A stretch of DNA of 64,000 nt from Pseudomonas sp. B33.4. Lineage in GTDB: Bacteria; Pseudomonadota; Gammaproteobacteria; Pseudomonadales; Pseudomonadaceae. Location: contig NZ_CP140706.1 in NCBI RefSeq assembly GCF_034555375.1, positions 1 to 64,000 on the forward strand, in the 5' to 3' direction. The notes under the pieces are model-generated. The model was not told the origin of the DNA and did no database searches. It saw only the letters and a program-made list of their open reading frames with translations. A program made the translations under genes and the position numbers. Below, in pieces: positions 1 through 64,000 of the stretch (the first letter of the stretch is position 1; each line of letters starts with the position of its first letter).

Positions 1-1988
1 CGGTTGGCCCGCACATTGGCGTCGTCGGCATTGACCATTACCGCGTCAAAGAACGCATCCACCGGCTCACGCAATGCCGCCAGGCGTGCCAGCGATTCGT
101 TGTACTGACGCGCCGCAGCCATCGGCTGTACGGCCTGATCCGCTTGCTGGATCGCCGAGTACAGCGAGAACTCGTTGGCGTTGTCGAAGTACTTGGCTTG
201 GACTTCGGTCGGTACCGCGCCTTCGAGTTTGCTCAACAGGTTCGATACACGCTTGTTTACCGCCGCCAGCGCTGCCGCTTCCGGCAGTTTGCGGAAGGCT
301 TGCACCGCTTGCACACGTTGGTCGAAGTCCAGCGCCGAACCCGGCTTCAGGGCACGCACCGACAGGTAAGTGGCGACTTCAACGCCTTCGTCTTCGTAAC
401 GTGCACGCAGACGGTCGAAGATGAATTCCAGCACGGACTCGTTGAGGCCGGCAGCCTTGACCTTGGCACCGAACGCGGCCACGGCGAAAGCCACGGCGTC
501 GTTGAGGTCGAGGTCGAGTTTCTTCTCGATGAGGATACGCAGCACACCGAGTGCCGCGCGGCGCAGGGCATACGGGTCTTTGCTGCCGGTTGGCAGCATG
601 CCGATACCGAAGATACCGACCAGGGTGTCGAGCTTGTCAGCGATCGCGACGGCCGCGCCGGTCAGGGTCGCCGGCAGTTCTGCACCGGCACCGCGCGGCA
701 TGTACTGCTCGTTCAGCGCCAGCGCGACGTCTTCCGGCTCGCCGTCATTGAGGGCGTAGTAGTAACCGGCGACACCTTGCATCTCCGGGAACTCGCCGAC
801 CATTTCGGTGGCCAGGTCGCACTTTGACAGCAGGCCAGCGCGAGCAGCCCACGAAGCGTTGCCGCCAATGCGTGCGGCGATGTACGCAGCCAGTTTCGAT
901 ACGCGCTCGGCCTTGTCGTAGACGCTGCCGAGTTTTTCCTGGAACACCACGTTCTTCAGGCGATCGTTGAAGGCTTCGAGTTTCTGCTTCTTGTCTTGCT
1001 TGAAGAAGAACTCGGCGTCGGTCAGACGTGGACGAACCACTTTCTCGTTACCGGCGATGATCTGCTGCGGATCTTTGCTTTCGATGTTGGCCACAGTGAT
1101 GAAGCGTGGCAGCAACTTGCCGTCGGCATCCAGCAGGCAGAAGTACTTCTGGTTGTCCTGCATGGTGGTGATCAGCGCTTCTTGCGGCACGTCGAGGAAG
1201 CGTTCCTCGAACGAGCACACCAGCGGCACCGGCCATTCAACTAGCGCGGTCACTTCGTCGAGCAGTGCCGGCGGAACGATTGCCGTGCCTTCCTGACGGG
1301 TGGCCAGCTCTTCGGTACGCTTGCTGATGATCTCGCGACGCTCGTTGGCGTCGGCCAGCACGTAAGCGGCACGCAGGTCGGCGAGGTAGCTCGACGGCGA
1401 ACTGATGCGCACGCTTTGCGGGTGATGGAAACGGTGACCACGGGAGTCACGGCCAGCCTTCTGCGCGAGGATGGTGCAATCGATGACCTGGTCACCGAGC
1501 AGCATTACCAGCCACTGGGTCGGACGCACGAACTCTTCCTTGCGTGCACCCCAACGCATGCGTTTCGGGATTGGCAGGTCGTTCAGCGAGTCTTCGACGA
1601 TGGTCGGCAACAGGCTCGCGGTCGGCTTGCCGGCGATGCTCTGGCTGTAACGCAGTTTCGGGCCGCTCTGATCGATTTCGCTCAGATCGACGCCGCACTT
1701 CTTGGCGAAGCCCAGAGCTGCCTGCGTCGGGTTGCCGTCAGCGTCGAACGCCGCCTGACGTGGCGGGCCGTCGAGGTTGATGCTGCGATCCGGCTGCTGG
1801 GTCGCCAGTGCGGTGATCAGCACAGCCAGACGGCGCGGCGCGGCGTAGACGGTTTTGGTTTCGTAGCTCAGGCCAGCGGCTTGCAGGCCTTTGTCGATAC
1901 CGGCAAGGAACGCTTCAGCCAAAGTGTTGAGGGCTTTCGGTGGCAGTTCTTCGGTGCCCAGTTCAACCAGAAAATCTTGCGCACTCAT
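1..1988 (-). CDS. glyS: Glycine--tRNA ligase beta subunit, 3' end outside window
   Basis: Beta subunit of the alpha2beta2 bacterial glycyl-tRNA synthetase, which charges tRNA-Gly in the cytoplasm. The reading begins [20 protein letters not shown], the conserved GlyS N-terminus, and stays open to base 1. About 662 codons are visible against roughly 684 in the family, so only some 20 C-terminal residues are missing. The start overlaps the stop of glyQ in an ATGA arrangement, showing translational coupling of the two subunits. Next to glyQ and tag it marks the usual Pseudomonas dnaA-proximal region. Confidence 0.97.
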
Positions 1989-2938
1989 TGTGCTGCCTCC
2001 AGCTTGGCCAGTACTTCGTCACGCAGATCCGGGGTCGCCATCGGGAAGCCCAGCTTGGCGCGTGCCAGCAGGTAGGCTTGCGCAACAGAACGCGCCAGGG
2101 TGCGTACGCGCAGAATGTATTGCTGACGCGCGGTCACCGAGATTGCCCGGCGCGCATCCAGCAGGTTGAAGGTGTGCGACGCCTTCAACACCATTTCGTA
2201 GCTTGGCAACGGCAGCGGCTGGTCGAGTTCGATCAGGCGCTTGGCTTCGCTTTCATAGAAGTCGAACAGTTCGAACAGCTTGTCGACGTTGGCGTGCTCG
2301 AAGTTGTAAGTGGACTGCTCCACTTCATTCTGATGGAACACGTCGCCGTAGGTGACTTTGCCCATCGGACCGTCAGCCCAGACCAGGTCGTAGACCGAGT
2401 CCACGCCTTGCAGGTACATGGCCAGACGTTCAAGACCGTAAGTGATCTCGCCGGTCACCGGGTAGCACTCGATGCCGCCCGCCTGCTGGAAGTACGTGAA
2501 CTGAGTCACTTCCATGCCGTTCAGCCAGACTTCCCAGCCCAGACCCCAGGCGCCGAGGGTCGGCGATTCCCAGTTGTCTTCGACGAAGCGGATGTCGTGG
2601 ACCAGCGGGTCCAGGCCGACATGCTTGAGCGAGCCCAGGTACAGTTCCTGGAAGTTGTCCGGGTTCGGCTTCAGGACCACCTGGAACTGGTAGTAGTGCT
2701 GCAGACGGTTCGGGTTTTCGCCGTAACGGCCGTCAGTCGGACGGCGGCTTGGCTGCACGTAAGCGGCGTTCCAGGTTTCCGGGCCGATGGCACGGAGGAA
2801 GGTCGCGGTGTGGAAAGTGCCGGCGCCTACTTCCATATCGTAGGGCTGAAGTACCACACAACCTTGCTCGGCCCAGTATTGCTGGAGCGCGAGGATCAAG
2901 TCTTGGAAGGTACGCACGGCTGGCGTAGGCTGGCTCAC
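1985..2938 (-). CDS. glyQ: Glycine--tRNA ligase alpha subunit
   Basis: Catalytic alpha subunit of glycyl-tRNA synthetase. The frame extends upstream to 3070, but the conserved start is [20 protein letters not shown], reached from a GTG at 2936-2938 preceded by AGGTGA. That gives 317 residues, the normal family length, whereas the longer reading would run into tag on the other strand. Typical GlyQ segments such as [17 protein letters not shown] and [19 protein letters not shown] are intact. The stop overlaps the start of glyS by four bases (one operon). It is divergent from tag, with 81 bp between starts. Confidence 0.97.
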
Positions 2939-3019
2939 GAAATTCACCTGTTTCTTGGGCTGCGATTTAAAGAGCGGGAGTATACCCGATTCATTGCTGC
3001 GCACGCCCCCTGGAGCCTT

Positions 3020-3577
3020 ATGCCACGCTGCTTTTGGTGTACCGAAGATCCGCTGTACATGGCTTATCACGACCAGGAGTGGGGCACGCCGCTACGCGAT
3101 GCGCAGGGTTTGTTCGAGTTGCTTTTGCTCGAAGGGTTCCAGGCGGGGCTTTCCTGGATCACCGTGCTGCGCAAGCGCGAGCGTTATCGCGAGGTGCTGT
3201 TCGGCTTCGACGTGCAGCGTGTGGCGCAAATGAGCGACGCCGAAATCGACGAATTGATGCTCGATCCGGGGATCATCCGCAACCGCCTCAAACTCAACGC
3301 CGCCCGGCGTAATGCCCAGGCCTGGCTGGCGCTGGAGGATCCGGTAGCGTTCCTATGGTCGTTCGTTAACGACCAACCGATCATCAATCATTTCAAGGAT
3401 CGCAGCGAAGTCCCGGCGATCACTCCCGAAGCGCTGGCGATGAGCAAAGGCCTGAAAAAGGCCGGGTTCACGTTCGTCGGCCCGACCATTTGCTACGCAC
3501 TGATGCAGGCCTCGGGGATGGTCATGGACCACACCCAGGACTGCGACCGCTACGCGCAGCTCGCCAACGGCGGTTAG
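3020..3577 (+). CDS. tag: DNA-3-methyladenine glycosylase I
   Basis: Base-excision repair enzyme that removes 3-methyladenine from alkylated DNA. The start is ATG at 3020 ([21 protein letters not shown]), giving 185 residues as in other Tag proteins. The N-terminal Cys and the C-terminal HTQDC supply the cysteine/histidine zinc-snap ligands of the family, and the HhH-like core ([20 protein letters not shown]) is intact. The frame is open upstream through glyQ, but only this part matches a family. Position next to glyQ is conserved in Pseudomonas. Confidence 0.96.
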
Positions 3578-3617
3578 AATGGCCGCCTCGCGCACCGCAC
3601 AAGATCAGGAGTGACCT

Positions 3618-4505
3618 GTGGAAAAGTTTAAAGGCGCCTTGCTGGTAGGCGCTCTGCGGCTGTTTGCCCTGCTGCCATGGCGGGCCGTGCAGGCCGTGGG
3701 TTCGGCGATCGGCTGGATCATGTGGAAAACCCCCAACCGCTCCCGCGACGTGGTGCGGATCAACCTCGCCAAATGTTTTCCACAGATGGATGCGGCCGAA
3801 CGTGAACGTCTGGTCGGCCAAAGCCTGAAAGACATCGGCAAGTCGCTGACCGAAAGCGCCTGCGCGTGGATCTGGCCGGCGCAGCGTTCGATCGATCTGG
3901 TGCGCGAAGTCGAAGGCCTCGACGTGCTGAAAGAAGCATTGGCCTCGGGCAAAGGCGTGGTCGGCATCACCAGCCACCTCGGCAACTGGGAAGTGCTCAA
4001 CCACTTCTATTGCAGCCAGTGCAAACCGATCATTTTCTACCGCCCGCCGAAGCTCAAAGCTGTGGACGAATTGCTGCGCAAACAGCGCGTGCAACTGGGC
4101 AACAAAGTCGCCGCGTCGACCAAAGAAGGCATCCTTAGCGTCATCAAGGAAGTGCGCAAAGGTGGTGCAGTGGGCATTCCCGCTGACCCGGAACCGGCCG
4201 AATCCGCCGGGATCTTTGTGCCGTTCTTCGCCACGCAAGCGCTGACCAGCAAATTCGTGCCGAACATGTTGGCCGGTGGCAAAGCCGTCGGCGTATTCCT
4301 GCATGCGCTGCGCCTGCCCGACGGTTCCGGCTACAAAGTCATCCTCGAAGCTGCGCCCGAAGCCATGTACAGCACGGATACTGCCGAATCCTGCGCTGCC
4401 ATGAGTAAGGTGGTCGAGCGCTACGTCGCTGCGTATCCGAGCCAGTACATGTGGAGCATGAAGCGCTTCAAGAAGCGTCCGCCGGGCGAAGAGCGTTGGT
4501 ACTGA
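3618..4505 (+). CDS. Lipid A late acyltransferase (HtrB/LpxL family)
   Basis: Inner-membrane acyltransferase that adds a secondary acyl chain to lipid A, 295 residues. It starts at a GTG (3618) with a good AGGAG seven bases upstream. A hydrophobic N-terminus anchors the enzyme. The HxxxxE catalytic signature is H120-E125 (SHLGNWE). The arginine-containing PNRSRDVVRINL region and the GIPADPEPAESAGIFVPFF substrate-site segment are typical. P. aeruginosa has a homologue in the same place. It lies 40 bp after tag and may be cotranscribed with it. Acyl specificity cannot be read from the sequence. Confidence 0.92.
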   Translation: MEKFKGALLVGALRLFALLPWRAVQAVGSAIGWIMWKTPNRSRDVVRINLAKCFPQMDAAERERLVGQSLKDIGKSLTESACAWIWPAQRSIDLVREVEGLDVLKEALASGKGVVGITSHLGNWEVLNHFYCSQCKPIIFYRPPKLKAVDELLRKQRVQLGNKVAASTKEGILSVIKEVRKGGAVGIPADPEPAESAGIFVPFFATQALTSKFVPNMLAGGKAVGVFLHALRLPDGSGYKVILEAAPEAMYSTDTAESCAAMSKVVERYVAAYPSQYMWSMKRFKKRPPGEERWY

Positions 4506-4521
4506 GCTGATTGGCATGATC

Positions 4522-4553
4522 TGTGGATAATCTCTCTGGCGAGGTTATCCACA
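4522..4553. promoter_or_regulatory. Inverted pair of perfect DnaA boxes
   Basis: TGTGGATAA at 4522-4530 and TTATCCACA at 4545-4553 are two exact high-affinity DnaA boxes in inverted orientation with a 14-base spacer. They fill the gap between the lipid A acyltransferase stop and the PilZ gene. They could bind DnaA as a pair or fold as a 9-bp stem. There is no T-run, so a terminator role is unlikely. Confidence 0.7.
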
Positions 4554-4578
4554 ACCGTTCATCAAAGGGCGCAACAAG

Positions 4579-4818
4579 ATGTCCGAACACCGCAAATCCT
4601 TCCGCATCAAGATCACCCACGACAGCTTTGGCGAATGCCTCGGACAGACGCGCAACCTGTCGCCTACCGGGGTGTTTGTGCAGCATCCGGTTTTGGCTTC
4701 TTTGCCCAAAGGCGCAGTGGTTTACGGTCAGGTGCAGGGTTTACCCACAGGCGCGCCGCAGGTGCGGATGGAAGTGGTGACGGTAGATGCCGACGGTATC
4801 GGTCTTCGCTACCTTTGA
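4579..4818 (+). CDS. PilZ domain protein
   Basis: Single-domain PilZ protein of 79 residues, a family that binds cyclic di-GMP. The RxxxR motif is present (R5 and R9 in HRKSFRIK), as is NxSxxG (NLSPTGVFV), so c-di-GMP binding is plausible. It is shorter than typical YcgR-type proteins and has no partner domain, so it probably works by binding another protein. The P. aeruginosa locus has a PilZ gene in the same position. It ends one base before the convergent TPR gene. Confidence 0.88.
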   Translation: MSEHRKSFRIKITHDSFGECLGQTRNLSPTGVFVQHPVLASLPKGAVVYGQVQGLPTGAPQVRMEVVTVDADGIGLRYL

Positions 4819-4819
4819 C

Positions 4820-5134
4820 TTATTGCGCCTGACGATCGAGCTTCTTCAGAAACACTGCCATTTCCTTCTCGGCCTGCTTGTCGCCATGGGCGCGGGCGGC
4901 TTCCAGACCTTGTTCCCACGCCTGACGTGCGGCGGCGCTATCACCCAGCGCCAGATGCGCCTTGCCCAACAGTTTCCATGCCGCCGAATATTTCGGATCA
5001 AAACCGACACAGCGCTGGAAATGCTCGGCTGCCTTGGCGTTTTCGCCCAGATCCAGATAGCCCTTGCCCAGGCCGAAGCGCAGCAAGGAGTTATCCACAC
5101 CCTTGGCGAGCATTTTTTCCAGGGATTCGAGCAT
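4820..5134 (-). CDS. Tetratricopeptide repeat protein
   Basis: Protein of 104 residues built almost entirely of TPR-like helices. LLRFGLGKGYLDLGENAKAAEHFQRC and AAWKLLGKAHLALGDSAAARQAWEQG show the TPR pattern of small and aromatic residues. There is no signal peptide or catalytic motif. It probably acts as a cytoplasmic scaffold, but the partner is unknown. A conserved small gene is found at this place in Pseudomonas. A DnaA box (TTATCCACA, 5091-5099) lies inside its 5' coding region. Confidence 0.85.
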   Translation of the reverse strand: MLESLEKMLAKGVDNSLLRFGLGKGYLDLGENAKAAEHFQRCVGFDPKYSAAWKLLGKAHLALGDSAAARQAWEQGLEAARAHGDKQAEKEMAVFLKKLDRQAQ

Positions 5135-5179
5135 CGGTGGAGTCCTTTTCGGCTGTGTCAGGGAAGATGTGTGGCGCCG

Positions 5180-5274
5180 CCATCGCTGGCAAGCCAGATC
5201 CCACAGTGAGCTCTGGAGTACATCACATTTGTGAACAACCCAAAAACCTGTGGGAGCTGGCTTGTCAGCGATGG
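5180..5274. repeat. REP-like inverted repeat pair (GTGGGAGCTGGC type)
   Basis: Arms at 5180-5206 and 5249-5274 are near-complements of the CTGTGGGAGCTGGCTTG type that recurs at 32252-32332 and in part at 38553-38643. It sits downstream of trkA and upstream of the TPR gene. It is a typical Pseudomonas intergenic palindrome pair and may affect mRNA 3' ends. Confidence 0.75.
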
Positions 5275-5301
5275 GCCATAACGGACGCAGAAGAATCCGG
5301 A

Positions 5302-6678
5302 TCAGAAGAAGCTCAACCCCACATGAAACAGCTTCTCCACATCGCGAATATGCTTTTTATCCACAAGGAACAGAATCACGTGGTCGCCCGCTTCGATCAC
5401 CGTGTCATCGTGGGCGATGATCACTTGTTCATTGCGGATCACCGCACCAATCGTGGTGCCCGGCGGCAGGCCGATTTTCTCGATGGGCTTGCCGATGACC
5501 TTGCTCGACTTCGCATCACCGTGGGCAATTGCCTCGATCGCCTCCGCCGCACCGCGACGCAATGAGTGCACGCTGACGATATCGCCACGGCGCACGTGGG
5601 CCAGCAGCGTGCCGATGGTCGCCAGTTGCGGGCTGATGGCGATGTCGATGTCGCCGCCCTGAATCAGGTCGACGTAGGCCGGGTTGTTGATGATCGTCAT
5701 GACCTTCTTCGCCCCCAGCCGTTTCGCCAGCAGCGACGACATGATGTTGGCTTCGTCATCGTTGGTCAGCGCGAGGAAAATGTCGGCGTCGGCGATGTTT
5801 TCTTCCAGCAGCAAATCGCGGTCGGAGGCGCTACCCTGCAACACCACGGTGCTGTCGAGGGTGTCGGAGAGGTAGCGGCAGCGTGCCGGGCTCATCTCGA
5901 TGATCTTCACCTGATAACGGCTTTCGATGGCCTCGGCCAGACGCTCGCCAATCTGCCCGCCGCCAGCGATGACGATGCGTTTGTAGGTTTCGTCGAGACG
6001 GCGCATTTCGCTCATCACTGCGCGAATATTCTCACGGGCGGCGATGAAGAAGACTTCGTCATCGGCCTCGATCACCGTGTCGCCCTGGGGCAGGATTGGC
6101 CGGTCGCGACGGAAAATCGCTGCCACGCGGGTTTCGACATTCGGCATGTGCTCGCGTAACTGACGCAATTGCTGACCCACCAGCGGCCCGCCGTAATAGG
6201 CACGCACCGCCACCAGTTGCGCCGCACCTTCGGCGAAGTCGATCACCTGCAAGGCGCCCGGATGCTGGATCAGGCGCTTGATGTAGTTGGTCACCACTTG
6301 CTCGGGGCTGATCAGCACGTCAACCGGAATCGCTTCATTCTGGAACAGCTGTTCCTCGCGATGGAGGTAGGACGCTTCGCGGACCCGGGCGATCTTGGTC
6401 GGGGTGTGGAACAGCGTGTGGGCGACCTGACAGGCGACCATGTTGGTTTCGTCGCTGTTGGTTACCGCGACCAGCATGTCGGCGTCGTCGGCACCGGCCT
6501 GACGCAGCACCGACGGCAGCGAGCCACGGCCCTGCACGGTGCGGATGTCGAGGCGATCGCCGAGGTCGCGCAGGCGCTCGCCGTCGGTGTCGACCACCGT
6601 GATGTCGTTGGCCTCGCTGGCCAAATGCTCGGCCAGCGAGCCGCCAACCTGTCCCGCACCGAGGATGATGATTTTCAT
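5302..6678 (-). CDS. trkA: Trk system potassium uptake regulator TrkA
   Basis: Peripheral NAD-binding subunit that gates the Trk K+ channel, 458 residues as expected. Two RCK/KTN halves are visible: an N-terminal Rossmann motif ([16 protein letters not shown]) and a second one near residue 240 ([17 protein letters not shown]). Each is followed by a RCK_C domain, the second ending [15 protein letters not shown]. It follows rsmB by 22 bp on the same strand, and rsmB-trkA adjacency is conserved in gammaproteobacteria. A DnaA box lies in its 3' part (5357-5365). Confidence 0.97.
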
Positions 6679-6700
6679 CCAGTCACTCCATTGAATCCGT

Positions 6701-8011
6701 TTAGCCGCGCGCGGCAGCGATCTTGATCAGCTTGGCGTAGTAGAACCCGTCATGCCCACCTTGCTGGGCCAGCAATTGGCGACCATGGGGCTGTTTGATC
6801 CCGGCCGTGGTGGCCAGATCCAGTTCGCGGGCACCCGGGGTGCGCTCAAGGAACGCGGCAATGACGTCGGTGTTCTCGGTCGGCAGCGTCGAGCAGGTGG
6901 CGTACAGCAGGATGCCGCCGACTTCGAGGGTTTTCCACATGGCGTCGAGCAACTCGCCTTGCAGTTGCGCAAGGGCGACGATGTCGTCCGGCTGACGGGT
7001 CAGCTTGATGTCCGGATGGCGACGGATCACGCCGGTAGCCGAACATGGCGCGTCGAGCAGGATGCGCTGGAACGGTTTGCCGTCCCACCACTTCTCGATA
7101 TCGCGACCGTCGGCGGCGATCAGTTCGGCGTTTAGACCCAGACGCTCAAGGTTCTCCTTAACGCGCACCAGACGCTTGGCTTCCAGATCCACCGCCACCA
7201 CGCCGGCCAGCGCCGGTTCGGCTTCGAGGATGTGGCAAGTCTTGCCGCCCGGTGCGCAGCAGGCGTCGAGCACGCGTTGGCCCGGTGCCAGATCGAGCAG
7301 GTCGGCGGCCAGCTGCGCGGCCTCGTCCTGCACGCTGATCCAGCCCTCGGCGAAGCCTGGCAGGCTGCGCACGTCGGCGGCGGCTTCGAGGACGATGCCG
7401 TCGCGACTGTAAACACACGGCGTAGCGGCAATGCCGGCCTCAGTCAGCAAGCCGAGGTAGGCGTCGCGGCTGTGATGGCGGCGGTTGACCCGCAGGATCA
7501 TCGGCGGATGCGCGTTGTTCGCTTCGCAGATCGCTTCCCACTGTTCTGGCCAGAACGCTTTCAGGGACTTTTGCAGCCAGCGCGGGTGAGCGGTGCGCAC
7601 CACCGGATCACGTTCCAGTTCGGCGAAAATCGTCTCGCTTTCGCGCTGCGCGTTGCGCAACACGGCGTTGAGCAGGCCCTTGGCCCACGGCTTTTTCAGC
7701 TTGTCGGCGCAACCCACTGTTTCGCCGATGGCGGCGTGGGCCGGGACGCGGGTGTAGAGCAATTGGTAGAGACCGACCAGCAGCAACGCTTCGACATCGG
7801 CGTCGGCAGCCTTGAACGGTTTCTGCAGCAGTTTCTCCGCCAGTGCCGACAAGCGTGGCTGCCAGCGCGCGGTGCCGAACGCCAGATCCTGAGTGAAGCC
7901 GCGATCGCGATCCTCGACCTTGTCCAGTTGCGTCGGCAGGGAGCTGTTCAGCGAGGCTTTGCCGCTGAGGACGGCGGCGAGTGCCTTGGCGGCGGCCAGA
8001 CGCGGATTCAT
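6701..8011 (-). CDS. rsmB: 16S rRNA m5C967 methyltransferase RsmB
   Basis: SAM-dependent enzyme that methylates C967 of 16S rRNA (also called Sun/Fmu), 436 residues from ATG at 8011 ([11 protein letters not shown]). An N-terminal NusB-like RNA-binding domain (about 1-140) precedes the RsmB/Nol1 catalytic domain with the SAM motif [17 protein letters not shown] and two catalytic cysteines in DAPCSATG and YATCST. The longer open frame upstream overlaps fmt and has no family match. The chosen start overlaps the fmt stop by four bases, so translation is coupled. Confidence 0.96.
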
Positions 8012-8967
8012 TGCGCGTCCACCGCTGCTCCGAGCACGGTGCCGACAGCGAATTTCTCGCGACGGCTGTTGAACAGATCGCTGAAGTTCAGCGCCTTGCC
8101 ACCGGGCAATTGCAGGCGAGTCAGGTACAGCGCTTGTTCGCCGCACGCGACGATCAGGCCGTCCTTGCTGGCGCTGAGGATTTCACCCGGCGCGCCTTTA
8201 CCGTCGGCGAGTGTTGTCGCCAGCACTTTCAGTGCTTCACCGTTGAGGGTGCTGTGGGTGACCGGCCATGGGTTGAAGGCGCGCACCAAGCGTTCCAGCT
8301 CAACCGCCGGGCGGCTCCAGTCAATGCGTGCTTCGTCTTTGTTCAGTTTGTGCGCGTAAGTGGCGAGCTCATCGTTCTGCACTTCGCCTTCCAGCGTGCC
8401 GGCAGCCAGACCGGCGATCGCTTGCACTACGGCCGGTGGGCCCATTTCGGCGAGGCGGTCGTGCAGGCTGCCACCGGTGTCTTCGCCGGTGATCGGGGTG
8501 ACGACCTTGAGCAACATCGGCCCGGTGTCGAGGCCGGCTTCCATGCGCATCACCGTGACGCCGCTCTCGGCATCACCGTGTTCGACGGCGCGCTGGATCG
8601 GCGCCGCACCGCGCCAGCGTGGCAGCAAGGATGCGTGACTGTTGATGCAACCCAGACGCGGAATATCCAGCACGACCTGCGGCAGAATCAAACCGTAGGC
8701 GACCACCACCAGCAAGTCTGGTTTCAGCGCGGCCAGTTCAGCCTGAGCCTCAGTGTTGCGCAATGTCGGCGGCTGCAACACCTGGATATTATTTTCCAGC
8801 GCCAACTGTTTAACCGGGCTCGGCATCAGTTTTTGCCCGCGACCGGCCGGACGATCCGGTTGGGTGTAAACCGCAACGATCTCGTAAGGGCTGTTCAGCA
8901 GGGCCTTGAGGTGTTCGGCGGCGAATTCCGGGGTGCCGGCAAAAACGATGCGCAGTGGCTCAGTCAT
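8008..8967 (-). CDS. fmt: Methionyl-tRNA formyltransferase
   Basis: Transfers a formyl group from 10-formyl-THF to initiator Met-tRNA, 319 residues. The N-terminal formyltransferase fold begins [20 protein letters not shown]. The catalytic region holds [20 protein letters not shown] with the conserved N-H pair, followed by a C-terminal OB-fold tRNA-binding domain (about 205-310). It lies between def and rsmB, the standard def-fmt-rsmB order, but a terminator-like hairpin separates it from def. Confidence 0.97.
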
Positions 8968-8981
8968 GAAGGGCGTCTCTT

Positions 8982-9013
8982 GAAAAGAAAAAGGCTTGCC
9001 GCAGCAAGCCTTT
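8982..9013 (-). terminator. Rho-independent terminator after def, before fmt
   Basis: Read on the minus strand, a perfect 10-bp stem (8990-8999 with 9004-9013, loop of four) is followed by a T-rich tract. It falls in the 58-bp gap between def and fmt and so should attenuate read-through from def into fmt-rsmB-trkA. Confidence 0.8.
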
Positions 9014-9025
9014 GAAGGAGGGGCA

Positions 9026-9532
9026 TCAAGCGTTCTGGCGGTGCTGCTTTTCCAGTTTCTTCTTGATCCGGTCGCGTTTGAGCGTGGACAGGTAATCGAC
9101 GAACAATTTGCCGTTGAGGTGGTCGCATTCGTGCTGGATGCACACGGCGAGCAGGCCTTCGGCGATCAGCTCATAGGGCTTGCCGTCGCGGTCCAGCGCC
9201 TTGATTTTGACCTTTTGCGGGCGATCGACGTTTTCGTAGAAACCCGGTACCGAGAGGCAGCCTTCCTGGTATTGGTCCATTTCTTCGGTCAGCGATTCGA
9301 ACTCGGGGTTGATGAACACCCGCGGCTCGGTGCGGTCTTCGGAAAGGTCCATCACGACGATACGTTTGTGCACGTTGACCTGGGTCGCGGCAAGGCCGAT
9401 GCCCGGCGCTTCATACATTGTTTCAAACATGTCATCGACCAACTGACGCACTTCGTCGTCCACTACAGCCACAGGCTTGGCGATAGTGCGCAGACGCGGG
9501 TCCGGGAATTCGAGGATGTTTAAAATGGCCAT
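9026..9532 (-). CDS. def: Peptide deformylase
   Basis: Fe(II)-dependent hydrolase that removes N-formyl from nascent proteins. The start is ATG at 9532 ([18 protein letters not shown]), giving 168 residues, the normal size; the longer frame to 9643 adds an unconserved stretch. All three signatures are present: [16 protein letters not shown] and the HExxH-type HECDH metal site. It is divergent from the LysM gene. The following hairpin suggests def expression is partly uncoupled from fmt. Confidence 0.97.
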
Positions 9533-9692
9533 AGGCTTTGATTGCTGCACACGTTGAGTAAAGTCGGGCGATGGCCTGGCAGGTCCGAAGATGCAGGCTA
9601 CCGTTGTGAAGCGTAGCTTGTGCATTTTGCACAAGCGAGCCACGGGGGCTCTGACGTTTCACGCGAATGCACATGATAAAGGGATTCACTGC

Positions 9693-10718
9693 ATGAGGAA
9701 AACACTACTCGCCCTGCTGCTGTTGGCTTCGGCCGGCGTGGCGCAAGGGCAAGTGCAACTCAGGGATGGTTTTCCACAGCAATACACGGTGGTTTCGGGG
9801 GACACGCTCTGGGACATTTCCGGCAAATACCTGCGCGAGCCCTGGCAGTGGCCACAACTGTGGGGGGCCAATCCGCAGATCGAAAACCCCAACCTGATCT
9901 ATCCCGGCGACACGCTGACGCTCAGCTATGTCGACGGCCAACCGCGTCTGACGCTCAATCGTGGCGAGTCGCGCGGCACCATCAAGCTCTCGCCGCGTAT
10001 TCGCACCAGCCCGGTGGCCGAAGCGATTCCGAGCATTCCGCTGAAATCGATCAACAGTTTTCTGCTGAGCAACCGTATCGTCGACAAGGTCGAAGATTTC
10101 GACAAGGCGCCGTATATCGTCGCCGGCGATGCCGAGCGCGTGCTCAGCGGCACCGGTGACCGTATCTTCGCGCGCGGCCATTTCGATCCGGATCAGCCGG
10201 TCTACGGCATTTTCCGTCAGGGCAAGGTCTACACCGATCCGCAGACCAAGGAGTTCCTCGGGATCAACGCCGACGACATCGGCGGCGGTGAAATCGTCGC
10301 CACCGAAGGCGACGTCGCCACCCTCGCCCTGCAACGCACCACCCAGGAAGTGCGCCTCGGCGACCGCCTGTTCAGCGGCGAAGAGCGCTCGATCAACTCG
10401 ACTTTCATGCCCAGCGCACCTACCACCAGTATCAACGGCGTGATCATCGATGTTCCACGCGGCGTCACCCAGATCGGCGTGATGGACGTGGTCACCCTGA
10501 ACAAAGGCAAGCGCGACGGACTGGCCGAAGGCAACGTGCTGGTGGTGATGAAAACCGGGGAAACCGTGCGCGACCGTGTCACCGGTCAACCGCTGAAGAT
10601 CCCCGACGAACGCGCCGGGTTGCTGATGGTGTTCCGTACCTACGACAAACTCAGCTACGGCCTCGTTCTCAACGCTTCACGCTCGCTGGCGGTGCTCGAC
10701 AAGGTGCGAAATCCGTAA
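9693..10718 (+). CDS. LysM peptidoglycan-binding protein
   Basis: Exported 341-residue protein. ATG at 9693 begins a signal peptide (MRKTLLALLLLASAGVAQG). A LysM domain follows directly (YTVVSGDTLWDISGKYLREP ... NLIYPGDTLTL), then about 270 residues without a catalytic motif that I recognise. It probably binds peptidoglycan in the periplasm. It is conserved upstream of dprA in Pseudomonas. The frame is open from 9591, but the earlier part overlaps the def upstream region and lacks a signal sequence. Confidence 0.92.
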   Translation: MRKTLLALLLLASAGVAQGQVQLRDGFPQQYTVVSGDTLWDISGKYLREPWQWPQLWGANPQIENPNLIYPGDTLTLSYVDGQPRLTLNRGESRGTIKLSPRIRTSPVAEAIPSIPLKSINSFLLSNRIVDKVEDFDKAPYIVAGDAERVLSGTGDRIFARGHFDPDQPVYGIFRQGKVYTDPQTKEFLGINADDIGGGEIVATEGDVATLALQRTTQEVRLGDRLFSGEERSINSTFMPSAPTTSINGVIIDVPRGVTQIGVMDVVTLNKGKRDGLAEGNVLVVMKTGETVRDRVTGQPLKIPDERAGLLMVFRTYDKLSYGLVLNASRSLAVLDKVRNP

Positions 10719-10744
10719 GCTTGCTTAACAAGTTACCAACAGAG

Positions 10745-10753
10745 TTATCCACA
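10745..10753 (+). promoter_or_regulatory. DnaA box in the dprA upstream region
   Basis: Exact TTATCCACA located 46 bp before the dprA start and flanked by complementary hexamers AACAAG (10727-10732) and CTTGTT (10755-10760), which can pair around it. A second exact box lies inside dprA (11362-11370). Confidence 0.55.
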
Positions 10754-10798
10754 GCTTGTTCCGAATGGTTCGGGGCTTATAACGATCAAGGATGATCC

Positions 10799-11899
10799 AT
10801 GATATTGCCTTTCTGTACGCCGGTTTCCCCAGCGGAACTGGAAGCGCGTCTGCGCTTGCACCGCTTGCCGGAAATCGGCCCGAAGCGTTTTACAAAATTG
10901 CTCGAAGCCTTTGGCTCGGCCTCCAAAGCCATCAGCGCTCCGGCCATTGCGTGGCGTTCGTTGGGTTTGCCGGCGACGTGCGCCGAAGCGCGGCGCTGTC
11001 CAGACGTTCGCGACGGTGCCAGCCATGCAATGCGCTGGCTAGAGCGGCCAGAGCATCATTTGCTGATGTGGGATCAAGCCGATTACCCGGCGCTGCTGGC
11101 GCAGATTCCTGATCCGCCGCCGCTGCTGTTTGTCGCGGGCGATCCACTGATTCTGGAGAAACCGCAGTTGGCGATGGTCGGCAGCCGCCGCGCTTCGCGT
11201 CCGGGAATAGACACGGCGGCGGCGTTTTCCCGCAGTCTGGCCGGGGCAGGTTTTGTCATCACCAGCGGTCTGGCGCTGGGCATTGATGCCGCCGCGCACC
11301 AAGCCGCGCTGGATGTCGGCGGGCTGACCGTCGGGGTGCTAGGCACCGGGCTGGAAAACTTTTATCCACAGCGCAATCGACGCCTCTGCGACGCGATGAT
11401 TGCGTCCGGCAGCGCGGTGCTTTCGGAGTTTCCACTGGATGCCGGGCCAACTGCGAGCAACTTCCCGCGACGCAACCGCATCATCAGTGGTTTGTCCCTT
11501 GGCGTTCTGGTAGTCGAGGCCAGTGTCGCCAGCGGATCCTTGATCACGGCAAGGCTGGCGGCGGAACAGGGGCGAGAGGTTTACGCGATTCCCGGTTCGA
11601 TTCATCACCCCGGTGCGCGCGGTTGTCACCAGTTGATTCGAGACGGTGCAGTGCTGGTGGAAACCATCGAACACATCCTCGAAGCGTTGCGTGGCTGGCA
11701 GCGTTTGCCGCTGTCCACAGACACGCCGCAAGTCGACCATCCACTGCTCATTCTGCTGCACGCCGCGCCGCACACCAGCGAAGGTCTGGCCGACAGCAGT
11801 GGCTGGGCTTTACCGAAAGTGCTGGCAGCGCTGACCGAACTGGAAATGGATGGCCGCGCGGTGAGTGAAAACGGCCGCTGGTTTGCGCGGGTGAGCTAG
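10799..11899 (+). CDS. dprA: DNA-processing protein DprA
   Basis: Binds incoming single-stranded DNA and loads RecA during natural transformation, 366 residues. An N-terminal SAM-like helical region (LHRLPEIGPKRFTKLLEAF) precedes the Rossmann-like DprA/Smf core with MVGSRRASRPG, ITSGLALGIDAAAH, VGVLGTGLENFYPQRN and FPRRNRIISGLS, all family signatures. A C-terminal winged-helix-like region (DSSGWALPKVLAALTELEMDG) completes the usual architecture. It precedes tsaC by 55 bp and is probably cotranscribed with it. Confidence 0.96.
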   Translation: MILPFCTPVSPAELEARLRLHRLPEIGPKRFTKLLEAFGSASKAISAPAIAWRSLGLPATCAEARRCPDVRDGASHAMRWLERPEHHLLMWDQADYPALLAQIPDPPPLLFVAGDPLILEKPQLAMVGSRRASRPGIDTAAAFSRSLAGAGFVITSGLALGIDAAAHQAALDVGGLTVGVLGTGLENFYPQRNRRLCDAMIASGSAVLSEFPLDAGPTASNFPRRNRIISGLSLGVLVVEASVASGSLITARLAAEQGREVYAIPGSIHHPGARGCHQLIRDGAVLVETIEHILEALRGWQRLPLSTDTPQVDHPLLILLHAAPHTSEGLADSSGWALPKVLAALTELEMDGRAVSENGRWFARVS

Positions 11900-11954
11900 G
11901 TTTTACAAGGAAGATCGGTAAACTGCGCGAAACCTGTTTGCGGAGAGTTTTTTC

Positions 11955-12512
11955 ATGGTCAACAGTTGGCGTGTGCAGCAAGCCGCACGAGAGATTCGCG
12001 CCGGGGCGGTGATTGCCTATCCAACCGAAGCCGTCTGGGGGCTGGGGTGCGACCCGTGGAACGAAGAGGCAGTGGATCGGTTGCTGGCGATCAAGAATCG
12101 TTCGGTGGTCAAAGGGCTGATCCTGGTTGCCGACAACATTCGCCAGTTCGACTTCCTGTTCGAGGACTTCCCGCAAGAATGGATTGACCGCATGGCCAGC
12201 ACCTGGCCAGGGCCGAACACCTGGCTGGTGCCTCATCAGGGCTTGTTGCCGGAATGGGTGACCGGCGTGCACGACACCGTGGCACTGCGGGTCAGCGATC
12301 ACCCGCAAGTGCGTGATCTGTGCTCGATGATCGGGCCATTGATTTCGACCTCTGCCAACCCGCAGGGTCGCCCGGCAGCGCGCACGCGTTTACGGGTTGA
12401 GCAATATTTTCGTGGCCAGGTCGATCTGGTGCTGGGCGGCAGCCTTGGCGGGCGGAAAAACCCTAGCGTCATTCGCGATCTGGCGACGGGTAAGGTTATT
12501 CGTCCCGACTGA
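11955..12512 (+). CDS. tsaC: Threonylcarbamoyl-AMP synthase TsaC
   Basis: Makes L-threonylcarbamoyl-AMP from Thr, bicarbonate and ATP, the first step of tRNA t6A37 synthesis. It has 185 residues, the short TsaC/YrdC form without a Sua5 extension. YrdC landmarks are [21 protein letters not shown], the K-x-R in [11 protein letters not shown], and STSANPQG near residue 134. It starts at ATG 11955 shortly after dprA, the usual order. A strong terminator follows and closes the conserved block before the inserted operon. Confidence 0.96.
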
Positions 12513-12537
12513 CTCGATTTCCGCCTCACCTGTTTTT

Positions 12538-12570
12538 AACTCCTCGACTGTTTTGGCGAGGAGTTTTTTT
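12538..12570 (+). terminator. Rho-independent terminator after tsaC
   Basis: Stem of at least seven perfect pairs (CTCCTCG 12540-12546 with CGAGGAG 12557-12563, extendable by two A-T pairs) followed by seven Ts at 12564-12570. It isolates dprA-tsaC from the downstream five-gene operon. Confidence 0.9.
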
Positions 12571-12782
12571 CTGTCTGCGATTTATCCTTGGTCAGTCTCC
12601 ATAACTTAAACAATCTGTTGTTTATGTTGTACTGCTGTGTGTCAGATAAATCGATAAGTTGGAGGTTTCAGTAACTTTTCCCACGTCATTATCAGAAGTC
12701 GCGCAGTGGCGATATTTCCAAAAGCATCCATTATTTCAATGCGCTCAGAAAACTTCGATAAGTTAACGTCTGCGGAGAAGGA
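12571..12782 (+). promoter_or_regulatory. AT-rich control region of the five-gene operon
   Basis: A 212-bp non-coding stretch, visibly more AT-rich than its surroundings, between the tsaC terminator and the operon. It contains an inverted repeat AAACAA-TCTG-TTGTTT (12608-12623) and two exact copies of TCGATAAGTT (12651-12660 and 12755-12764). The second copy forms AACTT-CGAT-AAGTT arms. These are candidate regulator sites. No regulator gene is linked, and I do not assign -35/-10 boxes. A GGAG ribosome-binding site lies just before the first gene. Confidence 0.5.
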
Positions 12783-13451
12783 ATGGATACTACGAACTTA
12801 CAACTCAAGGATTATCTGCAGGGGCTTCAAGAGACATTAACCAGGCAGCATGCCGATTATCGTATTGTTATTCTTGATGCGGGGTCAGATGCCAGCGAAT
12901 TTGAACGATTCATCGGCCGCCAGTTTCGTCTGCGATTAAAGCATTACATGCTGACGTCCAGAGCCCGGGCACTTGAAACAAGGCTGGCGATTTCATCGCG
13001 CAGTACACATTTTCTGCTGTATCAACGCGATCAACTGACGGCGGTTTTGCGAGTGACCCCTTCGCCTTTCGAATGGGCTTCGCTGGCGCACCAGTATGTT
13101 TCTCCGACCGTGGCGCTGGCGCGTCATGTCGAGTTCAGTCGGCTGATCACGCATTCGCAACAGCACCGGCCGGTGCTGACCAATGTGCTGCTTGCAGCCG
13201 CCACCGAATGGGCGATCGATCGCGGCTATCAAGGTGTGACGGCCTTGTGCCGATCGCCACAACGGCGACTGTTCCAGCGCTTTGGCCTGACCCCGATAAC
13301 TTCCACCTCACTGCATATCGAACACCGCGCGCGCGGCGATTACTGGCTGCTGTCTGCGCAATGGCGGGAAGTCCTCACGGCGCTGCAACAACCTTTCCCC
13401 ATCAACGGCAACTACCCGGAGAATCGCGATGAATACGTCCGTCAGTTTTGA
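12783..13451 (+). CDS. LuxI/FeeM-like GNAT-fold N-acyltransferase, operon gene 1
   Basis: Protein of 222 residues that I place in the acyl-homoserine-lactone-synthase-like branch of the GNAT fold. The core VEFSRLITH (E117, S119, R120) matches the E-x-S-R signature of LuxI and FeeM-type N-acyl amino acid synthases. The segment LTNVLLAAATEWAIDRGYQGVTALCRSPQRRLFQRFGL is the usual helix-strand-helix leading to the acyl-carrier site. No transmembrane segment or LuxR partner is present. It probably acylates an amine from an acyl-ACP or acyl-CoA donor. Substrates are unknown. It overlaps the next start by 23 bp. Base composition is lower in GC than neighbouring housekeeping genes. Confidence 0.65.
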   Translation: MDTTNLQLKDYLQGLQETLTRQHADYRIVILDAGSDASEFERFIGRQFRLRLKHYMLTSRARALETRLAISSRSTHFLLYQRDQLTAVLRVTPSPFEWASLAHQYVSPTVALARHVEFSRLITHSQQHRPVLTNVLLAAATEWAIDRGYQGVTALCRSPQRRLFQRFGLTPITSTSLHIEHRARGDYWLLSAQWREVLTALQQPFPINGNYPENRDEYVRQF

Positions 13452-14163
13452 ACAACAGCTGATTCTGCTCGATCAGCGCATTGAAAAAGCGTGGACCGAT
13501 ATTCTGGATAACTCCCGGTTGGTCAAGGCCATCCGCGAAGGCAGTGTTTCCAGAGCGTTATATGCGATCTACATGATCGAAACCTTTCACTACACCGCGC
13601 ACAATGCCCGAAATCAGGGCTTGGTCGGTGTGCGGCATGCCGATAACCCTGTTTATGCGAAGTTCTGTTTTGAACATGCTGCGCAAGAAGTCGGTCATGA
13701 AAAAATGGCCTTGCATGATGTCATGAGCCTGGGGTTGAAGAATGAAGTCTTTGATGTGCCGCCGGCACTTCCGGCGACGGAAGTATTAATTGCTTATTTG
13801 TACTGGATTTCTTTTACCGGTAATCCGTTACAGCGGCTGGGATACAGTTACTGGGCGGAAAATGCTTATCACTTTATTACTCCGCTGATCGACAAGCTGA
13901 GTGAAACACTGGCGCTGAAGCCCGCTCAACTGACGTTCTTCATTGCTCATTCGGATATCGATGTCGAGCACTTCAATGAGATCAAACTCATCCTGCAGCG
14001 GACCTGCAAGTGTCAGGCTGACTGGGATGCCATTGCCACCGTGATGGAAACCAGTCTGCGCCTGACCGGCAACATGCTCGAAGCCGTTTATGAGCAGTAT
14101 GAAGCCTGGCAAAACGGCCTCGCGCCCCGTTACGAATTCCTCCATGTGCTGGATAAATCATGA
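13429..14163 (+). CDS. Haem-oxygenase-like diiron oxidase (TenA/PqqC-like), operon gene 2
   Basis: All-helical 244-residue protein resembling the haem-oxygenase-like diiron oxidase (HDO) superfamily, which performs N-oxygenation, C-C cleavage, desaturation or decarboxylation on amino- and fatty-acid-derived substrates. Candidate metal ligands are E51 and H58 (ETFHYTAHNAR), E87 and H90 (HAAQEVGHEKM) and D178 and H181 (SDIDVEHFNEI), spaced as in HDO helices. ATG at 13429 is preceded by CGGAGA within the end of gene 1. The oxidative step fits a small-molecule pathway, but the substrate is unknown. Confidence 0.7.
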   Translation: MNTSVSFEQQLILLDQRIEKAWTDILDNSRLVKAIREGSVSRALYAIYMIETFHYTAHNARNQGLVGVRHADNPVYAKFCFEHAAQEVGHEKMALHDVMSLGLKNEVFDVPPALPATEVLIAYLYWISFTGNPLQRLGYSYWAENAYHFITPLIDKLSETLALKPAQLTFFIAHSDIDVEHFNEIKLILQRTCKCQADWDAIATVMETSLRLTGNMLEAVYEQYEAWQNGLAPRYEFLHVLDKS

Positions 14164-14205
14164 CGCCCTCACGTTCATTTTCACGTCGGGCAGGCGGAGG
14201 TCGAG

Positions 14206-15300
14206 ATGGCTGATTACTTCGAGCGGTTGAACTACGCGTTGGGGGATGAAGACACAGCACTCGAGTACACGATTTTGCCCGAGCAGGCCAGGCACGTGTT
14301 GGGTGTTGCCGGCTGCGGCGGGCGGCTTCTGCCGTTGCTGGCCCGTCACCCCGCCCGCATGACTTGCGCTGATATCAGTGCGCCGCAACTGGCCTTTACC
14401 CGCTTGCGTTTAGCTTTGCTTGAGCAGACCGATCGCCAGTCGTTCATGGATTTCATGGGCTACCGGCCGGAAACGTCGGTGGCACGGCGCAAATCCATCT
14501 TTCGCCTTCTGGATCTGCCTCCGCTTGATCGCCGCTGGCTGGCGGACTTGTTTCATTCCCGTCATTGGCAGGCACCGATTTACCAAGGGGCCTTCGAGCA
14601 GACTCTGCAGCGGTTGGCGAAGATCAATGGTTTGTTCACCGGCAAGGCGGGGCGGGCGATTTTCCAGTTCCGTGATCTGGAAGAGCAATCGGCTTATTAC
14701 CAAAGCCGGTTTCCCCTCAAGCGCTGGAAAGCTGTGATCGCCTTGTTGGGCAACGCAGCGGTGCTCAATTCGCTGTTGTACAAAGGCGCGTTTCCCCGCA
14801 ACAACCTGGGTATCAGTTCTCGAGAGGTGTATCTGGATATTTTCCATACCTTGTTTACCACCCAGGTCGTGCGCGAAAGCTTTTTCCTGCAAATGCTGTT
14901 TTTCGGTGAACTGCGATATCCGCAGGGCTTTCCGCTGGAGTGCGATCCACAGGTTTTTCAACTGGCACGCAAGGCGCAGCAGCAATGCCGGTTGACTGTG
15001 GTGCAGGGCGATATCTTCGACTGTGCTTCGAGCTGCAGGGATGTCGACTTTGTCTCGTTTTCCGACGTGCCTTCATTCCTGCCGGCGGAGGTTGGCATGG
15101 ATGTCCTGCAGCGACTCCGGCCCGCCTTGGGCGAGGATGCGCTGACGGTTATTCGTGGCCATTTGCATGTGGTCAGGCCCGATAGCGCAGGCTTCTGCGA
15201 CGTTACCGCGCAGTTTCAGGACGCGATCGCACGAGAAAAAACTCAACTCTGGCGAGTACAGGTCTATCGCCAGACATCATCTGTGCAGGTATCTCGATGA
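14206..15300 (+). CDS. DUF3419/BtaA-like SAM 3-amino-3-carboxypropyl transferase, operon gene 3
   Basis: Protein of 364 residues starting YFERLNYALGDEDTALEYTI, like the DUF3419 family whose characterised member BtaA moves the 3-amino-3-carboxypropyl group of SAM to diacylglycerol. A SAM-site glycine loop (VLGVAGCGGRLLPLL, about 32-46) and an acidic residue after the next strand (CADISAPQLAF, D56) are visible. A second conserved patch is VDFVSFSDVPSFL. No BtaB N-methyltransferase is nearby, so betaine lipid synthesis is unlikely and another acceptor is inferred. GGAGG lies five bases before ATG 14206. Its stop overlaps the next start (ATGA). Confidence 0.7.
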   Translation: MADYFERLNYALGDEDTALEYTILPEQARHVLGVAGCGGRLLPLLARHPARMTCADISAPQLAFTRLRLALLEQTDRQSFMDFMGYRPETSVARRKSIFRLLDLPPLDRRWLADLFHSRHWQAPIYQGAFEQTLQRLAKINGLFTGKAGRAIFQFRDLEEQSAYYQSRFPLKRWKAVIALLGNAAVLNSLLYKGAFPRNNLGISSREVYLDIFHTLFTTQVVRESFFLQMLFFGELRYPQGFPLECDPQVFQLARKAQQQCRLTVVQGDIFDCASSCRDVDFVSFSDVPSFLPAEVGMDVLQRLRPALGEDALTVIRGHLHVVRPDSAGFCDVTAQFQDAIAREKTQLWRVQVYRQTSSVQVSR

Positions 15301-16565
15301 ACACACCTCATCCGACCGTCAATTGGGTCAAGAACCGTGTCCGTCAGGCGCGTGACGATCAGCAGCAATTGTTCGACGCCGGGCTCAATGGCCTGAACCT
15401 GGTGCAGCGCGATGGCAAGGTCATAGAGTTGAGCAGTGGCGAGCAATTGACCGAATTCCTCTCGTGCTCCTATCTGGGACTCGAGAGCGATCCCCGTCTG
15501 GTTCAAGGCGCAGTGCAAGCCGTCGAATCTTTCGGTGTGCAGTTTGCTGCCGCCCGCACCCGAGCGCTGCTACCGCCGATGCGCGAACTCGATGGGCAGT
15601 TGAATCGCATTTTCCAGGGGCATACGGTGACATTCAACTCGGTGGGCAGCGCCCATCTGGGTTGTTTGCCGCTACTGGGCTCCGGTGAGTTGCCTTCGTA
15701 TCCCCTGCGCCGTGGCCCGGGCTGGATCGTTGACCGCGCGGCCCATGCTTCGATGCAGGTATTGCAAGGTATTCTGTGGCAGTTCGGCCCCGTCCAGCGC
15801 TGCGATTGCAGTGATCTTCAGCAGGTCGAGGACGCCTGCTCCACCGCTGTCGCTGCCGGCAATACTCCCATTATCCTGACTGACAGCATCGGCTCGATGC
15901 GCGGGCTTTATCCCGTTAACAGGCTGCTGCAACTGGCTGAGCGCTTTGAGGGGTATCTGTATGCGGATGACGCTCACGGCACTTCGATCCATGGCCAGAC
16001 CGGGGGCGGTTATGCGCTTGATGTCGCTGCTGAGCCGTTGCGCGATCGTTTGATCCTGCTGTCGTCATTGTCCAAAGCCTTCGGCGCAACCGGCGGTGCA
16101 ATTACGGTGCTGACGTCAGCCGATGCCGAGCTGATTCGACGTCATGCGTCGACTTATACGTTCGGGGGGCCACTGTCCATGGGCGGAGTCGGTGCGGCAG
16201 TCGCTTCGGCAAAAATCCATCTATCTGCAGGTTTGCGGGAGTTGCAGGCGTCGTTATGGAAAAATGTTGAAGCAATCGATGGTCTGCTCGGGCCGTTTCT
16301 GGGCAACCATCAGATTGCTTCACCCATACGTTTCGTCCGGGTCGGAGCCGAAAGAGACGCCATCAGCCTGGCGTTGCACCTGCGTCGGCACGCCATCGCG
16401 GTCACCACGGCCTTGTTTCCGGTGGTGGCCAAAGGTGAAGCAATCCTGCGACTGGCCATCAGCGCCAATCACAGCGAGGTTCAGTTGAAGCATCTGGCCA
16501 GTGCCGTCAACGAAGGATTCGCTGAGTTGGGCATTCGTCAGGGAGAGCCGCACCATGTGCAGTGA
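15297..16565 (+). CDS. Alpha-oxoamine synthase family PLP enzyme, operon gene 4
   Basis: PLP-dependent enzyme of 422 residues in the BioF/KBL/serine palmitoyltransferase/CqsA family, which condense an amino acid with an acyl-CoA and release CO2. Family marks are FLSCSYLGLESDPRL, H150 (DRAAHAS) stacking on PLP, DDAHGTSIHG (D225, H227) and the Schiff-base lysine K260 in SLSKAFGATGG. Length is close to the usual 390-420. Linkage to an adenylate-forming ligase suggests that the acyl partner is activated within the pathway. It starts inside the gene 3 stop and overlaps gene 5 by 11 bp. Confidence 0.85.
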   Translation: MNTPHPTVNWVKNRVRQARDDQQQLFDAGLNGLNLVQRDGKVIELSSGEQLTEFLSCSYLGLESDPRLVQGAVQAVESFGVQFAAARTRALLPPMRELDGQLNRIFQGHTVTFNSVGSAHLGCLPLLGSGELPSYPLRRGPGWIVDRAAHASMQVLQGILWQFGPVQRCDCSDLQQVEDACSTAVAAGNTPIILTDSIGSMRGLYPVNRLLQLAERFEGYLYADDAHGTSIHGQTGGGYALDVAAEPLRDRLILLSSLSKAFGATGGAITVLTSADAELIRRHASTYTFGGPLSMGGVGAAVASAKIHLSAGLRELQASLWKNVEAIDGLLGPFLGNHQIASPIRFVRVGAERDAISLALHLRRHAIAVTTALFPVVAKGEAILRLAISANHSEVQLKHLASAVNEGFAELGIRQGEPHHVQ

Positions 16566-17856
16566 CCTGATGCAACGCAGTTGTGCAAAGACCGTTCAGG
16601 CTGCAGCCGCAGAGGCCTTCGCGCGTAAATTGGACTATGCGCGGTCGCTGCCGTGGTTCTGCACGCTGTGTCCGCAGATTCAACATGTACAGACCGCTGA
16701 GGATCTGCATCGGCTACCGATCTTGGCCGTGGAGGACGATCAGGGCGGATTGCTGTTTACTCACCTCAGCGAAGCGTCACATCGCGCACCGGGCGGTGGG
16801 CTGACCCTGACTTCAGGTGGCAGCACCGGCAATCGCAAGCACATCACCCATTCCTGGGCATTCAACGACAGTATCGTGCCCTTGGGTGCGCGAATGTTTG
16901 CTGCGACCAATGACCCGCCCCGTGTCGTCATCAATTGCCTGACGCCTGGTGAAATGCAGGGAGCCTTTCAATACGCGGCGGCCATCGTCCAGCACATTGG
17001 CGCGCGTCTGCTGCCTGCAGGCGCGCTGATGGGCATGCAGCGCATAGCCGGGTTGATTCATTCACAAGCGGCCGATGCTTTGATCTGCACGCCCTCGTTC
17101 GCCGAGGCGCTGTTCAATCATGCCGATGTCGATGGGGGGCAACTTCGCAGTTTGAGATGGCTCTATTACATCGGTGAACCTTGCCGTCAGCCGCTACGCG
17201 AGCAACTGGCCCGAGACTGGCCGGCCCTGAGCATTCGATCATTGGGTTATAGCTCGACAGAGACCGGCCCGATCGGTTTCCAGTGCGCGCACCTCGAGCA
17301 TGGTTTCTACCATTTGCATGCAGACGCCATGTTGCTTGAGGTGGTCGATCCTTTAAGCCTGCAATCGGTGGTGGACGGTGAACCCGGGGAGTTTCTGCTG
17401 ACCCCTTTGCTACCCGATCAGGTCCCTTTGTTGCGGTATCGCATTGGTGATCGTGGGCGAGTTTTGCCCAGGCAATCCGGCTGTGCCTGTGGCAGCGCTT
17501 TGCCAATACTGGAACTGCAGGGTCGAATCGAAGCTTCGATCAAGCTGGGCGGTGCGATCATCACTCAGCGACAGGTTCTGCGTGTGCTCGCAGAAGCGTT
17601 GCCCGAACTGCACGCTTCGGATGTGCAGGTACAGATTGATCGACAGGCCAACGGTGCACACCTGCGGTTGCTTATCGCTCAGGACCGATTACCGGCCGCT
17701 GCTGAACGTGTCATCGAACAGGCTTTGTACAACGAGGCGCAAGTGAGCGCATTGCTCAGATTGCCCGGTGTGCTGGGCATGCAGGTACAGCGTCTGCCCC
17801 GTGGTGATTTCACAACCACCCTGGCAGGCAAGACGCCTTTTTTTGTCGAGAGGTGA
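16555..17856 (+). CDS. Adenylate-forming ligase (PaaK/F390-synthetase-like), operon gene 5
   Basis: Member of the ANL superfamily, 433 residues from ATG 16555, which has GGAGAG upstream; a GTG at 16501 in frame is possible but lies deep inside gene 4. The ATP-binding loop is LTSGGSTGNRKHI (about 85-97). GYSSTETGPIG and YRIGDRGRVL are the A5- and A7-type motifs, followed by a CACG pair and GRIEASIKLGGAII. Resemblance is to phenylacetate-CoA ligase and F390-synthetase-related proteins. It should activate a carboxylate as an acyl-AMP or thioester for the operon. The substrate is unknown. Confidence 0.75.
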   Translation: MCSDLMQRSCAKTVQAAAAEAFARKLDYARSLPWFCTLCPQIQHVQTAEDLHRLPILAVEDDQGGLLFTHLSEASHRAPGGGLTLTSGGSTGNRKHITHSWAFNDSIVPLGARMFAATNDPPRVVINCLTPGEMQGAFQYAAAIVQHIGARLLPAGALMGMQRIAGLIHSQAADALICTPSFAEALFNHADVDGGQLRSLRWLYYIGEPCRQPLREQLARDWPALSIRSLGYSSTETGPIGFQCAHLEHGFYHLHADAMLLEVVDPLSLQSVVDGEPGEFLLTPLLPDQVPLLRYRIGDRGRVLPRQSGCACGSALPILELQGRIEASIKLGGAIITQRQVLRVLAEALPELHASDVQVQIDRQANGAHLRLLIAQDRLPAAAERVIEQALYNEAQVSALLRLPGVLGMQVQRLPRGDFTTTLAGKTPFFVER

Positions 17857-17862
17857 GATGTT

Positions 17863-17890
17863 CCGGGCCAGCCTCTTGAGGCTCGCCCGG
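17863..17890. terminator. Strong hairpin between operon gene 5 and qor
   Basis: CCGGGC-C-AGCCTC (17863-17875) pairs with GAGGCT-C-GCCCGG (17878-17890) around a two-base TT, giving 12 pairs and one mismatch. It has no clear T-run on either strand. Placed between convergent genes, it probably ends or protects transcripts from both sides. Confidence 0.6.
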
Positions 17891-17913
17891 GTACTTCGTC
17901 AAATAACAGTGCT

Positions 17914-19955
<2,042 letters not shown>

Positions 19956-19964
19956 GGATTTCTG

Positions 19965-20786
19965 ATGGATCGTTATGTCGTTTTCGGTAACCCGATTGGT
20001 CACAGCAAATCGCCGATGATTCACAAGCTGTTTGCCGAGCAGACGGGTCAGCACCTTGACTACAGCACGTTACTGGCGCCGCTTGATGATTTCGCTGGCT
20101 GCGCCACGGCGTTTTTCCAGGAAGGTCGCGGCGCCAACGTCACCGTGCCATTCAAGGAAGACGCCTACCGCTTGACCAACAGCCTGACCGCCCGCGCAGA
20201 ACGCGCCGGCGCGGTGAACACCTTGAGCAAACTGGCCGACGGTTCGCTGCTCGGCGACAACACCGACGGCGCCGGGCTGGTGCGTGATCTGACGGTGAAC
20301 GCCGGATTCAACCTGGCCGGCAAACGCATCCTGCTGCTCGGTGCTGGTGGCGCGGTGCGTGGGGCACTGGAGCCGTTGCTGGCGGAGCAACCGGCATCGG
20401 TGATCATCGCCAATCGCACAGTGGACAAGGCTGAGTTGCTGGCCGAGTTGTTTTGCGACCTCGGGCCGGTGTCGGCCAGTGGTTTCGACTGGTTGCGTGA
20501 ACCGGTCGACGTGATCATCAACGCCACATCTGCCAGCCTGACCGGCGATGTGCCGCCGATTGCCCCGAGCCTGATCGAGCCGGGCAAGACCGTGTGCTAC
20601 GACATGATGTACGGCAAAGAGCCGACGGCGTTCTGCCGTTGGGCCAGTGAACATGGTGCAGCGGTGGTGATGGATGGCTTGGGGATGCTCGCTGAGCAGG
20701 CCGCCGAAGCGTTCTTCCTGTGGCGCGGTGTACGCCCGGACACAGCGCCAGTACTCGCCGAACTCCGCCGCCAACTGGCCCAATAA
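19965..20786 (+). CDS. aroE: Shikimate dehydrogenase
   Basis: NADP-dependent reduction of 3-dehydroshikimate to shikimate in aromatic amino-acid synthesis, 273 residues. [20 protein letters not shown] carries the substrate-binding serines. The catalytic lysine and aspartate are in [13 protein letters not shown] and [13 protein letters not shown]. The NADP loop is [16 protein letters not shown] with NRT (basic) next. It lies nine bases after hemF (one operon) and is followed by a REP pair. Confidence 0.97.
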
Positions 20787-20793
20787 ATACCCA

Positions 20794-20882
20794 TGTGGGA
20801 GCGAGCCTGCTCGCGAAAGCGGTCTGTCTGACACATCAATGTTGGATGTGCCGCAGTCTTCGCGAGCAGGCTCGCTCCCACA
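20794..20882. repeat. REP-like inverted repeat pair (GGGAGCGAGCCTGCTCGCGA type)
   Basis: Arms 20794-20817 and 20859-20882 are perfect complements of 24 bases with a 41-base spacer. They fill the gap between aroE and the convergent SulP gene. A close relative with GAGTGAGCC instead of GAGCGAGCC is at 30267-30356. Confidence 0.85.
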
Positions 20883-20903
20883 AGGATTACCTCGATCGCC
20901 AAA

Positions 20904-22472
20904 TCAATCCTCAAACCTGATCGGGCATTTCTCCGGCCCTTCCAGCTTCCTCAGTTCCTCCACCACCTGCGGCCGCGCCCGGCGCAAGGTAAGGCTGCGA
21001 TCCTGGCTCAGCAGGCGTCGCGCCTCCTGATGCAGCATCTCCACCCCCGAATAGTCGATGAAATTGATCTGCTGCGCCTCGATCACCACCCGTGCGCCAT
21101 GCATTCGTTGCAGGCGCACTTGCAGGTAATGGCTGGCGCCGAAAAAGATCGAACCGCCGACGCGCAACACATCGTCCTCACCGTCGCGCCAATGCTGCAC
21201 GCGCGGTTGCGAGGTGCGTTTGAGGTAGAAGAACAACGAGGCCAGCACGCCGGCATAAATCGCGGTCTGCAACTCCAGCAGCAACGTCGCCAGACAAGTC
21301 AGGGCCATCACCACGAACTCGGCACGACTGACCCGCAGCAACGCACGAATGCCGCGATGATCGACCAGACCCCAGGCAATCAGCAGGATGCTGCCCGCCA
21401 TCGCCGGAATCGGAATGTGCGAAATCAGCCCCGCGCCGAAAATCGCAAACAACGCCACCCAGATCGCCGAAAAAATCCCGGCCAGCGGCGAGCAGGCGCC
21501 TGCCTCGTAACTCAAACCGGAGCGGGTAAACGATCCCGCTGACAGCGAGCCGGAAAAGAACGCGCCGACGATATTGGATAAACCCTGCGCGCGGACTTCC
21601 TGATTGGCATCGAGAAACTGTTGCGACCGCGCCGAAATCGAGCGGGCAATCGACAGGCTGGTGACCAACCCGAGCATGCCCACCGCCACGGCACTTGGCA
21701 GCAGGCGCAGAATCAGATCCAGGTCCAGCGGCAACGCACTGAACGGCGGCAAACGCCCGACGAATGCGCTGACCAGATGCACATGGCCGAACATCGCCGG
21801 CCACAGCCACACCAGCAGACTGGCCAATGCGAGGGTTATCAACAGCGTCGGCCAGCGCGGCAACAATTGTTTCAACGCCACACCGACGACCACCGTCGCC
21901 ACACCGAGCACCAGCGAAGGTTTATCCACAGCCCGGAGGTGTTGCAGCAGGTCCATCAGACTCGCCAGCGCCGTAGCCTTGGCCGGCAGCTCCAGCCCCA
22001 GCAGGTTCGGCAACTGCCCAATGGCAATCACCACCGCCGCGCCGAGGGTGAAACCCAGCACCACCGAATGCGAGACGAAATTCACCAGCGCGCCGAAGCG
22101 CAATAACCCGAGCAGCCACTGGAAAATCCCGGCAAGAAAGGTCAGCAACAAGATCAGGGTGATGTAGTCCTGCGACGCCGGAACTGCCAAGGGACTGACA
22201 CTGGCGAACAGCACAATCGAAATCGCCGCCGTCGGGCCGCAGATCAAATGCCACGACGAACCCCACAGGCAGGCGATCAGCACCGGGATGATTGCCGCGT
22301 AGAGTCCGTATTCAGGTGGGAGGCCGGCGATCAGCGCATAGGCAATCGACTGGGGTAAGGCGAGAATCGCACCGCTCAGGCCGACGATCAGATCCCGTCC
22401 GACGCTGGCGCGGGTTTGCCGCGGTAGCCAGGTGAGGAAGGGGAAGAGAGAGTGGCGGCTGGGGAAGGCCAT
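20904..22472 (-). CDS. SulP family anion transporter with STAS domain
   Basis: Inner-membrane transporter of 522 residues for sulfate, bicarbonate or related anions. The N-terminal SulP signature is present (AILALPQSIAYALIAGLPPEYGLYAAIIP), followed by ten or more hydrophobic segments to about residue 400. A cytoplasmic STAS domain (about 420-510, ARVVIEAQQINFIDYSGVEMLHQ) completes it. P. aeruginosa has a sulfate-transporter gene near this place, but substrate cannot be read from sequence. A DnaA box lies within the gene (21922-21930). Confidence 0.9.
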   Translation of the reverse strand: MAFPSRHSLFPFLTWLPRQTRASVGRDLIVGLSGAILALPQSIAYALIAGLPPEYGLYAAIIPVLIACLWGSSWHLICGPTAAISIVLFASVSPLAVPASQDYITLILLLTFLAGIFQWLLGLLRFGALVNFVSHSVVLGFTLGAAVVIAIGQLPNLLGLELPAKATALASLMDLLQHLRAVDKPSLVLGVATVVVGVALKQLLPRWPTLLITLALASLLVWLWPAMFGHVHLVSAFVGRLPPFSALPLDLDLILRLLPSAVAVGMLGLVTSLSIARSISARSQQFLDANQEVRAQGLSNIVGAFFSGSLSAGSFTRSGLSYEAGACSPLAGIFSAIWVALFAIFGAGLISHIPIPAMAGSILLIAWGLVDHRGIRALLRVSRAEFVVMALTCLATLLLELQTAIYAGVLASLFFYLKRTSQPRVQHWRDGEDDVLRVGGSIFFGASHYLQVRLQRMHGARVVIEAQQINFIDYSGVEMLHQEARRLLSQDRSLTLRRARPQVVEELRKLEGPEKCPIRFED

Positions 22473-22525
22473 GGGTCCTCGCGGTTGGGGTTTTGTTCAA
22501 GGTTATCAGGGTGCCAGGGGAAAGG

Positions 22526-22686
22526 CCCCTCACCCTAGCCCTCTCCCAGAGGGAGAGGGGACTGACCGCGGTGTTTTTTCAACATTCACCGACCTGCATT
22601 TCTGCGTCGAACTCAGGCTCTAGATACAACAACGATCGGCTCCCTTCCCCCTCGCCCCCTTGGGGGAGAGGGCTGGGGTGAGGGGG
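22526..22686. repeat. Inverted pair of GC-rich CCCTCTCCC/GGGAGAGGG palindromes
   Basis: One unit at 22526-22560 (CCCTCTCCC AGA GGGAGAGGG preceded by CCCCTCACCCTAG) and a second, inverted and slightly diverged unit at 22646-22686 flank about 85 bases with no gene. This unit type is a widespread proteobacterial intergenic palindrome. With choX and the SulP gene both on the minus strand, it lies downstream of choX. Confidence 0.75.
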
Positions 22687-22725
22687 CAAAATCTCAAGCC
22701 AATCACTCATCCAGCAACCCCACAA

Positions 22726-23646
22726 TCAAAGCTTCGCTTTCACTGCCGCCAGCGCATCCTTGCCATCTACGGTCTTCACGCCATCCAGCCACTTATCGAG
22801 CACCGCCGGATTCGCCTTGATCCACGCCTTCGCCGCCTCGGCATTGCTGACCTTCTTGTTCACCACCTCAGCCATGATGCTGTTCTCCATCTCCTGAGTG
22901 AACGACAGATTGGTCAGCAATTTACCCACATTCGGACAGGCCTCGGCGTAACCCTTGCGCGTCAGCGTAAACACGCTGCCGGTGTCGCCAAAGTATTTCT
23001 CGCCACCCTTCAGGTAATGCATTTTCAGCTGCACGTTCATCGGGTGCGGGGTCCAGCCGAGGAAGGTGACGAACTTCTGCTTCTTCATCGCCCGCGACAC
23101 TTCCGCCAGCATCGCCTGTTCGCTGGACTCGATCAGCTTCCACTGGCCCATGTCGAAGTCGTTCTTCTTGATGATTTCCTGAAGCGAGATGTTCGCCGGC
23201 GCGCCGGAGCCGATGCCGTAGATCTTGCGCTCGAACTTGTCGGCGTATTTGTTCAGGTCGGCAAAGTTATGCACACCGGCGTCCCATACGTAATCCGGCA
23301 CGGCGAGGGTGAACTCGGTGCCATCGAGGTTTTTCGCCAGTTGCGTGACATCGCCGGTGGCGACGAACTTGTCGTAGAAGCCCTGCTGCGCCGGCATCCA
23401 GTTGCCGAGGAAGACATCCACCTGGCCATCCTTCAAACCGCCAAAGGTGATCGGCACCGCGAGGGTGTCGACCTTGGCCTTGTAGCCCATGCCGTCCAGC
23501 AGAAACCCGGTGATGGCGTTGGTCGCGGCAATGTCGCTCCAGCCCGGATCAGCCATTTTCACCGTGTCGCAGCTCTGCTCGGCGAAGGCCGAAGTGCTGC
23601 TCAACGCGATCAGGCCAACCGTCACTACTGTGGATAACTTGCGCAT
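22726..23646 (-). CDS. choX: Choline/betaine ABC transporter substrate-binding protein
   Basis: Periplasmic binding protein of 306 residues (OpuAC family). ATG at 23646 opens a signal peptide cut near AFA-EQ (MRKLSTVVTVGLIALSSTSAFA). Aromatic residues that cage trimethylammonium groups are present in DPGWSD, GNWMPAQQGFY and LGWTPHPMN. It lies 16 bp after betC on the same strand, so it likely imports choline released by or related to choline-sulfate use. The cognate permease and ATPase are not in the window. A DnaA box overlaps its 5' end (23629-23637). Confidence 0.9.
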   Translation of the reverse strand: MRKLSTVVTVGLIALSSTSAFAEQSCDTVKMADPGWSDIAATNAITGFLLDGMGYKAKVDTLAVPITFGGLKDGQVDVFLGNWMPAQQGFYDKFVATGDVTQLAKNLDGTEFTLAVPDYVWDAGVHNFADLNKYADKFERKIYGIGSGAPANISLQEIIKKNDFDMGQWKLIESSEQAMLAEVSRAMKKQKFVTFLGWTPHPMNVQLKMHYLKGGEKYFGDTGSVFTLTRKGYAEACPNVGKLLTNLSFTQEMENSIMAEVVNKKVSNAEAAKAWIKANPAVLDKWLDGVKTVDGKDALAAVKAKL

Positions 23647-23662
23647 GGACTTCCCCTTAACA

Positions 23663-25177
23663 TTATTGGTTTTGGCAGGGTTGTGGATAACGTGCTTTGC
23701 GTTCCAGATCATCGAGGTCGATGTGGTTGCGCATGTACTGCTGACTGGCGTCGACCAGCGGCTGGTGATCCCAGCTCTTCAGCTTGCCGATGGTTAACGC
23801 GTCGGCGACAAAACGGCGGCGGCGTTGACTGGCCAGTACTTCCTGGTGAATCGCCGGAATGTCCCACTTGCCGCGCGCTTCGGCGAGAAAATCGTCGAAC
23901 AGCTGGCGATGTTGTGGCGATTCACTGAGTTCTTCCAATTCGCGCGGATCGTTGTCTACGTCGAAGAGTAGGCAAGGGTCGCTTTCACTGTAGATAAATT
24001 TGTAGGCGCCGCGACGGATCATCATCAATGGGCTGATGGTGCCTTCGGCCATGTATTCGCCAAACACTTCGTCATGACCGCCCTGCCCTTGCAGGTGTGA
24101 AACCAGTGAGCGGCCGTCCAGCGGCAAGCCCGGTTCCAGCGTACCGCCGGCCAGTTCAACAAATGTCGGCAGCAGGTCGGCGGTCGACACGGCAGCGCTG
24201 ACGCGGCCTGACTCAAACTGCCCCGGCGCACTGATCAACAGCGGCACACGGGCTGCCATTTCGTACCAGTGCATTTTGTACCAGAGGCCTTTCTCGCCAA
24301 GCATGTCGCCGTGGTCGCCGGAGAAGACAATGATGGTGTCGTCGATCAGCCCGGTTTCTTCGAGGGTTTGCAGAAGTTTGCCGACGTTGGCGTCGATATA
24401 GCTACATGCACCGAAATACGCCCGACGCGCATCGCGAATCTTATCCACAGGCAGCGGTTTATCCCACAAGTCGTAAACCTTGAGCAGGCGCTGGGAGTGC
24501 GGGTCGAGTTCGTGTTGATCCGGGGTTGTAGGCAGCGGGATATCAGCGTCGTCGTACAAATCCCAGAAAGCTTTGGGAATGGTGTACGGATCGTGCGGGT
24601 GAGTCATCGACACCGTCAGGCAGAACGGCTGATCGCCATCCTCGCGAATGTGATCGAACAAATATTGCTGCGCCTTGAACACCACCTCTTCGTCGAAATC
24701 GAGTTGGTTGGTGCGCACGCATGGCCCCGCCTGCAATACCGACGACATGTTGTGATACCAGGTCGGGCGCACGTTGGGCTCGTCCCAATTCACCGCCCAA
24801 CCGTAGTCGGCGGGGTAAATGTCGCTGGTCAGGCGTTCTTCGTAACCGTGCAACTGATCAGGGCCGCAGAAATGCATTTTCCCGGACAGCGCAGTGCGGT
24901 AGCCGAGGCGGCGCAGATAATGGGCATAGGTTGGAACATCGGCAGGGAAATCGGCGGCGTTGTCATAAGCGCCGATCTTGCTCGGCAACTGGCCGCTGAC
25001 CAGAGTAAAACGCGACGGCGCGCACAACGGGCTGTTGCAGTAAGCGGCGTCGAACACCACGCCTTGTTCGGCGAGGCGCGAGAGGTTCGGCAGTTTGATC
25101 GGCGAAGGGCCGTAGAACGGCAACATTGGCGCGGCCATCTGATCGGCCATGATGAAAAGAATATTCTTGCGCTTCAT
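23663..25177 (-). CDS. betC: Choline-sulfatase
   Basis: Hydrolyses choline-O-sulfate to choline and sulfate, 504 residues from ATG 25177 (MKRKNILFIMADQMAAPMLP). The sulfatase signature CAPSR (C52) is the site of formylglycine formation, and metal ligands are in MADQM near the start and in FSGDHGDMLGEKGLW. No signal peptide, as expected for cytoplasmic BetC. It is divergent from a LysR regulator with a perfect palindrome between them and is followed by choX. DnaA boxes lie at 23692-23700 and 24441-24449. Confidence 0.94.
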   Translation of the reverse strand: MKRKNILFIMADQMAAPMLPFYGPSPIKLPNLSRLAEQGVVFDAAYCNSPLCAPSRFTLVSGQLPSKIGAYDNAADFPADVPTYAHYLRRLGYRTALSGKMHFCGPDQLHGYEERLTSDIYPADYGWAVNWDEPNVRPTWYHNMSSVLQAGPCVRTNQLDFDEEVVFKAQQYLFDHIREDGDQPFCLTVSMTHPHDPYTIPKAFWDLYDDADIPLPTTPDQHELDPHSQRLLKVYDLWDKPLPVDKIRDARRAYFGACSYIDANVGKLLQTLEETGLIDDTIIVFSGDHGDMLGEKGLWYKMHWYEMAARVPLLISAPGQFESGRVSAAVSTADLLPTFVELAGGTLEPGLPLDGRSLVSHLQGQGGHDEVFGEYMAEGTISPLMMIRRGAYKFIYSESDPCLLFDVDNDPRELEELSESPQHRQLFDDFLAEARGKWDIPAIHQEVLASQRRRRFVADALTIGKLKSWDHQPLVDASQQYMRNHIDLDDLERKARYPQPCQNQ

Positions 25178-25225
25178 GTGATCGCGGCATTCCATAGTGA
25201 ATATTTATGCGACATTGCTGCGATC

Positions 25226-25244
25226 GAGCATGGAGTCCATGCTC
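25226..25244. promoter_or_regulatory. Perfect palindrome in the betC / LysR divergent promoter
   Basis: GAGCATGGA-G-TCCATGCTC has nine-base perfect arms around a single G, in the 114-bp gap between betC and the divergent LysR gene. It is the obvious candidate operator for the LysR regulator controlling betC-choX and itself. Confidence 0.65.
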
Positions 25245-25291
25245 TGTCGGGTAAAGCCCGCGCCGGGCAATGACTAGGATAAGCACAGCTT

Positions 25292-26242
25292 ATGTATGAA
25301 GCCTTGGGTGATCTGTCGCTCGACCTGCTGCGCGCCTTCGAGGCCGCCGCGCGACATCGTAGTTTTACTGCGGCGGCGGTAGAGCTGGGCACCACGCAAC
25401 CGGCAATCAGCCAGCAGATCAAACGCCTGGAAGAACAGCTCGGCGCGCGGCTGTTTGATCGGATCTACCGAGGCATCGAATTGACGGAAGTCGGCGCGAT
25501 CCTGTTCGCGCAAGTTACCCTCGGTTTGCAGAATATCGATGCAGGATTGAGCGCAATCAGCACGCAACAGCAACATGAAGTCCTGCAAGTTGCCACCGAC
25601 TTTGCCTTCGCTGCGTATTGGTTGATGCCGCGCTTGCACCGCTTTCACGAAGCCAATCCTCATGTTGATGTCAGCCTCGTCACCAGCGAGCGCAACCACA
25701 ACATGCTGCGTACGGATATCGATGTAGCGATTCTGTTCGGCGATGGGCGTTTCAAGCAGGGCGAGAGTCACTGGTTGTTCAGCGAAGAAGTGTTCCCGGT
25801 GTGCAGTCCGCAGTTGCTCAAGGACTGTGCCCTGCCCTTGCCCGCCCAGGCGTTGCTGGAGTTTCCATTGCTGCACCTGCGGGGCGAAAACAGCAGCAAC
25901 TGGTTCGACTGGAGTGGTCTGTTTCGCCAACTCGGCATCACCACTGCGCCAGCGCCGGGGCAATTGCGCTTCGACAATTACACCTTGTTGATTCAAGCGG
26001 CGATTGGCGGGCAAGGCGTGGCGATTGGCTGGCGGCACCTTGTGGATAACTTGCTGACGCAAGGTTTGTTGTGCCGGCCGCTTGCTGAAACGACGCTGTC
26101 GCGGCTGGGGTATTACGTGGTGTTGCCGCAGCGCAAACGTCGAGGTGCGTTGATTCAACAGTTTGTCGATTGGTTGATGGTGGAGCAGGCGAGCAGCGCC
26201 GAATCCCTGAACGGGTTGGCGCTGCCTTCGATTGCGGTTTGA
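25292..26242 (+). CDS. LysR-type regulator of choline-sulfate use
   Basis: Transcription regulator of 316 residues. The N-terminal winged helix is classic LysR (LLRAFEAAARHRSFTAAAVELGTTQPAISQQIKRLEEQLGARLF), followed by a periplasmic-binding-like effector domain. Its divergent position beside betC matches the choline-sulfate utilisation regulator subfamily, so the effector is probably choline sulfate or choline (inference). A DnaA box lies near its 3' end (26041-26049). Confidence 0.88.
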   Translation: MYEALGDLSLDLLRAFEAAARHRSFTAAAVELGTTQPAISQQIKRLEEQLGARLFDRIYRGIELTEVGAILFAQVTLGLQNIDAGLSAISTQQQHEVLQVATDFAFAAYWLMPRLHRFHEANPHVDVSLVTSERNHNMLRTDIDVAILFGDGRFKQGESHWLFSEEVFPVCSPQLLKDCALPLPAQALLEFPLLHLRGENSSNWFDWSGLFRQLGITTAPAPGQLRFDNYTLLIQAAIGGQGVAIGWRHLVDNLLTQGLLCRPLAETTLSRLGYYVVLPQRKRRGALIQQFVDWLMVEQASSAESLNGLALPSIAV

Positions 26243-26277
26243 AGATCAAAAGATCGCAGCCTTCGGCAGCTCCTACG
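26243..26277. repeat. Single REP-like unit (GATCGCAGCCTTCGGCAGCTCCTAC type)
   Basis: One unpaired copy of the repeat found as inverted pairs at 33760, 40005, 59436 and 63307. It starts at the LysR stop and supplies the stop codon (CTA on the plus strand, 26273-26275) of the convergent dehydrogenase gene. Confidence 0.8.
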
Positions 26278-26941
26278 AGGGATCTGTGGCGGCGATGAAA
26301 TTGACGTGTTGACCCACGTGCAAATTCAACCGCAGCTCATCAGCAATCCCTACCGCCACGCGATTCAGCCGTTCCAGCGGTTCCGCCAAGCCTGGCTCCA
26401 GATTGCCGCCGACCTGACTGAAATGCTCAATCGTCAGCCCGGCCACGCCGTGCGGAGCATTGACCAGCGTCCAGTGCAGCGGGCTGCTTTGCACGGCTTC
26501 ACGGATTTCTTCGGCGGCATGACGTTGCAGGCGATCATCGACATCCGGCTCATCGAGCACGGCGAAGTCGCCCACCAGAAACAGCCGCGACACATTGGCC
26601 GCTTGCAGACCATCGATCAACGCATCGACGGCCAGCACCTGCTCGACCGGCCCGAGCACGACGGCCCGTTCAACCTGATCGCTACTGAACGGCAACCCCG
26701 GCGCATCCAGTAAACAGATGACCGCCGAACTACCGGCCACGCTCTGATTGACCCGCTCCGAGTCGAACAAATCCCCGGTTTTGGTACGCAACCCTGGACG
26801 CGGTGCGAGTGCGGTCAAATCGTCGAGAATGGCGATGACTTCGTGCTGACGTCGCAGCAGTTCAGCCATCAACGCGCTGCCCAGGCTACTCATGGCACCA
26901 TAGAGCACCACTTTTACCGCCGGGGTTTCGGCATTTTTCAT
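26273..26941 (-). CDS. NAD(P)-binding Rossmann-fold protein (NmrA/YwnB-like)
   Basis: Short atypical SDR-like protein, 222 residues from ATG 26941 (MKNAETPAVKVVLYGAMSSLG). The Rossmann loop VVLYGAMSSLGSALMAELL and the following acidic strand (VIAILDD) are visible, with TLVNAPHGVAG near the end as in NAD(P)H-binding epimerase-like proteins. No active-site Tyr-x-x-x-Lys was found, so it may be a redox sensor rather than an enzyme. Its stop codon lies in a REP unit. Upstream 16 codons of open frame have no support. Confidence 0.75.
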   Translation of the reverse strand: MKNAETPAVKVVLYGAMSSLGSALMAELLRRQHEVIAILDDLTALAPRPGLRTKTGDLFDSERVNQSVAGSSAVICLLDAPGLPFSSDQVERAVVLGPVEQVLAVDALIDGLQAANVSRLFLVGDFAVLDEPDVDDRLQRHAAEEIREAVQSSPLHWTLVNAPHGVAGLTIEHFSQVGGNLEPGLAEPLERLNRVAVGIADELRLNLHVGQHVNFIAATDPS

Positions 26942-27024
26942 GGCTGATCCCTTTTCTTGTCCCTTGTATGGCGTGTGACATACGGGCAACGCCGAGGGTT
27001 CGAACCGATTGCCGAGGGTTTGTG

Positions 27025-27351
27025 ATGCAAGCGATCAAGGGCTACCACGCCCACGTCTATTTCGACGCCAGCACCATCGAGCTGGCGCGGGCCGTGTGCG
27101 AACAGGCCGCGCAGTTGTTTCCATTGAAAATGGGCCGTGTTCATGAGCGACCGGTTGGGCCGCACCCGGACTGGAGCTGCCAGTTGGCCTTCGGCTCTGA
27201 GTTGATCGGCGAGGTGTTGCCGTGGTTGGCGCTGAATCGCAAAGGTCTGGTGGTGTTCCTGCACCCGGACACTGGCGATGACTTGCTCGACCATACCGAG
27301 CACGCGATCTGGATGGGCGCCGTGCGACCGCTGGACCTGTCTATTTTTTGA
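27025..27351 (+). CDS. DOPA 4,5-dioxygenase family protein
   Basis: Small protein of 108 residues. It starts at ATG 27025 (MQAIKGYHAHVYFDASTIELA); the frame is open 57 bp further up but the family N-terminus is here. Conserved histidines occur in KGYHAHVYF, RPVGPHPDWSCQLAF and FLHPDTGDDLLDHTEHAIW, the pattern of fungal and bacterial DOPA-dioxygenase-like extradiol enzymes. The physiological substrate is unknown. It converges end to end with the GFA gene. Confidence 0.88.
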   Translation: MQAIKGYHAHVYFDASTIELARAVCEQAAQLFPLKMGRVHERPVGPHPDWSCQLAFGSELIGEVLPWLALNRKGLVVFLHPDTGDDLLDHTEHAIWMGAVRPLDLSIF

Positions 27352-27753
27352 TCAAATGGTTTCTTCGGCTTCACTCGGCAGTTGTTCGTCCAGATGCAGC
27401 CAAGGCAGTTGGCTGTCGGTCCAGATGTGTCGTTCGGCGGGCGCGAGTTCCGGGTGATCAAGGGTGGCGATGGTCACATCGATGCTTTCAGGGCTGAGCA
27501 ACGTCACCAGCGCCACTTGCGCGCCGCAGTTCGGGCAGAAGAACCGCGTGCAACCCTGCGACGAGTCATACCGCGACGGCGTACCCGCCAACCACTGGAA
27601 ACTCGCCGCCGGCACGGTGATCCACGTCGTCACAATCCCGCCGCTTACCTTGCGGCAGATCGAACAATGGCAATGGGCGATATCGTGCAGCCTCCCGCTG
27701 AACTGATAACGAATGTGTCCACAATGGCAGCCGCCGCTGTGCAATTGGCTCAT
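27352..27753 (-). CDS. GFA family zinc protein (CENP-V/GFA domain)
   Basis: Glutathione-dependent formaldehyde-activating-enzyme-like protein, 133 residues. Zinc-binding cysteines are GGCHCGHIRY, HCHCSICRK and FFCPNCGAQV. ATG at 27753 has AAGGAGGG ten bases upstream, better than the in-frame upstream codons. GFA-type proteins bind zinc and often S-adducts, but activity toward formaldehyde has not been shown for most. Its stop directly abuts the DOPA-dioxygenase stop. Confidence 0.9.
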   Translation of the reverse strand: MSQLHSGGCHCGHIRYQFSGRLHDIAHCHCSICRKVSGGIVTTWITVPAASFQWLAGTPSRYDSSQGCTRFFCPNCGAQVALVTLLSPESIDVTIATLDHPELAPAERHIWTDSQLPWLHLDEQLPSEAEETI

Positions 27754-27819
27754 GATCCAAGCCCTCCTTCCCGTGTTCATTGACTTTAGTTCGCATCCGA
27801 CGGCCGGTTGACCGTTCAT

Positions 27820-28075
27820 TCAAAGCTTTCGCCAGCGAAAGGTAGCTGAAAGCTTCCCCGATTAGGATCGCCTCCACTTCCGGCAACAGACCGGTTGGCC
27901 AACGCGTGTGATACCTCGCACGAACGGCCCAATTAACAACAACAATGGTGATTCTGATGTCCTCTGTAGCCCGCCTCCTCGCTTCAACTCCGCCCGTATG
28001 TCTCGTGCTTCCCGTTCTGCGCTGATCGGCCCGATCCGCTCATTTAACTAGCCGCGCTACGCCTGGAGTATTCCC
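27820..28075. other. Intergenic region without recognised features
   Basis: This 256-bp gap upstream of the citrate symporter holds divergent promoters for the GFA gene and the symporter. I see no gene, strong terminator or clear operator. The symporter start is preceded by CTGGAG. Confidence 0.4.
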
Positions 28076-29383
28076 ATGCTGACTTTCCTTGGCTTCGCCA
28101 TGGTCATCACGTTCATGTTCCTGATCATGACCAAGCGCCTGTCCGCGCTGATCGCTCTGATCATCATCCCGATCCTGTTTGCGCTGTTCGGTGGTTTTGC
28201 ACCGAAGATCGGCCCGATGATGCTCGAAGGCATTACCAAGCTGGCGCCGACAGGCGTGATGCTGATGTTCGCCATTCTCTATTTCGCCTTGATGATCGAC
28301 TCCGGCCTGTTCGACCCGGCCGTGCGCAAGATCCTCAAACTGGTCAAGGGCGACCCGCTGAAGGTTTCGGTCGGCACCGCCGTACTGGCGCTCGTCGTTT
28401 CCCTCGATGGTGACGGCGCGACCACTTACATGATCTGCGTGGCCGCCATGCTGCCGCTGTACAGCCGCATCGGCATGAGCCCGCGGATCATGGCCGGTCT
28501 GATCATCCTCGCCGGCGGTGTGATGAACATGACCCCGTGGGGCGGCCCGACTGCCCGTGCGGCGAGTGCGCTGCATGTCGATCCGTCGGACATTTTCGTG
28601 CCGATGATCCCGGCCATGGCCGCGGGTGTGGTGGCGATTCTGCTCATCGCTTATTTCTACGGTAAACGTGAACGTGCGCGTCTGGGTGAGCTGCATCTGG
28701 TCGGCGACGAGATCGATCACAGCGAAATCAGCGTGTCGCAGTTCCCGGATGCTCGCCGTCCGAAACTGATCTGGTTCAACGGCGCCCTGACCTTCGGCCT
28801 GATGTGCACGCTGATCGCCGGCCTGTTGCCGCTGCCGGTACTGTTCATGGTCGCGTTCAGTATTGCCATGATCGTCAACTACCCTTGCCTGCAGATGCAG
28901 AAGGATCGCGTTGCGGCTCACGCCGGTAGCGTGCTGGCAGTGGTCGGGCTGATCTTTGCGGCAGGTATCTTCACCGGTATCCTGAGTGGCACCGGCATGG
29001 TTGATGCGATGTCGAAGAGCCTGTTGGCGGTGATCCCGGATTTCCTCGGCCCGTATCTGGCCGTGATCACGGCGCTGGTGAGCATGCCGTTCACCTTCTT
29101 CATGTCCAACGATGCGTTCTACTATGGCGTGTTGCCGGTGTTGGCCGAAGCCGCCAGCCACTATGGGATCACTGCAGTGGAAATGGCCCGTGCCTCGATC
29201 GTCGGTCAGCCCGTCCACTTGCTGAGCCCGTTGGTGCCATCGACGTATCTGTTGGTGGCCCTGGCCGGCATTGATTTCGGTGACCACCAGCGTTTCACCC
29301 TGAAATGGGCGATCCTGGTTTGTATCTGCATCCTGATTGCTGCACTGCTGTTGGGGACTTTCCCGGTGTTCAGCACTCTATAA
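28076..29383 (+). CDS. CitMHS family citrate-metal:H+ symporter
   Basis: Inner-membrane transporter of 435 residues for citrate complexed with Mg2+ or Ca2+. About 11-12 hydrophobic segments start at residue 1 (MLTFLGFAMVITFMFLIMTK). CitMHS features include SLDGDGATTYMICVAAMLPLY, GGVMNMTPWGGPTARAAS and FFMSNDAFYYGVLPVL. It ends at a strong terminator. No citrate two-component system is adjacent. Confidence 0.92.
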   Translation: MLTFLGFAMVITFMFLIMTKRLSALIALIIIPILFALFGGFAPKIGPMMLEGITKLAPTGVMLMFAILYFALMIDSGLFDPAVRKILKLVKGDPLKVSVGTAVLALVVSLDGDGATTYMICVAAMLPLYSRIGMSPRIMAGLIILAGGVMNMTPWGGPTARAASALHVDPSDIFVPMIPAMAAGVVAILLIAYFYGKRERARLGELHLVGDEIDHSEISVSQFPDARRPKLIWFNGALTFGLMCTLIAGLLPLPVLFMVAFSIAMIVNYPCLQMQKDRVAAHAGSVLAVVGLIFAAGIFTGILSGTGMVDAMSKSLLAVIPDFLGPYLAVITALVSMPFTFFMSNDAFYYGVLPVLAEAASHYGITAVEMARASIVGQPVHLLSPLVPSTYLLVALAGIDFGDHQRFTLKWAILVCICILIAALLLGTFPVFSTL

Positions 29384-29403
29384 GCCCAAGACTCACCGTT
29401 TCG

Positions 29404-29439
29404 GGTCCTGGCTTCGCGGTTTGAAGCCCGGACCTTTTT
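29404..29439 (+). terminator. Rho-independent terminator after the citrate symporter
   Basis: GGTCC-T-GGCTTC (29404-29415) pairs with GAAGCC-C-GGACC (29423-29434), with one mismatch and a seven-base loop, followed by TTTTT. It separates the symporter from terC. Confidence 0.9.
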
Positions 29440-29468
29440 CGGTTTAACAATCGCTCAAAGGAATACAC

Positions 29469-30236
29469 ATGGAATGGCTGACCAACCCCGAAATCTGGGT
29501 TGCCTTCTTCACCCTGACCGCCCTGGAAATCGTCCTCGGCATCGATAACATCATCATGATTTCGATCCTGGTCAGCCGCATGCCTAAACACATGCAGCAG
29601 CGCACCCGGATCTTCGGTCTTGGCCTGGCCATGATCACGCGCATCCTGTTGCTGCTGTCGATCACCTGGGTCATGCGCCTCACCGCTGACCTGTTCGAAG
29701 TGTTCGGCCAGGGCATTTCCGGTCGCGACCTGATCCTGTTCTTCGGTGGCCTGTTCCTGCTGTGGAAGAGCTCGCAAGAGATGTACCACGCGCTGGAAGG
29801 CGAAGACGAAAGCGACGACACGCCTGGCGGCAAGGGCGGCAACTTTCTCTACACCATCATCCAGATCGCGATCATCGACATCGTCTTCTCGCTGGATTCG
29901 GTGATCACGGCGGTGGGTATGGTTTCCCATGTGCCGGTGATGGTCGCGGCGATTGTCGTGGCGGTGCTGGTGATGATGCTGGCCTCGGGCAAGATCAGCG
30001 AGTTCATCGACAAGCACCCGTCGCTGAAGATGCTGGCGCTGTCGTTCCTGCTGGTGGTCGGTACCGTGCTGATTGCCGAGTCGTTCGACGTGCACGTGCC
30101 GAAAGGCTACGTCTATTTCGCCATGGCGTTCTCGCTGGCGGTGGAAGCGATCAACATCAAACTGCGCGGCGCGATGGCCAAGAAAAAACAGCAGCAGGAC
30201 CCGGTGAAGCTGCGCAAGGACATCCCGGGCCAATAA
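29469..30236 (+). CDS. TerC family integral membrane protein
   Basis: Membrane protein of 255 residues with about seven hydrophobic helices. The TerC signature is clear: TALEIVLGIDNIIMISILVSR near the start and IIQIAIIDIVFSLDSVITAVG near residue 140, each carrying the conserved acidic residues. Relatives are linked to tellurite resistance or to metal (Mn2+) handling during membrane protein export. Function here is not determined by context. Confidence 0.93.
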   Translation: MEWLTNPEIWVAFFTLTALEIVLGIDNIIMISILVSRMPKHMQQRTRIFGLGLAMITRILLLLSITWVMRLTADLFEVFGQGISGRDLILFFGGLFLLWKSSQEMYHALEGEDESDDTPGGKGGNFLYTIIQIAIIDIVFSLDSVITAVGMVSHVPVMVAAIVVAVLVMMLASGKISEFIDKHPSLKMLALSFLLVVGTVLIAESFDVHVPKGYVYFAMAFSLAVEAINIKLRGAMAKKKQQQDPVKLRKDIPGQ

Positions 30237-30266
30237 CCCGGTAGTCCAGACGCACGCAATACCCCT

Positions 30267-30356
30267 TGTAGGAGTGAGCCTGCTCGCGATAGCGGTCTGT
30301 CAGTCAACATCAATGTTGAGGCTGATGGCCCTATCGCGAGCAGGCTCACTCCTACA
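30267..30356. repeat. REP-like inverted repeat pair (GTAGGAGTGAGCCTGCTCGCGAT type)
   Basis: Arms 30267-30292 and 30331-30356 are perfect 26-base complements with a 38-base spacer. They lie after terC in the 308-bp gap before the Na/Pi cotransporter gene. The remaining 190 bases up to 30544 hold no gene that I can support. Confidence 0.85.
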
Positions 30357-30544
30357 TTTGTTTGTGGTGGATTCAGGTGGGTGCATGAAGCGCTTTTCAT
30401 GACACTTTTGTTTCAATCCACACTTTAGCTGTGCAATGCTGGCGCCCAGACCGTTAGCCAACTACAGCTTAATTATCAGAACGTAGAAAACGCGCGGTAC
30501 CGTCCACTTGCCCCGCTGGGGCGCTGCTATTACAGGGGGTTTGT

Positions 30545-32203
30545 ATGCTCACCCTGCTCAATCTGCTTTCCGCCGTGGCCCTGCTGATCTGGGGCACGCA
30601 CATCGTCCGAACCGGCATCCTGCGTGTGTACGGCACCAACCTGCGCCATGTGATCGGCCAGAACATGTCCAAGCGCTGGCTGGCCTTTGTCGCTGGCATC
30701 GTCGTCACTGCGATGGTGCAGAGCAGCAACGCCACCGCCATGCTCGTGACCTCATTCGTCGGCCAAGGCCTGATGGCGCTGACCCCGGCGCTGGCGACCA
30801 TGCTCGGCGCCGACGTCGGTACCGCGCTGATGGCGCGGGTGCTGACGTTCGACTTGTCGTGGCTGTCGCCGCTGCTGATTTTTCTCGGGGTGATTTTCTT
30901 TCTGTCGCGCAAACAGACGCGGCTCGGGCAGATGGGCCGGGTGGCCATCGGGCTGGGGCTGATCATTCTGGCGCTGCAATTGATCGTTGAGGCCGCCGCG
31001 CCAATCACCCATGCGCAAGGCGTGAAGGTGATTTTCGCCTCGCTGACCGGCGACATCCTCCTCGACGCCTTGGTTGGCGCCTTGTTCGCGATGATTTCCT
31101 ACTCCAGCCTCGCTGCCGTGCTGCTGACCGCGACCCTCGCCGGCGCCAGTGTGATCAGTCTGCCGGTGGCGATCGGTCTGGTAATCGGCGCCAACATCGG
31201 CAGCGGCATTCTCGCCTTCATGAGCACCAGCATGCAGAACGCCGCCGGCCGGCAAGTGGCGCTGGGCAGTCTGTTGTACAAACTGATCGGCCTGCTGCTG
31301 ATCATTCCGGTGCTCGATCCGCTGGTGCACTGGATCGACAGCCTCGATTTCAGTCCGCAGGAAATGGTCATCGGTTTTCACCTGCTGTACAACACCGTGC
31401 GCTGCCTGATTCTGCTGCCCAGCGTCGGGCCGATGGCGCGTCTGTGCGCCTGGCTGCTGCCGGAGCGACCTGAGGTCAACGGCACTGCCAAACCGCGTCA
31501 CCTCGACGCCACCGCGCTGGTCACGCCAAGCCTGGCCCTGGCCAATGCCGCGCGGGAAACCCTGCGCATGGGCGATCTGCTCGACAACATGCTCGATGCC
31601 ACCCTTGATGTGCTGCGCGGCAAGCAGACGGCGGTGACACAGGAAATCCGGCGGATGACCGACGACATCGAAGCGTTGTACAGCGCGATCAAGCTGTACC
31701 TTGCGCAAATGCCCCGCGAGGACCTTGGCGAACAGGACAGCAGGCGCTGGGCCGAAATCATCGAGCTGGCGATCAACCTGAAACTGGCCGCCGACCTGAT
31801 CGAACGCATGCTGCGCAAGATCCAGCAGCAGAAGACTTCGCAACGCCGCTCGTTTTCCGAAGAAGGACTGGAGGATCTGGCCGGATTGCAGCAGCAATTG
31901 ATCGCTAATCTGCGTTTGGGGCTGTCGGTGTTTCTCAGTGGTGACCGCGAAAGCGCCCGTCAGCTACTGCGCGAGAAGCGCCGTTTTCGCGCACAGGAAC
32001 GCCGTTTGGCTCATGCGCATGTCAGCCGTTTACAACGCAAGATCGTCCAGAGTCTGGAAACCAGTTCGTTGCATCTGGAGTTGATTGCCGACATGAAACG
32101 CTTGAATTCACTGTTTTGCGGCAGTGCGTATGTGGTGCTGGAAACGGCGGACACCGGAGCGCTGGCGGCGGATGATATTGCCGACATTACGCATTCGCCT
32201 TGA
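30545..32203 (+). CDS. Na/Pi cotransporter family protein with PhoU-like tail
   Basis: Membrane protein of 552 residues. Two inverted Na/Pi cotransport repeats are present; the QSSNAT motif is in VTAMVQSSNATAMLV, and the second repeat has ISYSSLAAVLLTATLAG. The C-terminal 230 residues are helical and cytoplasmic, resembling PhoU (RRMTDDIEALYSAIKLYLAQ). The family exports or imports phosphate with sodium. No Pho box was recognised upstream. Confidence 0.9.
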   Translation: MLTLLNLLSAVALLIWGTHIVRTGILRVYGTNLRHVIGQNMSKRWLAFVAGIVVTAMVQSSNATAMLVTSFVGQGLMALTPALATMLGADVGTALMARVLTFDLSWLSPLLIFLGVIFFLSRKQTRLGQMGRVAIGLGLIILALQLIVEAAAPITHAQGVKVIFASLTGDILLDALVGALFAMISYSSLAAVLLTATLAGASVISLPVAIGLVIGANIGSGILAFMSTSMQNAAGRQVALGSLLYKLIGLLLIIPVLDPLVHWIDSLDFSPQEMVIGFHLLYNTVRCLILLPSVGPMARLCAWLLPERPEVNGTAKPRHLDATALVTPSLALANAARETLRMGDLLDNMLDATLDVLRGKQTAVTQEIRRMTDDIEALYSAIKLYLAQMPREDLGEQDSRRWAEIIELAINLKLAADLIERMLRKIQQQKTSQRRSFSEEGLEDLAGLQQQLIANLRLGLSVFLSGDRESARQLLREKRRFRAQERRLAHAHVSRLQRKIVQSLETSSLHLELIADMKRLNSLFCGSAYVVLETADTGALAADDIADITHSP

Positions 32204-32251
32204 ACGTCTGGGGCCAGGGTCAGTCAGTAACACAGAGTTCAGTCTCAAGGG

Positions 32252-32332
32252 CCCCATCGCTGGCAAGCCAGCTCCCACAGGGTTTTGTGAGCACCGTAAA
32301 TCCTTGTGGGAGCTGGCTTGCCAGCGATGGGG
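32252..32332. repeat. REP-like inverted repeat pair (TGTGGGAGCTGGCTTGCC type)
   Basis: Perfect 28-base arms at 32252-32279 and 32305-32332 with a 25-base spacer, after the Na/Pi gene and 48 bp before the M16 protease start. Same type as at 5180-5274. Confidence 0.85.
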
Positions 32333-32380
32333 CGCTGACTGACGACACGGATCTCCAAATCAGCCGTATGGAAGCCTGTT

Positions 32381-33760
32381 ATGCGTTGCCTGTTGTTCGC
32401 CTGTCTGTTGCTCGGTTCCCTGCCCGCCTTTGCCCTGGATCGTTTTCAGGTCGAAGGCTATGCGCTGCCCAACGGTTTGCAGTTGCTGCTCAAACCCGGC
32501 ACCGAACGCGGGCATGTGGCGATCCGCTTGGTGGTTGGCGTTGGCCTCGATGATTTCGATTGCGACGAAAAAGAGCTGCCGCACCTGCTCGAGCATCTGC
32601 TGTTCAGCGGCATCGACGCCACTGGCGAAGGCGGTTTAGAGGAGCGCATGCAAGCACTGGGCGGTGACTGGAATGCCTTTACCAGCAACGCCGACACCAC
32701 GTTCGTCATCGAAGCGCCGGCGAAGAATCAGCGCAAGGTCCTCGACCTGCTGCTCGCTCTGCTCACGCAAACACGCATTGACGACAACGCTATCAATGCC
32801 GCCAAACGCGTGGTCGAACGTGAAGACGGCGGCCATTACACGCGCCTGCAACGCTTCCTCGATCGTCAGGACCTGGGTCACACCGCGAGCAATCAACTCG
32901 CCGTCGAGCTGGGCCTGAAATGCCCGCAACGCGCCGAAGTCGATCACTTGACCCAGGCGCAACTGGAGAAGGTGCGCAAGGCCTGGTACGCGCCGAACAA
33001 CATGACCCTGATCGTCGTCGGTGAACTCGACAAACTGCTGCCGGCCTACCTGGAACGCACTTGGGGCTCGCTCGAAGCGGTTGAGCCGAGCGAGCACCGT
33101 GCACTGCCGGACATCAGCACCAGCGCTGCCCATGAGCGCACCCTCACCCGTGGCTTTATGGGCGACAGCGCCAAGCTGCACTGGCTGGTGCCGGAACCGG
33201 TGATCGATGATCAATACGATCAGACCTTCGACATTCTCAAGGATTACCTCGACTGGGCGCTGTACCGACAGATTCGCCTCAATCACGGCTTGTCGTATGG
33301 ACCTTGGGCCGAGCGTGAAGTGTTTGGCGGTGTCGGTTTCATGAGCCTGAATGCCGATCTGGATCGCGACGATGTCGACGAAGCCATACAAGTGCTGGAA
33401 GACCTCAAGGCTGACCTGCTGAAAAACGGCCTCGACGCGGATACCTTTGCGCGGATCAAACAGGCGTCCATCGCCCATCAGGCCTGGGCGGTGCAGGGTA
33501 ATAGCGCGATGGCGGATTATTACTGGAGTGCGCTGGGCGATTACGAGGATGGCCGCTTCGCCAACCCGGCGCGGGAGCTGCAGGGCGTGACGCTGGAAGC
33601 GGCGAACAAAGCCATGCGCGAGTTGCTGTTGCAACCGGGGTATCTGCGGATCGAGAAGCCATTGATCAGTGATGATCAGGTGTTGTGGTTGAGTGCGGGT
33701 GGCTTGGGTCTGGTGTTGTTGATCCTGATCGGATGGCGTTTGCACCGCAAGCGGGGTTGA
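32381..33760 (+). CDS. M16 family zinc protease, membrane-anchored
   Basis: Insulinase/pitrilysin-like metalloprotease of 459 residues. It has a signal peptide (MRCLLFACLLLGSLPAFA), the inverted zinc motif HxxEH (PHLLEHLLFSG) and a downstream glutamate (VVEREDGGH). A C-terminal hydrophobic helix (VLWLSAGGLGLVLLILIGW) followed by RLHRKRG would anchor it to the inner membrane facing the periplasm. Only one M16 pair is present, so it may dimerise. The substrate is unknown. A REP pair starts at its stop codon. Confidence 0.88.
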   Translation: MRCLLFACLLLGSLPAFALDRFQVEGYALPNGLQLLLKPGTERGHVAIRLVVGVGLDDFDCDEKELPHLLEHLLFSGIDATGEGGLEERMQALGGDWNAFTSNADTTFVIEAPAKNQRKVLDLLLALLTQTRIDDNAINAAKRVVEREDGGHYTRLQRFLDRQDLGHTASNQLAVELGLKCPQRAEVDHLTQAQLEKVRKAWYAPNNMTLIVVGELDKLLPAYLERTWGSLEAVEPSEHRALPDISTSAAHERTLTRGFMGDSAKLHWLVPEPVIDDQYDQTFDILKDYLDWALYRQIRLNHGLSYGPWAEREVFGGVGFMSLNADLDRDDVDEAIQVLEDLKADLLKNGLDADTFARIKQASIAHQAWAVQGNSAMADYYWSALGDYEDGRFANPARELQGVTLEAANKAMRELLLQPGYLRIEKPLISDDQVLWLSAGGLGLVLLILIGWRLHRKRG

Positions 33761-33844
33761 AGATCAAAAGATCGCTGCCTTCGGCAGCTCCTACAGGGGA
33801 TTGCGTTCCAAATGTAGGAGCTGCCGAAGGCCGCGATCTTTTGA
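33760..33844. repeat. REP-like inverted repeat pair (AAGATCGCAGCCTTCGGCAGC type)
   Basis: Two near-perfect complementary arms around a short spacer, directly abutting the M16 protease stop codon. It could act as a transcript 3' end. Same type as at 26243, 40005, 59436 and 63307. Confidence 0.85.
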
Positions 33845-33945
33845 GGCCCTGAAATGCACCGAATAAGTGACCGGCAGCCTCGCCACAACGCCCGGCGGGC
33901 GCTACTCTGTCGAGGTTTTTCCCCCTCAAGTCGTGAACTGCCCAA

Positions 33946-34974
33946 ATGCCGAAAATACAGCTCCTGATCCAGCGCATTCTCGAACTGATGAAGCGCTATC
34001 CCGGGGTCATTGCGCTTGGCGGTTTCATCTCCGGGGTCGGCAGTTTCATCATGGTCGATCGTCAGCAAGGGCTGGCGAGCTGGATCACCGTGATCATGCT
34101 GCTCAGCTGGATCTGGCTGATGCTGGAAAACACCCTCACCGGCCTTTTCACCCGCGTGTTCAAACGCGAGATTCCCCAGCCGCTGCTGCGTTACGCCACG
34201 CAGATGATCCACCAGGAAAGCCTGTTTTTCGTTCTGCCGTTCTTCTTCATCACCACCACGTGGAACAGCGGCCAGTTGTTCTTCACCGGCCTGCTCAGCG
34301 TGGCGGCACTGATCTCGATCGTCGATCCGCTCTATTACAAATGGCTGGCGCCACGGCGCTGGGCGTTTCTCGCGCTGCACACGCTGACCCTGTTTGCCGC
34401 CCTGCTCACCGCGTTGCCGGTGATCATGCATCTGACCACCGCGCAGAGTTTCAAATGGGCGCTGGGCATTGCCGTGTTGTTGTCGTTCCCGAGCCTGGCG
34501 TCAATCTTCCCGATCCGCACGCTGCGCAATGCCTTGGCGATTCTGTGCATCACCGTTGGCATCGGTGGCGTCGGTTGGGCGCTGCGTTCGTGGGTGCCGC
34601 CAGCGACGCTGTGGATGACCGACGTGGCGATCAGCACGCAAATGCAGGATCGCACCCCCGGCGCCAGCCTCGAAACGGTCAGCGCCGAGCAGATTCGTGG
34701 CGATGGCCTTTATGCCTACACCGCAATCAACGCGCCGCGCGGGCTCGATGAGCGGATTTACCACGTCTGGCAGTTCAACGGCAAAGAGGTCGACCGCATC
34801 GCCCTCGATATCCACGGCGGGCGCAAGGAAGGCTACCGGGCGTGGACGCACAAGCAGAACTTCCCCGGCAATCCGGCGGGCAAGTGGCAGGTGCGCGTGC
34901 TGACCGAGGATGGCCAGGTGATCGGCGTACTGCGCTTCGAAGTCACGGACAGCACAGCGATCAAAGAAAAGTAA
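33946..34974 (+). CDS. DUF5924/DUF2914 membrane protein
   Basis: Protein of 342 residues. About six hydrophobic helices fill residues 15-215, followed by a soluble C-terminal domain (about 225-340) with the DUF2914 pattern ERIYHVWQFNGKEVDRIALDI ... GKWQVRVLTEDGQVIGVLRFEV. No catalytic residues were recognised. The C-terminal beta domain is predicted to be periplasmic. It precedes the Mla-like operon by 54 bp but is not known to work with it. Confidence 0.82.
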   Translation: MPKIQLLIQRILELMKRYPGVIALGGFISGVGSFIMVDRQQGLASWITVIMLLSWIWLMLENTLTGLFTRVFKREIPQPLLRYATQMIHQESLFFVLPFFFITTTWNSGQLFFTGLLSVAALISIVDPLYYKWLAPRRWAFLALHTLTLFAALLTALPVIMHLTTAQSFKWALGIAVLLSFPSLASIFPIRTLRNALAILCITVGIGGVGWALRSWVPPATLWMTDVAISTQMQDRTPGASLETVSAEQIRGDGLYAYTAINAPRGLDERIYHVWQFNGKEVDRIALDIHGGRKEGYRAWTHKQNFPGNPAGKWQVRVLTEDGQVIGVLRFEVTDSTAIKEK

Positions 34975-35028
34975 CCCGGTTCGTGCTATTACGTTAGTTC
35001 GCATAAAGGCCGAACAAGCACGGAGCTT

Positions 35029-36177
35029 ATGACCAGCAGCTCGATCAGCGGCAATGCCCAACTGGACACATCGATCAGCCCTGCCCGCCTGCGGGTTACC
35101 GGGGACTGGACGCTTGCCCATTACGCCGAGCTGAAGACGCTGAGCGAAAAGCTCCACGGCCAGTACGACGCCAACACGCCGATTGATCTGAATAGCCTAG
35201 GCGCCCTCGACACCGCGGGTGCATCGCTGCTGGTCGAACTGCTCGGCTCTGAGCGTCTCGGCAAATCCGCCGAACATCCCGATTGCACGCTCTCCTCCGC
35301 CGACCGTGCGCTGCTGCAAACCGTGTATCAGTCGATGACGGATTTCTGCGTGCCGATCAAGGAGGCGGAAGTCAGCGTCAGCGTGCAACTGCTGACCCGG
35401 ATCGGCCGCGCCGTGGAAACGGTCTGGCAAGATACCCTGCAAGTGCTGGGTTTCATCGGCCTGATCCTGGAAACCATCGCCCGTGGCCTGTTCCGGCCCA
35501 AGCGTTGGCGCATCACGCCGATGATCGCGCACATCGAGCAGACCGGTCTCGACGCCGCGCCGATCGTGGCGCTGCTGACCTTTCTGGTCGGCGCGGTGGT
35601 GGCGTTTCTCGGGGCGACGGTGCTGGCCAGTTTTGGCGCGACGATTTTTACTGTGGACCTGGTGGGCTTCTCGTTTTTGCGTGAGTTCGGCGTGCTGCTC
35701 ACAGCGATCCTGATGGCCGGTCGCACCGCGAGTGCCTTCACCGCGCAGATCGGCTCGATGAAGGCCAACGAAGAAATCGACGCGATCCGCACCCTCGGCC
35801 TCGACCCGATGGAGTTGCTGGTGGTGCCGCGTGTGCTGGCGATGCTGGTGGCGCTGCCGATGCTGACCTTTCTCGCCATGCTCTGCGGGATCATCGGCGG
35901 CGGCGTGGTCTGCGCGGTGTCGCTGGATATTTCGCCGGCGATGTTCCTGTCACTGCTGCAATCGGACATCGGCATCCAGCATTTTCTGGTGGGTTTGGTG
36001 AAGGCGCCGGTCTTTGCTTTCCTGATTGCCGCGATTGGTTGCCTCGAAGGTTTCAAGGTCAGCGGCAGCGCTGAATCGGTCGGCGCCCACACCACGTCGG
36101 CCGTGGTCCAATCGATTTTCGTGGTGATCGTGCTCGACGCGGTGGCCGCGCTGTTCTTCATGGAGATGGGCTGGTGA
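35029..36177 (+). CDS. MlaE-family ABC permease with N-terminal STAS domain
   Basis: Permease of 382 residues for an MCE-type lipid transporter. Residues 1-110 form a STAS-like domain (DTAGASLLVELLGSERLG), equivalent to MlaB fused to the permease. The remainder is the MlaE/YrbE core with LVGAVVAFLGATVL, AGRTASAFTAQIGSMKANEEIDAI and PRVLAMLVALPML. The first gene of a four-gene operon; it overlaps the ATPase start (GTGA). It differs from the canonical mlaFEDCB layout, and no MlaC is present. Confidence 0.93.
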   Translation: MTSSSISGNAQLDTSISPARLRVTGDWTLAHYAELKTLSEKLHGQYDANTPIDLNSLGALDTAGASLLVELLGSERLGKSAEHPDCTLSSADRALLQTVYQSMTDFCVPIKEAEVSVSVQLLTRIGRAVETVWQDTLQVLGFIGLILETIARGLFRPKRWRITPMIAHIEQTGLDAAPIVALLTFLVGAVVAFLGATVLASFGATIFTVDLVGFSFLREFGVLLTAILMAGRTASAFTAQIGSMKANEEIDAIRTLGLDPMELLVVPRVLAMLVALPMLTFLAMLCGIIGGGVVCAVSLDISPAMFLSLLQSDIGIQHFLVGLVKAPVFAFLIAAIGCLEGFKVSGSAESVGAHTTSAVVQSIFVVIVLDAVAALFFMEMGW

Positions 36178-36977
36178 GTCGTCTACCCCGCGCGCCCTCG
36201 GAGGCGGTGATCGAGGTTCGTCGCCTGTGCAATCGCTTCGGCAGTCAGAGCGTGCACGAGAACCTCGATCTGGATTTGTACAAAGGCGAAATCCTCGCCG
36301 TGGTCGGCGGTTCCGGCAGCGGCAAATCGGTGCTGTTGCGCAGCATTGTCGGTTTGCGCCGGCCCAGCGAAGGCATGGTCAAAGTGTTCGGCAAGAACCT
36401 GCCGAGCCTGTCCGAGCATGAGCGCTCGTTGGTCGAACGGCGCTTCGGCGTGCTGTTCCAGAAAGGCGCGCTGTTCTCCTCGCTGACCGTCACCGAGAAC
36501 GTCGCCCTGCCCCTCATCGAGCACGCCGGCCTCAGCCGCAACGACGCCGAGCACCTGGCGGCAGTGAAGCTGGCACTGGCCGGACTGCCGCTGTCGGCGG
36601 CGGACAAATACCCGGCATCGCTGTCCGGCGGCATGATCAAGCGTGCGGCGTTGGCCCGGGCCCTGGCGCTGGATCCGGACATACTGTTTCTCGACGAACC
36701 GACTGCCGGCCTCGATCCGATTGGCGCGGCGCAGTTCGATCAACTGATTCTGACCCTGCGCGATGCGTTGGGTCTGAGCGTATTTCTGGTGACCCACGAC
36801 CTCGACACGCTCTACACCATCACCGACCGCGTGGCCGTGCTGGCGCAGAAGAAGGTGCTGGTTGCCGGCCCGATCGACGTTGTTTCGGAAACCGACGACG
36901 CGTGGATTCACGAATACTTCCATGGCCCGCGCGGCCGCTCGGCGCTGGACGCCGCCAAATTGCTCAACGAGGTCTGA
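36174..36977 (+). CDS. MlaF-type ABC transporter ATPase
   Basis: Cytoplasmic ATPase of 267 residues. Walker A is GGSGSGKSVLL, the signature is SLSGGMIKRAALARA, and Walker B is ILFLDEPTAGLD, followed by the H-loop in LVTHDLDTLY. It starts at GTG 36174 inside the permease stop, so it is translationally coupled. The SGGM variant of the signature is usual for Mla/Ttg2-type lipid transporters. Confidence 0.94.
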   Translation: MSRLPRAPSEAVIEVRRLCNRFGSQSVHENLDLDLYKGEILAVVGGSGSGKSVLLRSIVGLRRPSEGMVKVFGKNLPSLSEHERSLVERRFGVLFQKGALFSSLTVTENVALPLIEHAGLSRNDAEHLAAVKLALAGLPLSAADKYPASLSGGMIKRAALARALALDPDILFLDEPTAGLDPIGAAQFDQLILTLRDALGLSVFLVTHDLDTLYTITDRVAVLAQKKVLVAGPIDVVSETDDAWIHEYFHGPRGRSALDAAKLLNEV

Positions 36978-36978
36978 C

Positions 36979-37917
36979 ATGGAAACCCGAGCCCATCATG
37001 TGTTGATCGGCCTGTTCTCAGTGATTGTCGTGGCAGGCGCCCTGCTCTTCGGCCTATGGCTGGCCAAGTCCAGCGTCGACACCGAGTTCAAGGATTACGA
37101 GATTGTCTTCAACGAGGCGGTCACCGGTCTGTCCAAGGGCAGCCCGGTGCAGTACAGCGGGATCAAGGTCGGCGATGTGATCACCCTGCGCCTTGATCCG
37201 AAAGATCCGCGACGGGTGCTGGCGCGGATTCGCCTGGCGGGTGATACGCCAGTCAAAGAAGACACGCAGGCCAAACTGGCACTGGCCGGGATCACTGGCA
37301 CATCGCTCATCCAGCTCAGCGGTGGCACGCCCGAGAGTCCGCAGTTGCGTGGCCACGACGGCAATCTGCCAACCATCGTCGCCTCGCCCTCGCCTATCTC
37401 GCGGCTGCTCAATGACAGCAACGATTTGATGTCCGGCATTACCGCGCTGCTGCAGAATGCCAACCAGATGTTTTCCGCCGAAAACGTCGAGCGCGTCAGC
37501 AAGACCCTCGCGCATCTGGAGCAAACCACTGGCACCATCAATGATCAGCGCGGTGACATCAAGCAAGCCATGCAGCAACTGGCGACGGTCGGCAAACAGG
37601 CTGGCAGCATGCTCGAACAGACCTCGCTGCTGATGCGCAACGCCAACGGCTTGATCAACGATCAGGGCAAGCAAGCGCTGGGTAGCGCCGAGCAAGCGAT
37701 GAAGTCGCTGGAGCAAAGCACAACAACCATCAGCACGTTGCTGAGCAAAAACGAAAACTCCCTCGATAACGGCATGCAGGGCCTCAACGGCCTGGCCCCG
37801 GCGATCCGCGAACTGCGCGAGACGCTGACTTCGTTGCGCGCCATCTCCCAACGCCTCGAGGCCAACCCCAGCGGTTACCTGCTGGGCCGTGACAAGAACA
37901 AGGAATTCACGCCATGA
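36979..37917 (+). CDS. MCE/MlaD family lipid-binding protein
   Basis: Periplasmic lipid-shuttle component of 312 residues from ATG 36979. An N-terminal membrane anchor (HVLIGLFSVIVVAGALLFGLWLA) is followed by the MCE domain (YEIVFNEAVTGLSKGSPVQYSGIKVGDV) and a long polar helical tail (about 130-300) rich in Gln and Ala. The tail is longer than in canonical MlaD and resembles that of MlaD/PqiB-like orphan systems. It is two bases after the ATPase stop and overlaps the next gene (ATGA). Confidence 0.92.
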   Translation: METRAHHVLIGLFSVIVVAGALLFGLWLAKSSVDTEFKDYEIVFNEAVTGLSKGSPVQYSGIKVGDVITLRLDPKDPRRVLARIRLAGDTPVKEDTQAKLALAGITGTSLIQLSGGTPESPQLRGHDGNLPTIVASPSPISRLLNDSNDLMSGITALLQNANQMFSAENVERVSKTLAHLEQTTGTINDQRGDIKQAMQQLATVGKQAGSMLEQTSLLMRNANGLINDQGKQALGSAEQAMKSLEQSTTTISTLLSKNENSLDNGMQGLNGLAPAIRELRETLTSLRAISQRLEANPSGYLLGRDKNKEFTP

Positions 37918-38537
37918 AGCTGACTCGACTTGCCCTTTTCGCCGGCTTCACCTTGATCAGCTCATGTTCGATTCTGCCTCAGGCCGAGCCATCGGATGTC
38001 TATCGCCTGCCAACCGCCCAAACGCCCGCCTCGGCCAGTCCGGCGACGACTCAGCATTGGTCGCTGCGGCTGAACAAGTTACAGGCCAGCGAAGCGTTGA
38101 ACCGGCCGACGATTGCGGTGATTCCACAGGGCGATGTGATCAGCAGCTACAAAGGCTCGCGCTGGAGTGATCCGGCGCCGGTGCTGGTGCGCAATCGGCT
38201 ATTGGACGGGTTTGCGCGTGATGGTCGGGTGACGTTGCTGAGTACCGATGACAGCAACTTTGCTGCGGATCTGGAATTGGGCGGGAATTTGCAGGCGTTT
38301 CAGACTGAATATCAGGGCTCGCAGGCCAGTGTCGTGGTGCGGGTTGATGCATTGCTGGTGCGCGGCTATGACCAGCGCATTCTGGCCAGCCGCCGCTTTG
38401 AGGAGCGCCAGCCGTTGAGCGATGTGCAGGTGCCGGCGGTGGTCGCCGGGTTTGGTCAGGCCAGTGATCGCCTGACCGCGAAAGTCGTCGCGTGGGCTGT
38501 CGACCAAGGACAGAAACTGACTCCCCCGAAACTCTAA
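37914..38537 (+). CDS. ABC-type transport auxiliary lipoprotein (PqiC-like)
   Basis: Lipoprotein of 207 residues with lipobox LISSC (C18). It belongs to the ABC_trans_aux/PqiC family, with YRLPTAQTP near the N-terminus and conserved core segments IAVIPQGDVISSYKGSRWSDPAPVLVRNRLLDGF and VVVRVDALLVRGYDQRILASRRFE. It probably anchors the MCE complex at the outer membrane. It is the last gene of the operon and is followed by a REP pair. Confidence 0.9.
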   Translation: MKLTRLALFAGFTLISSCSILPQAEPSDVYRLPTAQTPASASPATTQHWSLRLNKLQASEALNRPTIAVIPQGDVISSYKGSRWSDPAPVLVRNRLLDGFARDGRVTLLSTDDSNFAADLELGGNLQAFQTEYQGSQASVVVRVDALLVRGYDQRILASRRFEERQPLSDVQVPAVVAGFGQASDRLTAKVVAWAVDQGQKLTPPKL

Positions 38538-38552
38538 GCCCAACACAATCCC

Positions 38553-38643
38553 TGTGGGAGCGGGCTTGCCCGCGATGGCGGTGTGTCAGTCACCAGAGAT
38601 TCTGGATGTGCTGCCCTTATCGCTGGCAAGCCAGCTCCCACAG
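38553..38643. repeat. Mixed REP-like pair after the Mla-like operon
   Basis: The first arm (GTGGGAGCGGGCTTGCCCGCGATGG, 38553-38577) and the second (TATCGCTGGCAAGCCAGCTCCCAC, 38619-38642) belong to two different subtypes and pair imperfectly. It lies between convergent genes. Confidence 0.75.
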
Positions 38644-38652
38644 GGTTATCTA

Positions 38653-39882
38653 TCAGCCGAAGAACCAGTAGCAGACGAAGATAGCCCCGACCACACCAGC
38701 AAATTCCGCCAGCAACGCACAGCCAACAGCGTGCCGCGCCCGCTGAATACCCACCGCGCCGAAATACACCGCCAGCACATAGAACGTTGTCTCGGTACTG
38801 CCCTGAATCGTCGCCGCGACCAGTGCCGGGAAGCTGTCGACGCCCGAGGACTTCATTGTTTCGATGAGCATCGCCCGCGCCGCGCTGCCGGAGAACGGTT
38901 TGACCATCGCCGTCGGCAACGCATCGACAAAGCGCGTGTCCCAGCCGGCCCACTCGACCAGATGACGAATACCGTCCAGCCCGAAATCCAGTGCGCCGGA
39001 CGCGCGCAATACGCCCACCGCACAAAGCATGGCCACCAGATACGGCAGCAGATTTTTCGCGACGTCGAAGCCTTCTTTGGCGCCTTCAACGAACGCCTCG
39101 TAAACCTTCACTTTCTTTAACGCGCCGATCAGCAAGAACAGCATGATCAACCCGAACAGCGTGAGATTGCCGAGGATCGACGACAATCCCGCCAAAGCAG
39201 TGGCCGAAAGCGTACCGAGCAGCGCCATGAAACCACCGAGGATCAACGCACCGGGAATCAAATAGGCCAACACCACCGGATCCCAGATCCGCAGCCGTTG
39301 CATGAACGCCACCGAGAGGAAGCCGACAATCGTCGAGCAACTGGTCGCCAGCAGAATTGGCAGGAATACCAGCGTCGGATCCGGCGCGCCTTGCTGGGCG
39401 CGGTACATGAAGATTGTCACCGGCAGCAGGGTCAGGGAGGAGGCGTTGAGCACCAGGAAGAGGATTTGCGCATTACTGGCGATGGTGGCGCTGGGATTGA
39501 GCTCTTGCAGCGCCTTCATGGCTTTCAGGCCGATCGGCGTCGCGGCATTGTCGAGACCGAGGCCGTTGGCGGCGAAGTTCAGGGTGATCAGGCCAAGGGC
39601 AGGGTGGCCGGCCGGGACTTCCGGCATCAGCCGCAGAAACAGCGGGCCGAGCACCTTAGCCAGCCATTCGACGATCCCGGCTTTCTCGGCAATGCGCAGG
39701 AAGCCCAGCCACAGGGTGAGGGTGCCGAACAGCAGCACCATGACTTCGACCGAGAGCTTGGCCATGGCGAAAATGCTTTCCACCATCGCCGCAAAGATCC
39801 CGGCGTTGCCGCCGATCAGCCACTGCGCCAGCGCCGACACGGCTGCCACGATGAAGAAGCCAAGCCACAGGCCATTAAGCAT
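38653..39882 (-). CDS. SpmA-SpmB fused nucleoside-recognition membrane protein
   Basis: Membrane protein of 409 residues with about ten hydrophobic helices. It corresponds to Bacillus SpmA and SpmB joined in one chain: the first half has LTLWLGFLRIAEKAGIVEWLAK and NFAANGLGLDNAATPIGLKAMKAL, the second the Gate-domain segments GAKEGFDVAKNLLPYLVAMLCAVGVLRASGAL and IQGSTETTFYVLAVYFGAV. Homologues are common in non-sporulating gammaproteobacteria. The transported substrate is unknown. Confidence 0.88.
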   Translation of the reverse strand: MLNGLWLGFFIVAAVSALAQWLIGGNAGIFAAMVESIFAMAKLSVEVMVLLFGTLTLWLGFLRIAEKAGIVEWLAKVLGPLFLRLMPEVPAGHPALGLITLNFAANGLGLDNAATPIGLKAMKALQELNPSATIASNAQILFLVLNASSLTLLPVTIFMYRAQQGAPDPTLVFLPILLATSCSTIVGFLSVAFMQRLRIWDPVVLAYLIPGALILGGFMALLGTLSATALAGLSSILGNLTLFGLIMLFLLIGALKKVKVYEAFVEGAKEGFDVAKNLLPYLVAMLCAVGVLRASGALDFGLDGIRHLVEWAGWDTRFVDALPTAMVKPFSGSAARAMLIETMKSSGVDSFPALVAATIQGSTETTFYVLAVYFGAVGIQRARHAVGCALLAEFAGVVGAIFVCYWFFG

Positions 39883-39936
39883 CAGTCAAATCCCCCGAAG
39901 AATGCGGCGAATGATAGCGGGGTCGCCAGAAACGAC

Positions 39937-39960
39937 AAACCCCGGATTTCTCCGGGGTTT
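39937..39960 (-). terminator. Hairpin between gltP and the SpmAB-like gene
   Basis: AAACCCCGG (39937-39945) pairs perfectly with CCGGGGTTT (39952-39960) around ATTTCT. On the minus strand it lies after gltP and its REP pair, so it is the likely gltP terminator, although the T-run is interrupted. Confidence 0.65.
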
Positions 39961-40004
39961 GCGTGTACCTGCTGCCACCCCATTTACCGGGTTGACCTCA
40001 ATCT

Positions 40005-40093
40005 CCTGTAGGAGCTGCCGAAGGCTGCGATCTTTTGATTTTGTTTTTAAAAAGCAAGATCAAAAGATCGCAGCCTTCGGCAGCTCCTACAGG
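40005..40093. repeat. REP-like inverted repeat pair (CCTGTAGGAGCTGCCGAAGG type)
   Basis: Perfect arms of 34 bases at 40005-40038 and 40060-40093 separated by only 21 AT-rich bases, seven bases downstream of the gltP stop. The long stem could itself block or end transcription. Confidence 0.85.
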
Positions 40094-40099
40094 GGTGTG

Positions 40100-41431
40100 T
40101 CAGTTCTTCGAGATTTCGCCTGCTGGCAGTTTTTCCTTGCTGCGCCAGTGCGGCAGGGAGTTCCAGTAGCGCTCGCCCTTGGCGTCGTCGTACATGCCTT
40201 CCCAACGTGCGATAACCAGTACCGCCAGGGCGTTACCAATCACGTTCAGAGCGGTACGCGCCATGTCCATGATGCGGTCGACACCGGCGATGAACGCCAG
40301 GCCTTCCAGCGGAATACCAACGCTGCCCAGGGTGGCCAGCAGCACCACGAAGGACACGCCCGGTACACCGGCGATGCCTTTGGAGGTGACCATCAGGGTC
40401 AGGACCAGCAGCAGTTGCTGGCTGATCGACAGGTCGATGCCGTACAGCTGAGCGATAAAGATCGCGGCGATCGACTGATACAGGGTCGAACCGTCGAGGT
40501 TGAACGAGTAACCGGTCGGTACCACGAAGCTGCAGATGGCTTTCGGTGCGCCGTAGGCTTCCATCTTCTCGATCACGCGTGGCAGCACGGTTTCCGAAGA
40601 AGCGGTGGAGTAGGCCAGCACCAGCTCATCCTTGAAGATGCGCATCAGCTTGATCACCGAGAAGCCGAACAGTTTGGCGATCAGGCCTAGCACCACGAAG
40701 GCGAAGAAGGCGATGGCGACGTAAACCAGGATCACCAGTTTGGCCAGCGGCAGCAGTGAGGCGAAGCCGAAGTTGGCGACGGTCACCGCGATCAGTGCGA
40801 ACACGCCGATCGGCGCATAGTTCATGATCATGTGGGTGACTTTGAACATGCTTTCCGAGACGCCCTGGAACATCTTCACCAGCGGCTCGCGCAGATCCGA
40901 CTGCAAGCTCGACAGACCGAGACCGAACAGCACGGAGAAGAAGATGATCGGCAGCATTTCGCCGCGGGCCATGGCCGCGAAGATGTTCGACGGGATCAGG
41001 TTGAGGATGGTCTCGATGAACGCGTGTTCATGCTGTACCTCGGCGGCGGTCGCCTGGTACTTGGAGATGTCCACCGTGCCGAGGGTGCTCATGTCGATGC
41101 CTGTGCCCGGATGGAACAGGTTGGCCAGCAGCAGGCCGACGACGATGGCGATGGTGGTGACGATTTCGAAATAGATGATCGTCTTCAGGCCGATACGCCC
41201 GAGCTTCTTGGCGTCGCCCACGCCGGCGATGCCGACGATCAGGGAAGAGATGACGATCGGAATCACGATCATCTTGATCAGACGGATAAAGATATCGCCT
41301 GCCGGTTGCAGGACGTTGCTGATCCACCAGGCCTTCTCGGCACTGAAGTGGTTGAGCAACGCACCAATTGCAATACCCAAAACCAGACCGATGAGGATCT
41401 GCCAGGCGAGGCTAATTTTTGCCTTCTTCAT
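40100..41431 (-). CDS. gltP: Glutamate/aspartate:H+ symporter GltP
   Basis: DAACS-family transporter of 443 residues from ATG 41431 (MKKAKISLAWQILIGLVLGI). Eight or more transmembrane helices are present. Family signatures are YSTASSETVLPRVIEKMEAYG (serine-rich hairpin loop), FVVPTGYSFNLDGSTLYQSIAAIFIAQ, and VDRIMDMARTALNVIGNALAVLVIA, with the substrate-binding Asp and Asn. The open frame to 41587 has no family support. Sodium-independent, H+-coupled uptake is inferred from GltP similarity. Confidence 0.93.
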   Translation of the reverse strand: MKKAKISLAWQILIGLVLGIAIGALLNHFSAEKAWWISNVLQPAGDIFIRLIKMIVIPIVISSLIVGIAGVGDAKKLGRIGLKTIIYFEIVTTIAIVVGLLLANLFHPGTGIDMSTLGTVDISKYQATAAEVQHEHAFIETILNLIPSNIFAAMARGEMLPIIFFSVLFGLGLSSLQSDLREPLVKMFQGVSESMFKVTHMIMNYAPIGVFALIAVTVANFGFASLLPLAKLVILVYVAIAFFAFVVLGLIAKLFGFSVIKLMRIFKDELVLAYSTASSETVLPRVIEKMEAYGAPKAICSFVVPTGYSFNLDGSTLYQSIAAIFIAQLYGIDLSISQQLLLVLTLMVTSKGIAGVPGVSFVVLLATLGSVGIPLEGLAFIAGVDRIMDMARTALNVIGNALAVLVIARWEGMYDDAKGERYWNSLPHWRSKEKLPAGEISKN

Positions 41432-41560
41432 TATCTTTACCCTTACTTGCGTTTGACTCAGGCACATGCAGGAACTGGAACGCTCTTTAGCGGAAAAGTC
41501 TGTGCATCTGCCTCCGTATAAGGTGCCCCGAAGCGTGTGATTACGGCTCTTCGGCAGGCG

Positions 41561-41596
41561 AAAAAAGGCGCAACTATTCCGATGCAAGGTTGCGCC
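41561..41596 (-). terminator. Minus-strand terminator upstream of gltP
   Basis: On the minus strand GGCGCAAC (from 41596) and GTTGCGCC (to 41567) form a perfect eight-base stem with a 14-base loop, followed by TTTTTT at 41566-41561. It ends a minus-strand transcript that starts between here and ivy, for which no coding gene is visible. Confidence 0.7.
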
Positions 41597-42132
41597 GTCT
41601 AATGCCGTAAACGCCTACCCTATGCCGAATCGGCATGAGCTTTTTTAAATGAAACTGGCGTCCCAACCGGTTCGATTGTGACATTTCGGCCGGCATAAGT
41701 GCCGTGAACCGGCCATCACAGCGTAGGTTGGTTGTTTTTTAAACAAGAAAAATCGACGAAAAATTTAGGAAAAAGCCTACGCAGGAAGACTAGAAGTCCT
41801 CTTGTTTATCAGGTTTGTTTCTCGATATACGGTCGCCAGGAAACACCGCGTAATGTTTTCGCGCGCAGTGTCGGCGATAAAAAGGACGAGCTGGACGCTC
41901 TGGATCAATGTTTTGCTCAATCAAAGCTCAGCGCAAGTCCGTCGAACCGCTGTGGGTCGGCGAACCTGCGGCGCAGCTTTTACCCTGACCCGGCCCTTGC
42001 GCAGGCACTCCCTGTACCCGTAGGTCACTCCGACCCTGCAACAGTCAGAACGTCCCGGCCCCTTGGTCATGCGTCGGCCTTCCTCAGGTCGGCGCAATGG
42101 AAAGCAGCAGGGCTGCTGCCTTCATGTTCAGA
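41597..42132. other. Intergenic region without recognised gene
   Basis: A 536-bp gap between the minus-strand terminator and ivy. It holds a 15-base palindrome ATGCCGA-A-TCGGCAT (41622-41636) followed by TTTTTT at 41641-41646, which could be an operator or a short plus-strand terminator. The open frames here have no signal, motif or plausible ribosome-binding site. A small RNA on the minus strand is possible. Confidence 0.4.
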
Positions 42133-42597
42133 TCAGTACCACTTTGGATCTTTCTTCAGGGTTTCCATCAGCAGATCCTGCATGCCCTGATCGGGTTTGC
42201 CGAGGAAGCGGTAGGTGGCATGTCGCGTAGGCGACTTGTCGGCCGGCAGTCCTTCAGGCACATCGACGAGCATGGCGTAAGCGTCTTTCTTGTCGAAACT
42301 GAATGCGACGATCAAGCGGTGATTCAGGCACTTGTCCGCGGATTCGCAGAGCGGGCCGACCAGATACTTGTCGCCATCTTCAGTTACGGCATTCATCTGT
42401 TGGTCTGGCGTGCCGGAGAGATTCATCACCCATTCCGGCAGGCGTTCTTCCTTCTTCACCACACCTTCCCAGGTCTGCCGATACTGCGGGTCGGAACTCA
42501 ACAGTTCGTTGACCCGCATCTGGCCGTCATTGGCCGCCATCGCCATGGCACTACCGCCCAGAAGCAGGGCGGCTGCCAGTGTCTTTAAAGCACTCAT
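42133..42597 (-). CDS. Ivy-type inhibitor of C-type lysozyme
   Basis: Periplasmic lysozyme inhibitor of 154 residues. The signal peptide is MSALKTLAAALLLGGSAMAMA. The Ivy core is visible in LPEWVMNLSGTPDQQM and in KYLVGPLCESADKCLNHRLIVAF, where two cysteines bracket the loop that inserts into the lysozyme active site (CKPHDC in E. coli Ivy; here C-ESADK-C). It protects peptidoglycan from host or competitor lysozyme. It follows the DUF1328 gene by two bases, so the two are cotranscribed. Confidence 0.88.
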   Translation of the reverse strand: MSALKTLAAALLLGGSAMAMAANDGQMRVNELLSSDPQYRQTWEGVVKKEERLPEWVMNLSGTPDQQMNAVTEDGDKYLVGPLCESADKCLNHRLIVAFSFDKKDAYAMLVDVPEGLPADKSPTRHATYRFLGKPDQGMQDLLMETLKKDPKWY

Positions 42598-42599
42598 CG

Positions 42600-42836
<237 letters not shown>

Positions 42837-43121
42837 TTAAAAAACCCAGCGTTCTTCACGTGGCAGTTGATCCAGTGGCTGCGGCTGATCAACATCCATC
42901 ATGCGCATCGAGGCACTCTCGGCCTGGCTGCTGCTGACGGCGCTGAAGTGCGTTTGCGTGTTGTGCTGGATCGAAATCAACGGCTCAGCCTGCTGGCTGT
43001 TTTCCCAGCGCAGGTATTGCTGGCAGGCGATCAGGGTGATCAACAGCGCCAATACGCCAAACAGACCTTGCTGGATGTGCAGTGGCGAGATACGCACTTG
43101 GGCGGCACGTTGGCGAGTCAT
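42837..43121 (-). CDS. Small single-pass membrane protein of unknown function
   Basis: Protein of 94 residues. One hydrophobic helix (about residues 15-35, HIQQGLFGVLALLITLIAC) follows a basic N-terminus, so the polar C-terminal 58 residues should face the periplasm. The C-terminus is rich in Gln and Ser and has no recognised domain. It starts at 43121 on the minus strand. I do not recognise a family. Confidence 0.6.
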   Translation of the reverse strand: MTRQRAAQVRISPLHIQQGLFGVLALLITLIACQQYLRWENSQQAEPLISIQHNTQTHFSAVSSSQAESASMRMMDVDQPQPLDQLPREERWVF

Positions 43122-43548
43122 CCTGGGTTCCTCACTCTTATTCGGTTAGGGCAGTTCATTTCTGCCCGGGCTGAGTAAGGTATTGCAGCCTGCATGCCAG
43201 TTTTTTAATTGAAAAATATCTAATAAAATCAATATGTTAGATGGACCGTAAAAAACGCCTGCGACGCATCCTGCACGATGGGACATCTGCGATCGTGCGC
43301 AATGCACGATTTTTTCGTAGGAGATTTCATTCTTATGGAATTGAGAGCGGGGCGCAGATGTCAGAAATGTATGCAGGGAATGCCCTGCAAATCGGAATTT
43401 GTTTAGAAAACCAACAAAATCAACCTATTGGCCGTAAAGGCAGTAGAGAGCTACCCTCCTATGGCTGGCATCGTTCAGAATCAACCATGCAACTTGCCCG
43501 ATTTTTCCGGGACTAACCCAAGACCAATCACTATGGAGCGTAGGAAAA
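43122..43548 (+). promoter_or_regulatory. Long algB upstream region with alternative hairpins
   Basis: This 427-bp gap begins AT-rich (43200-43240) and carries three copies of one heptamer: GCACGAT at 43273-43279, its complement ATCGTGC at 43292-43298 and GCACGAT again at 43304-43310, with TTTTTT following. The middle copy can pair with either neighbour, and the second pairing makes a terminator-like hairpin. An open frame at 43241-43516 is not supported as a gene. algB is probably transcribed from within this region. Confidence 0.5.
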
Positions 43549-44895
43549 ATGGAATCTGCCACTGAGCATCAAGGCCGCATTCTGCTGGTGGACGACGAAT
43601 CCGCCATCCTGCGTACGTTCCGTTATTGCCTCGAAGACGAGGGCTATACGGTGGCCACCGCCAACAGCGCGGCCCAGGCCGAAGCATTGTTGCAACGCCA
43701 GGTCTTTGACCTGTGCTTCCTTGATTTGCGTCTGGGTGAAGACAACGGCCTCGACGTATTGGCGCAAATGCGCATTCAGGCGCCATGGATGCGCGTAGTG
43801 ATTGTCACCGCACATTCGGCCGTCGACACTGCCGTGGATGCGATCCAGGCCGGCGCTGCCGATTATCTGGTCAAGCCATGCAGCCCTGATCAACTGCGTC
43901 TGGCCACTGCCAAACAACTGGAAGTGCGCCAACTGTCGGCGCGCCTCGAAGCGCTGGAAGGCGAGATCCGCAAGCCGAAGGACGGTCTCGACTCCCACAG
44001 CCCGGCGATGAAAGTCGTACTGGAGACTGCCCGTCAGGTTGCTGGCACCGACGCCAACATTCTTATCCTTGGCGAGTCCGGCACCGGTAAAGGTGAACTG
44101 GCCCGAGCGATTCACGGTTGGAGCAAGCGCGAGAAGAAATCCTGCGTAACCATCAACTGCCCGTCGTTGACCGCCGAACTGATGGAAAGCGAGTTGTTCG
44201 GGCACAGTCGCGGTGCGTTTACCGGCGCCAGTGAAAGCACGCTGGGCCGCGTCAATCAGGCCGACGGTGGCACGCTGTTTCTCGATGAGATCGGCGATTT
44301 TCCCCTGACATTGCAACCAAAATTGCTGCGGTTCATTCAAGACAAGGAATATGAGCGGGTAGGGGATCCAGTCACCCGTCGCGCCGACGTACGCATTCTG
44401 GCGGCAACCAACCTCAACCTCGAAGACATGGTCCGTGACGGGCGTTTCCGTGAAGACCTGCTCTATCGCCTGAATGTCATCACTCTGCACCTGCCGCCAC
44501 TGCGCGAGCGCGCCGAGGACATTCTGACTCTGGCCGACCGCTTTCTCGCCCGTTTCGTCAAAGAGTACGCACGTCCCGCGCGAGGCTTCAGCGATGAGGC
44601 GCGCGAGGCGCTGCTCGGTTACCGCTGGCCGGGCAATATTCGTGAGCTGCGCAACGTGGTCGAGCGGGCGAGCATCATCTGCCCGCAGGAGCGCGTGGAA
44701 ATCAGTCACCTCGGCATGGCCGAGCAACCGGCCAACAATGCGCCAAGAGTCGGTGCGGCATTGAGCCTCGATGAATTGGAGAAAGCCCATATCGGCGCGG
44801 TGCTCGCCACCGCCGGTACGCTGGATCAAGCGGCGAAAACCCTGGGCATCGACGCCTCGACCCTGTATCGCAAGCGCAAGCAGTACAACCTGTGA
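43549..44895 (+). CDS. algB: NtrC-family response regulator AlgB
   Basis: Sigma-54-type activator of 448 residues (AlgB of P. aeruginosa is 449). The receiver domain has the phospho-acceptor D59 (CFLDLRL) and K109 (DYLVKPC). The AAA+ domain has Walker A GESGTGKG (about 175-182), GAFTGA at 222-227 and a Walker B FLDEIGDF. The Fis-type helix-turn-helix is DQAAKTLGIDASTLYRKRKQ. It controls alginate and other exoproduct genes. It is followed ten bases later by kinB. Confidence 0.97.
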   Translation: MESATEHQGRILLVDDESAILRTFRYCLEDEGYTVATANSAAQAEALLQRQVFDLCFLDLRLGEDNGLDVLAQMRIQAPWMRVVIVTAHSAVDTAVDAIQAGAADYLVKPCSPDQLRLATAKQLEVRQLSARLEALEGEIRKPKDGLDSHSPAMKVVLETARQVAGTDANILILGESGTGKGELARAIHGWSKREKKSCVTINCPSLTAELMESELFGHSRGAFTGASESTLGRVNQADGGTLFLDEIGDFPLTLQPKLLRFIQDKEYERVGDPVTRRADVRILAATNLNLEDMVRDGRFREDLLYRLNVITLHLPPLRERAEDILTLADRFLARFVKEYARPARGFSDEAREALLGYRWPGNIRELRNVVERASIICPQERVEISHLGMAEQPANNAPRVGAALSLDELEKAHIGAVLATAGTLDQAAKTLGIDASTLYRKRKQYNL

Positions 44896-44905
44896 GCGCC
44901 GAACG

Positions 44906-46696
44906 ATGAAACTGGCGATGAAGTTGCGCACGCGGTTGTTCCTGAGCATTTCCGCCTTGATCACCGTGGCCTTGCTCGGGCTGTTGCTCGGGCTGGTCAG
45001 CGTGATGCAAATGGCCGGGTCGCAGGAAATGACGCTGCGTAACAACTTCGTCACTCTGGATCTGGGCCTCAAACTGCGGCAAACCCTGGGCGATCAACTG
45101 GTCCTCATGCTCGCCGAAGAACCCGATCCGGTCGCGTTCGAGGCGTCCAAGCAGCAATACCTCAAGTTGCTTGATGAAGGCATTGCCCAGGAGCAGGTGG
45201 GTGATGGCCGCCATTACGGTTTCAGTCAGGCCAAGGCGGATTACCTGAGTTTTCTTCAGGCCTTCGATGTGTCCCGTGATCCGGCGGCTGCGTTGAGCAG
45301 CAACGCCAATCTCAGAGAGCGCTTCAATACGTTGCGCAATGGTTTGATCACCGAACACAAGCATGCGCTGGACAACATCAATGCGGTCCAGCATCAAGCG
45401 CGCGACCGGGCATTGTTGATCGCCGGTCTGCTGGGATTTGTCGGACTGGCAGTGCTGATCATCGGTTTCATCACCGCCCACGGGATTGCCCGGCGTTTCG
45501 GCGCGCCGATCGAGGCGCTGGCGCAAGCGGCGGACAATATCGGTCAAGGTAACTTTGAAGTGACCCTGCCGATTTCCTCGGCGATGGAAATGAATCAACT
45601 GACCAAGCGTTTCGGCCTGATGGCCGAAGCGCTGCGTGAGCATCAAGCGACCAACGTCGACGAATTGCTCGCCGGCCAGCAACGCTTGCAGGCGGTGCTC
45701 GACAGCATCGATGACGGCTTGCTGATGATCGACCGTCAGGGGCATCTGGAACACCTCAATCCGGTCGCGCAACGGCAACTGGGTTGGGAAGATGACCGTC
45801 TCGGCCAAGGGCTGGGTACGGCGCTTGAGCGGCCAGAGTTAGATGCGCAACTGCAACTGGTTCTGCGCGGCGGTACTCTCGAGCGGGCGCCGGAAGACCT
45901 GGCCATCGAGGTCGACGGCGAATCGCGCCTGCTGACCTACAGTCTGACGCCGGTCAGCCACACGCAAGGTCATATCCTCGGCGCGGTGATGGTCTTGCAC
46001 GATGTCACCGAGCAGCGCGCCTTCGAGCGGGTGCGCAGTGAATTCGTCCTGCGCGCCTCCCATGAACTGCGCACACCGGTCACCGGCATGCACATGGCGT
46101 TCGGTCTGTTCCGTGAACGGGCGAAGTTTCCAGCGGAGTCCCGCGAGGCTGATCTGCTCGACACCGTGAACGAGGAAATGCAACGCCTGATGCAGTTGAT
46201 CAATGACTTGCTCAACTTCTCGCGTTATCAGAATGGCTTGCAGAAACTCACGTTGGCGCCGTGCTCCATCGAAGATTTGCTGGAGCAGGCGCAACTGCGC
46301 TTTGCCGACTCGGCGGCAGCCAAGGGCATCGCCCTGAATGTCGAAGTGCAGGCGCCGCTGCCGCGTTTGCAGGCCGATCAGACGCAGCTCGATCGGGTAC
46401 TCGATAACCTGATCGACAACGCCCTGCGCCATACCGCCCGCGACGGTCAGATCCGCCTGCAGGCACGCCGGCATGGCGAGCGGGTGATCATCAGCGTCGA
46501 AGACAACGGCGAAGGCATTGCCTATGGCCAGCAAGGGCGGATCTTCGAGCCGTTCGTGCAGGTCGGGCGCAAGAAGGGCGGCGCCGGACTCGGCCTGGCG
46601 CTGTGCAAGGAAATCGTCCAGCTGCATGGCGGACGCATGGGCGTTTACTCGCGGCCGGGGCAGGGTACGCAGTTCTATATGGCGCTCGCTGTTTAG
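44906..46696 (+). CDS. kinB: Sensor histidine kinase KinB
   Basis: Cognate kinase/phosphatase of AlgB, 596 residues (595 in P. aeruginosa) from ATG 44906. Two transmembrane helices (about 10-32 and 168-190) enclose a periplasmic sensor, followed by HAMP (about 190-245), PAS (about 258-370), HisKA with H386 (VLRASHELRTPVTGM) and HATPase with DNLIDNALRHTA, VEDNGEGI and KGGAGLGLALCKEIVQ. The open frame upstream overlaps algB and is not conserved. Its stop overlaps that of the convergent EAL gene by three bases. Confidence 0.96.
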   Translation: MKLAMKLRTRLFLSISALITVALLGLLLGLVSVMQMAGSQEMTLRNNFVTLDLGLKLRQTLGDQLVLMLAEEPDPVAFEASKQQYLKLLDEGIAQEQVGDGRHYGFSQAKADYLSFLQAFDVSRDPAAALSSNANLRERFNTLRNGLITEHKHALDNINAVQHQARDRALLIAGLLGFVGLAVLIIGFITAHGIARRFGAPIEALAQAADNIGQGNFEVTLPISSAMEMNQLTKRFGLMAEALREHQATNVDELLAGQQRLQAVLDSIDDGLLMIDRQGHLEHLNPVAQRQLGWEDDRLGQGLGTALERPELDAQLQLVLRGGTLERAPEDLAIEVDGESRLLTYSLTPVSHTQGHILGAVMVLHDVTEQRAFERVRSEFVLRASHELRTPVTGMHMAFGLFRERAKFPAESREADLLDTVNEEMQRLMQLINDLLNFSRYQNGLQKLTLAPCSIEDLLEQAQLRFADSAAAKGIALNVEVQAPLPRLQADQTQLDRVLDNLIDNALRHTARDGQIRLQARRHGERVIISVEDNGEGIAYGQQGRIFEPFVQVGRKKGGAGLGLALCKEIVQLHGGRMGVYSRPGQGTQFYMALAV

Positions 46697-48309
46697 GCTT
46701 CGTCGTCCATCCGCCGCCCGGCAAGACGTCGCCCGCGAGTGATCAGCTCAATGAACTGAACTGCGCTCAGGGCATGGGCGAACAGCCAGCCTTGACCGAA
46801 CTTGACGCCTTCGCTGCTGAGCAGTTGGGCCTGTGATTCCAGCTCGATGCCTTCGGCAATCACCTTAAGATCCAGTGCCTGAGCCATGTGAATGATGTGC
46901 GGGGCGACGCCGCTGCTGGCGGCATCGTGGCCGAGTGCGTCGATAAAGGCTTTATCGATTTTCAGGCAGTCGACCGGCAGGGTTTGCAGGTAGGCGAGGC
47001 TGCAATAGCCGGTGCCAAAATCGTCGATCAACACTTGATGGCCAACATCGCGCAGCGCTTGCAGGTTTTCCCGCGCCACTACCACATCAATCAAGCCACG
47101 CTCGGTGACTTCGAAGGCAATCTGCCGTGCGGCCACCCGGTGCAGTGTAAGCAGTCGCGCCATGACCTGGCCGATGCGCGGCACCATCACGTCGCAGGCG
47201 GCGAGGTTGACCGAGATATACAGTTGCGGATTGGCCCGCAGCACCGGACCCAGTTGCTCCAGCAAACGCTGGAGGACAAAGTCTGTCATCTGGCGGATCT
47301 GCCCGGTATTTTCCGCCATGGGGATGAACAGATCGGGGCTGGTCAGCGTGCCATCCGGGCGGCGCCAGCGCAGCAATGCTTCGGCGCCGACGCAATTGCG
47401 ACTGTCGAGATCGAAGATCGGCTGATAGAGCACCTGCAACTCGCCTCGACGAATCGCGCCGTGAAGTTCCGCGTCCAGCGACTGGCGCTGGCGCACCAGC
47501 AGGAAAACGAAAAACCCCAGAAATGCGCCGAGCAGCACACACGCCGGGATCATCCACCACCAGATAGCGGGAATATGTATTCCGGTCCTGGGTGTGATCA
47601 GCACCAGCTGATATTCCGGGTTGTTGGTGGGCATGCGGTAGATCAGCCGGGTTTGCGTGACTTGCAAGGCATCGCGGCTTTTCGGTGGCCAGTGTTCCGT
47701 GGGCGGCCAGGCTTGCGCCATGCCGAGCACCGGGATGGCCCGGGTGCCGTGATCGAGTACCACCAACAGGCTGCTGCCGGGAGACAGATCGACCATGTCG
47801 GTCAGGTGCCCGCGCGAGGTGGCCACGCGGAAGTTGCCGCGACCCAGCATCAGGGCTGCGCGGTTTTCATCCGGTTCAGTGGTGGTGTTCAGCCAATAGC
47901 TGTAAGTCGGGCCTTTGATGTCCGGCGCGCGGACCACCGACAGGCCTTCCTGACGCGGACGGTTGGAGCAGATGCGCGAGGCGTCCATATAAGCCGCTTC
48001 ATAGACGAAGCGATAATTGAAGGTGACTTGCTGCAGGGTGGCGATCATTTCATCGTCACAACTGCGTAGTGGCTGGGCTTCGAGGTCGTCGAGACTTTCG
48101 CGCAACTGGCCGAACAATTGCTCGAGGCGGGCGAGGAAACGCTCGCCTTGCGCGTTCATTTCCTGGCTTTCGCTTTGCTCGACCTGACGCATCGCCACGA
48201 ACATACCGCCGGCGATCAGCAGGCAGGCACTGAGGACAGCCGCGATCATCGCCAAAAACCAAGGGCGATAAAACCAGCTACGCAGCGTCTCTCGGGTAGC
48301 AACCATCAT
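46693..48309 (-). CDS. Membrane EAL phosphodiesterase with CSS-type sensor
   Basis: Cyclic di-GMP phosphodiesterase of 538 residues. Two transmembrane helices (about 17-40 and 247-270) flank a periplasmic domain with cysteines in LRSCDDEM and SRICSNRP, the CSS-motif sensor controlled by thiol redox state. The cytoplasmic EAL domain has GAEALLRW, ISVNLAA, FEVTERGLID, LIDDFGTGYCSLAYL and LKIDKAFID, so catalysis is expected. DsbA, also encoded nearby, normally oxidises such cysteines. It is next to kinB and near the GGDEF gene. Confidence 0.93.
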   Translation of the reverse strand: MMVATRETLRSWFYRPWFLAMIAAVLSACLLIAGGMFVAMRQVEQSESQEMNAQGERFLARLEQLFGQLRESLDDLEAQPLRSCDDEMIATLQQVTFNYRFVYEAAYMDASRICSNRPRQEGLSVVRAPDIKGPTYSYWLNTTTEPDENRAALMLGRGNFRVATSRGHLTDMVDLSPGSSLLVVLDHGTRAIPVLGMAQAWPPTEHWPPKSRDALQVTQTRLIYRMPTNNPEYQLVLITPRTGIHIPAIWWWMIPACVLLGAFLGFFVFLLVRQRQSLDAELHGAIRRGELQVLYQPIFDLDSRNCVGAEALLRWRRPDGTLTSPDLFIPMAENTGQIRQMTDFVLQRLLEQLGPVLRANPQLYISVNLAACDVMVPRIGQVMARLLTLHRVAARQIAFEVTERGLIDVVVARENLQALRDVGHQVLIDDFGTGYCSLAYLQTLPVDCLKIDKAFIDALGHDAASSGVAPHIIHMAQALDLKVIAEGIELESQAQLLSSEGVKFGQGWLFAHALSAVQFIELITRGRRLAGRRMDDEA

Positions 48310-48382
48310 GGAATATCCGAAGAATTACCAATGAGTTATAGCTGCTGATTGCAATTTCGCCCTGACCGTCGGGCGGGCGTCA

Positions 48383-49165
48383 TTATTTTGTCTGATTGAG
48401 TACCAGCAACAGCGCCGCCGTTTGCGCATCCGGAGTGCCGTCAAAACGTGAAGGACGGAAGTGCATCTGGAATGCGGCGAGAACATGGCGCGTGGCGACA
48501 TCCAGCTCACCGGTCTGCGGTGTGTCGTAACCCAGATGCGCCAGTTGTGCCTGGAACCAGCTGATGCTTGGCAGTTCGCCGCTGTTGAACAGCATCTGCT
48601 GACGCGCAACCGCCTGTTCGTTCGGCCAAATGCCCAAGCCCTCGGCAGCGAGACGTTTCCACGGGAACAACGGTCCCGGATCAAGCTTGCGCAGCGGCGC
48701 GATGTCGCTATGGCCGATGATGTGGCGCGGGCTGATGTCGTTGCGCTTGCTGATGTCCTTGAGCAGGACGATCAACGATTGGATCTGCGCCTCGCTGTAC
48801 GGATACCACAGGCGCCCGGTCGGGGTGTCCTTGAAACCCGGATTGACGATTTCAATGCCGATCGAGCTGGAATTGAGCCAGGTGCGGCCCTGCCATTGGC
48901 TTTCGCCGGCGTGCCAGGCGCGCTGGTTTTCGTCCATCAGCTTGTAAATGGTGCCGCCCTTGTCGTCGCCGATCAGGTAATGGCTGCTGACCTCGCCGTG
49001 GGTCAGCAATTGCAGCGAGCGCTCCAGCGAGGCCGACGTGTAATGAACGATGACGAACTGGATACGGCTGTCGTAATTGGCCGAAGGATGGCTGGTGTCA
49101 TAACGCGGGCTGCTGGAACAACCGGCCAGAACGAGCAGCGAAGCGAGGAGGGTAAAGAATTTCAT
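48383..49165 (-). CDS. AmpDh-type lipoprotein N-acetylmuramoyl-L-alanine amidase
   Basis: Amidase_2 zinc enzyme of 260 residues that cleaves between MurNAc and the stem peptide. ATG 49165 starts a lipoprotein signal with lipobox VLAGC. Zinc-site residues are FVIVHYTSA, HIIGHSDIAPLRKLDPGPLFPW. A C-terminal peptidoglycan-binding helical domain (about 195-255) is present. Placement after kinB matches AmpDh2 of P. aeruginosa, located in the outer membrane, with a role in cell-wall turnover and AmpC control. Confidence 0.93.
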   Translation of the reverse strand: MKFFTLLASLLVLAGCSSSPRYDTSHPSANYDSRIQFVIVHYTSASLERSLQLLTHGEVSSHYLIGDDKGGTIYKLMDENQRAWHAGESQWQGRTWLNSSSIGIEIVNPGFKDTPTGRLWYPYSEAQIQSLIVLLKDISKRNDISPRHIIGHSDIAPLRKLDPGPLFPWKRLAAEGLGIWPNEQAVARQQMLFNSGELPSISWFQAQLAHLGYDTPQTGELDVATRHVLAAFQMHFRPSRFDGTPDAQTAALLLVLNQTK

Positions 49166-49266
49166 GGCAGAAGGCAGTACACGCAAGACAGTAATGCAAC
49201 AGTGTAACGTACTGCCTTGCGTCTCGACGGTCAGCGGGCGGATTTAAACAAAATGGAACAATTTGC

Positions 49267-51336
49267 TCAGCCCAGCTCGACCCGGTTGCGTCCCGCATTT
49301 TTAGCGCGGTAAAGCGCCTGATCGGCTCTTTTCAACACCAGATCGCTGTGTTCTCCCGCACGAAATGTTGCCAGCCCCATGGAAATGGTGATCGTCACCC
49401 GCTCGCCTTTGAAGTGAAAAGGGCAGGCTTCGATCGCAGCGCGCAGCGTTTCCAAGAGCTTGGTGCCAACCGCAGGCGGGGTGGCCGGCAATAGCAAGAC
49501 GAACTCCTCACCACCGAAACGGGCTATGAAGTCAGATCCGCGCAGGCGTTTGCGCAGCACCGTGGCAATGATTTTCAGCACCTTGTCGCCGGCCAGATGG
49601 CCGTAGTTGTCGTTGATGCGTTTGAAGTGATCGAGGTCGAGCATGGCCAGGCTCAGCGTGTTGCCGTGCTGCTGCCACTGCTTGATTTCATGCTCGAGGC
49701 GCTCGCTCCACGCGGCGCGGTTGGGCAGGCCGGTGAGTGGATCGATCAAGGCTTTCTGGCGCTGTTCTTCGAGGTGCTCGCGGAATCCCTGGGCTTCCTG
49801 CTCCATATGCGCCACGCGCTCGGACAGACCTTTGAGTCGCGCAGCCACTTCCTGCTCGCGGGCGTCGCGCTGCTTCTGGTGCTGATCCATGGTGCCGATC
49901 AAGCCTTCGAGATGGTTCTCCAGCACTTGCTTGAGGTCATCCAGATCGGCGGCTTCCTGGACGCTGGTCTGCAAGCCGTCGACTTGCTCGCGGATCTGCG
50001 TGTCCATGGCCCGCGCCGCCGAACTGTTGTCGGCATGGCCTTCACTGGCAGCTTGCAGATTGCTCTGGAACGCTTCGAGGCGTTCGTTGAGTTGCTGCAG
50101 ATAAGCTTCGAATTCGTGCTGGCCGCTGTCGGTAATCGCCAGCATCAATGTTGCAAGATCGTCGAGGATCGGGATCAGTTCGTACCAGTTCAAACCGTGT
50201 TTGAGCCGTTCGCGCATGGCTTCGGCTTGGGGGCGGTGGCGCTCCGGCAGGGTCAGGTCGTCGAGGAGACCGATCAGAGTGTCTTCGATGTGCTTGGCCA
50301 CCGAGCTGTAGGACGGCTCCGGGGAATCCGGCAGGGCGAACAGGATGTCGTGCTCGGATTGATCCGGGTCGATGGCGGCCAGCGCCTGCGCGATGGGTTC
50401 AGGCAGCGGCAGGCTATCGAGGATCAGTGGCGATGGATCACCAGGGTGAATCAGTTCATCAGGATTGATGGCGGTAAGCGTGATTGGAGTCTGAGCGGGA
50501 GCCGGGGCGAAAACAGGCTCCGGTTCGAAGCGCTCTGCCTGAGGCTCAATCGGGTCACTCCTGCCTTCGCTGCTGACCGTGGGTGGCTCGAAGGCAACCA
50601 CTTCTGCCGATTCCAGTTGCGTCTGCGCGTCTGGCATTGTTGTTTCGACAGGCGCCACGGCTTCGATGGCAGTAGCTGCCATCACGGGTTCAATCGTCGC
50701 GACAGGAGCGGGCTGTGCGGTTTCTGGTGCGGGTGACGGTGCGGTAAGCGGTTGCAGCGGCGGCGCGACTTGAGGCGGCGCGGGTGATTCTGTCGCTGGG
50801 ACTTCTTCGCTGTCGCGGCTTCCGAACAAACGCTGCAACAGACCCGGACGCCCCGGCTCTGCCGGAGCGTCTAACTGACTCAATGCCTTACCCTGCAAGC
50901 CGCTGAGTTCACTCAGCAGCAAGGGCATTTCCCGCGCCGAACCAACACGGCTATCCAGTTGTTTGGCGAACTTCTTCAAGGGCTGAGCGACTTCACGCGG
51001 CAGCGGCAACGCCTGCAACTGGGTAACCAGCGATGTCAGCGCGGTGCTGACCTGATCGATGCGGGTTTCGCGGCGTTGCTCGGAATCAAGCACGGCTTTT
51101 TCCAGGCGCGGCAGCAGGGCGGCGAGACCGGCGTCCATGTCATCGGTGCGCACCACGTCGCGCATCTCTTTCATGCACTGATCAACGACCTTGTCGGTGC
51201 CTTCAGCGGCCAGCGTGCTGCGCACCAGACCGCGACGCAGCAAGTCGAGCCTGGCGGCCCAGCGACGTTCGAGTTTGTCCTGTTGTTCGATGCTTTTGAG
51301 GTACTTCTCTTTCCAGCGCTGGGCGTCGTCGCTCAT
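49267..51336 (-). CDS. Soluble diguanylate cyclase with long helical region (DgcH-like)
   Basis: Protein of 689 residues without a transmembrane helix. Residues 1-160 are coiled-coil-like, 175-300 a Pro/Ala/Glu-rich linker, and 330-520 helical. The C-terminal GGDEF domain (about 525-689) has ARFGGEEFVLLLP with an intact inhibitory I-site RGSD five residues before GGEEF. It should make c-di-GMP with product inhibition. P. aeruginosa has a counterpart at the same place. Its start overlaps the stop of the upstream exonuclease-like gene. Confidence 0.94.
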   Translation of the reverse strand: MSDDAQRWKEKYLKSIEQQDKLERRWAARLDLLRRGLVRSTLAAEGTDKVVDQCMKEMRDVVRTDDMDAGLAALLPRLEKAVLDSEQRRETRIDQVSTALTSLVTQLQALPLPREVAQPLKKFAKQLDSRVGSAREMPLLLSELSGLQGKALSQLDAPAEPGRPGLLQRLFGSRDSEEVPATESPAPPQVAPPLQPLTAPSPAPETAQPAPVATIEPVMAATAIEAVAPVETTMPDAQTQLESAEVVAFEPPTVSSEGRSDPIEPQAERFEPEPVFAPAPAQTPITLTAINPDELIHPGDPSPLILDSLPLPEPIAQALAAIDPDQSEHDILFALPDSPEPSYSSVAKHIEDTLIGLLDDLTLPERHRPQAEAMRERLKHGLNWYELIPILDDLATLMLAITDSGQHEFEAYLQQLNERLEAFQSNLQAASEGHADNSSAARAMDTQIREQVDGLQTSVQEAADLDDLKQVLENHLEGLIGTMDQHQKQRDAREQEVAARLKGLSERVAHMEQEAQGFREHLEEQRQKALIDPLTGLPNRAAWSERLEHEIKQWQQHGNTLSLAMLDLDHFKRINDNYGHLAGDKVLKIIATVLRKRLRGSDFIARFGGEEFVLLLPATPPAVGTKLLETLRAAIEACPFHFKGERVTITISMGLATFRAGEHSDLVLKRADQALYRAKNAGRNRVELG

Positions 51337-52211
51337 TCAGGGGTTCCGCGAGGGGCAGGACTCAACGCGGGCAATGCATCGGCCGTGAGCGAACCCGGCA
51401 GACGAATCTCTACCGCGACCGGCAGGTGATCGGAAATCGGTTGTGCCAGCACTTCGACCTTTTCCAGGGTCAGGGTCGGGCTGAGCAAAATATGATCAAG
51501 GCAACGCTGAGGACGCCAGCTGGGGAAAGTCGCTTCCACCTGCGGTGCCAGCAGGCCGAGATCGCGTAACGGAGAATGTTGTAGCAGATCGCTTGCATGG
51601 GTGTTCATGTCACCCATCAACACTTGGTGCTTATAGCCACCGATCAGCTCACGAATATAGGCCAGTTGCAGGCTGCGGGTTCGCGCGCCAAGGGCCAGGT
51701 GCATCATCACCACCACCAGCGCTTCCGGGCCTTCGCCGAAACGCAGCAGAATCGCCCCACGACCTTTCGGTCCGGGCAGCGGGTGATCTTCAATCGCCGA
51801 TGGTTTCAGACGACTGAGCACGCCATTGCTGTGCTGAGCGAGTCGGCCGAGGTTGCGATTGAGTTGTTGATACCAGTAGGGAAAGGCGCCGAGCTGCGCC
51901 AGATGTTCCACCTGATTGACGTAGCCCGAACGCAAGCTGCCGCCATCGGCTTCCTGCAGGGCGACCAGATCGAAGTCGCCCAGCAGGTCGCCGATCTTTT
52001 GCAGATTGCCTGAGCGGCCGTTGTGCGGCAGCAGGTGCTGCCAGCTACGGGTCAGGTAATGCCGATAGCGCTCGGTGCTGATGCCGACCTGGATATTGAA
52101 ACTGAGCAAGCGCAGACGCTGGTCTGCGGGCAGGCCCGTGGACTCCAGGTGATGCTCGTTGACCTGCGGATCATGCAGGCCAACGATGCGTTCAGACTTC
52201 CAGCGGCGCAT
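51333..52211 (-). CDS. Endonuclease/exonuclease/phosphatase family protein
   Basis: Predicted EEP-fold phosphoesterase of 292 residues. Core motifs are LRLLSFNIQVG, LVALQEADGG, MMHLALGARTR, LMGDMNTHASDL, CLDHILLSP and PISDHLPVAVEI, which together supply the Mg2+ and catalytic residues (N, E, D-x-N, D-H). No signal peptide. The true substrate (nucleic acid, lipid or sugar phosphate) is unknown. Four-base overlap with the GGDEF gene suggests cotranscription. Confidence 0.9.
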   Translation of the reverse strand: MRRWKSERIVGLHDPQVNEHHLESTGLPADQRLRLLSFNIQVGISTERYRHYLTRSWQHLLPHNGRSGNLQKIGDLLGDFDLVALQEADGGSLRSGYVNQVEHLAQLGAFPYWYQQLNRNLGRLAQHSNGVLSRLKPSAIEDHPLPGPKGRGAILLRFGEGPEALVVVMMHLALGARTRSLQLAYIRELIGGYKHQVLMGDMNTHASDLLQHSPLRDLGLLAPQVEATFPSWRPQRCLDHILLSPTLTLEKVEVLAQPISDHLPVAVEIRLPGSLTADALPALSPAPRGTPE

Positions 52212-52225
52212 GGCGGTAGCCGCGC

Positions 52226-52867
52226 TTAGTTGGCTGCAGCCTTGGTTGCCGCTCGCTCTTTGGCGACCAGTTGGTCAGCCAGTTTCAACGCTTGCTCGGC
52301 ACCACCGGCAGAGCCGATGTCGAAACGGTACTTGCCGTTGACGATCATGGTGGGTACGCCAGTGATCTCATACTTTTTGGCCAATTCGCGAGCTTTTACG
52401 ATCTGACCTTTGATGGCGAAAGAGTCGAAGGTGGCGAGGAACTTGTCCTTGTCCACGCCCTGGGTGGCGAGGAAGTCAGCCATGTCGTTCTTGTCGGTCA
52501 GCTTTTTGTGTTGTTTCTGGATTGCTTCGAAAACCGCCGCGTGAACCTTGTGCTCGACACCCATGGCTTCGAGGGTCAGGAACATCTGGCCGTGAGCGTC
52601 CCATGGGCCGCCGAACATCGCCGGAATACGCACGAAGTTGACGTCGGATGGCAGTTTTTCAACCCACGGGTTGATCACCGGTTCAAAGGCGTAGCAGTGC
52701 GGGCAGCCGTACCAGAACAGCTCGACCACTTCGATCTTGCCAGGCTCTGCAACCGGTACCGGGTTGGCCAGTTCCACGTAAGGGGCGGCTGGGGCTTCGG
52801 CGGCTTGGGCGGTGACGCCGAACAGGCTGGCAGCGACGAGAGCGGCGCTGATAATCAGATTACGCAT
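52226..52867 (-). CDS. dsbA: Thiol:disulfide interchange protein DsbA
   Basis: Periplasmic oxidase of 213 residues that introduces disulfides into exported proteins. Signal peptide MRNLIISAALVAASLFGVTAQA, active site CPHC in LFWYGCPHCYAFEPV and cis-proline in ITGVPTMIVNG. It lies 14 bp before the EEP-family gene. It is the likely oxidant for the CSS cysteines of the EAL protein and for Ivy (inference). Confidence 0.96.
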   Translation of the reverse strand: MRNLIISAALVAASLFGVTAQAAEAPAAPYVELANPVPVAEPGKIEVVELFWYGCPHCYAFEPVINPWVEKLPSDVNFVRIPAMFGGPWDAHGQMFLTLEAMGVEHKVHAAVFEAIQKQHKKLTDKNDMADFLATQGVDKDKFLATFDSFAIKGQIVKARELAKKYEITGVPTMIVNGKYRFDIGSAGGAEQALKLADQLVAKERAATKAAAN

Positions 52868-52962
52868 GCTTTACTCCTGGACAATTTTGGTCGCCTCGCG
52901 CGACCTGTTTTCAGACAGATCCTGGCGGGCATGAGTTCTGTAGTGTAACGGCAGCGGCCACA

Positions 52963-52992
52963 AAAAAGGGCGGCCAAAGCCACCCTTTTTAT
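52963..52992 (-). terminator. Terminator between cytochrome c4 and dsbA
   Basis: AAAAGGG-C-GGC pairs with GCC-A-CCCTTTT around CAAA (52965-52990). T-runs lie on both strands, and the hairpin is downstream of the cytochrome c4 gene on the minus strand. It makes dsbA start a new transcript. Confidence 0.85.
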
Positions 52993-53067
52993 ACTTGCTG
53001 CGACGGATTAATCGAGCGTTAACATTGCAGGAGATGTCCACCCCCTGCATGGCTCGGTCCGCGAGCC

Positions 53068-53679
53068 TTAGTGCAGGCCTTGAATGTAGCTGGAGACCGC
53101 TGCAATGTCTTCGTCGCTCAAGCGCTTGGCGATGGTCTGCATGGTCATCGTATCGCCGTCGTTGGTGCGGCCGCCTTCTTCCTTGCGGAAATCGGTCAGC
53201 TGCTTGGCGATGTATTGAGCGTGTTGGCCACCCAGGTGCGGGAAGCCGGCAGCGGCGTTGCCGGCGCCGTTCGGCGAGTGGCAACCGGTGCAGGCGGGCA
53301 GGCCCTTGGCGAGGTTGCCGCCACGGAACAGCGCTTCACCGCGCGCGACGATCTTCGGATCGGCGGCGCCGACGCTGCCTTTCTGGCTGGCGAAGTACGC
53401 GGCGATGTCGGCCAGGTCCTGATCGCTCAGATTGGTCAGCAGGCCGGTCATTTCCAGAACGGTGCGCTTGCCCGACTTGATGTCGTGCAGCTGCTTGGTC
53501 AGGTAGCGTTCACCTTGACCGGCCAGTTTCGGAAAGTTTGGCGCCATGCTGTTCCCGTCCGGGCCATGGCAGGCTCCGCAAACGGCGGCTTTTGCCTGGC
53601 CAGCTGCGGCATCACCGGCAGCATGGGCGAAGCCTGAGATTCCCACGGTCAACAGCAGACTCACGATCAATTTGTTCAT
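53068..53679 (-). CDS. Cytochrome c4 (dihaem)
   Basis: Periplasmic dihaem c-type cytochrome of 203 residues. The signal peptide is MNKLIVSLLLTVGISGFAHA. Two CxxCH haem sites are CGACH (about residue 34) and CTGCH (about residue 132) with axial methionines in LEMTGLL and MTMQTIA. It carries electrons to terminal oxidases. P. aeruginosa has a cytochrome c4 gene (cc4) in the same place. Confidence 0.96.
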   Translation of the reverse strand: MNKLIVSLLLTVGISGFAHAAGDAAAGQAKAAVCGACHGPDGNSMAPNFPKLAGQGERYLTKQLHDIKSGKRTVLEMTGLLTNLSDQDLADIAAYFASQKGSVGAADPKIVARGEALFRGGNLAKGLPACTGCHSPNGAGNAAAGFPHLGGQHAQYIAKQLTDFRKEEGGRTNDGDTMTMQTIAKRLSDEDIAAVSSYIQGLH

Positions 53680-53722
53680 CAGCTAATCCAACTACGGCTA
53701 AGGGTTAAGTTATGGACCGGGT

Positions 53723-54013
53723 TTACTCGCTCATCCAAAGGATGATGGCTTGGTAATCCTCGGCACTGCAGTCCATGCACAAACCACGCGGCGGCATCGC
53801 CTTGAAACCCTGGGTCACGTGTTGCACCAGCGTCCCCATACCTTTCGCCAACCTCGGCGTCCAAGCTTCCTGATCGCCTCTTTCGGGCGCCATGGGTAGT
53901 TGGCCGGAATGACAGGCACCACAAACACGGTTGTACACAGCTTCCGGATCCTGTGTAGCCTGTGCGCTGTAAAGCGGCATCAAGACTCCGGCAGCCAGCA
54001 GCCATTTCGTCAT
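53723..54013 (-). CDS. Monohaem cytochrome c5-like protein
   Basis: Small periplasmic cytochrome of 96 residues. Signal peptide MTKWLLAAGVLMPLYSAQA, haem site CGACH and a later Cys pair in GLCMDCSAEDYQ that fits the disulfide of cytochrome c5. The axial Met is in FKAMPPRG. It lies 43 bp upstream of the cytochrome c4 gene and is probably cotranscribed. It is divergent from yihA. Confidence 0.93.
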   Translation of the reverse strand: MTKWLLAAGVLMPLYSAQATQDPEAVYNRVCGACHSGQLPMAPERGDQEAWTPRLAKGMGTLVQHVTQGFKAMPPRGLCMDCSAEDYQAIILWMSE

Positions 54014-54204
54014 AAAACGACCTTTTCAGGGTTGAGAGCGTTCTGCGTTCTAATGCGCAATCAAAGTCTGTCGCTCTCGTGAACTTCATCCTTCGCTGGG
54101 ACAAAGCACACACAAAATCTGCGGCATTATATACTGGCGTCACTGAAACGGAAGCGACACCGCGTTCCGCGCCCAATCCCGGCGCCGCCCACATCGGAAA
54201 TCCC

Positions 54205-54846
54205 ATGCAACTCAAGAATCCCATCCTCGGCCTGTGCCAACAGTCCACGTTCATGCTCAGTGCCGCCAAAGTCGATCAATGCCCTGACGACGAAGGCTTC
54301 GAAGTGGCGTTCGCCGGTCGTTCCAACGCCGGCAAATCCAGCGCGCTGAACACTTTGACTCACGCCAGCCTGGCGCGAACCTCGAAAACTCCGGGTCGCA
54401 CACAGCTGTTGAACTTCTTCAAGCTAGACGAAGATCGCCGTCTGGTCGACCTGCCGGGCTACGGTTACGCAAAAGTACCGATCCCGCTGAAGATGCACTG
54501 GCAGCGTCACCTTGAGGCTTACCTCGGTGGCCGCGAGAGTTTGAAGGGTTTGATTCTGATGATGGACATCCGTCATCCAATGACCGACTTCGACCTGCTG
54601 ATGCTCGACTGGGCCGTTGCGGCCGGCATGCCGATGCACATCCTGCTGACCAAGGCCGACAAGCTGACCTATGGCGCAGCCAAGAACACCCTGCTCAAAG
54701 TGCAGTCGGAAATCCGCAAGGGTTGGGGCGACCTCGTCACCATCCAGCTGTTCTCCGCGCCAAAACGCATGGGCCTGGAAGAGGCCTACACTGTACTGGC
54801 CGGCTGGATGGAACTCGCAGACAAAGGCGCCGAGGCGGCAGAGTAA
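54205..54846 (+). CDS. yihA: Ribosome biogenesis GTP-binding protein EngB/YihA
   Basis: Essential small GTPase of 213 residues needed for 50S assembly, from ATG 54205 ([20 protein letters not shown]). G1 is [13 protein letters not shown]2/G3 are [11 protein letters not shown] and [14 protein letters not shown]4 is LTKADKL and G5 SAPKR. The frame is open 126 bp further upstream but without conservation. The yihA-sRNA-polA arrangement matches the E. coli spf locus. Confidence 0.95.
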
Positions 54847-54891
54847 TCGGGGATTTGGAAAAATTGGCTGTGGTGCGCGCAGGCAAGGCGC

Positions 54892-54947
54892 AAGTGCAGC
54901 TCGAAAGCGGAGTTTAGGGGCCTAAATGAGCATTTCGAGCTGCACTT
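54892..54947. repeat. Long nested inverted repeat after yihA
   Basis: Perfect 15-base arms at 54892-54906 and 54933-54947 (AAGTGCAGCTCGAAA and its complement) enclose a second inverted repeat TTTAGG-GG-CCTAAA (54913-54926). It can fold as a two-tier hairpin on either strand. It lies between the yihA stop and the end of the ErsA transcript and may separate the two convergent transcripts. Confidence 0.75.
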
Positions 54948-54985
54948 CCAACGCAGCCTGAGCGTGCCAAAGCCGATTTTTGGGC

Positions 54986-55117
54986 AAAAAAAGCCCCGGA
55001 TTTCATTGGGGAGGGAGAAATTCCGGGGTTCAAGTTCCGAACCGCTAGGGCGGGGTTCAGATATCTGCCAACACTTAACACAACATAGGAGCATCGAAGG
55101 GCTTCACCAGCCATTCA
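54986..55117 (-). ncRNA. ersA: ErsA small RNA
   Basis: Envelope-stress Hfq-dependent sRNA located between yihA and polA, the position known for ErsA in P. aeruginosa. On the minus strand a rho-independent terminator is formed by CCCCGGA (55028-55022 strand-complement) pairing with TCCGGGG (54994-55000), with a C-rich loop, followed by seven Ts (54992-54986). With a predicted start near 55117 the RNA is about 132 nt, the size reported for ErsA. The C-rich loop TTTCTCCCTCCCC is a likely target-pairing region. The 5' end is inferred from the promoter. Confidence 0.85.
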
Positions 55118-55122
55118 GTATC

Positions 55123-55150
55123 TCTGAGTAGTGTCCTTCCAGATTAGTTC
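55123..55150 (-). promoter_or_regulatory. Sigma-22 (AlgU)-type promoter of ersA
   Basis: On the minus strand GAACTA (55150-55145), a 17-base spacer and TCAGA (55127-55123) closely match the AlgU consensus GAACTT-N16/17-TCTGA. Its spacing puts the transcription start near 55117. ErsA is known to be sigma-22 dependent in P. aeruginosa. Confidence 0.75.
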
Positions 55151-55216
55151 AGATTTTTTTCAAAAAGCTTTGGAATAATATCGAGCGCTTTTAGAAATAA
55201 GCAGGTTTTACCGGCG

Positions 55217-55241
55217 TTGCCGCGACAACAGGTCGCGGCAA
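55217..55241 (-). terminator. Hairpin after polA
   Basis: TTGCCGCGAC and GTCGCGGCAA form a perfect ten-base stem around five bases, 17 bp beyond the polA stop. No T-run follows, so it may stabilise the 3' end or pause transcription rather than be a classical terminator. Confidence 0.6.
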
Positions 55242-55257
55242 ACCGTGTTCAAAAGGC

Positions 55258-58062
55258 TCAATGAGCCTCATCCCAATTATTGCCCACACCCACTTCGACC
55301 AGCAGCGGCACATCCAGCTTCGCCGCTTCGCTCATGTGCACGCGAATCTCGGCGCTGACCTGCTCGACCAGATCCTCGCGAACCTCCAGCACCAGTTCAT
55401 CGTGTACCTGCAGGATGACTTTGGCGTCCAGCCCGGACGTTGCCAGCCAGTTATCCACCGCGACCATGGCTTTCTTGATGATATCGGCAGCGGTGCCCTG
55501 CATCGGCGCGTTGATTGCCGTACGTTCGGCGGCAGCGCGTTCCTGCGGCTTGTTCGAGTTGATCTCCGGCAGGTACAGGCGACGACCGAAGAAGGTCTCG
55601 ACATAACCCTGATCCGCCGCCTGTGCGCGGGTGCGATCCATGTACTCGCGAACGCCTGGGTAACGGGCGAAGTAAGTGTCGATGTAAGCCTTGGCGGTCT
55701 TGGTATCGACGCCGATGTCCTTGCCGAGCTTCTGCGCGCCCATGCCGTAGATCAGACCGAAGTTGATCGCCTTGGCGCCACGGCGCTGGTCAGAGGTCAC
55801 TTCGTTGAGCTCAACCTTGAACACTTCGGCAGCGGTCGCGGTGTGCACGTCCAGATTGTTGCGGAAGGCATTCATCAGGCCTTCGTCCTTGGACAGGTGC
55901 GCCATGATCCGCAACTCAATCTGCGAATAGTCCGCCGCCAGCAGTTTGTAGCCTTTCGGCGCGACGAAGGCCTGACGGATGCGCCGGCCTTCAGCGGTAC
56001 GCACCGGGATGTTCTGCAGGTTTGGATCGCTGGAGGACAAGCGACCGGTCGACGCCACAGCCTGGTGATACGAGGTGTGAATACGCCCGGTGCGCGGGTT
56101 GATCTGCTCTGGCAGGCGATCGGTGTAGGTGCTTTTCAGCTTGCTCATCGAGCGGTGCTCCATCAGCACCTTTGGCAAACGGTGATCGTCTTCAGCGAGC
56201 TTCGCCAACACTTCTTCAGCGGTGGACGGCTGACCCTTGGCGGTCTTCTTCAGCACCGGCAGGCCGAGTTTCTCGTAGAGAATCACGCCCAGTTGTTTCG
56301 GCGAGCCAAGGTTGAATTCTTCCCCGGCGATCTCGAACGCTTCGCGCTCCAGCGCAACCATTTTGTTGCCCAGCTCGATGCTCTGGATGCCGAGCAGCTC
56401 AGCGTCGACAAACGCGCCTTGGCGTTCGATGCGCGCCAGCACTGGCACCAGCGGAATCTCGATGTCGGTCAGCACGCTGGCCAGGCTTGGGATGGCGCTG
56501 AGTTTTTCGAACAGGGTCTGGTGCAGACGCAGGGTGATGTCGGCGTCCTCGGCAGCGTACGGCCCGGCCTGTTCCAGCGCGATCTGGTCGAAGGTCAGCT
56601 GCTTGGCACCTTTGCCGGCGATGTCCTGGAAGCTCACGGTGGTGTGATCCAGATACTTCTGCGCGAGGCTGTCCATGTCGTGGCGGGTGGCGGTGGAGTT
56701 GAGCACGTAGGACTCAAGCATCGTGTCGAAGGCGATACCGCGCACGTTGATGCCTTGGTTCTGATCGCCGCCGATGGCGCAGTTGGCCAGAATATTCATG
56801 TCGAACTTTGCGTGCTGGCCGACCTTGAGCTTGCTCGGGTCTTCCAGAATCGGCTTGAGCGCGCGCAGTACGGTGTCGCGATCCAGCTGTTCCGGCACGC
56901 CGATGTAGGAGTGGGTCAGCGGAATGTACGCGGCTTCGTTGGCCTGCACGGCGAACGACAGGCCGACCAGTTGCGCCTGCTGCGCGTCGATGCCAGTGGT
57001 TTCGGTGTCGAAGGCGAACAGCTTGGCGTTGTTGAGTTTTTCCAGCCAGACATCAAAGCGTGCCTGATCGAGGATGGTTTCGTACGCAGCTTCGGTCGGA
57101 GCAGCGGGAGTTTCGATATCTGGCGTGCTGAACAGATCGCCGGCCGGCGCTGGTTCGGCAGCAGCGCTCAATTCCAGACGCTTGGCGTCGCGATCCAGAT
57201 CGTTGATCCAGCTTTTGAATTCGAGCAGGGAGTACAGCTCGTAGAGCTTGGCCGGGTCTTCCGCACCCATCTGCAAATCATCGAGTTCGACGTCCAGCGG
57301 CACGTCGACCTTGATGGTTGCCAGTTGATAGGAGAGGAACGCCATCTCCTTGTGCTCTTCGAGCTTGGCCGGCAGGGTTTTCGCGCCGCGGATCGGCAGC
57401 GTCGGGACGATGTCGAGATTGGCGTACAGCTCGGTGAGGCCACCGTTGACGCCGACCAGCAGGCCGGAAGCGGTCTTCGGGCCGATGCCCGGAACACCCG
57501 GAATGTTGTCGGACGAATCGCCCATCAACGCCAGATAATCGATGATCTGCTCCGGTGCGACGCCGAATTTCTCCTTCACGCCTTCCACGTCCATCGAGCT
57601 ACCGGACATGGTGTTGACCAAGGTAATGTGGCCGTCGACCAGTTGCGCCATGTCCTTGTCGCCGGTGGAGATGATCACTGGGCGATCAGCCGCCGCGCTG
57701 CTGCGGGCGAGGGTGCCGATGACATCGTCGGCCTCGACGCCTTCGACGCACAGCAGCGGGAAACCGAGGGCGATCACGCTCTGGTGCAGGGGCTCGATCT
57801 GCACGCGCATGTCGTCGGGCATGCTTGGGCGATTGGCTTTGTATTCGGCGTACATTTCATCGCGAAATGTCCCACCCTTGGCGTCGAACACTACGGCGAA
57901 CGGGCTGTCCGGGTACTGCTTGCGCAGACTCTTGAGCATGTTCAGCACGCCTTTGACCGCACCGGTCGGCAGGCCTTTGGAAGTGGTCAGTGGTGGCAGT
58001 GCGTGAAAGGCGCGGTACAGGTAAGACGAACCGTCCACCAGGACGAGGGGGGCTTGGCTCAT
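55258..58062 (-). CDS. polA: DNA polymerase I
   Basis: Repair and Okazaki-fragment polymerase, 934 residues from ATG 58062 ([19 protein letters not shown]). A TTG at 58074 in frame has a closer AAAAGG but the conserved N-terminus is at MSQ. 5'-3' exonuclease (1-290), 3'-5' exonuclease with [12 protein letters not shown] (about residue 345) and family A polymerase with [30 protein letters not shown] and [11 protein letters not shown] are complete. Its 3' end faces ersA. An inexact DnaA box lies near its end (TTATCCACC). Confidence 0.97.
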
Positions 58063-58136
58063 GAGCAGGATCAACCTTTTCGGCGGGTCCGGCGCTAGAA
58101 TAGCGGGACCGTTGACGACAAAGGGACAAGGTTATC

Positions 58137-58427
58137 ATGCGTACGTTAAATCGCTTGCTGCTGGTCGGTCTGATTGCTGTCTCACCGTTGGCCGCGATGG
58201 CGGCGGATGATGCGCCGTCAGGGGATCCTGAAGTCACCATTCGCACGGAAGGCGACAAGACGATTCAGGAGTACCGTCAAAACGGGTTCCTGTACGCGAT
58301 CAAAGTCACGCCAAAGGGCGCGCCGCCTTACTTTCTGGTGCGTGCAGACGGGACGGATGCAAACTTCATCCGCTCGGATCAGCCGGATATGCTGATTCCG
58401 TCGTGGAAGATTTTCGAATGGAAGTAG
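58137..58427 (+). CDS. DUF2782 exported protein
   Basis: Periplasmic protein of 96 residues with signal peptide MRTLNRLLLVGLIAVSPLAAMA. The core IRTEGDKTIQEYRQNGFLYAIKVTP and PSWKIFEW is the DUF2782 pattern. Function unknown. It is divergent from polA and 54 bp upstream of thrB, the usual Pseudomonas order, and may be cotranscribed with thrB. Confidence 0.88.
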   Translation: MRTLNRLLLVGLIAVSPLAAMAADDAPSGDPEVTIRTEGDKTIQEYRQNGFLYAIKVTPKGAPPYFLVRADGTDANFIRSDQPDMLIPSWKIFEWK

Positions 58428-58481
58428 ATTTTTAATTCACCCGGCGCCGCAATTGGCGGCGCCCGTACTGGCAGTTAAAAC

Positions 58482-59435
58482 ATGTCTGTGTTCACTCCCC
58501 TGGCTCGGCCCGAGCTGGAAACCTTTCTCGCCCCTTACGGGCTTGGCCGTCTGCTTGATTTCCAGGGGATCGCCGCCGGCAGCGAAAACACCAACTTCTT
58601 TATCAGCCTGGAGCAGGGCGAGTTCGTTCTGACCCTGGTCGAGCGTGGCCCGGTGCAGGAGATGCCGTTCTTCATTGACCTGCTCGATGTGCTCCACGAA
58701 GCCGACTTGCCGGTGCCGTATGCACTGCGCACCACTGACGGTGTGGCTCTGCGTGAGCTGAAGGGCAAACCGGCACTGCTGCAACCGCGCCTCTCTGGCA
58801 AGCACATCAAAGTTGCCAATGCCCAGCATTGCGCGCAGGTCGGCGAGTTGCAGGCGCACCTGCACCTGGCGACCCAGGGCGAGCGCATGATCAAGCGCAA
58901 GACCGATCGCGGCCTGGACTGGATGCTGGAAGAGGGCACGGAGTTTCTTTCGCACCTGAGCGATGAGCCGCGTGCGCTGCTGCAAAAGGCGTTGGACGAG
59001 ATCACCGAGCGCAAAGAGAAGATCCTCGCGCTGCCCCGGGCGAACATCCACGCCGACCTGTTTCGCGATAACGCGATGTTCGAAGGCACGCACCTGACCG
59101 GGCTGATCGACTTCTACAACGCCTGCTCGGGGCCGATGCTGTATGACGTGGCGATTGCCTTGAATGACTGGTGTTCGGACGAAGACGGTGTGATCGATGG
59201 GCCGCGTGCCCGTGCGTTTCTCGGCGCTTATGCGGCGCTGCGACCGTTTACGGCGGCGGAGGCTGAGTTGTGGCCGACCATGCTGCGCGTGGCCTGTGTT
59301 CGGTTCTGGCTGTCGCGGTTGATCGCGGCGGAGCAGTTCGCCGGGCAGGACGTGTTGATTCACGATCCGCAGGAGTTTGAGCAACGGTTGGCGCAGCGGC
59401 AGCAGGTGCACACACCGTTGCCTTTCGCGCTTTAA
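58482..59435 (+). CDS. thrB: Homoserine kinase (ThrB, APH-fold type)
   Basis: Phosphorylates L-homoserine in threonine synthesis, 317 residues. It belongs to the aminoglycoside-phosphotransferase-like ThrB class used by Pseudomonas: MSVFTPLARPELETFLAPYGLGRLLDFQGIAAGSENTNFF, the Brenner motif IHADLFRDNAMFE with catalytic Asp, and LIDFYNACSGPMLYDVAIALNDWC. It is unlike the GHMP-type enterobacterial ThrB. A REP pair abuts its stop. Confidence 0.94.
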   Translation: MSVFTPLARPELETFLAPYGLGRLLDFQGIAAGSENTNFFISLEQGEFVLTLVERGPVQEMPFFIDLLDVLHEADLPVPYALRTTDGVALRELKGKPALLQPRLSGKHIKVANAQHCAQVGELQAHLHLATQGERMIKRKTDRGLDWMLEEGTEFLSHLSDEPRALLQKALDEITERKEKILALPRANIHADLFRDNAMFEGTHLTGLIDFYNACSGPMLYDVAIALNDWCSDEDGVIDGPRARAFLGAYAALRPFTAAEAELWPTMLRVACVRFWLSRLIAAEQFAGQDVLIHDPQEFEQRLAQRQQVHTPLPFAL

Positions 59436-59511
59436 GATCAAAAGATCGCAGCCTTCGGCAGCTCCTACATGGAATCTTCTGTAGGAGCTGCCGAAGGCTG
59501 CGATCTTTTTT
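59436..59511. repeat. REP-like inverted repeat pair after thrB
   Basis: Two arms of the GATCGCAGCCTTCGGCAGCTCCTAC type, the second ending in a T-run (GATCTTTTTT), start directly after the thrB TAA. The hairpin plus T-run would work as a terminator for thrB. It lies convergently next to the znuA stop. Confidence 0.85.
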
Positions 59512-59517
59512 ATGGGT

Positions 59518-60447
59518 TTACAGAGATTCCAGGCACCCGGCCAAATCGTTACCCAACTTCTCCAGCACCTGCTCATAGCCCTGAGCCGTCGCCGGTGTGT
59601 ACCCGCCCAGCGCATCCAGCTCAGCCAGTTTCACCGGTAAGCCAGCGACCAATGTTTCGGCCAGACGCGGGCGCAATGGCGGTTCGCTGAACACGCAAGT
59701 CTTGCCCACTTCCTGCAAGCGCTTGCGCATCGCCGCGACATGCTGCGCACCCGGCTGCACTTCGGCAGCCACGCTGAACACCCCGGTGTGCTTCAGGCCA
59801 TAAGCCTCTTCAAAGTAATCAAACGCCTCGTGAAAGACGAAGTACGGCTTGCCTTCAACGCTGGCCAGACGCTTCTTCAAACGCTGATCCAGTGCGTCCA
59901 GACGTTCGTCAAACGCCTTGGCGTTTTTCTGATAGCGCTCGGCATTGGCCGGATCTGCGGCGCTCAAGTCTGCGGCCATCTTGTCGGCAATCACCCGCGC
60001 ATTCACCGGCGATAGCCACAAATGCGCATCCAGCGTGCCCGGACGATGATCGTGATCATGCTCGTCGGCGTCTTCGGCGTGGGAATGGCTGTCCTCAGCA
60101 AAACGCCGCAGTTTCATCCCCGGCAAATCCTGCACCGCCACGCTCGGTAGCGTCCGACCATTCAGCACGCGTGGCAGAAAGCCTTCCATGTCCGGGCCGA
60201 TCCAGTACAGCAGATCGACCGACTGCACCTTCCGTACGTCGGATGGCCGCAACGCGTAATTGTGCGGCGAGGCACCCGGCGGCAGCAGCACTTCGGGAAT
60301 CGCCACGCCGTCCTGCACCGCCGCTGCAATCAGCTGCAACGGTTTGATGCTGGTGAGGACTTTGACCTCGGCCTGGGCCGAACCGATCAGCAGAAAACTG
60401 GCGACAAAAGCCACAAAAACAGAAAAAAGTCGGGACACGATGACCAC
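59518..60447 (-). CDS. znuA: Zinc ABC transporter substrate-binding protein ZnuA
   Basis: Periplasmic high-affinity zinc-binding protein, about 309 residues. It starts at GTG 60447 or GTG 60438, neither with a strong Shine-Dalgarno. Signal peptide VSRLFSVFVAFVASFLLIGSAQA. The histidine-rich loop is SHSHAEDADEHDHDH, and the zinc ligands are H60-like in GASPHNYAL, H in DAHLWLS and FHEAFDYF. It is divergent from zur-znuC-znuB with a Zur-like box between. Confidence 0.94.
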   Translation of the reverse strand: MVIVSRLFSVFVAFVASFLLIGSAQAEVKVLTSIKPLQLIAAAVQDGVAIPEVLLPPGASPHNYALRPSDVRKVQSVDLLYWIGPDMEGFLPRVLNGRTLPSVAVQDLPGMKLRRFAEDSHSHAEDADEHDHDHRPGTLDAHLWLSPVNARVIADKMAADLSAADPANAERYQKNAKAFDERLDALDQRLKKRLASVEGKPYFVFHEAFDYFEEAYGLKHTGVFSVAAEVQPGAQHVAAMRKRLQEVGKTCVFSEPPLRPRLAETLVAGLPVKLAELDALGGYTPATAQGYEQVLEKLGNDLAGCLESL

Positions 60448-60465
60448 TCAAGGAGACGAGAACGG

Positions 60466-60478
60466 GTAACATAATAAC
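60466..60478. promoter_or_regulatory. Candidate Zur operator between znuA and zur
   Basis: GTAACATAATAAC, on the other strand GTTATTATGTTAC, partly matches the Pseudomonas Zur palindrome (GTTAT-n-ATAAC type). It lies in the 57-bp gap between divergent znuA and zur, where such a site is expected. Symmetry is imperfect. Confidence 0.55.
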
Positions 60479-60504
60479 GTCTCTATCAAAACTCGTCGCC
60501 GCCC

Positions 60505-60987
60505 ATGCCTATTACACCGATTGCCAGCCGTCCCCACGACCACTCACATTGCGTGCACAGCGCTTTGTCCGAGGCCGATACCTTGTGCGCCCAGAAAGGC
60601 TTGCGCCTGACCGCGTTGCGCCGCCGGGTGCTGGAATTGGTCTGGCAAAGCCACAAGCCGCTGGGTGCCTACGACATTCTCGCGGTGCTGAGCGAGCAGG
60701 ACGGCCGCCGCGCCGCGCCACCAACCGTGTACCGCGCGCTGGATTTCCTCCTGGAAAACGGTCTGGTGCACCGCATCTCCTCGCTCAACGCCTTCGTTGG
60801 CTGTGTGCACCCGGAACACGCGCATCAGGGCCAGTTCCTGATCTGCCGCGATTGCCACGCCGCCATCGAACTTGAGCAAAAAGTGATCAGTGACGCGATC
60901 GTCAACAGCGCCAAAGACGTTGGCTTCATCGTCGAAGCGCAGACCGTCGAAGTCGTCGGCCTGTGCTCCGGTTGCCAGGGGGCTTGA
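60505..60987 (+). CDS. zur: Zinc uptake regulator Zur (Np20)
   Basis: Fur-family repressor of 160 residues that shuts off zinc uptake when zinc is plentiful. Winged-helix region with [27 protein letters not shown] and [19 protein letters not shown]. Two CxxC structural zinc pairs are ICRDCH and LCSGCQGA. His residues near [11 protein letters not shown] are metal-sensing candidates. The stop overlaps the znuC start by one base (TGATG). Confidence 0.95.
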
Positions 60988-61772
60988 TGAGCAATGCGCT
61001 GATCCGTCTGGAACAGGTCGCCGTCACATTTGCCGGGCAGGCTGTGCTGGACAACATCGAGCTGAGCGTCGAGCCGGGGCAGATCGTCACCCTGATCGGC
61101 CCCAACGGCGCTGGCAAGACTACCTTGGTGCGCGCCGTGCTCGGCTTGCTCAAGCCGGACAGCGGCAGCGTCTGGCGCAAGCCGAAACTGCGCGTCGGCT
61201 ACATGCCGCAAAAACTTCACGTCGATCCGACCTTGCCGCTGTCGGTGCTGCGCTTTCTGCGCCTGGTGCCGGGCGTTGATCGTCCGCGTGCGCTGGCGGC
61301 GCTGAAAGAAGTCGGCGCCGAGCACGTTATCGACAGCCCGGTGCAAAGCGTTTCCGGTGGTGAAATGCAGCGTGTGCTGCTGGCGCGGGCACTGCTGCGC
61401 GAGCCGGAATTGCTGGTGCTCGACGAGCCGGTGCAAGGCGTCGACGTCGCCGGCCAAGCCGAGTTGTACAGCCTGATCACCCGACTGCGCGACCGCCATG
61501 GTTGCGGTGTATTGATGGTGTCCCACGATTTGCATTTGGTGATGAGCACCACCGACCAAGTGGTCTGCCTAAACCGTCACGTCTGCTGCTCCGGGCATCC
61601 CGAGCAGGTCAGTGGCGATCCGGCGTTTGTCGAGCTGTTCGGCAAGAACGCACAGAGCCTGGCGGTCTATCACCACCATCACGACCACGCTCACGACCTG
61701 CACGGCTCGGTGGTCAAAGGGCCGGTGATTGGCCAACCTCACGTTCACGGAGACAACTGCAAGCATGGCTGA
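60987..61772 (+). CDS. znuC: Zinc ABC transporter ATPase ZnuC
   Basis: ATPase of 261 residues from ATG 60987 ([21 protein letters not shown]). Walker A is GPNGAGKTT, signature [17 protein letters not shown], Walker [13 protein letters not shown]. The C-terminus is His-rich ([13 protein letters not shown]), typical of ZnuC. The gene overlaps zur by one base and znuB by eight, so zur-znuC-znuB are one operon. Confidence 0.96.
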
Positions 61773-62553
61773 TTTTCTGTTGTATGCCCTGCTTGCAGGT
61801 CTGGCGCTGGCGATCGTTGCAGGTCCGCTGGGTTCGTTCGTGGTCTGGCGGCGCATGGCCTATTTCGGCGACACCTTGTCCCACGCCGCGTTGCTCGGTG
61901 TGGCGTTGGGCTTTTTGCTGGATGTCAGCCCGACGGTCGCGGTCACCGTAGGCTGCTTGCTGCTGGCGGTGCTTTTGGTGACCTTGCAACAGCGCCAACC
62001 GCTGGCGTCCGACACGCTTTTGGGAATTCTCGCACCGAGCACGCTCTCTCTCGGTCTGGTGGTACTAAGCTTCATGCATGAAGTGCGGATCGACCTGATG
62101 GCCTATCTGTTCGGCGACCTGCTGGCGATCAGTCCGACTGATCTGGCGTGGATCCTCGGCGGCAGCGCGGCGGTGCTGGTGTTGCTGGTCACGTTGTGGC
62201 GGCCGTTGCTGGCAATCACCGTGCACGAAGAGCTGGCCAAGGTTGAAGGCCTGCCGGTCGCTGGCCTGCGCATGGCGCTGATGTTGTTGATTGCGGTAGT
62301 AATCGCCGTGGCGATGAAAATCGTCGGTGTGTTGCTGATTACTTCGCTGCTGATCATCCCGGCGGCTGCGGCACAGCGTCACGCCCGTTCGCCCGAGCAG
62401 ATGGCGGTGGGCGCGAGCCTGCTGGGCATGCTCGCGGTGGGTGGTGGGCTGGCGTTGTCGTGGTTCAAGGACACCCCGGCTGGGCCGTCAATCGTTGTGA
62501 CGGCGGCCGCACTGTTTCTGTTGAGTTTTGTTCTGCCCCGTCGTGGGGTGTAG
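61765..62553 (+). CDS. znuB: Zinc ABC transporter permease ZnuB
   Basis: Membrane permease of 262 residues from ATG 61765 ([20 protein letters not shown]). About eight hydrophobic helices are visible, with the ABC-3 family segments [26 protein letters not shown] and [20 protein letters not shown]. It forms the channel for zinc delivered by ZnuA. It overlaps the end of znuC. Confidence 0.96.
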
Positions 62554-62590
62554 ACTTGGCCGCTTTTTGCGCAAATAGAGAGTCGCAGGA

Positions 62591-63304
62591 ATGAAGCCGT
62601 TCGCCTCCCGTTATCTGCTCCTTGTCGCATTTTCAGTGCTGCTGGGCGCCTGCCAAAGCACGCCGCCGGTGGCTGAAGTCCCCGATGCGCGGGCTACGGC
62701 CATCGCACAGCTGGAGCAAAGCCTGGCCAGCAGCGAACTGGCCACCGCAGAAGACCAATTGGCTGCTTTGCAGAAAGAAACGCCAAACGACCAATCCCTT
62801 GAGCAATACCAGCGGCAGCTTGCCGAAGCGTATCTGCGTCGCAGCCAGATCGTGCTGCAGAAGGGGGATGTGAATGCCGCTGCTACGGCGTTAAGCCGTG
62901 CCCGTGCGTTGATGCCGAAAGCACCGGCGCTGACCGGTGGCGTGAATGGCGCCATTACCGAGGCGCGCAAGGCTGAGCTGGAAAAAGCTGAGGCTGCATT
63001 GCTGGCAGCCGAAGCCAAGCCGAAAGCCAAGGTGATCGATCCGACCGCCGAAAGCACTACGGTTGCGCTGAACATCACCGATAGCCGCAAACTTCGCCGC
63101 CAACTCGATGCGATCGCCGCTGATGTGGTGAATTATGAGTGTGGGGTGACCATTCAGGCGCCACGGACCAATGACTATCCTTGGTTGGCGACGTTGCTGA
63201 CCAAGCGGGTGAAGAAGCTGAACCCGGATTTTGATCTGAAGATTGAGAAGCAGATTGTGCGCACCGTACCGACGCAGATGGTGTTGAGTCCGCGTAAACC
63301 GTAA
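62591..63304 (+). CDS. Conserved Pseudomonas lipoprotein after znuB
   Basis: Lipoprotein of 237 residues with lipobox LLGAC (C21). The middle (about 40-150) is helical, Ala/Glu-rich and TPR-like (VLQKGDVNAAATALSRARALMP); the C-terminal 85 residues have ALNITDSRKLRRQLDAIAADVVNYECGVTIQAP. P. aeruginosa has a related gene right after znuB. It lies 37 bp after znuB; function unknown. Confidence 0.85.
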   Translation: MKPFASRYLLLVAFSVLLGACQSTPPVAEVPDARATAIAQLEQSLASSELATAEDQLAALQKETPNDQSLEQYQRQLAEAYLRRSQIVLQKGDVNAAATALSRARALMPKAPALTGGVNGAITEARKAELEKAEAALLAAEAKPKAKVIDPTAESTTVALNITDSRKLRRQLDAIAADVVNYECGVTIQAPRTNDYPWLATLLTKRVKKLNPDFDLKIEKQIVRTVPTQMVLSPRKP

Positions 63305-63306
63305 AA

Positions 63307-63382
63307 AAGATCGCAGCCTGCGGCAGCTCCTACATGGGATTGAGGTACACCCTGTAGGAGCTGCCGAAGGCTGCGATCTTTT
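63307..63382. repeat. REP-like inverted repeat pair between lipoprotein gene and katE
   Basis: Arms of the GATCGCAGCCT-CGGCAGCTCC type at about 63307-63333 and 63353-63382 with AAAAAA and TTTT on the outsides, between two convergent genes. It is likely to act as a bidirectional transcript end. Confidence 0.85.
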
Positions 63383-63387
63383 GCTTT

Positions 63388-64000
63388 TTAAGCCGGAATG
63401 GCCTTGGCCTTAGGCTCCCGCTCCCAAACCCGATGCTGCCCGATCGCCGCAAAGAACGGCTTGGTCAACGCCGGCACATCCTTGCCTTGCAGCAACCCGG
63501 CATCCGCTTCCAGCTTCAGCAAGTCCTGCAACTGCTTGGCCTCACCGTGCAACGCAATCGCCTTCAAATGCTTGTACGCCTCCAGCAGGTAATGCAACGC
63601 CACGCCATCGCCGCTCAGTGCTTTGACCGACGCCGCGCCACCCGGCACGAACACCGCATCAAAGATCACCGAAGGCATGCCTTCCATCGAAGCATCCACT
63701 GGCAACGTTTTACCATCCGCCGTCTTCACCGGCGCCGAAGTCGGGCCGAGCAACTTCGCATGCGCACCTTCAGCCGCCAAAGCCTTCTTCATCGCATCAA
63801 TCGCCGCACCATCGACGCCGTTAGCAGCAAGAATCGCCACTTTTCGCGTCTTGATGTTTTCCGGCAAAAGATTCGCCTGGCTCAGCGCCGGCGAGTGATC
63901 GAATGACACCTTGCGCGCATCGACCGTGCCTTTGCTCGGCGCCGGCAGCCCCAAATTGGCCGCCACACGCTTGGCCAGTTCCAGATCGATGTTGGCCAGA
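63388..64000 (-). CDS. katE: Large-subunit catalase HPII-like, C-terminal part only
   Basis: The C-terminal 204 codons are in the window and the frame is open to base 64000. The segment is the flavodoxin/DJ-1-like tail that distinguishes large-subunit (about 80 kDa) catalases: RKVAILAANGVDGAAIDAMKKALAAEGA and PSVIFDAVFVPGGAASVKAL. The preceding DLELAKRVAANLGLPAP is the usual linker. The haem domain lies outside to the right. Hydrogen peroxide removal in stationary phase is inferred. Confidence 0.88.
   Translation of the reverse strand, partial: LANIDLELAKRVAANLGLPAPSKGTVDARKVSFDHSPALSQANLLPENIKTRKVAILAANGVDGAAIDAMKKALAAEGAHAKLLGPTSAPVKTADGKTLPVDASMEGMPSVIFDAVFVPGGAASVKALSGDGVALHYLLEAYKHLKAIALHGEAKQLQDLLKLEADAGLLQGKDVPALTKPFFAAIGQHRVWEREPKAKAIPA

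Follow-up and report, generated by a model that had tools for sequence, protein, structure and literature searches.

A five-gene operon between tsaC and qor in Pseudomonas that probably directs synthesis of an undescribed acylated amino-acid product

Layout of the locus

The window, the whole 64,000-nucleotide stretch of Pseudomonas sp. B33.4 DNA that was analysed, contains five tightly packed plus-strand genes, here called A to E. Gene A (12783..13451) encodes a predicted N-acyltransferase of the FeeM/LuxI fold (222 amino acids), gene B (13429..14163) a haem-oxygenase-like diiron oxidase (HDO; 244 amino acids), gene C (14206..15300) a DUF3419 protein that is probably an S-adenosylmethionine (SAM) aminocarboxypropyl transferase (364 amino acids), gene D (15297..16565) a PLP-dependent alpha-oxoamine synthase (AOS; 422 amino acids), and gene E (16555..17856) a PaaK-like adenylate-forming ligase of 433 amino acids when counted from its ATG, with an in-frame GTG at 16501. 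Neighbouring genes overlap by 23 bp (A/B), 4 bp (C/D) and 11 bp (D/E), and the sole gap, between B and C, is 42 bp; these coordinates match exactly the operon geometry of the original prediction. Upstream lies tsaC (11955..12512, plus strand) and downstream a convergent qor-like quinone oxidoreductase gene (17914..18891, minus strand). Both flanks are open reading frames, and the names tsaC, qor, dprA and hemF were assigned by reading the sequence.

The operon had been described as bounded by a strong terminator upstream and a hairpin downstream. A stem-loop with a T run, which we read as the tsaC terminator, is present on the plus strand at 12538..12571 (within 12533-12575; fold -14.1 kcal/mol, z -3.68), and a hairpin follows E on the same strand at 17858..17900 (fold -22.4 kcal/mol, z -4.34), but a sequence-consensus terminator scan lists neither. 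The hairpin lacks a T run, so the terminator label is unproven for it. The stretch originally described starts at 12571 and takes in a leader of about 210 bp before A; a scan for sigma-70-like promoters returned 0 against 2.4 expected by shuffling. A Pfam search of the five genes found no transporter, regulator or reductase.

Gene order is identical in all 14 named orthologous loci, and median dN/dS is 0.057-0.152 across the five genes. One locus, in a draft genome of P. anatoliensis (L020), is exceptional in that an early stop truncates B, 62 amino acids from the start codon.

The five enzyme families

All five family calls made originally hold, those of B to E by Pfam and NCBIfam models and that of A by fold. 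Among its VIA fold matches FeeM ranks first, and the top 16 rows also include the AHL synthases LasI, TofI, RpaI and BjaI, which places the modelled protein in the GNAT-related FeeM/LuxI fold. Its score against Pfam Autoind_synth is 14.2 bits, under the cut-off of 24, and it is not classed as LuxI proper. Across 28 aligned rows, R90, R120 and Y187 do not vary.

B matches PF14518 with 61.7 bits (cut-off 28.9) and PDB chain 3dde at 8e-75. Its profile also finds MboA (1.7e-5), the sole biochemically studied HDO that it finds in the PDB and one described as a desaturase/acetylenase in the available text of PMC13185094. Set against the MboA ligands listed there, B carries the full HDO set of three His and three Glu/Asp: E87, E144, H174, D178 and H181 are invariant in 27 rows, and H90 is conserved in at least 90% of them. 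The mangotoxin (mbo) system, in which MboB is the redox partner of MboA, differs, as far as that text describes it, in having ATP-grasp peptide ligases and a flavin/Fe2S2 reductase, none of which is among the five genes.

C, the genome's single DUF3419 match, scores 64.9 bits against PF11899 (cut-off 28.2), and its model has a methyltransferase fold (pLDDT 92.1) with a Rossmann motif. A sequence comparison with the PDB gave no confident relative (one match, E 0.02), and no BtaA-type chain is among the fold matches listed. BtaA, which we take to belong to PF11899, would share with C both this family and the methyltransferase fold, and to our knowledge its activity is the only one known for DUF3419. 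According to the available text of PMC10491745, BtaA moves the aminocarboxypropyl group of SAM.

D scores 393.7 bits against NCBIfam PRK07505 (cut-off 342) but only 137.4 bits against the bioF equivalog (cut-off 426.45), and was therefore not taken for BioF proper. By motif it carries SLSK at 257-260, containing the PLP lysine and aligned with Alb29 and KBL, and H150. Its nearest solved chain is 8xha (6.2e-44), named as Alb29 in the available text of PMC11906848; Alb29 belongs to albogrisin biosynthesis in Streptomyces, and the comparison is at the level of the protein. The same text gives L-Glu and acyl-CoAs as Alb29 substrates and reports that V79A/G let ThAOS take further amino acids, including l-Hsr and l-Oas. 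At the putative V79 position, whose register is uncertain by one residue, D has Ala in both registers and KBL has Val. For Alb29 that source gives Leu at this position; our alignment has Ser there and Leu one residue before.

E scores 41.1 bits against PF00501 (cut-off 29.9), which places it in the AMP-binding superfamily, and matches PDB chain 4r1l at 1.6e-20. Core motifs, to which we assign their presumed roles, lie at 86-95, 232-239, 295-301 and 424-430. Its 47.2 bits against the PaaK equivalog fall below the cut-off of 646.3, so it is not PaaK proper.

Distribution in Pseudomonas and a wider A-B-C core

The suggestion that the genes had been inserted into a conserved tsaC-qor block is borne out. 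The five-gene set sits between tsaC and qor in 14 of 14 named Pseudomonas loci, and the two flanking genes adjoin each other, no more than 299 bp apart, in 21 of the 22 sampled genomes without the set. The adjacency comparison covered 30 Pseudomonas loci, taken as the top-ranking ones from 59 genomes searched. In locus L124 the tsaC-qor gap measures 1,091 bp and shows motifs that recur in more than one frame, which looks like a tandem repeat. The operon was probably acquired horizontally. Cargo of a mobile plasmid or phage was considered and rejected, as the window is without tRNA genes and the junction is plain in all 14 named loci.

Across 199 Pseudomonas genomes, B, C, D and E are confined to the same 10, where they always occur together (10/10), and A is found alone, without B-E, in four more. 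Scattering of the genes, which would have counted against a single co-inherited set, is thus seen for A but not for B-E. In the one close trio of solo-A genomes, dN/dS is about 0.03-0.04, so A may have a product of its own; this trio points to purifying selection on A, and B-E seem to have been lost on two occasions. A phylum search with the B profile matched 57 of 398 genomes in all; at the subfamily level the sole match is the genome of the window itself, with 417 bits, the next score being 111 bits.

Related Pseudomonas clusters combine some of these families differently. Genes called in the fetched loci have approximate starts, and the simple caller missed some A', B' and D'-locus genes, which were recounted with tblastn. 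Relatives of D lie in a common seven-gene cluster in all seven loci fetched (six genomes without the operon, plus G149), with no E relative found in any of them; in all seven the D relative sits beside genes of what we take to be a p-aminophenylalanine-type pathway. An A-B pair with an adenylating ligase occurs in two further cluster types, at 12 of 12 loci (7/7 Psa-type and 5/5 FadD-type, by tblastn), and neither C nor D was found within the stretches fetched. The P. syringae plasmid cluster, with the same A'-B'-ligase combination and a B' 34.7% identical to B, encodes anthranilate synthase I/II, PaaK-like, GNAT, HDO, FMN reductase, EamA and hydrolase proteins; unlike our operon, it carries genes for a chorismate-derived precursor, and no C or D was found in the stretches fetched. 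In the available text of the Psa plasmid papers, anthranilate synthase genes are named merely in passing, and that of a P. s. tagetis paper lists an anthranilate synthase component 1 mutant with no visible link to this cluster.

Beyond Pseudomonas, we examined the neighbourhoods of the best 80 of 125 C relatives. At no fewer than 15 loci of three phyla among these 80, B lies directly before C and D-E are absent; A accompanies B-C in 12 of the 15. A profile search found no A beside B-C in Sorangium (L026) or Pyxidicoccus (L027), and at L033, the other B-C locus without a detected A, the contig end interrupts. The A profile included rows from several of the loci that it scanned; an independent single-sequence search recovers A in L029-L032, L034, L035 and L037. 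In a tree of the sampled loci, the C proteins of the 15 B-C loci and of Pseudomonas form one branch with support of 100/100; BtaA itself lies outside this tree. Among the loci sampled, D-E accompany the core in Pseudomonas only. The five genes had been proposed as a single unit, and the C tree, the neighbourhoods and the solo A genes rule out one indivisible pathway: A-B-C is the wider core.

The B-C loci differ in their other genes. SpeD is present in three of the 15 (Deefgea, Trinickia and one Corallococcus), and the C proteins of these three form a clade (99/97), nested with Pseudomonas in a 10-row clade (99/93). The Deefgea locus is the sole plasmid record among the 15; an IS3 gene lies upstream of it and an IS30 gene on the downstream side. 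In Flavobacteriaceae, L038 and L044 have three additional genes in common after C; in Flavobacterium L038 two of the three encode a fatty acid desaturase and an O-acyltransferase resembling OlsF/GlsA, whose 146.6 and 102.3 bits fall below the NCBIfam cut-offs (620 and 260, respectively). A further protein at L038 is weakly GNAT-like (E 0.093), and these neighbours are what an acyl-amino-acid lipid would predict. Other loci have an RND pump (L047) or a serine hydrolase (L035, L092), and C proteins without B, from Bdellovibrionota and kin, adjoin acyl-reductase-like and DAG-kinase-like genes.

A proposed pathway and its alternatives

The operon probably yields an undescribed acylated and oxidised amino-acid product built from SAM. 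In agreement with the original statement that no characterised pathway has this set, a literature search brought up no previously described cluster of this type. We infer the following substrates, order of steps and product for an NRPS/PKS-free route to a small acylated amine, in which A-B-C would be a mobile module. C would transfer the 3-amino-3-carboxypropyl group of SAM to an acceptor, giving an alpha-amino acid, which D would condense with an acyl-CoA to an alpha-aminoketone with loss of CO2. A would then N-acylate the amine with an acyl group activated by E, and B would desaturate or otherwise oxidise the N-acyl product. We regard this scheme as a whole as the best explanation, though we place it a little short of an even chance. 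Besides the family and fold assignments, the Ala of D at the putative V79 position, the use of L-Glu by Alb29, the neighbours of the D relatives, the lipid-type genes of L038 and the ligases beside A-B in other cluster types count in its favour. Against it stand the persistence of A without B-E, the B-C loci in which no A was found, the acyl-reductase-like and DAG-kinase-like neighbours of other C genes, and the want of a transporter, regulator or reductase among the five. Its logic would be that of TyzA/TyzC, N-acylation followed by O2-dependent desaturation, with a diiron enzyme replacing the flavin oxidase. In the available text of PMC10404671, the tyz/oxz acyl-oxazolone systems (TyzA, TyzB, TyzC; OxzA, OxzB) likewise pair a FeeM/LuxI-fold N-acyl amino acid synthase with an O2-dependent oxidase of its product; theirs is a flavin enzyme beside a cyclising ThiF homologue, whereas here an HDO stands with DUF3419, AOS and PaaK-like proteins, and Pfam and NCBIfam searches of the five found neither a ThiF cyclase nor a nitroreductase-family oxidase.

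One question is where the ligase product goes. The original prediction had E supplying D, and a full version of that idea, in which E makes an acyl-CoA that D condenses with a common amino acid (Gly, Ala or Ser) while A, B and C decorate the aminoketone, C alkylating its hydroxyl or amine, fits the adjacency and overlap of D and E, their confinement to the same 10 genomes and the acyl-CoA requirement of AOS enzymes. Supply of D by E is possible chemistry, but genomic context favours supply of A at least as much, because A-B stand next to a ligase in all 12 loci of the two other cluster types, in which no D was found, and D relatives do without an E relative in 7 of 7. The recurrence of B-C, mostly with A, without D-E also speaks against this version, and we consider it rather unlikely. 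Signalling is a further alternative: A alone would make an N-acyl signal that B-E turn into a second product. The retention of solo A and the AHL synthases high in its fold ranking agree with this, but A falls under the Autoind_synth cut-off and no regulator gene was noticed beside the operon in the ORF list; we consider this reading quite improbable.

A membrane aminolipid would give C a BtaA-like role on a lipid hydroxyl, with A attaching a fatty acyl group in amide linkage, the reaction by which OlsB contributes to ornithine lipids, and B and D-E modifying the head group or tails. The genes that follow C in L038 and L044, and the lipid-type neighbours of C proteins without B, are what such a pathway leads one to expect; the RND pump, serine hydrolases and SpeD better fit a released small molecule, and E belongs to the PaaK-like ligases, a type associated with aryl or short acids. 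On balance an aminolipid is unlikely. SpeD bears on the role of C as well: since it occurs in only three of the 15 loci and the window's genome carries its own speD elsewhere, C could also transfer an aminopropyl group here. Returning to the preferred scheme, the C proteins of the SpeD loci fall in the same clade as those of Pseudomonas, so that D and SpeD could be alternative means of removing the SAM carboxylate. It is conceivable, if somewhat doubtful, that A-B-C is the core of unrecognised NRPS-independent pathways in at least three phyla that turn the SAM carbon chain into an amino-acid unit, the carboxylate being dropped through SpeD (as in Deefgea, Trinickia and one Corallococcus) or through an oxoamine synthase that forms a C-C bond (as in Pseudomonas), with the diiron oxidase desaturating the N-acylated result.

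If this is true, a diiron oxidase, a SAM aminocarboxypropyl transferase and an oxoamine synthase would share one scaffold in a family of small pathways of three to six enzymes without carrier-protein megasynthases, which we expect to be hard to spot for NRPS/PKS-centred genome miners. In the solo-A genomes the first step would already be naturally uncoupled from the remaining ones, and the DUF3419 family would gain a role outside betaine lipids.

An operon between tsaC and qor

The five plus-strand genes A to E (12783-17856), which encode a FeeM/LuxI-fold N-acyltransferase (A), a haem-oxygenase-like diiron oxidase (B), a DUF3419 protein (C), an alpha-oxoamine synthase (D) and a PaaK-like adenylate-forming ligase (E), have the place and spacing of the original prediction. 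It had also rightly put a strong terminator upstream of A, which is that of tsaC (fold z -3.68), and a hairpin downstream of E, which is strong (z -4.34) and lacks a T run. The GC content of the operon genes (0.50-0.60, versus 0.61-0.63 for the neighbours dprA, tsaC, qor and hemF) is in line with acquisition. The order dprA-tsaC-A-B-C-D-E-qor was found in all 14 named operon-bearing Pseudomonas loci, with tsaC and qor 5.35-5.41 kb apart; the window C is 95-99% identical to those of named loci L012 and L013. When 59 genomes were searched and the best 30 tsaC loci surveyed, A was present in 8; of the 22 A-less loci, 21 have qor -1 to 299 bp from tsaC and the remaining one has it 1,091 bp away. 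In one Pseudomonas genome (L124, qor-tsaC intergenic positions 410-1500) the same site holds what look like tandem repeats over about 1.1 kb.

Median dN/dS relative to the window was 0.146 for A, 0.057 for B (the L020 entry being a 62-aa fragment), 0.152 for C, 0.083 for D, 0.148 for E and 0.039 for tsaC. In the P. anatoliensis draft (L020, region 9200-9955), B stops early, 62 aa from the start codon.

Across draws of 199 Pseudomonas genomes, the same 10 carry orthologs of B, C, D and E. B matches pass 1e-25 in 21 genomes, 11 of which have a 33-38% identical type instead; D passes 1e-60 in 16, with only a 41-43% identical relative in six and both forms in G149; E passes 1e-15 in 40, of which 30 have only a weaker match (at most 104.1 bits). 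The weaker E-like matches (at G000:C1:3519305-3520312, and in 39 other Pseudomonas genomes) belong to a different PaaK-like multidomain protein, with open frames of about 805-905 aa. All 10 B-E genomes also have A, and four more (G033, G034, G097 and G110) have A by itself; the fifteenth match (G184, 29%) is an A-like protein adjoining a B-like one.

In the retrieved regions of G033, G097 and G110, solo A sits between tsaC and qor, and searches there showed no remnants of B-E (best E 0.17 with tblastn, 0.41 with blastn); for G034 only a shorter locus was examined. In the A tree, solo proteins fall at two places among operon carriers, forcing at least two changes, and the G033/G034/G097 trio has a dN/dS of about 0.03-0.04. 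Given this placement and the low trio ratio, B-E were probably lost twice with A retained. The G110 protein forms a long branch of uncertain exact position.

Relatives of A, B and D in other Pseudomonas clusters

Gene counts in the following clusters were recounted by tblastn, which bore them out. A P. syringae-type cluster, on chromosomal contigs or plasmids (L093, NZ_CP011973.1 27173-35817, and L179-L184), has anthranilate synthase component I, a PaaK-like ligase, a FeeM-like GNAT related to A, a diiron oxidase related to B, an FMN-reductase-like protein and a hydrolase in 7/7 loci; neither C nor D was found at 1e-5. On plasmid L093, which is annotated, there are also anthranilate synthase component II, an EamA transporter and a regulator of the LuxR family. 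No product of this cluster was found in the literature examined. Pseudomonas accounted for 23 of the 36 matching records in the plasmid collection.

All five loci of a FadD type (L178, L185-L188) encode a FeeM-like A relative, a SnoaL-like protein, a B relative and a long-chain acyl-CoA synthetase-like ligase; C and D were again not found at 1e-5. The genome search flagged one stop in the B relative of G007, G044, G073, G096 and G184; its coordinates are those of the called gene's end and the frame is open for 217-231 aa.

Relatives of D lie in seven loci (L141-L147, from six operon-free genomes and G149) that share an FAD oxidoreductase, a PrmC-like methyltransferase, the oxoamine synthase, a chorismate mutase, and PabAB-like synthase, prephenate-dehydrogenase-like and MFS genes, the last listed as an exporter; families were named on L141 only. 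We assign these genes to a p-aminophenylalanine-type pathway. At 1e-8 the seven loci gave no E relative.

The A-B-C module beyond Pseudomonas

A scan of species genomes with the C alignment gave 125 relatives, the best 80 of which were kept as loci (14 from Pseudomonas). Among these 80 and a Deefgea plasmid locus, B lies directly before C in 15 non-Pseudomonas loci: Sorangium, Pyxidicoccus, seven Corallococcus, a Lysobacterales MAG, Trinickia, two Flavobacteriaceae, Aestuariibacter and Deefgea. A adjoins the pair in 12 of the 15; it was not found beside B-C in L026 or L027, and L033 ends at a contig end. A single open frame, containing N stretches, covers both A and B in L028. An FMN_bind_2-like protein lies near B-C in 10 of the 15 and SpeD in three; within the stretches examined, no E relative was found and D gave one weak match (L044, about 7.5 kb from B). 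The Deefgea piscis plasmid (L092, NZ_CP054144.1 25179-29699) carries A-B-C-speD-monooxygenase-like-serine hydrolase between IS3 and IS30 transposase genes.

The 73 C proteins placed on a tree comprised 67 from L026-L092 and those of six of the 24 Pseudomonas C loci. The 21 B-linked proteins form one side of a branch with support 100/100. The three SpeD-linked proteins form a clade (99/97) that joins Pseudomonas and L028 (99/93). Of the two copies in Corallococcus exercitus AB043A, L037 belongs to the SpeD/Pseudomonas clade and L031 groups with the myxobacterial copies, so the module has moved between phyla.

Neither B nor A was found by these searches in the other 52 C loci (L036, L039-L043, L045, L046, L048-L091), which include some short contigs. 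Many of these loci hold DUF3419 genes mostly from Bdellovibrionota, and many such genes belong to another kind of operon, whose members are DAG-kinase-like, thioester-reductase-like and acyl-ACP-reductase/PigE-like and which may serve an ether or betaine lipid pathway.

A proposed pathway

The settings of A and B fit N-acylation followed by O2-dependent oxidation, as described for TyzA/TyzC, with a flavin oxidase (PMC10404671). The B relative MboA introduces a double bond into a peptide side chain, and full conversion requires its reductase MboB (PMC13185094). The flavin-binding proteins or reductases near many B genes would fit such a requirement; the Pseudomonas operon has none among A-E. 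C would supply a SAM-derived unit missing from A-B pairs elsewhere. D has alanine at the residue read as the ThAOS V79 position, where change to alanine widened that enzyme's amino acid range (PMC11906848), and relatives of D adjoin makers of an unusual amino acid; on these two grounds we infer that D may take the product of C. The D step would remove the carboxylate, which SpeD in the related clade would remove beforehand. An alpha-oxoamine synthase, CqsA, can use SAM itself. The whole A-E scheme is a putative one.

No description of this five-family set was found among the papers listed from the literature searched, which included few subscription journals and preprints; DUF3419 is mentioned in four papers there, and together with Pseudomonas it gave no match. 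We regard this as a natural-product operon, in which known enzyme families form an undescribed, recurrent combination.
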